From assembly GCA_016211195.1 (NCBI GenBank), contig JACQSS010000033.1, positions 1 to 39,312 of the forward strand: 39,312 nucleotides of DNA. Direction: 5' to 3'. The stretch comes from Candidatus Woesearchaeota archaeon. GTDB taxonomy: Archaea > Nanobdellota > Nanobdellia > Woesearchaeales > JAGVYF01. Positions 1 through 39,312 of the stretch are shown in pieces. The first letter of the stretch is position 1, and each line of letters starts with the position of its first letter. Below the pieces are notes generated by a model. The model was not told where the DNA came from, ran no database searches, and saw only the letters and a list, made by a program, of their open reading frames with translations. A program made the position numbers and the translations under genes.

Positions 1-239
1 ACGGTATACACATCACGGGACACACCTATTGCAATGCCACGCTCCATGCACAAAGCACCAAAAACGATTTTGAGCGGCTCTATAAGGTAGAACTCGTCCT
101 TGAAACGAAACCATGTCCTGACGGCCCAATCATTGGATTTAACGTTGATAAACAACCATCAGTTCCCAAAGAGTTGGAAGATATTGTCAAGAGCATAACC
201 ATTATTCAGGATGTAGTGCTAACTGATTTGCTTGATTAG
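1..239 (+). CDS. C-terminal part of an unrecognised protein
   Basis: An open frame runs from base 3 to the TAG at 237-239, giving about 78 residues; the start lies before the window. The readable part begins GIHITGHTYCNATLH and ends in a Leu/Asp-rich tail (VVLTDLLD). It has no membrane segment and no motif I recognise. The stop codon overlaps the ribosome binding site of the next gene, 12 nt downstream, so the two are probably co-transcribed. The reading frame is well supported by length and spacing; the function is unknown. Confidence 0.6.
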   Translation, partial: GIHITGHTYCNATLHAQSTKNDFERLYKVELVLETKPCPDGPIIGFNVDKQPSVPKELEDIVKSITIIQDVVLTDLLD

Positions 240-243
240 GAGG
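238..243 (+). promoter_or_regulatory. Shine-Dalgarno site AGGAGG
   Basis: A strong AGGAGG lies 8 nt before the ATG at 252 and overlaps the stop codon of the upstream frame. It fixes the start of the 115-aa gene and suggests translational coupling. Confidence 0.75.
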
Positions 244-251
244 AATAAAAA

Positions 252-599
252 ATGTCACGACACACCATTGAATGGATGGATTTAGGCAATACAGGTAAAG
301 AACTAGAGTGGGAATACCACGGTAAAGAACGGATGCATCTCGAAGGACGGATTATGGGCCAGTATGGCGACCAGTTGAAAATTGCACTGCTTGGTCCAGA
401 CAAAGGCGATATCGCTGGCGTGCTCTATCGGCCTGCTCGTGCCATGGTTGAGATTTATGTGACACGGCATGACGGTATCCGCGCAGGCCTGCGCAAAGCA
501 GATTTATACGTACCATTGGAAACCAGAATCATTCGCGTCCTTGATGAAGCGGTTTACAAACTCCCTGACCAACGCAAAAAGGCGACAAGGGATGTGTGA
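252..599 (+). CDS. Hypothetical protein, 115 aa
   Basis: A small soluble protein of mixed charge without signal peptide, membrane segment or Cys motif. I do not recognise the family. The ATG is chosen because a strong AGGAGG sits 8 nt upstream. It is the last gene of a forward unit that begins before the window and ends about 50 nt before the convergent endonuclease III gene. Residues 40-100 alternate hydrophobic and charged positions as in a small beta-rich fold, but this is only an impression. No function is proposed. Confidence 0.65.
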   Translation: MSRHTIEWMDLGNTGKELEWEYHGKERMHLEGRIMGQYGDQLKIALLGPDKGDIAGVLYRPARAMVEIYVTRHDGIRAGLRKADLYVPLETRIIRVLDEAVYKLPDQRKKATRDV

Positions 600-649
600 G
601 ACGTGGGATATGCGGAGCCTTGTAGAGCGGAGCAGGTGAGAAAAAATAT

Positions 650-1267
650 CTACGGTTCTTCCAATTTTTTCAGTAATTTTTTCTTCTCTCTTCCCGGACA
701 ATCCTTGCCCCAGAGGACAAGAATCCTGTTTATCCGGGACCAGTACGGCCGTGGAGCAATATCCATCATCGCCGCTTCTGTCTCATGCGGCGTCTTTGTT
801 TTGACAATGCCCAAGACATTCAGAATGCGGTGGCAGTGGGTATCAACACAAATTGCATCCTTTCCATGGCACTCAGCTAGGACAAGATTCGCAGTCTTCC
901 TCCCGACGCCGGGAATCGTGAGCAGCTCATCCATGGTCAGTGGCACTTTCCCATTGTAATGCTCGATAAGGTGTCGAGCCGCTGCAATGACATTCTTGCT
1001 CTTGGTCCTGTTGTAATTCAGTGACTTTAGAATGGCAAACACATCATCATAGGACGCCCCAGCCAGCTTTTCCAGTGTTCCATATTTCTCAAAGAGCTTT
1101 TCAGCAAGAGGTATGGTTATCTCATCGCGTGACTGGGCACTCATGATAGTAACAATAAGCACTTGCCAGTCATGTAGCCATCCCTCGGCAGCAAGACGCT
1201 TTGTTGACAGTCCGTATTTTTTCTCTGCTTTTGCGAAAATCCGCAGAAAAGATGCACGCTTATCCAT
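650..1267 (-). CDS. nth: Endonuclease III-like DNA glycosylase without Fe-S Cys cluster
   Basis: A base-excision repair glycosylase/AP lyase of the HhH-GPD superfamily, 205 aa from the chosen ATG. Visible signatures are the SAQSRDE segment at about 43-49, the helix-hairpin-helix IPGVGRKTA with catalytic Lys124, and Asp142 in the VDTHCHRI motif. The family normally ends in a C-x6-C-x2-C-x5-C motif binding a 4Fe-4S cluster. Here the protein stops 15 residues after the single Cys190, and the other reverse frames downstream hold no such motif, so this is not a simple frameshift. An in-frame ATG 29 codons upstream exists, but the start at 1267 shares one base with the stop of the upstream peptidase gene (TGATG), as expected for coupled genes. 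The substrate is probably oxidised pyrimidines, by family. Confidence 0.9.
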   Translation of the reverse strand: MDKRASFLRIFAKAEKKYGLSTKRLAAEGWLHDWQVLIVTIMSAQSRDEITIPLAEKLFEKYGTLEKLAGASYDDVFAILKSLNYNRTKSKNVIAAARHLIEHYNGKVPLTMDELLTIPGVGRKTANLVLAECHGKDAICVDTHCHRILNVLGIVKTKTPHETEAAMMDIAPRPYWSRINRILVLWGKDCPGREKKKLLKKLEEP

Positions 1268-2112
1268 CAAAAAAACCTCCGCCCGCCAAGGCAGCATTCT
1301 GCATAGTAATCCCCAAAAAGAGCGTCGCGGCTGAAGGTTGATACCGCAATGCAATTCTTGCCCCCAGTGGCTTCATGCATGCGCCGGGAAGCATGGACAA
1401 AAGATTGAGAATCAAGCATCATCCCAACATGGGTGACGGTGTCCCGCGGCGGTTGCCGGAAGAATACAAGATCCCCTGCGCAGAGCTCTTGACGGGGAAT
1501 GACTGATCCTGCTGGTGGCGTCCTGTCGGCGGCATATAGAAATCTATCTATCCGCGCATACTGCTGCCATGCATCACGAGGAAATGCATCCATCCCATTT
1601 AGACGAATTATCAATTTCATCAAACCAGAACAATCTATGCCTTCAGGAGACACACCACCCCACAGATAAGGGATTGGCCATGTAGAAAGAGTGCTGGCAG
1701 TCTTGGTTATCTGAGAAGGTGATGGTCTCGGGTTGCAGACAAGGCCTTTAATGTCCGTCCATATTGTCTCGTGTGAAGGCAGCCGTACTGCAACGTATGA
1801 TCCTTCAACATCAGTGTACTCCAATTTGGTGCCTGCAAGCACACGACGGTCACTGGACAGCTGGCGCATTCTGTCAGTTACCAGGACAGAGTCATGTGCT
1901 GCATACAGCGGTTCATCTGCTCTATATAGTCTGTACGCGGTTTTTTCAAGATAGCCATAATAGTGTTCATGCTCTGTCACGACAGCGACATAGTCCCCGA
2001 GGTCTTCCGTGAGAGTGACGGTTTCTCCGAGCAACAGTTGGTGTGCCAGGTGAGATGAGCAGGGTGCCTCGTAAAGATTCACAAGACGAGTAGTAATGAC
2101 ACCTTTTTGCAT
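1267..2112 (-). CDS. NlpC/P60 cysteine peptidase with SH3-like N-terminal region
   Basis: A 281-aa protein of the NlpC/P60 (CHAP-like papain-fold) superfamily, closest in motif style to YkfC-type gamma-D-glutamyl-L-diamino acid endopeptidases. Residues about 5-125 look like two bacterial SH3b-type domains. The catalytic domain shows PYLWGGVSPEGIDCSGL with Cys161, THVGMML with His228, and FVHASR with His240, so the Cys-His-His triad is complete. There is no signal peptide or membrane segment, which fits the cytosolic YkfC group that recycles murein peptides in bacteria. Archaea make no murein, so the target is unclear: imported peptides, a pseudomurein-like polymer, or bacterial walls if exported by an unseen route. 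Acquisition from bacteria is the likely origin (inference). It is translationally coupled to the downstream nth gene. Confidence 0.88.
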   Translation of the reverse strand: MQKGVITTRLVNLYEAPCSSHLAHQLLLGETVTLTEDLGDYVAVVTEHEHYYGYLEKTAYRLYRADEPLYAAHDSVLVTDRMRQLSSDRRVLAGTKLEYTDVEGSYVAVRLPSHETIWTDIKGLVCNPRPSPSQITKTASTLSTWPIPYLWGGVSPEGIDCSGLMKLIIRLNGMDAFPRDAWQQYARIDRFLYAADRTPPAGSVIPRQELCAGDLVFFRQPPRDTVTHVGMMLDSQSFVHASRRMHEATGGKNCIAVSTFSRDALFGDYYAECCLGGRRFF

Positions 2113-2134
2113 ACGAAACAGAAGGGGTGCTGAC

Positions 2135-2153
2135 TTTTAGAATATTTCTAAAA
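2135..2153. promoter_or_regulatory. 19-bp palindrome over the nlpC promoter
   Basis: TTTTAGAA-TAT-TTCTAAAA is a perfect inverted repeat with 8-base arms and a 3-base spacer. Its centre lies 32 nt upstream of the NlpC/P60 start codon, where an archaeal TATA box would be. It may be an operator overlapping the TATA element, or a TATA region that is symmetric by chance. Confidence 0.45.
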
Positions 2154-2186
2154 AGCCACTGGACACTGGACAGACACGCATAGAGC

Positions 2187-2193
2187 TTTTAAA
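2187..2193 (+). promoter_or_regulatory. TATA box for hef
   Basis: TTTTAAA is centred 26 nt upstream of the hef ATG at 2216. That spacing places the transcription start on or beside the start codon, predicting a leaderless mRNA. Confidence 0.55.
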
Positions 2194-2215
2194 CAAAGGT
2201 CGATTTTGATAAACA

Positions 2216-4432
2216 ATGCTGAAAGACTTTGTCCCACGTCTGTATCAGGAGACAATCTTCAATACGTGCACACAGTACAATACGCTTGTTGTCCTCCCAA
2301 CGGGATTGGGCAAGACAAATGTCTTTCTGATGGCTACTGCATTCCGTTTGCAGCAGCACCCGGAAAGCAAAGTGCTCCTGCTTGGCCCGACACGACCACT
2401 CATCAAGCAGTATTATGATGTCTTTCTCAAGCACTTGCATATCACTGCTGCAGAGATGGCCATCTTCACCGGCCATGTCAAGCCCGAGACACGGGAAGAA
2501 CTCTGGAAAAAGGCACGCATTATCTTTTCGACGCCACAGGGATTGGAAAATGATATCATCAATAAACGCATTTCATTCGAGTACGTGTCCCTGCTTGGCA
2601 TTGATGAAGCCCATCGGGCAGTGGGCAATTACAGCTATGTCTGGCTCGCCAAACAATATCTGGAAAAGGCCACTTATCCGCGTCTTGTTGCGATGACTGC
2701 GTCGCCCGGCGCTGATTTGGAGCACATCCAGGAAGTCTGCACCAATCTTGGCATTGAAGAAGTTGAGGTACGGACTGACCATGACAGCGATGTTCAACCG
2801 TATATTCAGGAGGTCAAGGTACAATGGCAGGAAGTCTACCTGCCTGACGAAATAGTGCAATTGAGAAAGTGTTTTCAGCTGGCATGCGCCCAGAAAGCAG
2901 AAGAGATAAAGAAACTCGGGTTCGCTCCGGCCGTGCCGCTGGAGAAGGCGTCACGCAGGGACCTCCTTGGTTTTCAGGGACAGCTGCACGCAGAACTCGG
3001 TCAAGGCGACCGGAGTCCGGAGCTGCTCAAGGCCGTTTCATTAATGGCAGAGATCATGAAGCTCCAGCACGCCCTTGAGCTGACAGAAACACAGGGGGTG
3101 GCAACACTCGCTAAGTATCTCAAAAATCTTGAGGAAGAGGCAAAGACAACCAAGGTGAAAGCGACACAGAACGTGGTCGTGGATAGTTATTTTCGCATGG
3201 CTGTGGCGAAATGCGATGTCCTGCTAAGTCAGGAAAAAGAGCATCCAAAAAGGGAAGAGCTCAAGCGCCTTGTCAGTGAAGGGGTAGCAGCGAACCCAGC
3301 AGGCAAGTTCATTATCTTCAGCCAATACCGGGATTCGGTCACACAAATTGTGCATGAGCTGAACAAATTACCCGCAGTCAAGGCAAAGGCCTTTGTCGGG
3401 CAGGCGAACCGGAAAGAAAATGGCTTATCCCAGAAAGAGCAGCTTGTGCTCCTTGATGAATTCCGGCAGGGAGCATTTAATGTGTTGGTCAGCTCGTCAG
3501 TAGGTGAAGAAGGGCTTGACATTCCTGCAGTGGACACAGTGATTTTCTATGAGCCTGTACCAAGTGCCATCAGGCATATCCAGCGCCGGGGAAGAACAGC
3601 ACGGCATGACAAAGGGAACGTCATTGTGCTGGTAACAAAGAATACAAGGGACGAGGCATACCGATGGAGCGCAGTACACAAGGAAAGACGGATGCACCGG
3701 CTCCTAGGAGAACTCAGAGGTAAACTCAAAACCGGACGACCTGTGCAGCAGACATTACTCTGTGATGAAAGACCCATGAAGGTCTATGCCGATTTCCGTG
3801 AAAAGGGCACAGGAATCATCAAGGAGCTTCTTGCACTTGGTGCAGATGTCCGGCTTGAGCAACTGGATGTGGGGGATTACATTGCATCAAGCAGGGTCGG
3901 GATTGAATACAAGTCAGTAGGAGACTTTGTCCAGAGCATCATTGATGGCCGCCTGCTGCCGCAGCTAAGGGGATTAAAGGATACCTTTGAACGACCCCTA
4001 GTGATTATTGAAGGCGCTGAAGATATCTATACTGTCAGGAATATGCATCCTCATGCTATTCAGGGTATGCTGGCCACCATCGCAGTCAGTTTTGGAATCC
4101 CAATGCTTTTTACAAGGACAAATAAAGAGACTGCACAGATTATTGCCACTATTGCACGCAGGGAGCAGGAAGAAAATAACGCACCCCCATCGCTGCATGC
4201 AAAGAAACCGTTATCAATTCCAGAACTGCAGGAATATGTCGTCTCTGCATTACCGGGTGTTGGCAGTGGACTAGCCAAACCCCTTCTTCAAGAGTTCAGA
4301 ACTATTAAGAATCTTGTCAATGCGCCGGAAGAGCAACTCATAAAGGTACATAATATAGGCAGCACCAAGGCAAAGGGCATACGAGAGATACTAGATATGG
4401 AGTATAATGAGGAGAGCTTCATCCAAAAATAG
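2216..4432 (+). CDS. hef: Hef-like fork-structure helicase/XPF-family nuclease
   Basis: A 738-aa two-module enzyme that processes stalled replication forks and flap or branched DNA in archaea. The N-terminal SF2 helicase has Walker A PTGLGKT (28-34), DEAH (130-133), TAS (161-163), an insert at about 210-345, and C-terminal motifs EEGLDIP (431-437) and QRRGRTAR (456-463). The C-terminal XPF/ERCC4 nuclease holds DFRE (526-529), GDY (553-555) and the metal site, where the usual ERKxxxD reads EYKSVGD (564-570): Glu, Lys and Asp are kept, Arg is replaced by Tyr. Tandem HhH motifs follow (GVGSGLAK at about 681-688, NIGSTKAKG at about 713-721). Length matches euryarchaeal Hef. It is a single-gene unit with its own TATA box. 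The Arg-to-Tyr change may alter nuclease activity. Confidence 0.95.
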   Translation: MLKDFVPRLYQETIFNTCTQYNTLVVLPTGLGKTNVFLMATAFRLQQHPESKVLLLGPTRPLIKQYYDVFLKHLHITAAEMAIFTGHVKPETREELWKKARIIFSTPQGLENDIINKRISFEYVSLLGIDEAHRAVGNYSYVWLAKQYLEKATYPRLVAMTASPGADLEHIQEVCTNLGIEEVEVRTDHDSDVQPYIQEVKVQWQEVYLPDEIVQLRKCFQLACAQKAEEIKKLGFAPAVPLEKASRRDLLGFQGQLHAELGQGDRSPELLKAVSLMAEIMKLQHALELTETQGVATLAKYLKNLEEEAKTTKVKATQNVVVDSYFRMAVAKCDVLLSQEKEHPKREELKRLVSEGVAANPAGKFIIFSQYRDSVTQIVHELNKLPAVKAKAFVGQANRKENGLSQKEQLVLLDEFRQGAFNVLVSSSVGEEGLDIPAVDTVIFYEPVPSAIRHIQRRGRTARHDKGNVIVLVTKNTRDEAYRWSAVHKERRMHRLLGELRGKLKTGRPVQQTLLCDERPMKVYADFREKGTGIIKELLALGADVRLEQLDVGDYIASSRVGIEYKSVGDFVQSIIDGRLLPQLRGLKDTFERPLVIIEGAEDIYTVRNMHPHAIQGMLATIAVSFGIPMLFTRTNKETAQIIATIARREQEENNAPPSLHAKKPLSIPELQEYVVSALPGVGSGLAKPLLQEFRTIKNLVNAPEEQLIKVHNIGSTKAKGIREILDMEYNEESFIQK

Positions 4433-4550
4433 GTTGGCATCATTTTTGTGAGGCTAAAGAATGGGTACCATGGACAAGCGGAAGGGGTCGCTCCATACGG
4501 GAAGGTGCCACTCAGTGTGGTTTATAGGATGAGCCGAACCGATGCCAACC
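4432..4550 (+). ncRNA. Candidate structured RNA closed by a 10-bp stem
   Basis: Bases 4432-4441 (GGTTGGCATC) are perfectly complementary to 4541-4550 (GATGCCAACC), enclosing 99 nt. Nested helices can be drawn by hand: GGCT/AGCC, GGTACC/GGTGCC (one G-U pair), ATGGA/TCCAT and GCG/CGC. The element starts at the hef stop codon, is followed after 14 nt by a T6 run, and lies upstream of the TATA box of lemA, so it is not the lemA leader. I compared it by eye with 5S rRNA, RNase P RNA, SRP RNA, tRNA and common riboswitches and found no match. It could be a free small RNA or a 3-prime element of hef. The sequence has no convincing ORF. Confidence 0.45.
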
Positions 4551-4564
4551 CAGAGCGAAGCGGA

Positions 4565-4570
4565 TTTTTT
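4565..4570 (+). terminator. T-run after the candidate RNA
   Basis: A T6 tract on the forward strand 14 nt after the closing stem at 4541-4550. Archaeal RNA polymerase terminates at short T runs, so this could end the hef or RNA transcript before the lemA promoter. Confidence 0.35.
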
Positions 4571-4594
4571 GGATGAAGCCAATGAGGAGTGAAC

Positions 4595-4603
4595 ATTTAA
4601 AAA
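4595..4603 (+). promoter_or_regulatory. TATA box for lemA-htpX
   Basis: ATTTAAAAA is centred about 39 nt before the lemA ATG. A start of transcription near 4624 would leave a short leader containing GGTGAG as ribosome binding site. Confidence 0.45.
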
Positions 4604-4636
4604 CCTATGACTATTAAGGGGCTTTGGTGAGTACTC

Positions 4637-5179
4637 ATGATTATATGGATCGGAATTGGCGTTGGGATTGTCGCATTGTATACGATTTATGCGTATAACC
4701 GGTTTGTCACGTTGACCAGTATTGTCGACAATGCATGGTCACAGATTGATGTCCAGTTAAAAAGGCGATATGACCTTATTCCCAACCTTGTCGAAAGCGT
4801 CAAGGGGTACATGAAGCACGAGAAGGGTGTGCTGACTGAGATAACAAAGGCGCGCGCCTCGCTCATCAGCGGCACTGTAGCAGATAAGGCAAAGGCATCT
4901 GACCAGATATCCAATGCACTCAAGACCATTTTTGCAGTCGCTGAAAGCTATCCAAAGCTGAAGGCAAGCAAGAACTTCCTGATGTTACAGGAAGAGCTGG
5001 CTGGCACAGAAAGCAAGATCGCATATGCCCGGCAGTTCTATAATGATTCGGTCATGGACCTGAATGTCAAAGTGCAGCATGTCCCGAGCGCTATCATTGC
5101 ACGGCTCTTTGGATTTGTGGGTAAAGAGTTCTTCAAGACAGAAGGTGCTGAACGGGAAGCGGTTAAGGTCACATTCTGA
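4637..5179 (+). CDS. lemA: LemA family membrane protein
   Basis: A 180-aa LemA protein: one N-terminal membrane helix (about 3-20) followed by the typical helical domain with YNRFVTL (25-31), NAWSQIDVQLKRRYDLIPNL (37-56) and a C-terminal KVQHVPSAIIARLFGF stretch. LemA proteins are often encoded beside M48 proteases such as HtpX and are thought to work with them in membrane quality control; the biochemical role is poorly defined. Here htpX starts 2 nt after the lemA stop, preserving that partnership. Confidence 0.93.
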   Translation: MIIWIGIGVGIVALYTIYAYNRFVTLTSIVDNAWSQIDVQLKRRYDLIPNLVESVKGYMKHEKGVLTEITKARASLISGTVADKAKASDQISNALKTIFAVAESYPKLKASKNFLMLQEELAGTESKIAYARQFYNDSVMDLNVKVQHVPSAIIARLFGFVGKEFFKTEGAEREAVKVTF

Positions 5180-5181
5180 GC

Positions 5182-6072
5182 ATGAACTTTTATGAGCAGA
5201 TAGCGGACAATAAACGCAAGACAAATGTCATTTTGGCTTGCTTTGTTTTCCTGATTCTTTTTTTGGGATACGTCCTTGGTGTCTATGTCGGAAGCCCACC
5301 CATGGGCCTTTTTGTTGCTTTTATGTTCTCTCTCTTTTATGGTATTATCATCTACTTCTCGGGCACGCAGCTGGTGCTGACCTTAAGCCATGCTGTCCCG
5401 GCAAAGAAAGAGCAGTATCCCCACTATGTCAACACGGTTGAAGGGCTTGCGTTAGCAGCCGGCATCCCCACGCCATTAATGTATGTGATTAACGACACTG
5501 CAATCAATGCTTTTGCAACAGGTCTTTCGCCAAAGCGCGCGGCTATAACAGTCACTACCGGTGCACTGCACCGTCTGCATCGCACGGAACTGGAGGGGGT
5601 TATTGGGCACGAAATGAGTCATATCAAGAACTATGATATCCGCGTGATGCTGATTGCAGCAGTGTTTATCGGCATTATCGCCATGCTATCCGACGTTTTG
5701 TTACGGACCGTTATCTATGGTCGTAGCGACCGTCGGGAAAAGGGAAGTGGTGCCATCGTGCTTATCTTGTTTGGTGTGCTGCTTGCCATCTTTTCCCCCC
5801 TTATTGCAGAGTTGCTGCGCCTAACGGTCTCGCGGAAACGTGAATTCCTTGCTGATGCATCCGGAGCACAATTAACACGGCACCCAAGTGGCCTTGCCAG
5901 TGCGCTGAAAAAGATACGCGATGACCATGAGCCACTTGTTGAAGCTGCAAACAAAGCGACTGCGCATTTGTACATTGAAAACCCACTACGCACGTTTGGC
6001 GGAAAGATGAACAGCTTGTTCTCCACTCACCCAGACATTAATGAACGGATAAAACGACTGGAAGGGATGTGA
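5182..6072 (+). CDS. htpX: HtpX-like M48 membrane zinc metalloprotease (copy 1)
   Basis: A 296-aa integral-membrane peptidase of family M48. Two hydrophobic helices lie at about 16-36 and 41-60, the zinc site HEMSH at 143-147, two further helices at about 154-170 and 190-213, and the third zinc ligand Glu221 in REFLADASGA. The C-terminal STHPDINERIKRL is the usual end of the family. It degrades misfolded membrane proteins (family knowledge). It forms a two-gene unit with lemA. Its TGA at 6070-6072 directly abuts the stop codon of the convergent gene, with no spacer for a terminator. Confidence 0.95.
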   Translation: MNFYEQIADNKRKTNVILACFVFLILFLGYVLGVYVGSPPMGLFVAFMFSLFYGIIIYFSGTQLVLTLSHAVPAKKEQYPHYVNTVEGLALAAGIPTPLMYVINDTAINAFATGLSPKRAAITVTTGALHRLHRTELEGVIGHEMSHIKNYDIRVMLIAAVFIGIIAMLSDVLLRTVIYGRSDRREKGSGAIVLILFGVLLAIFSPLIAELLRLTVSRKREFLADASGAQLTRHPSGLASALKKIRDDHEPLVEAANKATAHLYIENPLRTFGGKMNSLFSTHPDINERIKRLEGM

Positions 6073-6765
6073 CTAGAAGATTTTTTCGAATTTTGTTCTT
6101 TCTTCCTGGGAGAGTCCGCGTTTACACCAATCATAAGTTTCTTTCCGCAAAGCTTGCCTGAGAAGCTGTAACTCACCTTCTGCCTGCTCTTTTTGCGTCG
6201 CGTTAATTGGAGCAGATTGAAGAAGCCCCTCAAAAAACATATCCGCAAGAGAGAGGTATTCTTCTTTCGTGCAACGGTGTTCCTCCTGCACCGTATAAAA
6301 GAGGGGAATTATTGTAGCCCCATTATAACGATTTCCTAGCCTATGCAATCGTACTTGGATTGCATCGATTAACGCAGATATACTTGGATAGCCATTGCCC
6401 CGTGTCGCTATCATGCTCACAGATTCTGCACTATATGTTACAATGCCATCAGAAAAGTGGTAACGGTTGCCCCGTTCTTCAACGACATCCAAAAGGGTTA
6501 GCGACGTGAGTTCCCGTCCTTTTCCCACATCAGCGACCAACTTCTCAATCTCTTCTTGGGGAATTACTGCATCGGCCGACATTATCGGAATTCCCTCTAA
6601 GGAATATTTCCGTGGGGGCGTAGGATAGTGCTTCTGGCAATAATTCTCTACTGTCTCACAGGCTTCTGTAACGAGTGCATCATGAATGGGTTCATTCTTA
6701 TCAATGTAGGGCTGTAAAGCGACACACGCATCTTTATAGGTCGGAAAAACGAAAACAGATGTCAT
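6073..6765 (-). CDS. Hypothetical soluble protein, 230 aa
   Basis: I do not recognise this protein. It has no signal peptide or membrane helix. The first half contains a YCQKHYPTPPRKY stretch and a SADAVIPQEEIEKLVADVG segment; the middle is beta-like (TLLDVVEERGNRYHFSDG); the last 90 residues are strongly helical and charged. Cys residues are scattered without a metal-binding pattern. It begins 1 nt after the stop of the second HtpX gene and shares its transcript, so it may be a partner or regulator of that protease, but only the position suggests this. A fold search would be needed to say more. Confidence 0.75.
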   Translation of the reverse strand: MTSVFVFPTYKDACVALQPYIDKNEPIHDALVTEACETVENYCQKHYPTPPRKYSLEGIPIMSADAVIPQEEIEKLVADVGKGRELTSLTLLDVVEERGNRYHFSDGIVTYSAESVSMIATRGNGYPSISALIDAIQVRLHRLGNRYNGATIIPLFYTVQEEHRCTKEEYLSLADMFFEGLLQSAPINATQKEQAEGELQLLRQALRKETYDWCKRGLSQEERTKFEKIF

Positions 6766-6766
6766 T

Positions 6767-7627
6767 TTAAATCCCCATCGCCCTTAGCCGCTTCGTTCTC
6801 TCTTCTGTCATCGGGTGTGTGCTAAAGAGTGCAAAAAGCCCCTTGGTGGTGAATGGATTCATGATGAAGAGACTTGATGTCGCTTCTGTCCCAAATGGCA
6901 TTGGATTGTGCATAACACTGCGCTCTATCTTCTCCAAAGCGCGCGCAAGCGCTTCAGGATTCTTTGTTAAGCGCGCACCGCTCTCATCTGCCAGATATTC
7001 CCTGCTGCGGGAGATTGCTAACTGAATTATTGTGGCGATAATCGGAGTAAGGATAGCCAAAAAGAGCAACCCGACAAGGTTGGCCAGACCATTGTTGTCC
7101 TCATCTCGTCCCCCTACGCCGAAGATGACAGCCCATTGGGCCATACTAGCAATAGAAGAGATGACACCAGCAATGGTCGCTGCGATAGTTGCAATGAGGA
7201 TGTCCCGATTCTTCACGTGTGAGAGTTCATGAGCGAGAACGCCCCGGAGCTCATCTTTGTCAAGGATACGCAGAATCCCCTCAGTCGCAGCAACAGCTGC
7301 ATGGTGCGGGTTTCTGCCCGTAGCAAATGCATTTGGTGTTCCGGTTGGAATAATGTACACACGAGGCATGGGCAAATGCGCAGCGTGAGCAAGCGATGCC
7401 ACTTCCGTGTACAGAGGATGGTCTTTCCCCACTTCCTGCGCACGGTACATGAGCAAAACAAGCTTATCTGAAAAAAAGTAGCTGACAAGGTTCATCATGA
7501 CGGCAAAGATGAGTGCAATCATCAAACCAACCTTGCCGCCCAGCAACTGTCCAATGCCGAGCATGAGACCTGTCAAGAGGCCGAGCAGGATGACAGTCTT
7601 GAGTTGGTTCTTGAGCATAGAATCCAT
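6767..7627 (-). CDS. htpX: HtpX-like M48 membrane zinc metalloprotease (copy 2)
   Basis: A second 286-aa M48 protease, diverged from the copy at 5182. Hydrophobic helices lie at about 11-29 and 33-51, the zinc site HELSH at 133-137, helices at about 143-170 and 185-205, and Glu210 of [10 protein letters not shown] as third ligand. It ends [18 protein letters not shown]. An in-frame ATG at 7618 (MLKNQ) is 28 nt from the TATA-box centre and could be the real leaderless start; the ATG at 7627 is 19 nt from it. It is co-transcribed with the unknown gene at 6073. Copy 1 sits with lemA, so the two copies may serve different regulation or substrates. Confidence 0.95.
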
Positions 7628-7641
7628 GAGTAAATTTGTCC

Positions 7642-7650
7642 TATTTAAAA
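7642..7650 (-). promoter_or_regulatory. TATA box for htpX copy 2
   Basis: TTTTAAATA on the reverse strand, 19 nt from the ATG at 7627 and 28 nt from the in-frame ATG at 7618. The latter spacing fits a leaderless transcript. Confidence 0.5.
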
Positions 7651-7661
7651 TTATTGTTCAA

Positions 7662-8870
7662 TTATTTCTCCTTTACCGTGAATTCCTTATACTGCTGCGT
7701 TGTATCGAACTGGACAAAAAACCGATACTGGCCCGGGTCAGAAAAGGTAAAATCAGCACGTTTATTCCAGAACGAGGCGACATCATAATACCCATACGGG
7801 GGGATAGTGATCCGTGCTGGGTCCACCGAATGGACCTCCCGCCATGTCCCTTTCTTCAACCGTTCCAGTGCAACAAAGAGCTTGCCTTTGCGCTCTTCTG
7901 AGGTAGGATTTGCCACATAACTTTTGAATGGAGGCAATGGGCGTGCAATAGTGCAGGTACCGTTGCCATCGCATGCTTCGGTCATGGTACAGGCACTTCC
8001 TTTAGGTAAAGGGGCATAAGTACACAACCCTTCAGTACACGTGCCTTCTGCACGGTAACATGCTGTCGGCGGAGATGAACAGCTAATTAACCGGCACGGA
8101 TCTGGCACGTACTCAAGGACTATCTTTTTCTTCGTACCTTGGTCCAATGTTTCATCACGGAAAGCAGCCTGCAGCATGATTTCATTTTTTCCTTCCTGCA
8201 GATGGATTTTTATCGGAGACGTGACTGCATGCTTGACCAGATCGCCATTCAGGAAAACATCGATATGCATCCGTTCCGGTAGATTATAGGCAGTAAAGGG
8301 GATAACTGGTTCGGGGTCGCGCACGACGGCCGGTTGGGGGGGGACAAAGAGTGTCGGACCCGTGATACTGGCTGTGGCAACAGTGAACACAATGGTCTTT
8401 TCCAGCCCCTGCATGACAGAATGACCTCGTGACATAATAGAAATAATAATTGTATGTTTGCCTGGACCCAATTGTCCCAGAGGTTTGGGGGAGAATGCAT
8501 TATGGGAGACAGTCCCATCAACAGAAATGTCAATATGGGACCCTTCTGGCTGATTCGTGACATCGAACAGTACGGTGAATCGCTCATCACGGGAATAAGT
8601 CGCACCGTCTTGTGGTACGATAATTGTCAGTGACGGTGTGCTCGGTTCTATGCAGCGGCCACGGTCGCAGACAAGCGGCTCTGCACACGTCTGCTCGACA
8701 TGGTAAACGCATTTCGGTTTTTCATCCGACCCAGCACTTTTGCCGATGACCACATCTTGTCCGTCGCAATGCGGCAGCGCGCATCGACCGACGACTCGCA
8801 CTCCAATCTGGTGTGCATGGACAGGCACTGCCAGCAACAAAAGTAATAGAAGAAAGGGTACCATAGTCAC
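7662..8870 (-). CDS. Secreted Cys-rich protein with Ig-like segments
   Basis: A 402-aa exported protein. The N-terminus is a Leu-rich signal peptide ending near VHA (about residue 19). Two Cys-rich stretches follow, at about 28-75 (CALPHCDG and CDRGRCIEP) and 257-311 (CRLISC and CDGNGTC). Between and after them are beta-rich segments resembling Ig-like repeats, such as FTVLFDVTNQPEGSHIDISV and the FTAYNLPERMHIDVFL copy. There is no C-terminal anchor. The GTG start at 8870 overlaps the stop of the upstream lipoprotein gene (GTGA); an ATG two codons later is an alternative. The function is unknown; surface binding or envelope structure is the reasonable guess. Confidence 0.8.
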   Translation of the reverse strand: MTMVPFLLLLLLLAVPVHAHQIGVRVVGRCALPHCDGQDVVIGKSAGSDEKPKCVYHVEQTCAEPLVCDRGRCIEPSTPSLTIIVPQDGATYSRDERFTVLFDVTNQPEGSHIDISVDGTVSHNAFSPKPLGQLGPGKHTIIISIMSRGHSVMQGLEKTIVFTVATASITGPTLFVPPQPAVVRDPEPVIPFTAYNLPERMHIDVFLNGDLVKHAVTSPIKIHLQEGKNEIMLQAAFRDETLDQGTKKKIVLEYVPDPCRLISCSSPPTACYRAEGTCTEGLCTYAPLPKGSACTMTEACDGNGTCTIARPLPPFKSYVANPTSEERKGKLFVALERLKKGTWREVHSVDPARITIPPYGYYDVASFWNKRADFTFSDPGQYRFFVQFDTTQQYKEFTVKEK

Positions 8871-9088
8871 CTCAATAATGGCTTCTCACCGATGACATAT
8901 AACTCCTTGTCCGGGCTGATTTCTATGTCGTGCGGTCCTTCCGGGACAGCTTCTTTTTGCTGCTCTTCCGGTGCGGGCATTGTCTCATTCGTGATTTTTT
9001 TTTGAACAACGGGGGCTTCAACCTTCTTTACTGACTGTGCACATCCTGCAAAGAGCAGCATACAGACGAAAAGAGAAAAAAATTTCAT
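8867..9088 (-). CDS. Small putative lipoprotein, 73 aa
   Basis: Begins with a short positively charged end and hydrophobic stretch, then LFAGC, which fits a lipobox with Cys16 as the lipidated residue. The rest is a Lys/Glu/Pro-rich linker and a short beta-like end (KELYVIGEKPLLR). It is the first gene of a two-gene unit with the Cys-rich secreted protein, with a 4-nt stop/start overlap. It may be a truncated or very short surface anchor; no domain is recognised. Confidence 0.72.
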   Translation of the reverse strand: MKFFSLFVCMLLFAGCAQSVKKVEAPVVQKKITNETMPAPEEQQKEAVPEGPHDIEISPDKELYVIGEKPLLR

Positions 9089-9107
9089 GGGGACACAAAC
9101 GAAATGG

Positions 9108-9122
9108 AAGTATAAAATACTT
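9108..9122 (-). promoter_or_regulatory. Palindromic TATA box of the lipoprotein operon
   Basis: AAGTAT-AAA-ATACTT is a perfect inverted repeat of 6-base arms. It covers a TATA-like core centred about 26 nt upstream of the ATG at 9088, predicting a leaderless mRNA. It also overlaps the last codon of the TOPRIM gene. The symmetry is like that of the site at 2135-2153, though the sequence differs. Confidence 0.5.
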
Positions 9123-9489
9123 ATGTAAGCCGACGCTTCGGCTCCATGTGAATTCGAACATACTTTGCCAGACCCTCAATCTGCCTCAGTTCAGTGGTAC
9201 GGAACAGGAACAGCCGGAACTCGTTGTTAATGCGTATGCCACGCTCAGAAAGTGTCTTGGTGAAGTAAGCAAAGAGTTTTCGTCCCTCTTTATCGAGATC
9301 AACAAGCAAGATGCATTCCTTGTGGCCGGCAGCGACAGCTTCAACCACCTGATACAACGGGCGGCCTTTCACTTGCATAACGTGCGTTATCCCGAGCTCA
9401 GCAAGCGCAGCCATATCCTTTTTTCCCTCAACAAGAATAAGGGCGTCTGTCTGCCTGAGCTTCTCTATCCATGACTCGAGATAGTCCAT
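9121..9489 (-). CDS. Small TOPRIM-domain protein
   Basis: A stand-alone TOPRIM protein of 122 aa, of the archaeal short type (UPF0292-like). The motifs are ILVEGKKD with catalytic-type Glu21 and LLVDLDKEG with Asp64 and Asp66, which bind metal in TOPRIM nucleases, primases and topoisomerases. The C-terminal RTTELRQIEGLAKYV matches the conserved end of this group as I know it. The ATG at 9489 is preferred over an in-frame TTG at 9495 because the TATA box lies about 29 nt upstream of it. It is divergent from the primase gene with 76 nt between starts. A nucleic acid role, perhaps RNA cleavage as in RNase M5, is likely but unproven. Confidence 0.88.
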   Translation of the reverse strand: MDYLESWIEKLRQTDALILVEGKKDMAALAELGITHVMQVKGRPLYQVVEAVAAGHKECILLVDLDKEGRKLFAYFTKTLSERGIRINNEFRLFLFRTTELRQIEGLAKYVRIHMEPKRRLT

Positions 9490-9514
9490 GCACAAAAAAA
9501 AACGCTTTAGAGCA

Positions 9515-9521
9515 ATATAAA
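9515..9521 (-). promoter_or_regulatory. TATA box for the TOPRIM gene
   Basis: TTTATAT on the reverse strand, centred about 29 nt upstream of the ATG at 9489. It forms half of a divergent promoter pair with the primase gene. Confidence 0.55.
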
Positions 9522-9533
9522 CCTACCCAGCAA

Positions 9534-9543
9534 AATAATTAAA
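9534..9543 (+). promoter_or_regulatory. TATA box for the primase gene
   Basis: AATAATTAAA is centred about 27 nt upstream of the ATG at 9566, consistent with a leaderless transcript. Confidence 0.5.
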
Positions 9544-9565
9544 GCCAGCAGTCTTCACATAGACA

Positions 9566-10927
9566 ATGATAGATCCTAAGATTGCATTGGCTTATTATAG
9601 CCGATCAGAGATTCAGGATGCGATTGTCGCTCATGCCCGGGACAAAGAGGCTGTGGGCACTGTTCAGGGGGAGTCGTTCCGGAAAAGGCCAGACGTACTG
9701 CAATATCCTGGAGATATTTTGGAGCTCGCAAGACAAGGTGTGACCAGTTTCCACGCATCTGAAGAATTGTGGTTCAATCCGCTCCTGCTTAAGCCCGGTA
9801 TGAACAAGAAAGAAATCGAAGAGAATAGGAAAGGGTGGGATCTATTATTGGACATTGACTGCCCGGATCTTGAATTTTCACGTGTTGCAGCATTTTTTCT
9901 TGTTGAGGCGCTACGGTACCATGATCTCCAATCATTCAGCATCAAATTCTCAGGAAACCATGGATTCCATATTGGTGTACCGTTTGAAGCATTCCCGGAA
10001 AAAATCGGCAACAGGGAGACAAGGACATTATTCCCTGACGTACCGCGGGCAATTGCCTCTTACCTGCAGGCGTTCATCAGAAAGCATCTCAAGCAGAAGC
10101 TACTGGAAAAATGCAGTATGGCAGAAATCTCAGCACGAGTGAAAAAAGAAGAGCTATTGACTGATGGTGAATTCGACCCGTTCAAAGTATTGTCTATAGA
10201 TACTATCCTGCTCGCATCGCGGCACCTGTACAGAATGCCATATTCCTGCCACGAAAAAAGTGGGCTTGTGTCTATTCCTATTTTATCAGAGGAGATATTG
10301 ACCTTTCCCAAGGAGCTAGCACAACCCGAGAAGGTCATACCAGCAAGGACATTTCTTGCACGGGACTTGACAACACCCTCTGAGGCGAGGCGGCTGGTGC
10401 GCGAGGCATTTGACCATAAGACACCATCAGAAGTGTATACCACCGAACGAAAAACTATCACGTTCACCGACTCACCGGATGCGATTCCGGAACAGCTCTT
10501 CCCCCCGTGCATTAATAATATCCTCAAAGGTCTGGAAGACGGGAAGAAACGCAGCCTCTTTACGCTCATGAATTTTCTGCAGTGCGCAAACTGGCCGCAC
10601 GACAAGATTGATAATCTTGTCCGGGAATGGAACAAGCGCAATCCGGAACCGCTGAAAGAAACAATTGTCGTCGGACAATTGCGATACGCAGCGCAAAAGA
10701 ATGAAAAAATCCTCCCAGCCAATTGCGCAAGGAGAGAACATTATGCCGACCTCGGCATTTGCACGCCGGACTCATTCTGCAGACGCATCAGGAACCCGGT
10801 GCAATATGCGAAAAGAAAAGCGTGGCTTTCTGCAAAAGACAAGGAACAGAAACCAGCCCGGGAAAAGCTCAGCGACGAGCAGAAAGCCATGCGCCGCCAG
10901 TTCCGTGAAAAGCAGAAAAGCACATAG
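9566..10927 (+). CDS. priS: Fused archaeal DNA primase, PriS-like catalytic plus PriL-like Fe-S domain
   Basis: A 453-aa replicative primase. The archaeo-eukaryotic primase domain shows DIDCP (96-100) with the metal-binding Asp pair, SGNHGFHIGVP (129-139) and Asp212 in the SIDTILLASRHLYR segment as probable third carboxylate, followed by PYSCHEKSGL. From about 312 the sequence changes to the C-terminal domain of the large subunit: PPCI (Cys315), LFTLMNFLQC, Cys387, GIC (Cys399) and DSFC (Cys405) followed by RNPVQYA, the four-Cys pattern of the 4Fe-4S domain. A basic tail ends the protein. Archaeal PriS is normally about 330-400 aa and PriL a separate gene. A PriS-PriL fusion is known in Nanoarchaeum equitans, and the present chain fits that type. 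Confidence 0.93.
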   Translation: MIDPKIALAYYSRSEIQDAIVAHARDKEAVGTVQGESFRKRPDVLQYPGDILELARQGVTSFHASEELWFNPLLLKPGMNKKEIEENRKGWDLLLDIDCPDLEFSRVAAFFLVEALRYHDLQSFSIKFSGNHGFHIGVPFEAFPEKIGNRETRTLFPDVPRAIASYLQAFIRKHLKQKLLEKCSMAEISARVKKEELLTDGEFDPFKVLSIDTILLASRHLYRMPYSCHEKSGLVSIPILSEEILTFPKELAQPEKVIPARTFLARDLTTPSEARRLVREAFDHKTPSEVYTTERKTITFTDSPDAIPEQLFPPCINNILKGLEDGKKRSLFTLMNFLQCANWPHDKIDNLVREWNKRNPEPLKETIVVGQLRYAAQKNEKILPANCARREHYADLGICTPDSFCRRIRNPVQYAKRKAWLSAKDKEQKPAREKLSDEQKAMRRQFREKQKST

Positions 10928-10947
10928 ACTGATCCGACGCAGTAACC

Positions 10948-10955
10948 TTTATATA
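10948..10955 (+). promoter_or_regulatory. TATA box of the ribosomal superoperon
   Basis: TTTATATA after CC lies 146 nt before the L3 start. Transcription from about 10978 would give a leader of roughly 120 nt. Confidence 0.5.
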
Positions 10956-11000
10956 TGAGTGGAATTCCCTCTCAATCTACGCTTGTTTAAATAGAATGGA

Positions 11001-11008
11001 TATTTAAA
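11001..11008 (+). promoter_or_regulatory. Possible second TATA box before L3
   Basis: TATTTAAA, preceded by a similar TTTAAATA at 10986-10993. It would start transcription near 11030, within or just before the foldable leader. Which box is used cannot be told from sequence. Confidence 0.3.
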
Positions 11009-11025
11009 CAGTAAGCCTGCAAAAA

Positions 11026-11087
11026 GGGCCATTCTTCCACGGCTCTTATGGAAAGGCGCATCTTTGGTACGGAGCTCGGCTCTGCCC
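11026..11087 (+). promoter_or_regulatory. Foldable leader upstream of L3
   Basis: GGGC (11026-11029) can pair with GCCC (11084-11087), enclosing two hairpins: TTCCA/TGGAA (11035-11039 with 11049-11053) and GAGC/GCTC (11072-11075 with 11079-11082). The result is a small three-way junction ending 13 nt before the L3 ATG. It may be a ribosomal-protein autoregulatory site. The stems are short, so chance is possible. Confidence 0.3.
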
Positions 11088-11100
11088 AAAACACACAAAA

Positions 11101-12072
11101 ATGCCAACAAGACGAAGCCCGCGACGCGGGAGTATGCAATTTTGGCCTCATCGACGGGCCAAACGGGAATATCCCCGAGTACGAAACTGGCCTACTGTGA
11201 AGACAGTCAAGCCGCTTGCCATCGGTGGCTATAAGGCGGGCATGACCCATATTGTTATTGTTGACAAGCGAGCCAATTCCGCTTCAAAGGGCGAGCAGAT
11301 AACGATTCCAGCAACTATCGTCGAATGCCCACCCATGGTCATCTGGGGAGTCCGGTTTTACAAAAACACACCGGATGGGAAGCGGGCTGTTTCCCAGCTT
11401 ACCATGGACAGCCCAAAAAAAGAGTTAGGGCGCAAAATAATTCTTCCAAAAAAACAAAAGACAACATGGGACAATCTACCCGTGTATGATGATCTTGTTC
11501 TGCTTGTTCATTCCCAGCCAAAAGAGACCGGTATTGGTAAGAAAAAACCAGAGGTCTTTGAAATTGCATTAGGCGGCAGCAAAGACGAGAAGCTGACATT
11601 CGCCAAAGACAAGCTGGGCAGAGAGGTTGACGTCAAAGATGTTTTCAAGAATGGGCAGCTTGTTGATGTTCATGGTATCACAACGGGAAAGGGGTATGCT
11701 GGCGTCGTGAAGAAGCATGGCGTTGCTATCAGAAGCCACAAATCAGAGAAAAGCATTAGGGCAGCTGTCATGGCGCCGGAAGGCATTGCGAAAGTCCAGC
11801 CGACAGCCCCCATGCCCGGCAGAATCGGCTACCATCTGCGCACACTCTATAATCTGCAGGTTCTCCTTATCGGCGACAATCCTGCACAAATCAACCAAAT
11901 GGGAGGAATTCCCCACTATGGGCAGGTCAAGAAATCATTCGTGCTCATCAAAGGGTCTTTGCCTGGCCCGACCAAAAGATTTGTACTGTTTACTGAACCA
12001 ATCAGAGTTAACACAAAAATAGATCAAAAACCATTGGAGATAGTGTACATCAGTACGTCCTCAAAACAATGA
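11101..12072 (+). CDS. rpl3: Ribosomal protein L3 (uL3)
   Basis: Large-subunit protein L3 in its archaeal/eukaryotic form, 323 aa. The N-terminus MPTRRSPRRGSMQFWPHRRA is the conserved archaeal beginning, followed by GYKAGMTH, the long extension with HGITTGKGYAGVVKKHG that reaches the peptidyl-transferase centre, and PMPGRIGYH. It is the first gene of the ribosomal superoperon. Its stop overlaps the L4 start by 4 nt (ATGA). Confidence 0.97.
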   Translation: MPTRRSPRRGSMQFWPHRRAKREYPRVRNWPTVKTVKPLAIGGYKAGMTHIVIVDKRANSASKGEQITIPATIVECPPMVIWGVRFYKNTPDGKRAVSQLTMDSPKKELGRKIILPKKQKTTWDNLPVYDDLVLLVHSQPKETGIGKKKPEVFEIALGGSKDEKLTFAKDKLGREVDVKDVFKNGQLVDVHGITTGKGYAGVVKKHGVAIRSHKSEKSIRAAVMAPEGIAKVQPTAPMPGRIGYHLRTLYNLQVLLIGDNPAQINQMGGIPHYGQVKKSFVLIKGSLPGPTKRFVLFTEPIRVNTKIDQKPLEIVYISTSSKQ

Positions 12073-12878
12073 AAGCAACAATCGTCGATGGACAGGGAAA
12101 GGAAGCTGGTCAGGTTGACTTGCCTGTGCAATTCAATGAAGAATATCGACCAGACCTCATCTCGCGGGCAGTCCTGTGCATTGAGAGCAATAACAGACAG
12201 CCCTATGGCGCAGATCCCATGGCAGGGAAGCGCGCAGCAGCAAAACTGTCCAAGCGCCGTCGTGATTACAAGAGTTGCTATGGTCATGGCATCAGCAGAG
12301 TGCCGAGGAAAATAATGAGCGCCCGCGGTGAGCGGATGAACTGGGTTGGTGCATTTGCACCGGGAATGGTAAAAGGACGGAAAGCACATCCTCCAAAGGC
12401 AGAGAAGGACTGGACAAAGAAGATCAATAAGCAGGAGCGACGCAAGGCGCTCAGGAGCGCACTGCATGCTGTTGCCGACAAGGAACTTGTTGCAGCACGA
12501 GGGCATAAAGTTCCCCGCATCTATCCACTCATCCTCGATACATCCCTCGAGAAAATAGCAAAAACCCGCGACGTGGAAAGCACGTTTGAGAAACTTGGCT
12601 TGGGTGAGGAACTGCAACGCGTGGCTGAACGTCATGTGCGCGCTGGACGAGGGAAAATGCGCGGGCGCAAGTACAAACGAAAGACTGGCCCGCTTATCGT
12701 CGTGGGAGAAGGAACGTGCCCATTACGAAAGGCTGCACAGAACATCGAAGGCATTGACGTTGTTGTTGTCAACCAGCTTAATGCAAAATGCCTTGCCCCG
12801 GGTGCAATGCCCGGAAGAATGACACTGTTCACAAAGAATGCACTTGACAGGCTCGTGAAAGAGCGTCTCTTCATGTAA
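12069..12878 (+). CDS. rpl4: Ribosomal protein L4 (uL4)
   Basis: Archaeal-type L4, 269 aa, with a globular domain and a long internal loop that lines the peptide exit tunnel. Diagnostic segments are NRQPYGADPMAGKRAAAKL, GHGISRVPR (lining loop) and the C-terminal NALDRLVKERLF. Family length is about 250-290 aa. It follows L3 with a 4-nt overlap and precedes L23 by 1 nt. Confidence 0.97.
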   Translation: MKATIVDGQGKEAGQVDLPVQFNEEYRPDLISRAVLCIESNNRQPYGADPMAGKRAAAKLSKRRRDYKSCYGHGISRVPRKIMSARGERMNWVGAFAPGMVKGRKAHPPKAEKDWTKKINKQERRKALRSALHAVADKELVAARGHKVPRIYPLILDTSLEKIAKTRDVESTFEKLGLGEELQRVAERHVRAGRGKMRGRKYKRKTGPLIVVGEGTCPLRKAAQNIEGIDVVVVNQLNAKCLAPGAMPGRMTLFTKNALDRLVKERLFM

Positions 12879-12879
12879 C

Positions 12880-13140
12880 ATGGACCCATACACAATCGTC
12901 AAATACCCGGTTGCTTCGGAAAAGGCAATCCGGCTCATGGAAGCGGAGAACAAATTGTTATTCCGCGTCGATATGAAAGCCAGAAAAGAAGACATAAAGA
13001 AGGCGATCGAGACCATGTTCAAGACCAAAGTCACACAGGTCAGAACGCTTGTCACCACAGCCGGTGAGAAGCGTGCATATGTGACCTTCAGCAAAGAGAC
13101 GCCAGCGATTGACATCGCAACGCAATTGGGGATACTCTAA
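12880..13140 (+). CDS. rpl23: Ribosomal protein L23 (uL23)
   Basis: An 86-aa tunnel-exit protein that docks the signal recognition particle and the Sec translocon. It begins with YTIVKYPVASEKAIRLME, has the VTQVRTLVT strand and the KRAYVTF segment. Its TAA shares the final base with the ATG of L2 (TAATG). Confidence 0.96.
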   Translation: MDPYTIVKYPVASEKAIRLMEAENKLLFRVDMKARKEDIKKAIETMFKTKVTQVRTLVTTAGEKRAYVTFSKETPAIDIATQLGIL

Positions 13141-13853
13141 TGGGTAAATCACTCGTCCAACAGGCAAGAGGCCGTGGAGGCCCGACATACCGTGCACCGA
13201 GTTTCAACTATCTTGGTGCAGCGAAATACCCAGCTCCACAAGTGCTTGTCGGCAAGGTCGTGGACCTTGTCCATTGTGCTGGTCATTCAGCACCGCTTGT
13301 TTCGGTGATGTATGAGAACAGGGAGACAGGCCTCCTCATTGCGCCCGAAGGGGTAAAAGTGGGTGACATGATAAAAATAGGCGGTGAACCGACATTGGGC
13401 AATGCATTAATGCTCAAGGATATCCCTGAAGGAACGCTCATTTGCAATATAGAAAGCAGGCCGGGGGATGGCGGTAAGTTTGTCCGCGCATCCGGCGTAT
13501 TCGCGAAACTGCTCAGCAAAACGGGCGACATGGTTACAGTCATGCTCCCATCACGCAAACAACGTCTTTTCCTTGCATCGTGCCGCGCAACCATCGGGAC
13601 AGTTGCAGGAGGCGGCCGTGTCGAGAAACCGTTCATGCGGGCAGGCACAAAGTATTATAAGATGAAGCAGCGCAACAAGTACTGGCCAAAGACGTCGGGT
13701 ACAAGCCAGAACGCTGTTGACCACCCATTCGGTGGCAAACGGTCCAGCAGAAAGGGACGTGCCACTGTTGCACCGCGCTTCGCACCACCGGGAAGGAATG
13801 TTGGTAAATTACACCCACGAAAAACGGGCAGATTCAAAATGAAGGAGAAGTAA
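13140..13853 (+). CDS. rpl2: Ribosomal protein L2 (uL2)
   Basis: A 237-aa core protein near the peptidyl-transferase centre. Archaeal features are the beginning MGKSLVQQARGRGGPTYRAP, the GNALMLKDIPEGT segment and the conserved C-terminal DHPFGGKRSSRKGRATVAPRF-like region, including the His of DHPFGG. It overlaps L23 by 1 nt and precedes S19 by 1 nt. Confidence 0.97.
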   Translation: MGKSLVQQARGRGGPTYRAPSFNYLGAAKYPAPQVLVGKVVDLVHCAGHSAPLVSVMYENRETGLLIAPEGVKVGDMIKIGGEPTLGNALMLKDIPEGTLICNIESRPGDGGKFVRASGVFAKLLSKTGDMVTVMLPSRKQRLFLASCRATIGTVAGGGRVEKPFMRAGTKYYKMKQRNKYWPKTSGTSQNAVDHPFGGKRSSRKGRATVAPRFAPPGRNVGKLHPRKTGRFKMKEK

Positions 13854-13854
13854 G

Positions 13855-14238
13855 ATGGTCAAAAAAGAATTCATCTACCGTGGAAAGACAGAAGCAGAGT
13901 TGAAGACGCTGTCACTGAGCGAGCTTGCGCTCCTGCTCCCTGCACGGGCGCGCCGCAGCATCAAGCGTGGCTTCAATGACTATCAAAAGGCGCTCCTCAA
14001 GAAGATCAAAAGCGGTGACAAGAATATCAAGACACATTGTCACGACATACTTGTCCTGCCAGAGATGTTCGGACAGATTGTCAAAGTGTATAACGGCAAG
14101 GAATGGCAGGTGGTCTCCATCACACCAGACATGATTGGCCATTACCTTGGAGAATTCATCCTGACGAGAAAACCAATCAAACATAATGCACCCGGTATAG
14201 GCGCAACGCGCTCAAGCGCAAGCGCATCGGTACGATAA
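13855..14238 (+). CDS. rps19: Ribosomal protein S19 (uS19)
   Basis: A 127-aa small-subunit head protein. It shows FIYRGKT at the N-terminus, the LLPARARRSIKRG region, the THCHDILVLPEM strand and MIGHYLGEFILTRKPIKHNAPGIGATRSS, the conserved C-terminal half. It lies 2 nt before L22. Confidence 0.97.
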   Translation: MVKKEFIYRGKTEAELKTLSLSELALLLPARARRSIKRGFNDYQKALLKKIKSGDKNIKTHCHDILVLPEMFGQIVKVYNGKEWQVVSITPDMIGHYLGEFILTRKPIKHNAPGIGATRSSASASVR

Positions 14239-14240
14239 CC

Positions 14241-14702
14241 ATGGCATACCACTACGCAACACAGCTCAACAATGAGCACACGGCACGTGCAGTAGGCAGA
14301 AGCCTCCCTATCTCGACCAAATTCTCTGTCGAGATATGCAACCATCTCCGGCACAGGAAGCTGGAGGATGCAAAGAAAATCCTTGAGCGGGTGACTATGT
14401 TGCGGGAAGCGATTCCCATGAAAAGATACACGTTTGACCTTGGCCACAAGCCAGGCAGCGTCGGTCCCGGAAGGTATCCAGTCAAGGCATGCAAGAACAT
14501 TTTAGAGTTGCTGGACTCGGTCGAGGCTAATGCACAGTTCAAGGGTCTCAATACATCATTATTACAGATTGTGCACATCTGTGCGCACAAGGCGAGCATC
14601 CCGATGCATGGGGGACGCCGCGGTGGCAGGAAGAACAAGCGCACACATCTTGAAGTCGTTGTCCAGGAGACGGCAGAAAAACCGAAAGAGGCCAAGAAAT
14701 GA
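14241..14702 (+). CDS. rpl22: Ribosomal protein L22 (uL22)
   Basis: A 153-aa archaeal L22. It keeps ARAVGRSLPISTKFSVEIC, the GRYPVKACKNILELL helix, and the long hairpin that lines the exit tunnel, here IPMHGGRRGGRKNKRTHLEV. The end is Lys/Glu-rich. It overlaps S3 by 4 nt. Confidence 0.97.
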   Translation: MAYHYATQLNNEHTARAVGRSLPISTKFSVEICNHLRHRKLEDAKKILERVTMLREAIPMKRYTFDLGHKPGSVGPGRYPVKACKNILELLDSVEANAQFKGLNTSLLQIVHICAHKASIPMHGGRRGGRKNKRTHLEVVVQETAEKPKEAKK

Positions 14703-15472
14703 TTGAGCGCAAATTCGTCCAGCAGAACATGAAGGAACTGCAGATTCAGGAATATATCGAGAAAAATCTGGGCAAAGTTGGCCATTCCTTCACCAAATTG
14801 CGTAAGACTCCCCTTGGCGAGAAAGTGAGCATCTACGCCTTCAGGACCGGACTTATCGTGGGCAAAGGAGGCGCAGCAATCAAGAAACTCACCAAGGTCC
14901 TGAAATCATACTTCAATCTGGAAAATCCCCAGGTGGAAATCAATGAAGTCGAGAATATCAATCTCGATGCAAAGATTGTTGCAGAACGTATTGCAAACTC
15001 ATTGGAACGGTTCGGCTCGAACAGGTTCAAGGGTATCATGCACAAGACAATGACAGACGTCATGAATTCCGGTGCACGGGGCGTTGAAATCATTCTGTCG
15101 GGCAAGATACCCGGTGCACGGGCAAAATCATGGCGTGTGTATCAGGGATATCTGAAAAAATGTGGGGACATTGCAGTTTCCCATGTGAGGACTGCCAAGA
15201 CTGAGGCACGCCTCAAATCCGGTATTATCGGTATCCAGATACGCATCATGCCTCCGGATATCAGGCTCCCGGACAGCATCACGCTCAAAGACGAAACAGA
15301 AGCCGTACAACCTACTGTTGAGGTAAAGGGTGAAGAAAAGAAAGTTGGCGAAGAGAAAACAGAAGAAAAGGCTGAAGAGAAAAAAGAAGAGAAGCCAAAG
15401 AAGCCACGGAAATCGCGTGCAAAGAAAGAGCCAAAGGCTGATAAGAAGGAAATAGCAGGTGACGCGGCATGA
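14699..15472 (+). CDS. rps3: Ribosomal protein S3 (uS3) with long charged tail
   Basis: A small-subunit mRNA-entry protein, 257 aa. The type-2 KH domain has GLIVGKGGAAIKKL (GKGG loop at 55-58), and the C-terminal domain has GAEI-type residues as ARGVEIILSGKIPGARAK. About 60 residues at the end form a Lys/Glu repeat tail, longer than in many archaeal S3 proteins and likely disordered. It overlaps both neighbours by 4 nt. Confidence 0.96.
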   Translation: MIERKFVQQNMKELQIQEYIEKNLGKVGHSFTKLRKTPLGEKVSIYAFRTGLIVGKGGAAIKKLTKVLKSYFNLENPQVEINEVENINLDAKIVAERIANSLERFGSNRFKGIMHKTMTDVMNSGARGVEIILSGKIPGARAKSWRVYQGYLKKCGDIAVSHVRTAKTEARLKSGIIGIQIRIMPPDIRLPDSITLKDETEAVQPTVEVKGEEKKVGEEKTEEKAEEKKEEKPKKPRKSRAKKEPKADKKEIAGDAA

Positions 15473-15660
15473 AACGAAAGGAATTTGCAAAATTAAAAAA
15501 AGAGGAGCTCGAAGCAAAGCTCCTCGACGTGAAAAAAGAGCTCATGAAGGAGAACGCACAGGTGGCGCGGGGAAGCGTCCCGAAGGTCAGCCTGCACGCA
15601 CTCAAGAAAAACATCGCACGTCTCTATATGCTCCTACATCGTGGAGAAAAAAAAGAGTAA
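15469..15660 (+). CDS. rpl29: Ribosomal protein L29 (uL29)
   Basis: A 63-aa two-helix protein near the tunnel exit that contacts L23 and SRP. It has the expected KLKKEELEAKLLDVKKELMK helix and the second helix ALKKNIARLYMLLH. It overlaps the S3 stop by 4 nt. Confidence 0.94.
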   Translation: MKRKEFAKLKKEELEAKLLDVKKELMKENAQVARGSVPKVSLHALKKNIARLYMLLHRGEKKE

Positions 15661-15669
15661 AGGAGGAAC

Positions 15670-15978
15670 ATGCCAGAAGTATGCACACAATGCGGCCTGC
15701 CAAAGGAGCTTTGTGTTTGTGAAACCATAGCAAAGGAAAGACAGGCAATCAGGGTATCCACCATCAAGAAGAAATTCGGGAAGGTGTATACTGTGGTTGA
15801 AGGGATTGATGAGAAGGAGATAAACACCAAGAATATCATCAAGAACCTGAAAAGCAGCCTCGCATGCGGTGGGACCATCAAGGATGGAAACATCGAACTG
15901 CAGGGTGATCACAAACAGAAAGTACGGAAAATCCTTGTGGAGCTTGGCTTTGCAGCAGAAAGCATCCAAGTGGAGTAA
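15670..15978 (+). CDS. sui1: Translation initiation factor aIF1 (SUI1)
   Basis: A 102-aa homologue of eukaryotic eIF1, which monitors start-codon choice on the small subunit. An N-terminal zinc knuckle (Cys5, Cys8, Cys15, Cys17 in CTQCGLPKELCVC) precedes the SUI1 fold with LKSSLACGGTIKDGNIELQG, the conserved basic loop and core. AAAGGAGG lies just before its ATG. The position between L29 and Rnp1 is the usual euryarchaeal arrangement. Confidence 0.96.
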   Translation: MPEVCTQCGLPKELCVCETIAKERQAIRVSTIKKKFGKVYTVVEGIDEKEINTKNIIKNLKSSLACGGTIKDGNIELQGDHKQKVRKILVELGFAAESIQVE

Positions 15979-15980
15979 GC

Positions 15981-16226
15981 ATGCACAACATCCTTGGGCA
16001 TGAGCTGATAGGAATCCCTATCAACATCCTCGATGCAAAAAACAGGCAGCTGGTCGGGATGACCGGCATTGTCGTCGACGAGACAAAGAATACCTTTGTT
16101 TTGGACGTCAATGGGAAGAAAAAGAGGGTGATGAAAAAGGACATCACCCTCAAGGTAGGCAAATACATAATCCAGGGCAAGCTTCTGGTCGCGAGGCCGG
16201 AAGAGCGATTAAAGGTGAAGAGATGA
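15981..16226 (+). CDS. rnp1: RNase P protein component 1 (Rnp1/Pop4)
   Basis: An 81-aa protein homologous to eukaryotic Rpp29, part of the protein-rich archaeal RNase P that removes tRNA 5-prime leaders. The Sm-like barrel is visible as HELIGIPINIL, GMTGIVVDETKNTFVL and IIQGKLLVARPEERLK. It is slightly shorter than typical (about 90-100 aa). It overlaps S17 by 4 nt. Its presence implies that an RNase P RNA exists elsewhere in the genome. Confidence 0.94.
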   Translation: MHNILGHELIGIPINILDAKNRQLVGMTGIVVDETKNTFVLDVNGKKKRVMKKDITLKVGKYIIQGKLLVARPEERLKVKR

Positions 16227-16576
16227 AAAAGAACGATTGTGGGGACGAACACTGCCCCACGCATGGAACGCTGAAGATCAAAGGGCGTGTCTTTTTAGGT
16301 ACAGTCACGTCTGATAAAATGCAGAAGACAGTGACTGTCCAATGGGACCGCCGTGTCTTTGTCCCGAAATATGAAAGGTATCTGAAGGCATGGAGCCGCA
16401 TCAAGGCACATAATCCGCCTTGTGTCAATGCAAAGGTGGGCGATTATGTGCGTATCAGGGAATGCAGACCCTTGTCAAAAACAAAGAACTTTGTCGTCGT
16501 GGGTGTCATGGGGAAAAAGGAAGTCGTTGTCCCAACCTATGAACATTTCGAACGTGAAGAACCGGTGAAAGAATGA
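16223..16576 (+). CDS. rps17: Ribosomal protein S17 (uS17)
   Basis: A 117-aa OB-fold protein of the small-subunit body. The archaeal N-terminal extension carries a Cys pair (CGDEHCPTHG), followed by LGTVTSDKMQKTVTVQWDRR, VPKYERYLK and VGDYVRIRECRPLSKTKNFV. It overlaps Rnp1 and L14 by 4 nt each. Confidence 0.97.
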   Translation: MKKNDCGDEHCPTHGTLKIKGRVFLGTVTSDKMQKTVTVQWDRRVFVPKYERYLKAWSRIKAHNPPCVNAKVGDYVRIRECRPLSKTKNFVVVGVMGKKEVVVPTYEHFEREEPVKE

Positions 16577-16974
16577 AAGACATCAAGGCACGTATTACAC
16601 GAGGACTGCCTGTTGGGGCAAACATCGAGGCATGTGACAACAGCGGTGCAAAGGTCATCAAGATATTTTCAGTATTCGGACAGAAGACAGTCAAAGGCCG
16701 TATCCAGTCAGCCGCTATCGGAGACATGGTTATGGCAGCAGTTAAGAAAGGAAAACCGGATATGCGGAAGCAGGTGGTTTTTGCCATCATTGTCCGGCAG
16801 AAGAAGGAGTTCCGCAGGAGAGATGGAATGCGGGTCGGTTTTGAGGATAATGCAGCTGTTGTCCTGAAGGATGAGAAAGGCAATCCAAAAGGAACGCTTA
16901 TCAAAGGGCCGATTGCGAAGGAAGTCGCAGTCAGGTGGCCTGCAGTTGCAAAAATAGCGCGATTAATGGTCTGA
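16573..16974 (+). CDS. rpl14: Ribosomal protein L14 (uL14)
   Basis: A 133-aa subunit-interface protein. Conserved parts are ACDNSGAKVIKIF, GDMVMAAVKKGKPDMRKQV, the basic RRRDGMRVGFEDNAAVV strand and IKGPIAKEVAVRWPAVAKIA. It overlaps S17 by 4 nt. Confidence 0.97.
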   Translation: MKDIKARITRGLPVGANIEACDNSGAKVIKIFSVFGQKTVKGRIQSAAIGDMVMAAVKKGKPDMRKQVVFAIIVRQKKEFRRRDGMRVGFEDNAAVVLKDEKGNPKGTLIKGPIAKEVAVRWPAVAKIARLMV

Positions 16975-16984
16975 GTTGAGAAAG

Positions 16985-17386
16985 ATGGACAGCACACCAA
17001 CATGGAAAGGAAGCGTGCAACCACGCAAGCAACGGAAATGGCTTGCACAGGCACCGCTCCACGCACGCAACGCATTCATGTCAGCACCGTTAGTGAAACC
17101 ATTGCGGCAGAAGCTCGGCACGAGGAATATTCCTGTGCGCAAAGGGGACAAGGTAAAGGTGCTGCGGGGCCAGTTCAAGGGCAAGATAGGTGCTGTACAG
17201 CAAGTCAATACAAAACGTCGGCTGGTGTTCATCGAAGGTGTTGATTTCACACGGAAGAACGGGAGCAAGGTACAGTATGGGGTGCACCCGTCAAAGGTCA
17301 TCATCACGGAATTGCATGAAGACAAGAGACGCCTCAAGCACATACAACAAAAGAAAGAGACCAAGAAGGTGGAGACAAATGGGTAA
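16985..17386 (+). CDS. rpl24: Ribosomal protein L24 (uL24)
   Basis: A large-subunit assembly initiator with a KOW domain, 133 aa from this ATG. It shows QPRKQRKWLAQAPLHARNAF, IPVRKGDKVKVLRGQFKGKI (KOW motif) and GVHPSKVIITEL. An in-frame TTG at 16976 gives three more residues; the ATG is preferred on codon grounds, but neither has a clear ribosome binding site. The last 8 nt overlap the S4e gene. Confidence 0.95.
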   Translation: MDSTPTWKGSVQPRKQRKWLAQAPLHARNAFMSAPLVKPLRQKLGTRNIPVRKGDKVKVLRGQFKGKIGAVQQVNTKRRLVFIEGVDFTRKNGSKVQYGVHPSKVIITELHEDKRRLKHIQQKKETKKVETNG

Positions 17387-18074
17387 TTCACTCACGATCA
17401 AACGGATGGCAGCGCCAACATCATGGCAGATGAAGCGAAAAGGCATTACATTCGTGACAAAACCGATGCCCGGTGCTCATAGCTATCAGTTGGGGACATC
17501 GCTAAATTTCATCCTACGTGATGTGCTGTCGCTTGCACGTACAGCACGTGAAGCAAAGTATATCCTCAATAACAAGGAAATACTCGTCAATGGGACCCGA
17601 CGCAAAGATGGCAAGTATCTTGCCGGATTTATGGACACATTATCTATCACCCCCACCAAAGAACATTATCGCCTGATCATCTCCCAGAAGGGGACACTTG
17701 AAGCCCTCAAGATTGATGCAGAGGACGCAAAGAAGACCATCGCAAAAATCATTGGAAAGAGCCACGTGGCTGGTCGCGTCCAACTCAATCTGAGTGACGG
17801 TAGAAACCTGTTCGTGGAGAAAGACACGTATAAGGTAGGTGACTCGCTTCTCGTTGAGATGCCAAAGCAGAAAGTGCTTGACCACTTCAAACTGGAGAAA
17901 GGTGCTATTATCTTGCTCACTGACGGAACCCATATCGGAAAGACCGGGAGCGTGGAAGATATTGTCAGTGACATTATTATCTTCAGAGTCGGTCAGGATA
18001 TCTTCAGAACAAAGAAGTCATTTGCATTCGTCATCGGGAAGGGCAAATCTGCAGTCACGGTAGGATCATCATGA
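17379..18074 (+). CDS. rps4e: Ribosomal protein S4e (eS4)
   Basis: An archaeal/eukaryotic small-subunit protein with S4-like and KOW regions, 231 aa. The start MGNSLTIKRMAAPTSWQMKR corresponds to the conserved family beginning; the frame is open further upstream inside L24, but only this ATG gives the right N-terminus. It overlaps L24 by 8 nt and L5 by 4 nt. It ends with FRTKKSFAFVIGKGKSAV, typical of archaea. Confidence 0.96.
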   Translation: MGNSLTIKRMAAPTSWQMKRKGITFVTKPMPGAHSYQLGTSLNFILRDVLSLARTAREAKYILNNKEILVNGTRRKDGKYLAGFMDTLSITPTKEHYRLIISQKGTLEALKIDAEDAKKTIAKIIGKSHVAGRVQLNLSDGRNLFVEKDTYKVGDSLLVEMPKQKVLDHFKLEKGAIILLTDGTHIGKTGSVEDIVSDIIIFRVGQDIFRTKKSFAFVIGKGKSAVTVGSS

Positions 18075-18592
18075 ACCCAATGCGCTCAATCAAAATAGAG
18101 AAAGTCACGCTGAATTTCGGCGCTGGCAAGGAGAACGTCAAGCTTGAGAAAGGTGTCAAGCTCCTCAGGAAACTGACCGGTATCGAGCCAGTCAAGACAG
18201 TCACGATGAAACGCATTCCCACATGGGGGTTGCGGCCTGGGTTGCCGATTGGTTGCAAACTGACCCTACGGGGGGCTCCTGCACAGGAAATGCTCAACCG
18301 CGTGTTGACTGCACGGGGTCACAAGCTCAGGGACACGCAGTTCGATGAGAATGGCAACATTGCATTCGGCATTCCTGAATATATTGATGTGCCAGGCATC
18401 AAGTATGACCCTGAATTGGGCATCCTTGGATTTGAAGTTTGTGTGACGTTAATACGACCCGGATACCGCATCAAGACACGTCGTATCAAGATGCACAAAG
18501 TGCCGAAAAGGCACCGCATCACCAAAGAGGAGGCACAGACATTCATGACACAACAGTACAAAGTACAGGTTGTAAGGAAAGGTGACGAGTAG
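18071..18592 (+). CDS. rpl5: Ribosomal protein L5 (uL5)
   Basis: A 173-aa 5S rRNA-binding protein of the central protuberance. Motifs are IEKVTLNFGAG, LRKLTGIEPVKT, the GLPIGCKLTLRG loop and PGYRIKTRRIKMHKVPKRHR. It overlaps S4e by 4 nt and is followed directly by the S14 frame. Confidence 0.97.
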   Translation: MNPMRSIKIEKVTLNFGAGKENVKLEKGVKLLRKLTGIEPVKTVTMKRIPTWGLRPGLPIGCKLTLRGAPAQEMLNRVLTARGHKLRDTQFDENGNIAFGIPEYIDVPGIKYDPELGILGFEVCVTLIRPGYRIKTRRIKMHKVPKRHRITKEEAQTFMTQQYKVQVVRKGDE

Positions 18593-18823
18593 ATGACGTA
18601 CAGCGATTTCAAAAAGGTTTTTAAACAGTTGCGTACGAAAACCTTCAAACTCAACAAGTTCATGAAATTCAATGCGCCCAAGAAGAGAAGTTGTGGCGCA
18701 GCAAAAAAAAGATGCGTGCGCTGCGGCAGGATCGGCGCACATGTCGGTAAATACAGCCTAGACTATTGCCGCCAGTGCTTCCGCGAGGTTGCTCCGACGA
18801 TCGGATTCAAGAAATATAACTAA
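18593..18823 (+). CDS. rps14: Ribosomal protein S14 (uS14), zinc form
   Basis: A small-subunit head protein with a zinc site CVRC...CRQC and the ending [14 protein letters not shown]. The conserved archaeal protein begins at [10 protein letters not shown] (ATG at 18662, 53 aa). The frame opens 23 codons earlier at an ATG that abuts the L5 stop and has an upstream AGGTGAC, so a longer 76-aa product is possible. The longer start is given; the shorter is equally defensible. Confidence 0.9.
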
Positions 18824-18834
18824 AGGTGTTCACT

Positions 18835-19227
18835 ATGACCATGAATGATCCATTGGCAGCTGCATTGTCAAAGATTGAGAATGCAGAAAGGATTGGCAGG
18901 AAGACCTGCACTATAAAACCTGTATCAAAGGTCATCAAGACCATCCTCTCGATGATGATGGACTATCATTACATCGGGGAATACAAGGAAGTTGAGGACG
19001 GCAGGGGCAATTTCATCGAGTTGCAGCTGCTCGGGAAGATAAACAAATGTGGTGCAATCAAGCCGCGCTCGCCTGTCAAGAAGGAGGACATTGAAAAGTT
19101 TGAGAAGAGGTACCTGCCTGCAAAGGACTTTGGCGTCATCATCTTATCAACCCAGAAGGGAATGATGAGCAACCATGAGACGAAAAAGCAAGGGCTTGGA
19201 GGAAAGCTCGTTGCATATTGCTACTGA
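18835..19227 (+). CDS. rps8: Ribosomal protein S8 (uS8)
   Basis: A 130-aa 16S-binding assembly protein. It begins [25 protein letters not shown] at 18824-18828 lies 6 nt before this ATG, so it is preferred over the in-frame GTG at 18826. The middle has [19 protein letters not shown], and the end [20 protein letters not shown] is the conserved archaeal C-terminus. Confidence 0.96.
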
Positions 19228-19230
19228 ACC

Positions 19231-19782
19231 ATGAGACTCGACACATTGGCAATGGACGTGGAAATCCCTGACGGAGTAACAGTTGACATAGCACCAGACC
19301 ATGTCATCACGATCAAGGGAAAGAAAGGTGAAGTGAAACGGACATTCCATGCGATAGGAATCACTGTTGCAAGGGAAGGTAACACAGTCGTCTTTAGTGC
19401 GAAGAATGCGACAAAGAAAGAGAAGACTATGATCGGCACATTCCGGGCGCACCTGAAAAACATGGTAACGGGCGTCGTGAATGGACATCAGTACAAAATG
19501 AAGATTTGTTCCGGACACTTCCCGATGACCGTCGCGGTCAAGGGCAATGAGCTTACAATCAAGAATTTCCTTGGAGAAAAGGTACCGCGCATCGCCCGGT
19601 TGCTGGATGGCGTGAGTGTCAAGGTTGAAGGAAGTGACGTCAGTATTGACAGCCCGGATCTGGAAAAGGCAGGCATTGTCGCGTCACGCATTGAGCTCGC
19701 GACATTCATCTCAAGAAGGGATCGGCGTGTTTTCCAGGATGGGATATTCATCACGTCAAAACCAGGTGTGGAGAAAATATGA
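19231..19782 (+). CDS. rpl6: Ribosomal protein L6 (uL6)
   Basis: A 183-aa two-repeat protein near the GTPase centre. Signs are VEIPDGVTVDIA, ITIKGKKGEVKRTF, GHFPMTVAVKGNELTIKNFL and the FQDGIFITSKPG-type end typical of archaea. It overlaps L32e by 4 nt. Confidence 0.97.
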   Translation: MRLDTLAMDVEIPDGVTVDIAPDHVITIKGKKGEVKRTFHAIGITVAREGNTVVFSAKNATKKEKTMIGTFRAHLKNMVTGVVNGHQYKMKICSGHFPMTVAVKGNELTIKNFLGEKVPRIARLLDGVSVKVEGSDVSIDSPDLEKAGIVASRIELATFISRRDRRVFQDGIFITSKPGVEKI

Positions 19783-20363
19783 CTCAGGACCTCCTTGCCG
19801 TCAGACGGCACATCAAGAACAGGAAACCGAATTTCCTGAGAGAAGATTATGACAAGAAGAGCCTTGGCCTCAAATGGCGCAGGCCGACTGGAAGGCATTC
19901 GAAAATCAAGCACCAGTTCAAAGGAAGCAGAAAGATGCCTTCTTGTGGTTATCGGTCACCGGTCGCAGTCCGTGGCTTAACACGACATGGGTATGTACCT
20001 GTTGTTGTCTACACAATGGCAGACTTGGAAAGGGTTAATCCAAAGACAGACACAGTCATCATCGGCAGCACAGTAGGCAACAGAAAGCGGGCACTTTTCC
20101 TTGCAAAAATCATTGAAAAGAATCTCCGGGTTCATAATGTCCGGGATACTGCAGCGAGCCTAAAAGCGATTAATGACGGTTTCAAGGCAAAGAAGAAAGA
20201 AGAGAAAAAAACTGCTCAAAAGGAAACACCGGCTGTGACAAAAACAGAAGCTGCACCAAAAGAGCAAGCGCCTGTCGCACAAACGCCAGCTTCAGCAGCA
20301 CCGGCTGTGCAAAAAGCTGAAGCACAGAAGAACCCACGGACAAAAAAAGGTGAGGCCAAGTGA
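19779..20363 (+). CDS. rpl32e: Ribosomal protein L32e (eL32) with Ala/Lys/Glu tail
   Basis: A 194-aa archaeal/eukaryotic large-subunit protein. The core shows PNFLREDYDKKSLGLKWRRP, GYRSPVAVRGLTRHGYVPVVV and IIGSTVGNRKRALFLAK. About 60 residues after position 135 form an Ala/Lys/Glu/Pro-rich, low-complexity tail not needed for the family fold. It overlaps both neighbours by 4 nt. Confidence 0.95.
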   Translation: MTQDLLAVRRHIKNRKPNFLREDYDKKSLGLKWRRPTGRHSKIKHQFKGSRKMPSCGYRSPVAVRGLTRHGYVPVVVYTMADLERVNPKTDTVIIGSTVGNRKRALFLAKIIEKNLRVHNVRDTAASLKAINDGFKAKKKEEKKTAQKETPAVTKTEAAPKEQAPVAQTPASAAPAVQKAEAQKNPRTKKGEAK

Positions 20364-20806
20364 AACTGAAGCTACAGAAGAGACTTGCCAGCAAAATCAT
20401 GAAGTGCTCACCAAAGCGCGTCTGGCTGAATCCGGACTCACTGAGCACTATCAAGGAAGCAATCACGAGAAATGATATCAAAGGCCTTATCAGGCATGGC
20501 GTCATCGATAAACTGCCCGAACGGGGTGTCTCACGTGGCCGTGCGCGGTTGCGCAGCATCCAAAAGAAGAAAGGCCGACAGAAGAGCGTTGGAACAAGGA
20601 AAGGGACACGCAATGCACGGTTCCCTGCCAAGGATGAATGGATGAACAAGATCCGCAAGCAGCGGGCTTTCATCAAGGAACTCAAGAGCAAGGACCTTAT
20701 TGAGACCAGCGTGGCTAAGGACTTGTACCAGAAGGCTAAAGGTGGCTACTTCAGAAGCAAAGGGCACCTGAAACTGTACATTAACGAACACAAGATGATA
20801 AAATGA
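20360..20806 (+). CDS. rpl19e: Ribosomal protein L19e (eL19)
   Basis: A 148-aa helical, strongly basic protein that bridges the subunits in archaea and eukaryotes. Diagnostic parts are QKRLASKIMKCSPKRVWLNP, SRGRARLRSIQKKKGRQKSV-like basic helix and LYQKAKGGYFRSKGHLKLYI. It overlaps L32e and L18 by 4 nt. Confidence 0.97.
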   Translation: MKLKLQKRLASKIMKCSPKRVWLNPDSLSTIKEAITRNDIKGLIRHGVIDKLPERGVSRGRARLRSIQKKKGRQKSVGTRKGTRNARFPAKDEWMNKIRKQRAFIKELKSKDLIETSVAKDLYQKAKGGYFRSKGHLKLYINEHKMIK

Positions 20807-21381
20807 ACGTCACAAAATCTCTCCCCATGCGGAGAAAACAGCAGGGAATAACGAACTACCGCAAACGGCTTACCCTCCTGAAAGGGAATGTCCTGCGTGC
20901 AGTAGTAAGGAAATCACTCAAGCACATTGTCATCCAGATTGTCGAATTTGATGCAAGGGGTGACAAGGTTGTGTTATGTGCTGACTCAAAAGCATTGCCT
21001 AAATATGGCTGGAAAGCTGGCGGCGGCAATATCCCCGCTGCGTATCTGACCGGTTATCTCCTTGGTGTGCTGGCAAAGAAAAAGCATATTGAAGAAGCCA
21101 TCCTCGACATCGGATTGCAGACGTCCAGTAAGGGCGCGCGCATCTATGCTGCTCTGAAAGGCATGGTTGACGGCGGATTGCAGATTCCATGCAGCGACGA
21201 TAATCTCCCCGATGAAGGACGCCTTATGGGCAAACATGTCCAATCGTATTCACAGACACTCCAGAAAGACAAAGAGGCATTCCTAAAGCAGTTCAGCGGT
21301 TATCTTAAGGCGGGCATTAATCCGCTCGACATGGAAAAACAGGTTGCACTCGCAAAGGGACGCATCAAAGAGGCTGCATAA
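20803..21381 (+). CDS. rpl18: Ribosomal protein L18 (uL18)
   Basis: A 192-aa 5S rRNA-binding protein in the long archaeal form. It has MRRKQQGITNYRKRLTLLK, IVIQIVEFDARGDKV, the TGYLLGVLAKKKHIEEAILD helix and IPCSDDNLPDEGRLMGKHV near the end. It is followed by S5 after 1 nt. Confidence 0.97.
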   Translation: MNVTKSLPMRRKQQGITNYRKRLTLLKGNVLRAVVRKSLKHIVIQIVEFDARGDKVVLCADSKALPKYGWKAGGGNIPAAYLTGYLLGVLAKKKHIEEAILDIGLQTSSKGARIYAALKGMVDGGLQIPCSDDNLPDEGRLMGKHVQSYSQTLQKDKEAFLKQFSGYLKAGINPLDMEKQVALAKGRIKEAA

Positions 21382-21382
21382 A

Positions 21383-22252
21383 ATGGCCGAAGAAGAGAAA
21401 GTCAAGGAAATAGAAGAAGTTGTTGTGGCTCCTGAACACGCACCGGGTGAAATGGTCGCAGTGCCGATAGAAGAGGAAGAAGTCCTCAAGACAATTGCCA
21501 AGCCCGATGTCGGGCATTGGAAGCCAAAGACGACGCTCGGTAGAAAAGTGAAGGATGGGGACGTTAAGGATATCACTTCTATTCTCGATAACGGGCAGAA
21601 GATTCTTGAGGCAGAGATTGTGGATGCCTTGTTTCCGGATCTCCAGAATGACCTCTTACTTATTGGACAGGCAAAGGGTAAATTTGGCGGCGGCCAGCGC
21701 CGTGTCTTCCGACAGACACAGAAGAAGACAAATGAAGGGAACAAGCCCCATTTCGGGACATTGGCAGTTGCCGGGAATGGAAATGGCTATGTTGGTGTCG
21801 GATACGGCAAGAGCAAAGAAACCGTCCCTGCACGGGAAAAAGCGCTGCGGAAGGCAAAGCTCAATATCATCAAAATCAGAAGGGGATGCGGATCATGGCA
21901 GTGCTTCTGCAAAGAACCTCATTCCATTCCATATCAGGTTGCTGGAAAATGCGGTTCTGTCACGGTGACGTTGATTCCTGCACCAAAGGGAACAGGATTG
22001 CGCGTGGATCGCGAAGTCGCAAAAGTGCTGCGGCTTGCGGGTGTGCGCGATGTCTGGTCTCATAGTACGGGGCAGACAAGGACAAAACTGAACCTCATTC
22101 ACGCCACCATGGATGCATTACTGAACGCCATCAAGACAAAAGTGAAGCCGGAAGCGTTCGATACACTGGGTGTTGTTGATGGGCGTGTGGATGGAATTAT
22201 CAGGGAGAAACCAAAAGAAGACGAGAAAAGAAAAGGAGAAAGGAGAAGATGA
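21383..22252 (+). CDS. rps5: Ribosomal protein S5 (uS5) with acidic N-terminus
   Basis: A 289-aa decoding-fidelity protein, longer than most archaeal S5 (about 210-240). Residues 1-35 are Glu/Val-rich and acidic. The S5 core follows: KTTLGRKVKDGDVKDI, the FGTLAVAGNGNGYVGVGYGK motif, RRGCGSWQCFCKEPHSIPY and ITLIPAPKGTGL-type segment. The C-terminus is Lys/Glu/Arg-rich. The ATG at 21383 follows the L18 stop; the frame is open upstream, but that part overlaps L18. It overlaps L30 by 4 nt. Confidence 0.95.
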   Translation: MAEEEKVKEIEEVVVAPEHAPGEMVAVPIEEEEVLKTIAKPDVGHWKPKTTLGRKVKDGDVKDITSILDNGQKILEAEIVDALFPDLQNDLLLIGQAKGKFGGGQRRVFRQTQKKTNEGNKPHFGTLAVAGNGNGYVGVGYGKSKETVPAREKALRKAKLNIIKIRRGCGSWQCFCKEPHSIPYQVAGKCGSVTVTLIPAPKGTGLRVDREVAKVLRLAGVRDVWSHSTGQTRTKLNLIHATMDALLNAIKTKVKPEAFDTLGVVDGRVDGIIREKPKEDEKRKGERRR

Positions 22253-22677
22253 AACTCGCAGCCATACGTATCAGAGGATGCAACCGGGTCAATCAGACGA
22301 TTGAACGGACATTGAACCAATTGCATCTGTACCGGAAGAACTTCTGTGTCGTTATTGACGATACGCCATCGTACCGCGGCATGCTGTCCAAAGTCAAGGA
22401 TTATATCACCTATGGTCCCATTGATGATACCACCTACAAGACACTTGTCGACAAGCGGGGCGAAGAATTTATTCAGCCGGTGACAGACAAGAACAAGCTA
22501 ATCACTTATGAGACACGATATGTTGCAATCGGAGAAAAGAAATATAAACCGTTCTTCCGGCTGCATCCGCCACGAGGCGGCTTTGACAGGAAAGGGACAA
22601 AGAAAGCATTCTCACTGGGAGGAGCATTGGGATATCGCGGAGAGGAGATCAGGAAGCTCCTTGCCCGCATGGTGTAA
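22249..22677 (+). CDS. rpl30: Ribosomal protein L30 (uL30)
   Basis: A 142-aa archaeal long-form L30. The beginning KLAAIRIRGCNRVNQTIERT and NQLHLYRKNFCVVIDDTPSY are conserved, then the MLSKVKDYITYGPID segment, and the C-terminal RLHPPRGGFDRKGTKKAFS of archaeal L30. It overlaps S5 by 4 nt. Confidence 0.96.
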   Translation: MKLAAIRIRGCNRVNQTIERTLNQLHLYRKNFCVVIDDTPSYRGMLSKVKDYITYGPIDDTTYKTLVDKRGEEFIQPVTDKNKLITYETRYVAIGEKKYKPFFRLHPPRGGFDRKGTKKAFSLGGALGYRGEEIRKLLARMV

Positions 22678-22679
22678 AC

Positions 22680-23120
22680 ATGACAGTCAACAAACGCGCA
22701 AAGAATTCACGCCATCGTGGGTCAAAGACTCATGGATGGGGAGACAAGAAGAAGCATCGCGGTTCTGGTCATCGTGGCGGAACCGGTAATGCGGGGTCTG
22801 GCAAGAAAGCAGACTGCAAAAAGCCGCGCTTCTGGAAGGATCCATATTACTTCGGCAAATTCGGGTTTGTCCGGCAGAATACAATAACGGTTCGTGACGT
22901 GAATCTTCAGACGCTGGAAACACGGGCTCAATTCTTACTGAGCAACCAGCGCATTGAGGAAAAGGATGGTGCATATGTCGCTGACCTAAGCAAGTTGGGC
23001 TATGACAAGCTCTTGTCAAAGGGACTCGTGACCCGGAAATGGCATATCACTGCCCGCTCTGCAAGCGCCTCTGCAAAGAAAAAAGTGGAGGAAGCGGGCG
23101 GCAGCGTGACGCTGGCATAG
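22680..23120 (+). CDS. rpl15: Ribosomal protein L15 (uL15)
   Basis: A 146-aa protein with the Gly/His-rich basic N-terminus of archaeal L15 (RHRGSKTHGWGDKKKHRGSG, GGTGNAGSGKKA) and a globular end with LSKLGYDKLLSKGLVTRKW. It is the last gene before a 51-nt gap that holds the secY promoter. Confidence 0.96.
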   Translation: MTVNKRAKNSRHRGSKTHGWGDKKKHRGSGHRGGTGNAGSGKKADCKKPRFWKDPYYFGKFGFVRQNTITVRDVNLQTLETRAQFLLSNQRIEEKDGAYVADLSKLGYDKLLSKGLVTRKWHITARSASASAKKKVEEAGGSVTLA

Positions 23121-23137
23121 ATTTTTCTTCGCCAAAT

Positions 23138-23146
23138 ATTTATATA
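23138..23146 (+). promoter_or_regulatory. TATA box and start region of secY
   Basis: ATTTATATA is centred 30 nt upstream of the ATG at 23172, so an internal promoter can serve secY and following genes. GAGGT at 23161-23165 also precedes that ATG by 6 nt and would serve read-through transcripts from the ribosomal operon. Confidence 0.55.
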
Positions 23147-23171
23147 GCACTGCATGCACAGAGGTACGCAC

Positions 23172-24560
23172 ATGGTCTCCTTTGAAGCACTGACACAGTA
23201 TCTACCGGAAGTTGCAGGGCCAAAAGGCCGGCGATTATCCTTCAAAGAGAAAGCGACGTGGACATTGTTCACGCTCGTGCTTTTTTACTTGTTGGGGAGG
23301 ATACCCCTGTTCGGACTGGGTGAAAATGCACTGCAGCAATTTGAATACCTTTCCGTCATTCTTGGCGCAGAGTTCGGCTCCATCATTTCACTTGGTATTG
23401 GCCCATTGGTAACGGCGTCGATTGTCCTGCAGCTCTTGTCCGGGTCAGGTATCATCAAATTCGACCTGACGAGCCACGAGGGAAAAAAGAAGTTTCAGGC
23501 AGTGCAGAAAGTCACTGCGTTTTTCTTCATCTTATTTGAAGCATCTGTGTATGTCCTGATGGGTGGACTGGCGCCTGCTGCGACCTTTCTGGGGACCAGC
23601 ATCTTTGCGCAGTTGCAGTTCATCCTGATTATACAGCTGTTCGTTGGGGGCATTCTCATTATGTTTATGGATGAAGTCGTCAGCAAATGGGGTTTTGGCT
23701 CAGGGATCAGCCTTTTTATTGCAGCCGGTGTCAGCCAAAGTCTTTTCATCAGGGCATTCAGCTGGACAACATCGCCGACGAACCCCGATATTGTAACGGG
23801 CGCAGTCTGGGCATTTTTCCAGTCGCTTGGTTCTGAAAATATCATTGATGCTGCCTTGCTTTTGTCAAGCATTGTAGCCACCGTCGTTGTCTTCATGCTT
23901 GCGGTCTATGCACAGGGCATGAAAGTGGAAATCCCCCTCTCATTTGGCCGTGTGAGAGGACATGGTATCAGATGGCCGCTTAGTTTCGTCTATACATCAA
24001 ACATTCCCGTTATCCTTGTCTCTGCCTTGATAGCAAACATCCAATTGTGGGCGCAGCTCATGCAGAAATGGGGCTATCCTGTGCTCGGAACGTTCAATGG
24101 CGGGTCGCCAGCAACCGGTTTCGTCTCATGGATTTATGCACCGAATATTATGCAAAAAATCATCACGTGGAGCATGACCCCTGGCGACGTGCTGCAGGCA
24201 CTCTTTTATGTCGGTTTCATGATTATCGGGTGTGTCGTCTTTTCCTATTTCTGGGTCCAGACAGCAGGAATGGATGCACGGAGCCAGGCGCGGCAGATGC
24301 TTGCATCCGGACTGCAGATCCCCGGATTCCGCAAAGATGAGCGGATTCTGGAGCACCTCCTTGAACGGTACATCAGCCCATTGACCATCATGGGCGCTAT
24401 CACGGTCGGGTTCCTTGCGGCATTTGCTGACCTTGCCGGGTCACTGGTCCATGGAACAAGCCTCCTCTTGACCGTCATGATCATCTACAAATTATACGAG
24501 GAAATAGCAAAGCAGCACATGCTGGACATGCATCCCATGATGCGCAGGTTTATGGAGTAA
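23172..24560 (+). CDS. secY: Protein translocase channel SecY (Sec61 alpha)
   Basis: The pore of the Sec translocon, 462 aa, with about ten membrane helices. It begins with the helix-1 lead SFKEKATWTLFTLVLFYLLG and RIPLFGLGE, then FGSIISLGIGPLVTASIVLQ (helix 2b), GFGSGISLFIAAGV (helix 5 region) and the cytoplasmic loop MKVEIPLSFGRVRGHGIRWP with the conserved basic residues. An in-frame ATG at 23154 is less likely because GAGGT and the TATA spacing favour 23172. It precedes the DUF106 insertase by 1 nt. The adk gene that often follows secY in archaea is absent. Confidence 0.97.
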   Translation: MVSFEALTQYLPEVAGPKGRRLSFKEKATWTLFTLVLFYLLGRIPLFGLGENALQQFEYLSVILGAEFGSIISLGIGPLVTASIVLQLLSGSGIIKFDLTSHEGKKKFQAVQKVTAFFFILFEASVYVLMGGLAPAATFLGTSIFAQLQFILIIQLFVGGILIMFMDEVVSKWGFGSGISLFIAAGVSQSLFIRAFSWTTSPTNPDIVTGAVWAFFQSLGSENIIDAALLLSSIVATVVVFMLAVYAQGMKVEIPLSFGRVRGHGIRWPLSFVYTSNIPVILVSALIANIQLWAQLMQKWGYPVLGTFNGGSPATGFVSWIYAPNIMQKIITWSMTPGDVLQALFYVGFMIIGCVVFSYFWVQTAGMDARSQARQMLASGLQIPGFRKDERILEHLLERYISPLTIMGAITVGFLAAFADLAGSLVHGTSLLLTVMIIYKLYEEIAKQHMLDMHPMMRRFME

Positions 24561-24561
24561 A

Positions 24562-25296
24562 ATGGTCCTCGACACATTCTTTGCCCCGTTGCTTGCATTG
24601 CCGCACCTTGTGACGATTATCCTCATCGCATTCAGTGTGTCGCTTGTTATGACACTAGTCTACAAATGGATGACTGACCAGACGCAAATGCGGATGCTGC
24701 GCGATGAACTCAAGAAATATCAGGCACAGATGAAGACGTCAAAGGACAACCCGGAACAGATGCTTGAGCTCCAGAAAAAGGCAATGGATGTCAATATGCA
24801 ATACATGATGAAGTCGCTCAAGCCGACGCTTGTCACAATGCTTCCTGTGCTGCTGATATTTAGCTGGCTGTCTGCACATTATGCATATGAGCCGCTGTAC
24901 CCCGGCCAGCAATTCACTATTCTCGTCCAGGCAAAAGACGGCATCACTGGGAATGTCGTACTGGAAACGCCTTCTGACGTTATTGTCGACGGTACTGAAA
25001 AGAAACTGGACAGTGGCCGTGCTGTCTGGAAAGCACAGGGCCCTGAAGGGGATTACCTCCTCAAGGTCAAGGCGCAGGGAAAAGAATACGAGAAAGAAGT
25101 CACTATCTCGCCCATGCAGCAGTATGCAAGCCCTGAGAAGAAAATAGATGATGACACGCTTGACAAAATAGAAATCCAGATGAAAGAACTGACGCTGCTC
25201 AGTCTCTTTGGCTGGGAACTGGGATGGCTGGGGACTTACATTCTGTTCTCTCTTGCCTTCAGCATCAGCCTAAGAAAGATACTGGACGTACAGTGA
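24562..25296 (+). CDS. DUF106/EMC3-TMCO1-like membrane insertase
   Basis: A 244-aa archaeal member of the Oxa1/YidC superfamily (DUF106, related to eukaryotic EMC3 and TMCO1). Helix 1 lies at about 13-34, followed by a Met/Gln/Lys-rich cytoplasmic coiled coil (42-85), helix 2 at about 88-106 and the last helix at about 218-238. Between helices 2 and 3 is a stretch of about 90 residues (QQFTILVQAKDGITG to KEVTISPM) that reads as an extracytoplasmic beta domain. It lies next to secY, as is common in archaea, which fits a role in inserting membrane proteins at the translocon. Confidence 0.9.
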   Translation: MVLDTFFAPLLALPHLVTIILIAFSVSLVMTLVYKWMTDQTQMRMLRDELKKYQAQMKTSKDNPEQMLELQKKAMDVNMQYMMKSLKPTLVTMLPVLLIFSWLSAHYAYEPLYPGQQFTILVQAKDGITGNVVLETPSDVIVDGTEKKLDSGRAVWKAQGPEGDYLLKVKAQGKEYEKEVTISPMQQYASPEKKIDDDTLDKIEIQMKELTLLSLFGWELGWLGTYILFSLAFSISLRKILDVQ

Positions 25297-25310
25297 GCGC
25301 AAAGCGCAAC

Positions 25311-25320
25311 GTTTATAAAC
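25311..25320 (+). promoter_or_regulatory. Palindromic TATA box for L34e-L14e-MBF1
   Basis: GTTTATAAAC, a perfect 10-bp palindrome centred 27 nt upstream of the L34e ATG, predicting a leaderless transcript. The identical decamer lies before the GT2 gene at 28281-28290. Confidence 0.65.
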
Positions 25321-25342
25321 CAATTCAAAATCCACCGTCACT

Positions 25343-25585
25343 ATGAAATGGCCGACGAAATCACGATCAAAGCGACGCATTATGCGGCGCACACCGGGTG
25401 GACGGAATGTTGTTCATCTCAAGCCCCGGAAGCAGAGCAAAGCGCATTGTGCTGTGTGCAGACAAGCACTGAAAGGCGTTGCGCAGAAGGGAGCTGCGTC
25501 AGAAAAAAGACCGAGCAGGCCTTACGGTGGCTATCTGTGCAGCGCGTGTGTCAGGCAGATGATGATTGAGAGGGCACGAGCATGA
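25343..25585 (+). CDS. rpl34e: Ribosomal protein L34e (eL34)
   Basis: An 80-aa archaeal/eukaryotic zinc protein with ligands Cys36, Cys39, Cys66 and Cys69 (CAVC and CSAC). The conserved parts are RSKRRIMRRTPGGRNVVH and RPYGGYLCSACVRQMM. It opens a short operon with its own TATA box and overlaps L14e by 4 nt. In many archaea cmk lies between L34e and L14e; here it is missing. Confidence 0.96.
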   Translation: MKWPTKSRSKRRIMRRTPGGRNVVHLKPRKQSKAHCAVCRQALKGVAQKGAASEKRPSRPYGGYLCSACVRQMMIERARA

Positions 25586-25878
25586 GCTTATTTGAGACAG
25601 GACGTCTGTGCGTCAAGATTGCAGGAAGGGACGCTGGTGCAAAATGCGTTGTCATTGATGTCATGAACAGGAATTATGTTCTCGTTGATGGACAGACAAG
25701 GCGCAGGAAATGCAATGTACAGCATTTGGAGCCATTGCAGACAACATTGCCCCTAACCAAGAATGCATCACATGACGCTGTTACCAAGGCATTTGCAGAG
25801 CTCGGTATCACACTCCCTGTGAAAAAGGCAAAGACAAAGGCGTCGTCGAAACCTGTGCAAAAAAGAAAGGTAAAGTAA
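25582..25878 (+). CDS. rpl14e: Ribosomal protein L14e (eL14)
   Basis: A 98-aa archaeal eL14 with the KOW-type barrel: LFETGRLCVKIAGRDAGAKC, VVIDVMNRNYVLVDG and RRRKCNVQHLEPL. The C-terminal 25 residues are Lys/Ser-rich and likely disordered. It starts within the stop of L34e and is followed 6 nt later by MBF1. Confidence 0.95.
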   Translation: MSLFETGRLCVKIAGRDAGAKCVVIDVMNRNYVLVDGQTRRRKCNVQHLEPLQTTLPLTKNASHDAVTKAFAELGITLPVKKAKTKASSKPVQKRKVK

Positions 25879-25884
25879 ACCTCT

Positions 25885-26325
25885 ATGGCCCAATGTGACA
25901 TGTGTGGGCAGGATGGAGCCGCTCTCCAGGCAAGGATTGAGGGCACACTTCTGACAGTCTGCCAAAAATGCGCATCATTCGGAGAAGTCGTCAGCAGACC
26001 ACAGCCGCGCGCCAAGACATTTATACCTGAAAGGAAAAAAGAATGCTTTGTCATTGTTCCTGATTACTCACAAAAAATAAAGAATGCCCGCGAACGTGCT
26101 GGACTCAAGCAGGATGAGCTTGCCACAAAACTGAATGAGCGGGCGTCGCTGCTGCAGAAGATTGAGTCCGGTGATGTGCCCCCGGATGTCGCACTGGCAA
26201 AGAAACTCGAGAGTTTTTTACACATCACTTTAGTTGTTCCTTATAGTGAAGAAGAGAATAAGGAGAAAAAACAGGCAGCCAGCGCTGAGCTGACCATTGG
26301 CGACATCCTGAAAGTCAGGAAATAG
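25885..26325 (+). CDS. mbf1: Multiprotein bridging factor 1 (MBF1)
   Basis: A 146-aa archaeal MBF1. An N-terminal zinc ribbon (Cys4, Cys7, Cys26, Cys29) is joined to a Cro/Xre-type helix-turn-helix: NARERAGLKQDELATKLNER, then LLQKIESGDVPPDVALAKKLE. In eukaryotes MBF1 bridges TBP and activators; in archaea it associates with the ribosome and helps translation, which fits its place at the end of a ribosomal operon. Its last 11 nt overlap the convergent thioredoxin-like gene. Confidence 0.95.
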   Translation: MAQCDMCGQDGAALQARIEGTLLTVCQKCASFGEVVSRPQPRAKTFIPERKKECFVIVPDYSQKIKNARERAGLKQDELATKLNERASLLQKIESGDVPPDVALAKKLESFLHITLVVPYSEEENKEKKQAASAELTIGDILKVRK

Positions 26326-27022
26326 TCATATTTTCTTCCTTTTCCGGACAGAAAGAAAGATGATTTGTCTCACATAACTTTTCAATAATGAAATTCTTAT
26401 CCTGCATACCGCAGTATTTCTGGTCATTCACGACGATACATGGGTAAGTATCAATACCATAATATTCGGTCAGGAGCTTGATTGTATTCAACCCTAAGTC
26501 TGCGTCAAAGGAGAAAATGGACATCTCTTTTTCAGCATCCTTTTTCAGGTCAGTAAGGACAAATGATTGGTCATCACACTTCTTGCAATCCTCTGAATTC
26601 CTGTAGAAAAAGGAGATGATTGCCTGATCATATTTGCAGTGTTTTTTTATCTTGGAGAGCAACATCAGGTAGAATACTTCCTTTTCATTGAATGCATTCT
26701 TTTGCCCCAGATAAAAAGGGTCTTTCTGGAACTCCTCGCTCGCAATGCGGTACTGGTCTATCTTGATGCCAAGATCCCACACAGATTTGTCGAGGGCCTG
26801 CAGTTTGCTCTTGAATGCAAGGCAGGCCATGCCGTCTCCATAGATTTCAGACATCAGCATGAAGGTCTGCATTTCATTGAGATTCGCGTACATCTCCGAA
26901 GAGAGATCATCAATCCTTTTTTCCCGCTGGCCATTCAGGAAATCGCCCAGAAGGAATATCGTTGAGCCGAGGAAAAGGGTGATGAACAGTGCTAGCAGGA
27001 AAACCATATTTCTTTGTTCCAT
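26315..27022 (-). CDS. Membrane-anchored thioredoxin-fold protein
   Basis: A 235-aa protein with one N-terminal membrane helix (about 6-26), a helical stretch (35-125) and a thioredoxin-like domain: strand AIISFFYRNSEDCKKCDDQS with the CKKC motif at 146-149, helix, then IDTYPCIVVNDQKYCG with the cis-Pro equivalent Pro194. Extra Cys195, Cys204, Cys217 and Cys225 flank the fold. The domain should face outward, suggesting thiol-disulfide exchange on surface proteins. The ATG at 27022 is chosen over the GTG at 27034 because GGAGGT (27027-27032) lies 4 nt upstream. It starts 2 nt after the GT2 stop and shares its transcript. Confidence 0.82.
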   Translation of the reverse strand: MEQRNMVFLLALFITLFLGSTIFLLGDFLNGQREKRIDDLSSEMYANLNEMQTFMLMSEIYGDGMACLAFKSKLQALDKSVWDLGIKIDQYRIASEEFQKDPFYLGQKNAFNEKEVFYLMLLSKIKKHCKYDQAIISFFYRNSEDCKKCDDQSFVLTDLKKDAEKEMSIFSFDADLGLNTIKLLTEYYGIDTYPCIVVNDQKYCGMQDKNFIIEKLCETNHLSFCPEKEENMTIS

Positions 27023-27024
27023 CG

Positions 27025-28260
27025 TTACCTCCACCGGACATGCTTGCGCCGGAGCACTGCATACAGCGCGCCGGACCAGAAAATCTGATACAGGAAGAAC
27101 ATATATGGGAAACCAAGCATACCGACCTTCTTTGACGCGAATTGCTTGCCAGTCAACCGCAGGCCGGCCACCATGAGGAAAAGAGTAAAGAGAAATGCAC
27201 AGAGCCCAATGAGATAAATCCGACCATACTGAAGAATATCAAACTGGAATTCAAGGAGGTGGTCAAAAAAGTTGAAATTGGTATAACTGTAATACCACAA
27301 GTTCTCAATTGTCCGCGAAATGGCCAGATAGGTGGACGCATAGAAAAGCCCTAAGCCAGTCGAGACAAGAAGGTAATTATATGGTGCAAAGTAGCCGAAA
27401 ACCCCCAGTTTGTTATTGAACAGCACGTCACGGTGCTGCAGCAACGTATGAATCGCACCGGAATACCAGCGCCTGCGCTGGACATAGATGCCTTTAAACG
27501 TTTCCGGGCAGATAGTATAGACCTTTGCCTCAAAGCAATTGACGATTGCGTAGCCGGCCTTATGGATGCGATACGCAATCTCGTGGTCTTCGGTGATATT
27601 AGTAATGTCAAATCCTCCGATTTCATCAAGCATGGTTTTTCTGTAGACAGAGAATGGGCCGGGCGTCACGAAGATACAGTCATAGACTGAAAAGAGCTTA
27701 AGGAAGAGTGACAAGCCGATGATGTACTCAATGTCAATGATCTTGTGCAGGATACTTTTCGGGTTTTTGAGTTCTACTGAGACTGTAACAGCTCCAATCG
27801 TCTCCCGGTCAAAATAAGGAAGGGTCTTATGGAAGATGTCTGGCTCAACTGATGAGTCTGCGTCCATGCATGCAACATATGCCCCTTTTGCTATGGAAAT
27901 CCCTTCATTGAGGGAAGCTGCCTTTCCCTTGTTGACTTTCCGGTCAATGAACCGGAAACGGGGGTCTGTGCCTATGGAATTGGTGACAACGGCGCTCGTG
28001 CCATCACGGCTGCCATCATTGACGACAATGAATTCGATATTGGGGTACGTGACATCCTTCAGGGACGCAATGGTCTCTGCGATCTTATGCTCTTCATTAT
28101 ACGCAGGCACAATGACACTCACCAGAGGAAAAGAGTCCAATGGCTTCTTCTTTTCATAGAGCTTGTTGCGGTTAAAAACCATGACTAATGAAATCAGGAC
28201 AACGAAAAATGTTGAAAAAAACCACACAAGATAGACGACTGCGTTATAGAGAACATTCAT
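27025..28260 (-). CDS. Processive GT2-family membrane glycosyltransferase
   Basis: A 411-aa inverting glycosyltransferase of the cellulose/chitin/hyaluronan synthase type. An N-terminal membrane helix (5-28) precedes the GT-A domain: VSVIVPAYNEE (48-58), NDGS (Asp82), MDADSS (Asp133, Asp135), TEDHE (223-227, catalytic-base region) and QRRRW (261-265), the processive-enzyme signature. Three or four C-terminal membrane helices follow. It should polymerise or transfer sugars from a nucleotide donor at the inner face of the membrane; donor and product are unknown. It has its own palindromic TATA box and leads the operon with the thioredoxin-like gene. It lies next to two GT-C-like genes. Confidence 0.92.
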   Translation of the reverse strand: MNVLYNAVVYLVWFFSTFFVVLISLVMVFNRNKLYEKKKPLDSFPLVSVIVPAYNEEHKIAETIASLKDVTYPNIEFIVVNDGSRDGTSAVVTNSIGTDPRFRFIDRKVNKGKAASLNEGISIAKGAYVACMDADSSVEPDIFHKTLPYFDRETIGAVTVSVELKNPKSILHKIIDIEYIIGLSLFLKLFSVYDCIFVTPGPFSVYRKTMLDEIGGFDITNITEDHEIAYRIHKAGYAIVNCFEAKVYTICPETFKGIYVQRRRWYSGAIHTLLQHRDVLFNNKLGVFGYFAPYNYLLVSTGLGLFYASTYLAISRTIENLWYYSYTNFNFFDHLLEFQFDILQYGRIYLIGLCAFLFTLFLMVAGLRLTGKQFASKKVGMLGFPYMFFLYQIFWSGALYAVLRRKHVRWR

Positions 28261-28280
28261 GAGGGAAAGGAAGCTCAGGC

Positions 28281-28290
28281 GTTTATAAAC
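28281..28290 (-). promoter_or_regulatory. Palindromic TATA box for the GT2 operon
   Basis: GTTTATAAAC, centred about 25 nt upstream of the ATG at 28260, giving a leaderless transcript. It is identical to the site before L34e. Being a palindrome, it could direct either strand, but no forward gene follows. Confidence 0.65.
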
Positions 28291-28308
28291 GTTTCTGGGT
28301 TGCTTGAG

Positions 28309-29658
28309 CTACATCACTTTCCATATCCTGATGCCCTTGGCGTCATAGACTTTCCTGAATTTTTCCTTGTCCCGGAAGAGGAAAAGAAGTCCCTCATCTT
28401 CCTTGCTCCAGATTGCATGCTGCATGGCCCGGTCTATCCAGATATAGCGGATGTTATTTGTCTCCAGCACGTCCAATGTCCGGCCAAGATGCCGGGAATA
28501 GAAGATACGATTGATATCCTCACCCCGCGGATTGAGTGGGCTAGAAAATGTGCGCCGGCTCCCGAAATATTCTATCCAGAACGCACGGCTGGGAGCTGTG
28601 AGCACAAGACCATCACGAGCTTCCTGCGTGAACCAGAGAGCTGCTTCCTGCATAGGGGCGTCAGGGAATGCATTGCCGATTCTATTCACGTACGAGAGGA
28701 ACGAAAAAAGCAGGCCGCAAATGAGAACAATGATGGTAAATTGTTTCAGCAATGCACTCTCCCAGATACTTTCAAACAATGACAGAAGACCCCATGCAGC
28801 AAGATACGAAAAATAGAAGTTAAGGTACACTGCAATGCTATTGCCCAGCAGGAACCAACTGACAAGTCCCAGTATACCGAGCATATACATCGCAAGGTGT
28901 GCATACTTGTCTTTCCATAAACGATGAAGGCCAAAAAGCAAGAGCAGTCCTGTGAAAATACCAATACCTAATGGTGCGCCCAAGTCAGTAATCACCTTGT
29001 AGACATCTGTCTCGGGCAATGGATCCAGACGGAAAGGATGAATGACCAATGCAAGAATAACCAGCATGAAGAACCATGTATGCTGTTTTGATACCCCTTC
29101 CAGCCACATTTCATACCCCAACAAGAGAAAAACTACTGCAAGGTTGAAGACATTTTGCAGCAGCGCAAGCAGGAAGAAAAAAGAGCTCCAGGGGAACAGT
29201 GATTGCAAATAAAGATAGAAGCCGAGGCAGAGGACAAAAACGCTGAAAGAGGCCTCACTTAATGACACACCAGCAAAGACGCTTATGGGCGACGTTGCCA
29301 GCAACAGCACAGTAAGGAATCGGACACGATAAGGAACACCACGCTCTTTCAGGATAAAGTAAAACAGCATTGACGAGCCGACCATGAGCAAAAAGGGCAG
29401 AATAAACCCGGCAGCACGACCGAATACAGCAACAAATGCTGCCAGCAGGACATGAAACGGTGTCAGGGGCAGGGGCACATGATAGAGGGGGTCTTCCCAA
29501 CCCGTAAAGTACGCTTCTGCAATGCGGAGATGATAGTAAGGCAATTCACCGGGTAGCAGGGCATCGGGAAGGCGGAAAAGGAATGCAAGCAATAGGCAAA
29601 GAATAGTTGTGCTGCACAACCAATACAATGCATCTTTCTCCCGCGGCCACGCAATCAT
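28309..29658 (-). CDS. GT-C-like multi-pass membrane protein (AglB/PMT-like), copy 1
   Basis: A 449-aa protein with about ten membrane helices and a soluble C-terminal end. The first outer loop holds ELPYYHLR (38-45) and EDPLYH (55-60), resembling the acidic first loop of oligosaccharyltransferase STT3/AglB. The C-terminal part reads ALWFTQEARDGLVL then AFWIEYFGSRRTF, where AglB would carry WWDYG; that motif is absent. It may use a lipid-linked sugar donor, with a changed role. The ATG at 29658 overlaps the stop of the upstream paralogue (ATGA) and is preferred over a GTG at 29676. Its paralogue lies directly upstream in the same operon. Confidence 0.78.
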   Translation of the reverse strand: MIAWPREKDALYWLCSTTILCLLLAFLFRLPDALLPGELPYYHLRIAEAYFTGWEDPLYHVPLPLTPFHVLLAAFVAVFGRAAGFILPFLLMVGSSMLFYFILKERGVPYRVRFLTVLLLATSPISVFAGVSLSEASFSVFVLCLGFYLYLQSLFPWSSFFFLLALLQNVFNLAVVFLLLGYEMWLEGVSKQHTWFFMLVILALVIHPFRLDPLPETDVYKVITDLGAPLGIGIFTGLLLLFGLHRLWKDKYAHLAMYMLGILGLVSWFLLGNSIAVYLNFYFSYLAAWGLLSLFESIWESALLKQFTIIVLICGLLFSFLSYVNRIGNAFPDAPMQEAALWFTQEARDGLVLTAPSRAFWIEYFGSRRTFSSPLNPRGEDINRIFYSRHLGRTLDVLETNNIRYIWIDRAMQHAIWSKEDEGLLFLFRDKEKFRKVYDAKGIRIWKVM

Positions 29659-31139
29659 AGTTCCCGCACTCCGCACAGCACTTTATAGACAGTCACATCG
29701 TCCTTCTCATAGACTTTGGAAAAGCATTGTGCATCATGGACAAAAGCAAGGTCACTGACACGGTAGTGCTTTCGTGCAAGCGCATCGAGAACGAGATAGG
29801 TTGCACCATACTTATTCAGCAACTTTACTGCAGTCACTTCTGATGAGGTTTGGAAAATATCCGCAACATCATTGGCGCGTTGATCGATGGCCCCGATCAG
29901 CAGAAATGAGCTGTCCCACACATTAGGGCGTTCGGCGATAGAGGCAATAGGATGACCCAACTCAAGGGCACCCAGCACAGTCTCCTGAGGAGCTGTGTGC
30001 TCCCTCAGCCAGACCAAGGCCTCGACCTGTGCAAGGGAAGGCACATCTGTTTCCTGCCGGGGAAAAATGAACAGAGAAAAGACAAACACCAGCAAGAAAA
30101 CAGCAACCATGGCATTTTTCTGTTCTGCAAATTTTGTCTTGTCGACATAATCCAAAGCCCATGCAAAAAATTGTCCGCACAGCAGAAAGAGAAATGTCCC
30201 TAAGTACAAAAGCCCGACCTTCGGTTCAATAAGTTTCATGGACACCAACGCGAAGAAGAAAAAGGCAAATCCGACAAATAGATACCAGTAGTGCTCTCCC
30301 TTGGAGAACATATATTTGTAAACAACGTATGTCCCGAAGAGAGCAGGAAGGATGCCAATCGCTGCGAATGATGACAGCAGGGAAATTGGTTCAAAATATT
30401 GTTCAAGGATCGTGGTGGGGACATTCTGCCAGATGACATTAAAGCCATGGACGAGGAACGCTTTCTTGAACAGAAGGAATACCACCCAAACCATATACAG
30501 TGAAGAAAAGAGGAACAGTTCGACTTCTGTCTTTTTCGGTAGAAGACCTTCAGCATGACAGAGGAGGCCATAAAACAGCAGCCCTCCGACCAAGAATAAG
30601 GCGCTGGGGTGGATAAATGGATAAAGGATAATCATCACCAGCAGCGTAGGCATCAATTCATGCTCGTCCCGGACATGCAGAAAACAATAGAGGCAGGCGA
30701 GCAGATAGGGCAAGGCCAGCGTATGGGGAGACAATGTTGAAGTCGTCATAACAAGTGAGAGTGGGAATAATCCGGCGACTAGTGCAGTGAACGCTGCAAC
30801 GCCCCGATGCCGGGTCACTTTCTCCAGCAGCAGATAAACGAAAATGGCAACAACTGCGGCAAACACATTGGGGACTATCTTTGCAACCCACCAAAGAGGA
30901 AAGAAACGTGCAAAAAGGGCAAGAAGGTAGGAAAATAAGGGTGAAAAGACGAGTGTTCTGCCGCCGTAACTTAACGGGTCGTCATAGAGCGGCCAGAAAC
31001 GGGCTGCAATCTCATCTACCTGTCTCAGAACCGCGTATCCTTCATATGCAAAAGCAGGTGCCTGTAATGCAAGGTAAAGCCGCACTGCCAAAACAAAGAG
31101 AAAAATGCCTATGAGTGGGTATATTCTTTTCCCCTCCAT
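29655..31139 (-). CDS. GT-C-like multi-pass membrane protein (AglB/PMT-like), copy 2
   Basis: A 494-aa protein with about ten to eleven membrane helices and a soluble end. The first outer loop carries acidic residues (YEGYAVLRQVDEI and PLYDDPLSYGGR). The C-terminal part (ALVWLREHTAPQETVL, then ELGHPIASIAERPNVWDSS) parallels the position of the STT3/AglB catalytic-site loop but lacks WWDYG. The two copies share layout rather than high identity. Together with the GT2 gene they form a sugar-transfer block beside genes for sequon-rich surface proteins. It is first in its operon, with a TATA box 26 nt upstream. Confidence 0.78.
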   Translation of the reverse strand: MEGKRIYPLIGIFLFVLAVRLYLALQAPAFAYEGYAVLRQVDEIAARFWPLYDDPLSYGGRTLVFSPLFSYLLALFARFFPLWWVAKIVPNVFAAVVAIFVYLLLEKVTRHRGVAAFTALVAGLFPLSLVMTTSTLSPHTLALPYLLACLYCFLHVRDEHELMPTLLVMIILYPFIHPSALFLVGGLLFYGLLCHAEGLLPKKTEVELFLFSSLYMVWVVFLLFKKAFLVHGFNVIWQNVPTTILEQYFEPISLLSSFAAIGILPALFGTYVVYKYMFSKGEHYWYLFVGFAFFFFALVSMKLIEPKVGLLYLGTFLFLLCGQFFAWALDYVDKTKFAEQKNAMVAVFLLVFVFSLFIFPRQETDVPSLAQVEALVWLREHTAPQETVLGALELGHPIASIAERPNVWDSSFLLIGAIDQRANDVADIFQTSSEVTAVKLLNKYGATYLVLDALARKHYRVSDLAFVHDAQCFSKVYEKDDVTVYKVLCGVREL

Positions 31140-31160
31140 AGTGCTAAAAAGTGGTTCAGG

Positions 31161-31170
31161 GTATATATAG
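31161..31170 (-). promoter_or_regulatory. TATA box for the GT-C operon
   Basis: CTATATATAC on the reverse strand, centred about 26 nt upstream of the ATG at 31139. It is half of a divergent promoter pair with radB. Confidence 0.65.
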
Positions 31171-31187
31171 GTTGCGCACCAAAAGTG

Positions 31188-31193
31188 TTATAA
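31188..31193 (+). promoter_or_regulatory. TATA box for radB
   Basis: TTATAA is centred about 26 nt upstream of the ATG at 31216, predicting a leaderless mRNA. Confidence 0.55.
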
Positions 31194-31215
31194 GGTCGAC
31201 GATGTCACCCAATCC

Positions 31216-31866
31216 ATGATTCCAACAGGTTCGGAAGTGCTGGACAAGCTATTGGCTGGGGGATTTGAGCCGGACGTCATTACAACCATTTACGGACCAT
31301 CAAGCACAGGCAAGACATGCCTTTGCCTGCAGGCAGCGCTCACCATGCCAAAGAAGGTCATTTATATCGATACAGAAGGAGGTTTCTCTGCCCAGCGGGC
31401 ACAGCAACTCCGCGAAGGGCACAGTTTTGACAATATCATTTTGTTCTCTCCAACAAGCTTTGAAGAGCAGCAAAAAATTGTCGGTCAGTTGCATGAAATG
31501 GCTACGGAGCGTGTTGGGCTTATCATTATTGATTCCATTGCCATGCTGTATCGACTTGAGATGCACAAGGCAGATGATGTCCACGCAGTCAACCACCAGT
31601 TAGGGTTGCAATTGGCAATACTGAGTGAGATTACGCGGAAGAAACAGATTCCCGTTCTCCTGACGAACCAGGTTTATGCCCGGTTCGATGACCCGGGGCG
31701 GGTGCTTATGGTTGGTGGCGACCTTTTAAAGTATAGCAGTAAATGCCTGATTGAGCTGCAAAAGCTGGAATCGTGCAGAAAAGCTGTCCTGCACAAGCAC
31801 CGATCATTGCCTGAAGCCACGGAACTCTTTTTTGAAATCAGGCAGAAAGGCGCGTTTTTGTGTTGA
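31216..31866 (+). CDS. radB: RadB, RadA/Rad51-family recombination mediator
   Basis: A 216-aa short RecA-fold protein without the N-terminal HhH domain of RadA, which defines RadB. Walker A is GPSSTGKT (27-34) and Walker B LIIIDS (102-107); IDTEGGF (51-57) and the LLTNQVYARFDDP strand follow. RadB assists RadA in homologous recombination in archaea. It is a single forward gene among reverse envelope genes. Its TGA abuts the stop of the convergent surface-protein gene with no spacer. Confidence 0.95.
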   Translation: MIPTGSEVLDKLLAGGFEPDVITTIYGPSSTGKTCLCLQAALTMPKKVIYIDTEGGFSAQRAQQLREGHSFDNIILFSPTSFEEQQKIVGQLHEMATERVGLIIIDSIAMLYRLEMHKADDVHAVNHQLGLQLAILSEITRKKQIPVLLTNQVYARFDDPGRVLMVGGDLLKYSSKCLIELQKLESCRKAVLHKHRSLPEATELFFEIRQKGAFLC

Positions 31867-33366
31867 TTATCTCTTCACGGTTTCCTCAATCTGCTTATAG
31901 AGAACGAGAATGTCTTTATAGACGACAGCCTGTTCCTGTTTCTTGAGCGTAGCATAGAGACGTTGCAGGGACGTGTATGTCTTCTTTGCGTCGACGATGT
32001 CTTCCTTTTCAAGGGCAGCATAGACATCCCGTATCAGTGCCTGCACCCGTGTCAGCGCCGCTGATGCTTTCGGTTGAACAAACTGCCGTTTATACGACGA
32101 CCAAAAGTAATAACTGAGCAGGAAAAACAACAATCCGATGATAATGGCAGACACGATGATGTTTGATGTCAGATCACGTTTTGTACCAAGAGCTTCAGTG
32201 ACCGCACCAATGGGCACTTTCTCATGAACCTCTTTTGCTCCTGCACCCGCAAGGAAAGAACAGATGTCAATGGCGCTTTGCGCAAGGGCTTCTCCACGGT
32301 CAAATTGCCCGTCCGCAACAGCACTTTGTGCCTGCTGGATAATCTCTGTCACGATGACACATTCTGGATGTTGCCGTAGTATGGCATAACCCTGCTCCAG
32401 CTTTGAAACCGGTTGTGTTACAGGTACTTGGGGAGTCGCCTGCCCTTCTCGTGATTCTTCTCGTGGGGTGACTGTCACATACATTGTCTGTTTTACTTGG
32501 AATGGGGGGTCTTTGGAGAAAACAAGAACGTGAACTTTATGCTCGCCGGGCTCCGCCGTAGCCGCGTCAATAGTCAGCGTCGCTTTCAGTGACTCACCCG
32601 GATCAAGCTTTTCGAAGAAGCGTGGCTCAACGGTAACGGAAAGCGGATTAGAGGTTACCTCCACAATAACTTCATGCATGGCAACATTTTTGGTGTTTCT
32701 CACATAGACTGGGGCAGTGATGCTCTTGCCTGCCGCAAGAGACTGGGAAGAAGCCATACCGATACCCAACGCTGCGGCGGCAGCAGCCTGCTGCTGCGGT
32801 CCTGCGCCGCCTCCGCCGCCCCCACCGCCACCAGTGACGTCCTCAGATGCTGCCCGCAAAGTACAGGTATCACTGCACCAATAAAGTGTCGTATTACCAT
32901 TGTCACAATCTTCGCCAAGTTCAAGTTCACCGTTTCCACACACTGGAATCAACACATCAAAGTTTAAGCCCGCTGTTACAGGAGTGCTCCCACAACCACC
33001 CTCATCTGTTGCTGTAATGACGACAGCATGAGACCCGACCGCGGACAGTCCAGGTGAAAAGACGACGATACCGGTGCTAGGACCAATAGTGAAAAGATCT
33101 GTATTATCGGCAAAAGTGACGTTTCCCCCATCAGGATCAGTGGCATTGATGTCACAGAAATAGACTTTGCCCGCGGTCACGTTTACCGGACAGCCCAAGG
33201 GAAGCGAGAATGCCGCGGGGTTATCGATACATACAGAAACCGAGCCGCTGCCAGTCGTTGCCCGACCAGTGGTGGCAAAATCAAGCAGCACATAACCCTG
33301 GATGACGAGAAGGACAGCATAAATTGCAAAAAGGACGAATACGACCTCTTTGGGAATATCTTTCAT
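31867..33366 (-). CDS. Multi-domain membrane-anchored surface protein with Gly tract
   Basis: 499 aa. An N-terminal helix (about 7-26) precedes an outer part: ATTGRATTGSGSVSV, a cadherin/He_PIG-like Ig segment (INATDPDGGNVTF to ITATDEGGC), a VCGNGELELGEDCDNGN Cys motif, a run of nine Gly with Ala/Gln stretch (coding bases about 32770-32834), and a NEW3-like beta domain (VYVRNTKNVAMHEVIVEV). A second helix at about residue 410-430 is followed by a cytoplasmic helical tail (DAKKTYTSLQRLYATLKK). Both ends lie inside if both helices span the membrane. The ATG at 33366 is chosen over a GTG at 33372 because the TATA box lies 26 nt before it. It is last in the surface cluster. Confidence 0.82.
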   Translation of the reverse strand: MKDIPKEVVFVLFAIYAVLLVIQGYVLLDFATTGRATTGSGSVSVCIDNPAAFSLPLGCPVNVTAGKVYFCDINATDPDGGNVTFADNTDLFTIGPSTGIVVFSPGLSAVGSHAVVITATDEGGCGSTPVTAGLNFDVLIPVCGNGELELGEDCDNGNTTLYWCSDTCTLRAASEDVTGGGGGGGGGAGPQQQAAAAAALGIGMASSQSLAAGKSITAPVYVRNTKNVAMHEVIVEVTSNPLSVTVEPRFFEKLDPGESLKATLTIDAATAEPGEHKVHVLVFSKDPPFQVKQTMYVTVTPREESREGQATPQVPVTQPVSKLEQGYAILRQHPECVIVTEIIQQAQSAVADGQFDRGEALAQSAIDICSFLAGAGAKEVHEKVPIGAVTEALGTKRDLTSNIIVSAIIIGLLFFLLSYYFWSSYKRQFVQPKASAALTRVQALIRDVYAALEKEDIVDAKKTYTSLQRLYATLKKQEQAVVYKDILVLYKQIEETVKR

Positions 33367-33386
33367 CGCCACTCCAATGATTTTGG

Positions 33387-33396
33387 TATTTAAAAA
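33387..33396 (-). promoter_or_regulatory. TATA box for the 499-aa surface gene
   Basis: TTTTTAAATA on the reverse strand, centred about 26 nt from the ATG at 33366. Its T-run also lies just after the hairpin at 33401-33414. Confidence 0.55.
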
Positions 33397-33400
33397 TCCA

Positions 33401-33414
33401 CCGTCTTTAGACGG
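33401..33414 (-). terminator. Hairpin terminator after the 139-aa gene
   Basis: CCGTC-TAAA-GACGG on the reverse strand is a perfect 5-bp hairpin, followed 4 nt later by a T5 run. It lies 28 nt after the stop of the 139-aa gene. The U-tract would be the same bases as the TATA box of the next gene. Confidence 0.5.
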
Positions 33415-33442
33415 AAAGAATCAGCATCTCAACGCCGGCTGC

Positions 33443-33862
33443 TCACTTGCGCCGGAAATAGACGAAAATGCTTCCTGTATACATACCCACAGGCGTTTCC
33501 TCAGGGACGCGCGCTTCGACATAAAGCCTCGTTTTTTCCCCTTCTTTCAGTTCATAGTCATTTGTGGGAAAGGATACAAATTGTGCTATCTCACCCGTCG
33601 CACTAAATGTGACTTGCGTCGGTTCGGTGAGGGGATTTTTCAGCTGTATCTCCCGTGTACTAGCACCGCCACGTGGCACCTTGCCAAAGTAGACTTTACT
33701 GTTTTCTACGTTGAGCCCGACCGTCTTCCCTTCAACGACTTCTAACTCAGCCCTATATTCAACAACATTATGATAGGTATTCAGCGTATAAGCAACAGCA
33801 GTCAGGCCACTTGCCAAGACGCTTATGGCAACAACAAGTCCAATGACAGTCATCCAATTCAT
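33443..33862 (-). CDS. Small membrane-anchored beta-rich surface protein
   Basis: 139 aa: one N-terminal helix (5-26), then a single outer beta-sandwich-like domain. The pattern VYFGKVPRGGASTREIQLKN, with IPE-type VEARVPEETPVGMYTGSIFV at the end, resembles CARDB/NEW3-type beta domains. The FG-strand pattern recalls the 266-aa and LamG proteins of this cluster. It ends in YFRRK with no second helix. It has its own TATA box and a terminator hairpin downstream, so it forms a separate transcription unit. Its role is unknown; it may be a minor subunit of the surface structure. Confidence 0.75.
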   Translation of the reverse strand: MNWMTVIGLVVAISVLASGLTAVAYTLNTYHNVVEYRAELEVVEGKTVGLNVENSKVYFGKVPRGGASTREIQLKNPLTEPTQVTFSATGEIAQFVSFPTNDYELKEGEKTRLYVEARVPEETPVGMYTGSIFVYFRRK

Positions 33863-33885
33863 GGCACAGAAAAAAGCAGTCTTCC

Positions 33886-33893
33886 TTAAATAG
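33886..33893 (-). promoter_or_regulatory. TATA box for the 139-aa gene
   Basis: CTATTTAA on the reverse strand, centred about 27 nt upstream of the ATG at 33862 and starting 1 nt after the stop of the 383-aa gene. Confidence 0.5.
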
Positions 33894-33894
33894 C

Positions 33895-35046
33895 TTACTT
33901 CTTTCTGCGATAAGCAATCAGGAGAATCACATTTAGGACAAACAAGAGCAGGACAACAGCAACCAGGGAAACAATCACATTCTTGGGAACCTTTGCTGGC
34001 TTCTCTATCTCACGGATGATGAGGTCAGGCCTTCCCTCAAGGACACTGACTGTCCCTTTGTACACAGATTGTTTTCGTCCCGCACTGAGCGTCAGATTGA
34101 CCTGATAGTCACCAAGGGCAAATCCCCGCGTATCAACAAAACCAATAACCCTTTTCGCAGCCCAGGGCTGCAGGAGCTCTGTAGGCATCCTGAATGCTGC
34201 AACTTCCTTATCCTGCTGAATAAGGCTTATGCCTGCAGAGAAATCAATCGGGACGTTCCAGTGGCTTGTCACATCAACAAAGAAAGGATTCACTGAATTA
34301 TTGGTCAGCCAGCGCGTATAGTTCGTGATGACCACTTCCTCCTCCCCGACATAAAAGACCGTTTCCTTTGTCGCAGTTTCTTTGCCATCGTAGGTTATCT
34401 TTGCAATCGCTTTATACTCGCCGGATTTTTTCTTCTTCGTCTGCCACGTTGCACGCAGTTCTGCACTTTGTTCTGAAAAAAGGGACTGGCTATTGGTCTG
34501 CAATGTGGTTATCAACTCATCTCCATAAAAAACAGCGATGCTTCCTTTGACGCTCTTCAGCTGTTTCTCGCCATAATTTGCACCGGGCACGACAAATGTA
34601 ACCGTATCACCAAAGCGGACGTGCTTCGGTTCAACGCGGAAATCACGCATTTCGAGATATGTCCCGGGGTCAAGAACACGCACATAGAGAGGAATTTGCG
34701 CACCTGCAAGCAGTGCGACTTGCCCTCCACTAGCTTGTGTCTGGAAAACCGTAATATCCGCATTGTAGATGCCCGGTGCCGGCCGCTTGGAGGGGAACTG
34801 AAATCGGATAACAAAGGGTGTCCGTTGCCCGGTCAGTTTTACTAACCGGTCATAATGGGCATATTGCGCAAAATCGCCCCCTACTGCAATGGCAGCACTG
34901 TCTTCTCCTCCCGAGAGCACATAATATGTCCTCTCCTCAATGCCGTTTGGCCGATAGGTAAGAGGTGCCAAGCTACTTGCTGTATAGGAGACACCAACTG
35001 CATAAACAGACGGAACAAGTAAAAGAAGTAAAAAAAAAAGACGCAT
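33895..35046 (-). CDS. Type I membrane surface protein, paralogue of the 384-aa gene
   Basis: 383 aa: signal peptide (about 1-16, ending VYA), a long beta-rich outer part, and a C-terminal helix (about 355-378) with a basic RRKK end, so most of it faces outside. It aligns by eye with the 384-aa protein at 37268: the GEYKAIAKITYDG segment against GLYSATATLDYDG, SHWNVPIDF against SAWNREIMG, and GFALGDYQVNLTL against GLAIGDYDATVVL. It starts 3 nt after cassette B and is probably on its transcript. The two paralogues flank the duplicated cassettes. Function unknown; a membrane base or adaptor for the surface structure is possible. Confidence 0.8.
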   Translation of the reverse strand: MRLFFLLLLLVPSVYAVGVSYTASSLAPLTYRPNGIEERTYYVLSGGEDSAAIAVGGDFAQYAHYDRLVKLTGQRTPFVIRFQFPSKRPAPGIYNADITVFQTQASGGQVALLAGAQIPLYVRVLDPGTYLEMRDFRVEPKHVRFGDTVTFVVPGANYGEKQLKSVKGSIAVFYGDELITTLQTNSQSLFSEQSAELRATWQTKKKKSGEYKAIAKITYDGKETATKETVFYVGEEEVVITNYTRWLTNNSVNPFFVDVTSHWNVPIDFSAGISLIQQDKEVAAFRMPTELLQPWAAKRVIGFVDTRGFALGDYQVNLTLSAGRKQSVYKGTVSVLEGRPDLIIREIEKPAKVPKNVIVSLVAVVLLLFVLNVILLIAYRRKK

Positions 35047-35049
35047 ACC

Positions 35050-35850
35050 TCAGCCTTCCGTCTGGAACGCGTCCACTGCGGTGAAGTTCAGCAGGAAGTT
35101 CTTTGCACCAATAGGCGCACTCTTTGAGATGTTAAGATAGACAGTCACGTTAATCTTATCGTAGACATCGTCGGGCTGCAACTTGCTGCAAATCTTCACT
35201 TGCGAGCTACCTGATTGCTGTCCGGGCACTGAATAAATGGATATAGGAATGCCATTGCTCGTGCCAGACTGGTTCGCATGCCGGAAACCTGTTCTGTTCG
35301 GGAAGAATCCAGTATCTGTTGTATCACTGCCACCATACGTGGTTCCATTTTCGCTGACACATGATGGCCGTGTACCACCAAGACTGGCTTTTTCTTCCTG
35401 GCCAAGCCAGAATGCAAAGTCACCACCTGTTCCGAGCATGAGACTAGATGAGGTCGTGTTGATATCCATCAATACAGTCACGTTCACATTCCCGTCATTC
35501 TGGACAGTGATTTTGTTATCTGTGTCATCCTGTGCTGTGCACGATGCACCGGCAAAGGTTGCATTTTCAATGGGACAATTACCCGTTGAATTCAAGACAA
35601 ACGGCTGACCGCTGTTGTTCAGAAATATAGTCCCTGTCCCGAAGCTGATGGTTCCTGCAACACTGATGACGACGTTTCGTGTTACTTCAGCAGAGACTGT
35701 CGCGTTGCCCACTGCCCCAACAAACCCAGTCAGGGGATAATAGATAGTCACGGGCTGTTTAACACTCAGAATCCCGACTAAAGAAACGACGATTGCTACT
35801 CCAATCAGCAGCGCTAAAGTCCTGTTTGAAACGTCTTCATCTTTTCCCAT
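35050..35850 (-). CDS. 266-aa sequon-rich surface protein (cassette B)
   Basis: 266 aa, about 91 percent identical to the protein at 36144 (24 differences counted by eye, none in residues 166-261). The N-terminus NRTLALLIGVAIVVSLVGIL is a signal or anchor helix, then YYPLTGFVGAVGNATVS, then a beta-rich outer part with QNDGNVNVTVLMDIN. It carries 12 N-x-S/T sites and four Cys (92, 104, 164, 221). No C-terminal helix is present. The strand-rich layout recalls donor-strand fibre subunits such as TasA/AbpA, but no family is confirmed. AGGTGA overlapping the stop of the 77-aa gene serves as its ribosome binding site, coupling the two. Confidence 0.8.
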   Translation of the reverse strand: MGKDEDVSNRTLALLIGVAIVVSLVGILSVKQPVTIYYPLTGFVGAVGNATVSAEVTRNVVISVAGTISFGTGTIFLNNSGQPFVLNSTGNCPIENATFAGASCTAQDDTDNKITVQNDGNVNVTVLMDINTTSSSLMLGTGGDFAFWLGQEEKASLGGTRPSCVSENGTTYGGSDTTDTGFFPNRTGFRHANQSGTSNGIPISIYSVPGQQSGSSQVKICSKLQPDDVYDKINVTVYLNISKSAPIGAKNFLLNFTAVDAFQTEG

Positions 35851-35856
35851 GGTTCA

Positions 35857-36090
35857 TCACCTTTTTTCTTCCACAGTCATGGAAACAGCTGTCCCTTTGG
35901 TAACTGGGGGGACGTCTGCATGAGCCGTATAACTGCTATCGAGCTGCAGGGAAACTTTTCCTTGCTGCGGAGCACCGACATAGGTCACTCCACTTGGAGA
36001 CGTTAACACTTTCCACGTTGCAACAACAGAAACAACAACAGCGATGACTAAAATGATAGCAAGTGTACGTTTGCTTGGCATGGACTCCAT
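35857..36090 (-). CDS. 77-aa membrane-anchored small protein (cassette B)
   Basis: 77 aa, 66 of 77 identical to the protein at 36952. KRTLAIILVIAVVVSVVATW is one membrane helix, followed by about 45 outer residues (VTYVGAPQQGKVSLQLDSSY and VEEKR). The helix resembles that of the 266-aa partner, including the RTLA start. GGAGGG lies 6 nt before the ATG. No TATA box is seen after the T-tract at 36120-36138, so expression probably depends on read-through from cassette A. Function unknown; a small partner or minor subunit of the 266-aa protein. Confidence 0.78.
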   Translation of the reverse strand: MESMPSKRTLAIILVIAVVVSVVATWKVLTSPSGVTYVGAPQQGKVSLQLDSSYTAHADVPPVTKGTAVSMTVEEKR

Positions 36091-36119
36091 GGTTTTCCCT
36101 CCGTGATGGAACGATTGAT

Positions 36120-36138
36120 AAAAAAAAGATAAAAAAAA
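36120..36138 (-). terminator. Double T8 tract between cassettes A and B
   Basis: On the reverse strand T8-ATC-T8 begins 5 nt after the stop of the cassette A 266-aa gene. Such tracts terminate archaeal RNA polymerase. Partial termination here would set a ratio between cassette A and cassette B. Confidence 0.55.
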
Positions 36139-36143
36139 GGCAT

Positions 36144-36944
36144 TCAGCCTTCTGTCGTGAATGCGTCTACTGCTGTGAAATTCAACAGGAAGTTCTTTGC
36201 ACCGATAGGCGCACTCTTCGAGATGTTGAGGTAGACGGTCACGTTAATCTTATCGTAGACATCGTCAGGCTGCAGCTTGCTGCAAATCTTCACTTGCGAG
36301 CTACCTGATTGCTGTCCGGGCACTGAGTAAATGGAGATGGGAATGCCGTTGCTCGTGCCAGACTGGTTCGCATGCCGGAAGCCGGTCCTGTTCGGGAAGA
36401 ATCCAGTATCTGTTGTATCACTGCCACCATACGTGGTTCCATTTTCACTCAGGCATGCCGGCCGTGTACCACCAAGGCTGCCTTTTTCTTCCTGACCCAG
36501 CCAGAATGCAAAGTCGCCACTCGTCCCCAACTTTAGGTTAGACTGTGTCGAGTTGATGTCCATCAATACAGTCACGTTCACGTTCCCGTCATTCTGGACA
36601 GTGATTTTATTGTCCGTATCGTCCTGAGCTGTGCATGACACACCGGCAAAAGTTGCATTTGCCAATGGGCAGTTACCCGTTGAATTCAGTATAAACGGCT
36701 GATCGCTGTTGTTCAAAAATATTGTACCTGTTCCGAAACTGATGGTCCCTGCGACACTGATGATGACGTTCCTCGTCACTTCTGCAGAGACTGTTGCATT
36801 GCCAGCGGTGCCGGCAAAACCAGTCAACGGATAATAAATAATATTTGGCTCCTTGACACTCAATATACCAATCAAAGAAACGACTATTGCCACACCAACC
36901 AATAACGCCAATGTTCTATTTGAAATATCTTCATCTTTTCCCAT
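36144..36944 (-). CDS. 266-aa sequon-rich surface protein (cassette A)
   Basis: 266 aa from MGKDED; an in-frame ATG 27 nt earlier lies inside the 77-aa gene and is not conserved with cassette B. Architecture as the cassette B copy: helix 10-30, LTGFAGTAGNATVS at 40-53, ISFGTGTIFLNN at 68-79, QNDGNVNVTVLMD at 117-129, Cys92, Cys104, Cys164, Cys221 and 12 outer N-x-S/T sites. Differences from copy B cluster before residue 166, mostly around 32-47 and 131-141, the likely variable faces. Identity over 166-261 with mainly silent base changes points to strong selection or gene conversion. Confidence 0.82.
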   Translation of the reverse strand: MGKDEDISNRTLALLVGVAIVVSLIGILSVKEPNIIYYPLTGFAGTAGNATVSAEVTRNVIISVAGTISFGTGTIFLNNSDQPFILNSTGNCPLANATFAGVSCTAQDDTDNKITVQNDGNVNVTVLMDINSTQSNLKLGTSGDFAFWLGQEEKGSLGGTRPACLSENGTTYGGSDTTDTGFFPNRTGFRHANQSGTSNGIPISIYSVPGQQSGSSQVKICSKLQPDDVYDKINVTVYLNISKSAPIGAKNFLLNFTAVDAFTTEG

Positions 36945-36951
36945 TAGTACA

Positions 36952-37185
36952 TCACCTTTTTTCCTCCACATCCATAGAAACAGCAGCCCCTCGTGTCACC
37001 GGAGGGACATCTGCATGAGTTGTATAACTGCTATCGAGTTGCAGAGAAACTTTTCCTTGCTGCGGAGCACCGACATAGGTCACGCTACTCGAAGACGTTA
37101 ACACTTTCCACGTCGCAACAACAGAAACAACAACAGCAATGACTAAAATAACCGCCAATGTACGCTTATTCGCCATATCACTCAT
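36952..37185 (-). CDS. 77-aa membrane-anchored small protein (cassette A)
   Basis: 77 aa with one helix (about 8-29: RTLAVILVIAVVVSVVATW) and a short outer end. Eleven positions differ from the cassette B copy; KVSLQLDSSYT is identical. GAGGTC lies 7-8 nt before the ATG. It is first gene of the cassette transcript, with a TATA box about 53 nt upstream and thus a leader of about 25 nt, unlike the leaderless genes elsewhere. Function unknown. Confidence 0.78.
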   Translation of the reverse strand: MSDMANKRTLAVILVIAVVVSVVATWKVLTSSSSVTYVGAPQQGKVSLQLDSSYTTHADVPPVTRGAAVSMDVEEKR

Positions 37186-37232
37186 TCTTTTTGACCTCGA
37201 TGAACATCAACGATGCACAAAAGCAGCAATTG

Positions 37233-37242
37233 TATTTAAATA
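37233..37242 (-). promoter_or_regulatory. TATA box for the duplicated cassettes
   Basis: TATTTAAATA, a perfect 10-bp palindrome centred about 53 nt before the ATG at 37185. Transcription from about 37211 gives a leader that includes the GAGGTC ribosome binding site. Confidence 0.6.
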
Positions 37243-37267
37243 TTTGTTACTACTCTTTTATTACAAA

Positions 37268-38422
37268 CTATCGCTTCAGCAGGCGCACCGCAAGAATCAT
37301 CGCAACGAGCAGGGACACAATGAACACAATAACGAGTGTGATAAATGCCACAATGAGTGTTGTCTGCATATTATTGTCTCGGGTAGCGGTGAATTCCTCT
37401 TTGGTAAGCAAGGTAATCTTCTTTTCTTTCTTGGTTGTGTCCCCGCCATAATGAAGCACGACGGTTGCATCATAATCGCCTATAGCGAGACCTGTTGCAT
37501 CAAAATAGGACAAAACATGTTTCTTTGCATAGGGGTCAAGAGCAAATGAGGCGCTCTTGGATGTTGCAACCTCCTTGCCATTCTTGAAGACGTAGATCTG
37601 TGCAAAGGCCCCCATTATCTCCCGGTTCCATGCACTTTCAATATCGAGTGTGAGCTCATTTATCTTATCTTTCACGAAATACTGGTCAAAATCGTTGATG
37701 AGGATTGCTGCACTGCCGATTTGGAAATCCTTGGTCAGCCGGAATGATGTACCGTCATAATCAAGGGTGGCGGTTGCGCTGTATAAGCCCGGTGCGATAT
37801 CCTTTCTCTTTACCGTCGCGATAAGCTCATTGCTGCCACCATGAGTTAGTGCCCGCTCTTGGGTTGTCTCCTCAAACAGTTGCTTATCTCTATCAAAGAC
37901 ACTGAAATCAGCAGATAGCTGTGAAACATCACGGGTTCCGCGATTGCTCACCTTTGCTTTGAGGGCAATATCCTCTTCATCCATAACGACATCAAAGTTG
38001 GCATCAACATATTTTTCAGGGTAGGGAGCAGTAACATCAACAAAAGAGGAAACACTCAATTGTGCTGTGACATACCCTTCACCTAATCGGACATTGGGAA
38101 CTGTCTCATCAGCAATAATTCTTGCCCTGTTCAAACCAGGTTCCAGCACTTCTGGAAGGGTGATAGTATACCCAATTGTTTTCTGTGCATCATCTTTCGT
38201 GAGACTTATCCGTTCCTTATCGAGAATAATATAGTCATGGAGCTGGCCATCAACAGAAAGGACAACGTCCATGTCCCGTCTTTCGTTGTTGATGATTCTG
38301 ATTTCATAATGCTGGGACAGTCCGGGCTGGAACTGGACTTCACGTTTTGCCGGTGCTATGCCGAGAGAAAATACCATCGGCAAAACAAGCAAAAACATGA
38401 TGAAGGGTGCTATTTTTCTCAT
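37268..38422 (-). CDS. Type I membrane surface protein, paralogue of the 383-aa gene
   Basis: 384 aa: signal peptide (about 1-19, ending VFS), beta-rich outer part with repeated VSNRGTRDVSQLSADFSVF-like Ig segments, and a C-terminal helix (about 352-380) ending RLLKR. It shares the GLYSATATLDYDG and GLAIGDYDATVVLHYGG regions with the 383-aa protein at 33895. Its start overlaps the stop of the LamG protein by 4 nt (ATGA), so the two are translated together. Likely an anchor or adaptor of the same surface system; no catalytic motif is present. Confidence 0.82.
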   Translation of the reverse strand: MRKIAPFIMFLLVLPMVFSLGIAPAKREVQFQPGLSQHYEIRIINNERRDMDVVLSVDGQLHDYIILDKERISLTKDDAQKTIGYTITLPEVLEPGLNRARIIADETVPNVRLGEGYVTAQLSVSSFVDVTAPYPEKYVDANFDVVMDEEDIALKAKVSNRGTRDVSQLSADFSVFDRDKQLFEETTQERALTHGGSNELIATVKRKDIAPGLYSATATLDYDGTSFRLTKDFQIGSAAILINDFDQYFVKDKINELTLDIESAWNREIMGAFAQIYVFKNGKEVATSKSASFALDPYAKKHVLSYFDATGLAIGDYDATVVLHYGGDTTKKEKKITLLTKEEFTATRDNNMQTTLIVAFITLVIVFIVSLLVAMILAVRLLKR

Positions 38423-39312
38423 GAGGGCACCGCGCTGAAGATAATGGTGGAATTCCGTGCCCCGGCATATTCAGCCGATGGGACTGTGATATTGATATCA
38501 ATGTAGGCTGCATCCGTGTCATTGAGGAAGGAGAAAGAAGGAATGTCTATATCAGAACTGGTCAATGGCATGTTGGTATAATTCATGCTCGCTGTTGCCT
38601 GTGTGAAGGCTCCGGTCTCATTGACACGAATCTTGAACTGGTAGAAACGGCTTGGATTATTAACCGTGCGCCAGAGGTTGCTACCGTTAATAGTGACATC
38701 GACGATGACATTGCCATCATTCTGTAAGAGGAATGGGTACGGGGAATTATCGCTTGTATCATTGGTCTCGTTCAAGGACAATAGGCCGAAAGAGACGACA
38801 TTAAGTGGCAGGAAGATGATATTGACAGACTCAATAGTGAAGTTGAACACAGTAGAGAAATTACTGAAGTCAGTTCCATCATATGCCCGCACCCGCCAGA
38901 AAAGGGGGATGTCTGTTGTTAGCAGTGGTGTATTATTTGTAAAGTTCAACGTGCTGAGCCCGCTGACATTGAAGATTGCCGTACTGAAATTGGAGACATT
39001 GCTAATCTGGAGAATATAGGTTAGTGTATCGCCATCTTCATCAGTTGATGCATTCCAGATAAATGTGGGGTTCCTTGTCCTCGTTGTCTCGTTCTGTGCC
39101 GGGCTGACAAGAGTTGGAACTGTCGGTGGATTGTTCGGGATGGTGAACAGCGCCGAATCCACAGTAGCACCGAAAGTTCTCCCATCACTTGACTCAATAC
39201 GGAATGTGAGATTGCTATTCTTACCGTAAGTAGAATTATCTAGCCCGAATAACGGGAAGTTACGGAGGAAGGACTGGTTTATCTCTTCTGAAGAGAGTGC
39301 ACGATCGTAGAT
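38419..39312 (-). CDS. LamG/Fn3-like surface protein, partial
   Basis: The frame is open to the window edge, giving the last 297 residues; a GTG at 39162 is not the real start. The visible N-terminal part has IYDRALSSEEI, the usual end of a LamG/concanavalin-like jelly roll. A fibronectin-type segment follows (PTVPTLVSPAQNETT to TLTYILQISN), then a beta domain with VVSFGLLSLNE, LLQNDGNVIVDVTING and IDINITVPSAEYAGARNSTI, which parallels the 266-aa proteins. N-x-S/T sites are dense. No C-terminal helix is present, so it is likely secreted or held by the partners downstream. It is coupled to the 384-aa gene. Confidence 0.85.
   Translation of the reverse strand: MYDRALSSEEINQSFLRNFPLFGLDNSTYGKNSNLTFRIESSDGRTFGATVDSALFTIPNNPPTVPTLVSPAQNETTRTRNPTFIWNASTDEDGDTLTYILQISNVSNFSTAIFNVSGLSTLNFTNNTPLLTTDIPLFWRVRAYDGTDFSNFSTVFNFTIESVNIIFLPLNVVSFGLLSLNETNDTSDNSPYPFLLQNDGNVIVDVTINGSNLWRTVNNPSRFYQFKIRVNETGAFTQATASMNYTNMPLTSSDIDIPSFSFLNDTDAAYIDINITVPSAEYAGARNSTIIFSAVPS

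Follow-up and report, generated by a model that had tools for sequence, protein, structure and literature searches.

Why would a Woesearchaeota archaeon carry two complete copies, side by side, of a pair of genes for a 77-aa and a 266-aa membrane protein, and what does the pair do? The window we analyzed is the whole stretch of 39,312 nucleotides, one entire contig of a draft genome of 1.11 Mb in 76 contigs. Life on other cells is thought to be the rule among DPANN archaea, and their surface and host-contact molecules are largely unknown. An earlier note on this DNA, made by reading the letters, proposed a surface fibre or coat built from the two proteins, possibly by donor-strand assembly. 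We propose instead that the pair is the doubled two-gene core of a conserved surface operon of Woesearchaeota-type DPANN archaea, working like the WxL/WxLIP system, and we would give this reading about an even chance. The features it draws on are collected in Table 1.

Table 1. Features of the surface cluster, in the order in which they lie on the minus strand
Feature	Positions	Strand	Remarks
Modular protein, C-terminal 297 aa	38419..39312	-	Cut by the contig end; 20 N-x-S/T sites
WxLIP-like anchor a (P0005)	37268..38422	-	Signal peptide; Ig-like domains 20-107, 123-235 and 240-340; C-terminal TM helix
77-aa protein, copy 1 (P0004)	36952..37185	-	N-terminal TM helix; strand motifs QQGKVSLQL and C-terminal GAAVSMDV
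266-aa protein, copy 1 (P0003)	36144..36944	-	TM helix, TG motif, predicted beta-sandwich ectodomain
77-aa protein, copy 2 (P0002)	35857..36090	-	66/77 identical to copy 1
266-aa protein, copy 2 (P0001)	35050..35850	-	242/266 identical to copy 1
WxLIP-like anchor b (P0006)	33895..35046	-	Same family as P0005
139-aa protein	33443..33862	-	N-terminal TM and Ig/ASH-like domain; also follows the second anchor at other loci
501-aa protein	31867..33372	-	TM segments 5-34 and 400-425; weak NEW3 match; recurs at the cluster end

The duplication itself is beyond dispute. Read from high to low coordinates the minus strand gives 77-aa, 266-aa, 77-aa, 266-aa, as two tandem units of 1042 and 1041 bp with 53 bp between them, and recomputing the coordinates, lengths and identities reproduces the full two-gene duplication described before. 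The base changes between the 266-aa copies at residues 166-261 had been called mostly silent, which understates the case: there are 20 of them, all are silent, and not one amino acid differs. Purifying selection acts on both gene pairs, with dN/dS at 0.06 for the 266-aa genes and 0.19 for the 77-aa genes, which means that each copy is being maintained as a working protein. Selection is probably not the only force, since dS in the 266-aa pair is 1.18 over codons 1-165 versus 0.39 over codons 166-266 (Fisher p = 0.00016), which suggests that gene conversion homogenised the 3' part of the gene as well. Within that part lies an insert of about 48 residues (about 166-213), mostly predicted to be disordered, which is absent from relatives and the same in both copies. 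A TATA-box-like stretch, TTTAAATA at 37220-37245 (minus strand), precedes the first 77-aa gene by about 50 bases, and T-rich tracts in the 53 bp separating the units might be a terminator.

Is the pair kept together in related genomes? The earlier note had staked its reading on this, and the answer is yes. We compared gene order across 43 distinct gene contexts, counting only the eligible loci in each denominator. The 77-aa gene sits directly upstream of its larger neighbour (about 215-266 aa) at 37 of 41 eligible loci, and a gene for a triple-Ig protein follows the larger gene at 35 of 39. The operon is conserved, and its order is constant: modular protein, triple-Ig protein a, 77-aa protein, about 215-aa protein (one or two copies), triple-Ig protein b, a protein of about 140 aa and one of about 500-660 aa. 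Some loci are incomplete, partly from contig ends; the window has every gene, with the modular one cut. The idea of a stand-alone two-gene system must be given up, since the pair stands at the center of a larger operon that also encodes two WxLIP-like anchors and a large modular protein. At other loci it is mostly the larger gene alone that is doubled (L031, L034, L035 and L045, for example). Among the loci read only the window has both genes doubled as one unit; in L050 another pair lies further downstream. The duplication in the window is a lineage-specific doubling of the two middle genes of a conserved Woesearchaeota operon.

How far the operon reaches depends on how it is searched for. 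With the single protein as query, homologues of the 266-aa protein appear in 26 of 99 relatives from the same order; the family profile finds matches in 54 of these 99, and in 85 of 194 genomes sampled across the phylum, belonging to the same order and to other orders of the class. A contig search with P0003 as sole query found no match and one with a family sub-alignment succeeded; the named records carrying the family are almost all MAGs of Woesearchaeota or Nanoarchaeota. The profile finds no member in the closest relatives, of the same genus and the same family, so the cluster is either dispensable in the host's lineage or missing from those drafts. One relative, G060, has 14 matches to the beta-domain family (contigs C12, C21, C26 and C27; L031:18740-19901), including versions of about 520-550 aa that match the N-terminal module at one terminus and the beta-domain at the opposite one.

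The genes around the pair are what point to WxL. The last 110 or so residues of the window's modular protein match the ectodomain of the 266-aa protein (E 9e-12), and the large modular proteins at other loci, which form open frames of up to 4477 aa, end in it likewise; we considered whether these large proteins might lack the N-terminal strand and be acceptors only, and the matches on them start at varying positions. Among the matches listed, from 53 genomes, 79 of the 96 triple-Ig genes are immediately preceded, on the same strand, by a gene for a beta-domain protein. In 42 cases this is a large modular protein and in 37 a TM protein of about 215 aa, which suggests a separate membrane partner for each beta-domain protein. 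We consider such one-to-one pairing quite likely. In the window P0005 is likely to be the partner of the large modular protein and P0006 that of the 266-aa protein.

What are these partners? The Pfam family WxLIP_HBD (DUF3324) matches 7 of 24 members of the triple-Ig family. It passes its curated cut-off in two relatives, both times at triple-Ig family genes, and is weak in 24 other genomes. DUF916 (WxLIP_PGBD) matches 2 of the 24 members, at E 0.04 or worse. The AlphaFold model of P0005 is confident (pLDDT 91) and shows three Ig-like domains followed by a TM helix at the C-terminus, and a Foldseek search with it places Enterococcus faecium WxLIP among the top matches, both bound to a long WxL protein (9i25, E 7e-11) and free (9i1y, E 1.7e-10). 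Eukaryotic axonemal Ig arrays score above WxLIP, and the WxLIP sequence match is a weak one within an Ig-like fold common to many proteins. We therefore regard the triple-Ig proteins as probable remote homologues of WxLIP, with a predicted WxLIP-like fold.

Bacterial WxL clusters contain a small WxL protein, a large WxL protein and a WxLIP (PMC9772566, PMC10599100). The WxL/WxLIP (DUF916-DUF3324) clusters of Firmicutes and the archaeal cluster agree on a large modular protein with a beta-domain at its end, on a small single-domain relative in one or two copies, and on an Ig-like protein with a C-terminal TM helix. The archaeal cluster has a large and a small protein with a common C-terminal domain beside a partner, as a WxL cluster does, and its anchors match WxLIP by fold and, mostly weakly, by Pfam. 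The two differ in several ways. The WxL domain (PF13731) gives no match over its cut-off in the 99 relatives, none in the host's own genome and none in 26 members of the 266-aa family, and the 50 best Foldseek matches to the 266-aa model include no WxL structure. WxLIP has two Ig domains whereas the archaeal anchors have three, and the archaeal cluster has two anchors, one for each beta-domain gene. Its host is an archaeon, its small protein retains a TM helix, and it has the 77-aa donor-like protein in addition. With WxLIP-like anchors and the gene set present but no WxL domain detected, the cluster is laid out like WxL, with a probable WxLIP homologue, and is at most a candidate member of the system. 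We found no report of a WxL system in archaea in the searchable literature, mostly papers open without subscription, so an earlier description may exist.

The 266-aa protein belongs to a family whose typical member has about 210 aa: an N-terminal helix (SNKTLAxLLVxAIVVSLGGTLISL), a TG motif, a strand motif and a beta-rich domain. In the window the N-terminal strand is GNATVSAEV (residues 48-56). The glycine of the TG motif (G42) is present in 26 of 26 members and the threonine (T41) in 22; Cys221 is conserved in 25 of the 26, and cysteine counts are nearly always even. Each 266-aa protein has four cysteines, as reported before, and the 12 N-x-S/T sites then counted are joined by a thirteenth in a script count, N9, which precedes the TM helix and leaves 12 outside. 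A gene for STT3/AglB is present, so N-glycosylation is feasible. Beyond the cluster a family 2 glycosyltransferase (27025-28260, minus strand) and two multi-TM proteins without a Pfam match (28309-29676 and 29655-31139, minus strand) could serve glycosylation. Pfam and NCBIfam scans of the family return chance matches only.

The strongest rival to our reading makes the 266-aa protein the subunit of a donor-strand filament of the TasA, AbpA, CanA or Sulfolobus thread kind, capped or started by the 77-aa protein and tipped with the modular protein as adhesin. The Foldseek search on an AlphaFold model that the earlier note proposed does lead in this direction, though weakly: the best PDB matches of the 266-aa model are CanA cannula subunits, with a Foldseek probability of 0.99 for the top match, and with the donor-strand subunits Caf1, FimA and CfaB ranked lower down. 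However, the model is of low confidence (pLDDT 62), and the CanA match has an E of 5.8e-3 and a poor rmsd. CanA, from the cannulae of Pyrodictium, is an archaeal beta-sandwich (jellyroll) surface protein, as ours is predicted to be, but it is extracellular and tube-forming, shows no sequence similarity, and its match is of low significance. No camelysin or TasA family of Pfam or NCBIfam matches the 26 members, and a PDB sequence search with the broad family alignment found nothing useful, neither TasA/camelysin nor any known fibre. Among viral proteins Foldseek finds nothing that reaches E 0.001, which leaves a viral origin unsupported.

In favor of a filament, archaea are known to build donor-strand filaments that have a cap protein: the Sulfolobus thread subunit Saci_0406 is an N-glycosylated donor-strand protein, and its neighbour Saci_0405 is a putative cap proposed to lack an acceptor site (PMC9715654). 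The threads show no detectable homology to the archaeal proteins here, are released after cleavage by signal peptidase I, and have no WxLIP-like partner described in the literature covered. Fibre subunits must be released. The 266-aa protein has no obvious cleavage site just after its TM helix, inspection finds no K/R-G/A cleavage motif before the helix, and the class III signal peptide of type IV pilins and archaellins (TIGR02537) matches 1 of 26 members, at E 0.093 only. With one or two copies of the gene at a locus, and each product anchored in the membrane, a platform fits better than a long polymer. We think a filament unlikely. What survives of the proposed two-subunit fibre or coat is a membrane-anchored, N-x-S/T-rich pair predicted to face outward; no result shows a filament being formed.

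One argument for strand exchange of some kind comes from the 77-aa protein. A profile-profile comparison (hhalign) of its family with the N-terminus of the 266-aa family finds a homologous helix and following strand (97.7%, E 2e-12), so the membrane helix noticed as common to both proteins reflects real homology. A DUF1616 match of P0002 (E 0.18) covers the TM helix region only and we dismiss it. We built a weight matrix from the strand of the 266-aa family and scored it on the tails of the 77-aa proteins and on shuffled tails. The best score averages 6.06 versus -0.76 +/- 0.47 when shuffled, and the second 2.47 versus -3.19 +/- 0.38. Most family members carry the strand motif twice; the window's own copies have a degenerate second motif, which the matrix misses. 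From the helix and strand homology and the motif matches, we read the 77-aa protein as the N-terminal module of the 266-aa protein, a TM helix and a putative strand, with the strand doubled and no globular domain.

A comparison with TasA/TapA and AbpA is instructive. TapA and TasA have an N-terminal motif in common, and by donating this strand TapA starts the filaments of TasA (PMC10151520). In the archaeal cluster, too, a predicted beta-sandwich subunit carries an N-terminal strand whose motif recurs in a partner. TapA, however, has a complete Ig domain, which the 77-aa family lacks, having two motifs instead, and the archaeal proteins have no sequence match to the camelysin/TasA families. 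AlphaFold predicts a hairpin strand of WxLIP completing the bacterial WxL sandwich (PMC10599100). The shared motif, the TapA and thread precedents and the fold matches to CanA and chaperone-usher subunits favor strand complementation and do not prove it. The donor-strand idea of the earlier note thus gains the doubled motif and some weak fold matches to donor-strand fibres, and fails to gain a sequence match to TasA or camelysin. Donation of strands by the 77-aa protein is plausible, and we put it slightly below an even chance. Our literature search, mostly of papers open without subscription, found none that treats DPANN archaea and donor strands together.

In our WxL-like reading of the operon, P0005 and P0006 would be membrane-anchored Ig-like partners, each for the beta-domain protein encoded directly upstream. 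With the beta-domains held at the membrane by these anchors, the result would be a short stalk or a glycosylated platform on the surface. Beta-strands to complete the sandwich of the 266-aa protein, of the large protein or of both would most likely come from the 77-aa protein, which might start the assembly or form its base, in the way TapA serves TasA. Doubling the genes locally would increase dosage or let two variants of the subunits coexist. An outward location on the surface is very likely on prediction, and the membrane topology is a prediction too; physical pairing and an adhesive or envelope role we infer. A more ambitious version makes the whole a strand-complementation system, in which the 77-aa protein is donor only, the 266-aa protein donor and acceptor, giant adhesins carry the acceptor domains and the Ig partners are WxLIP homologues. 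We offer that version tentatively and think it more probably wrong than right. If true, it would unite the Gram-positive WxL system and the archaeal donor-strand fibres under one principle. The WxL-like layout matters in its own right: a widespread operon couples giant proteins rich in glycosylation sites with dedicated membrane partners, and for proteins outside any curated family it provides named gene families and a model of assembly that can be tested.

It could be argued instead that the large glycoproteins are a coat, an S-layer or its anchoring set, which the Ig-like, 77-aa and 266-aa proteins fasten to the membrane with no exchange of strands. The many N-x-S/T sites, the large modular proteins and the TM anchors are all compatible with this. 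One relative of P0005 matches the NCBIfam model of a "putative S-layer protein" with PACE-CTERM (E 2e-4), and the nearest prior work had predicted Ig-like membrane proteins near archaeal S-layer genes (PMC5898192, PMC6393860). This leaves unexplained why each beta-domain gene has a WxLIP-like partner of its own and why the 77-aa family has a doubled strand motif, and presence in 54 of 99 same-order genomes is low for an essential coat. We consider an S-layer improbable, somewhat more so than a filament. Membership of the predicted secretion or membrane-remodelling complex of the arCOG01314 neighbourhood, whose members include membrane proteins of Ig-like type as well as predicted S-layer proteins, with a DPANN-specific secreted protein reported beside them (PMC5898192, PMC6393860), is very improbable, with no MoxR ATPase, vWA or flavodoxin-like gene among the window genes searched.

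Two other genes of the window deserve mention. One (1267-2112, minus strand) encodes an NlpC/P60 and bacterial SH3 domain protein (PF00877, E 1.5e-17) of the cell-wall-hydrolase type, which in an archaeon may have a bacterium as its target. The other (9566-10927, plus strand) encodes a protein matching both the small and the large subunits of archaeal DNA primase, a fused primase.
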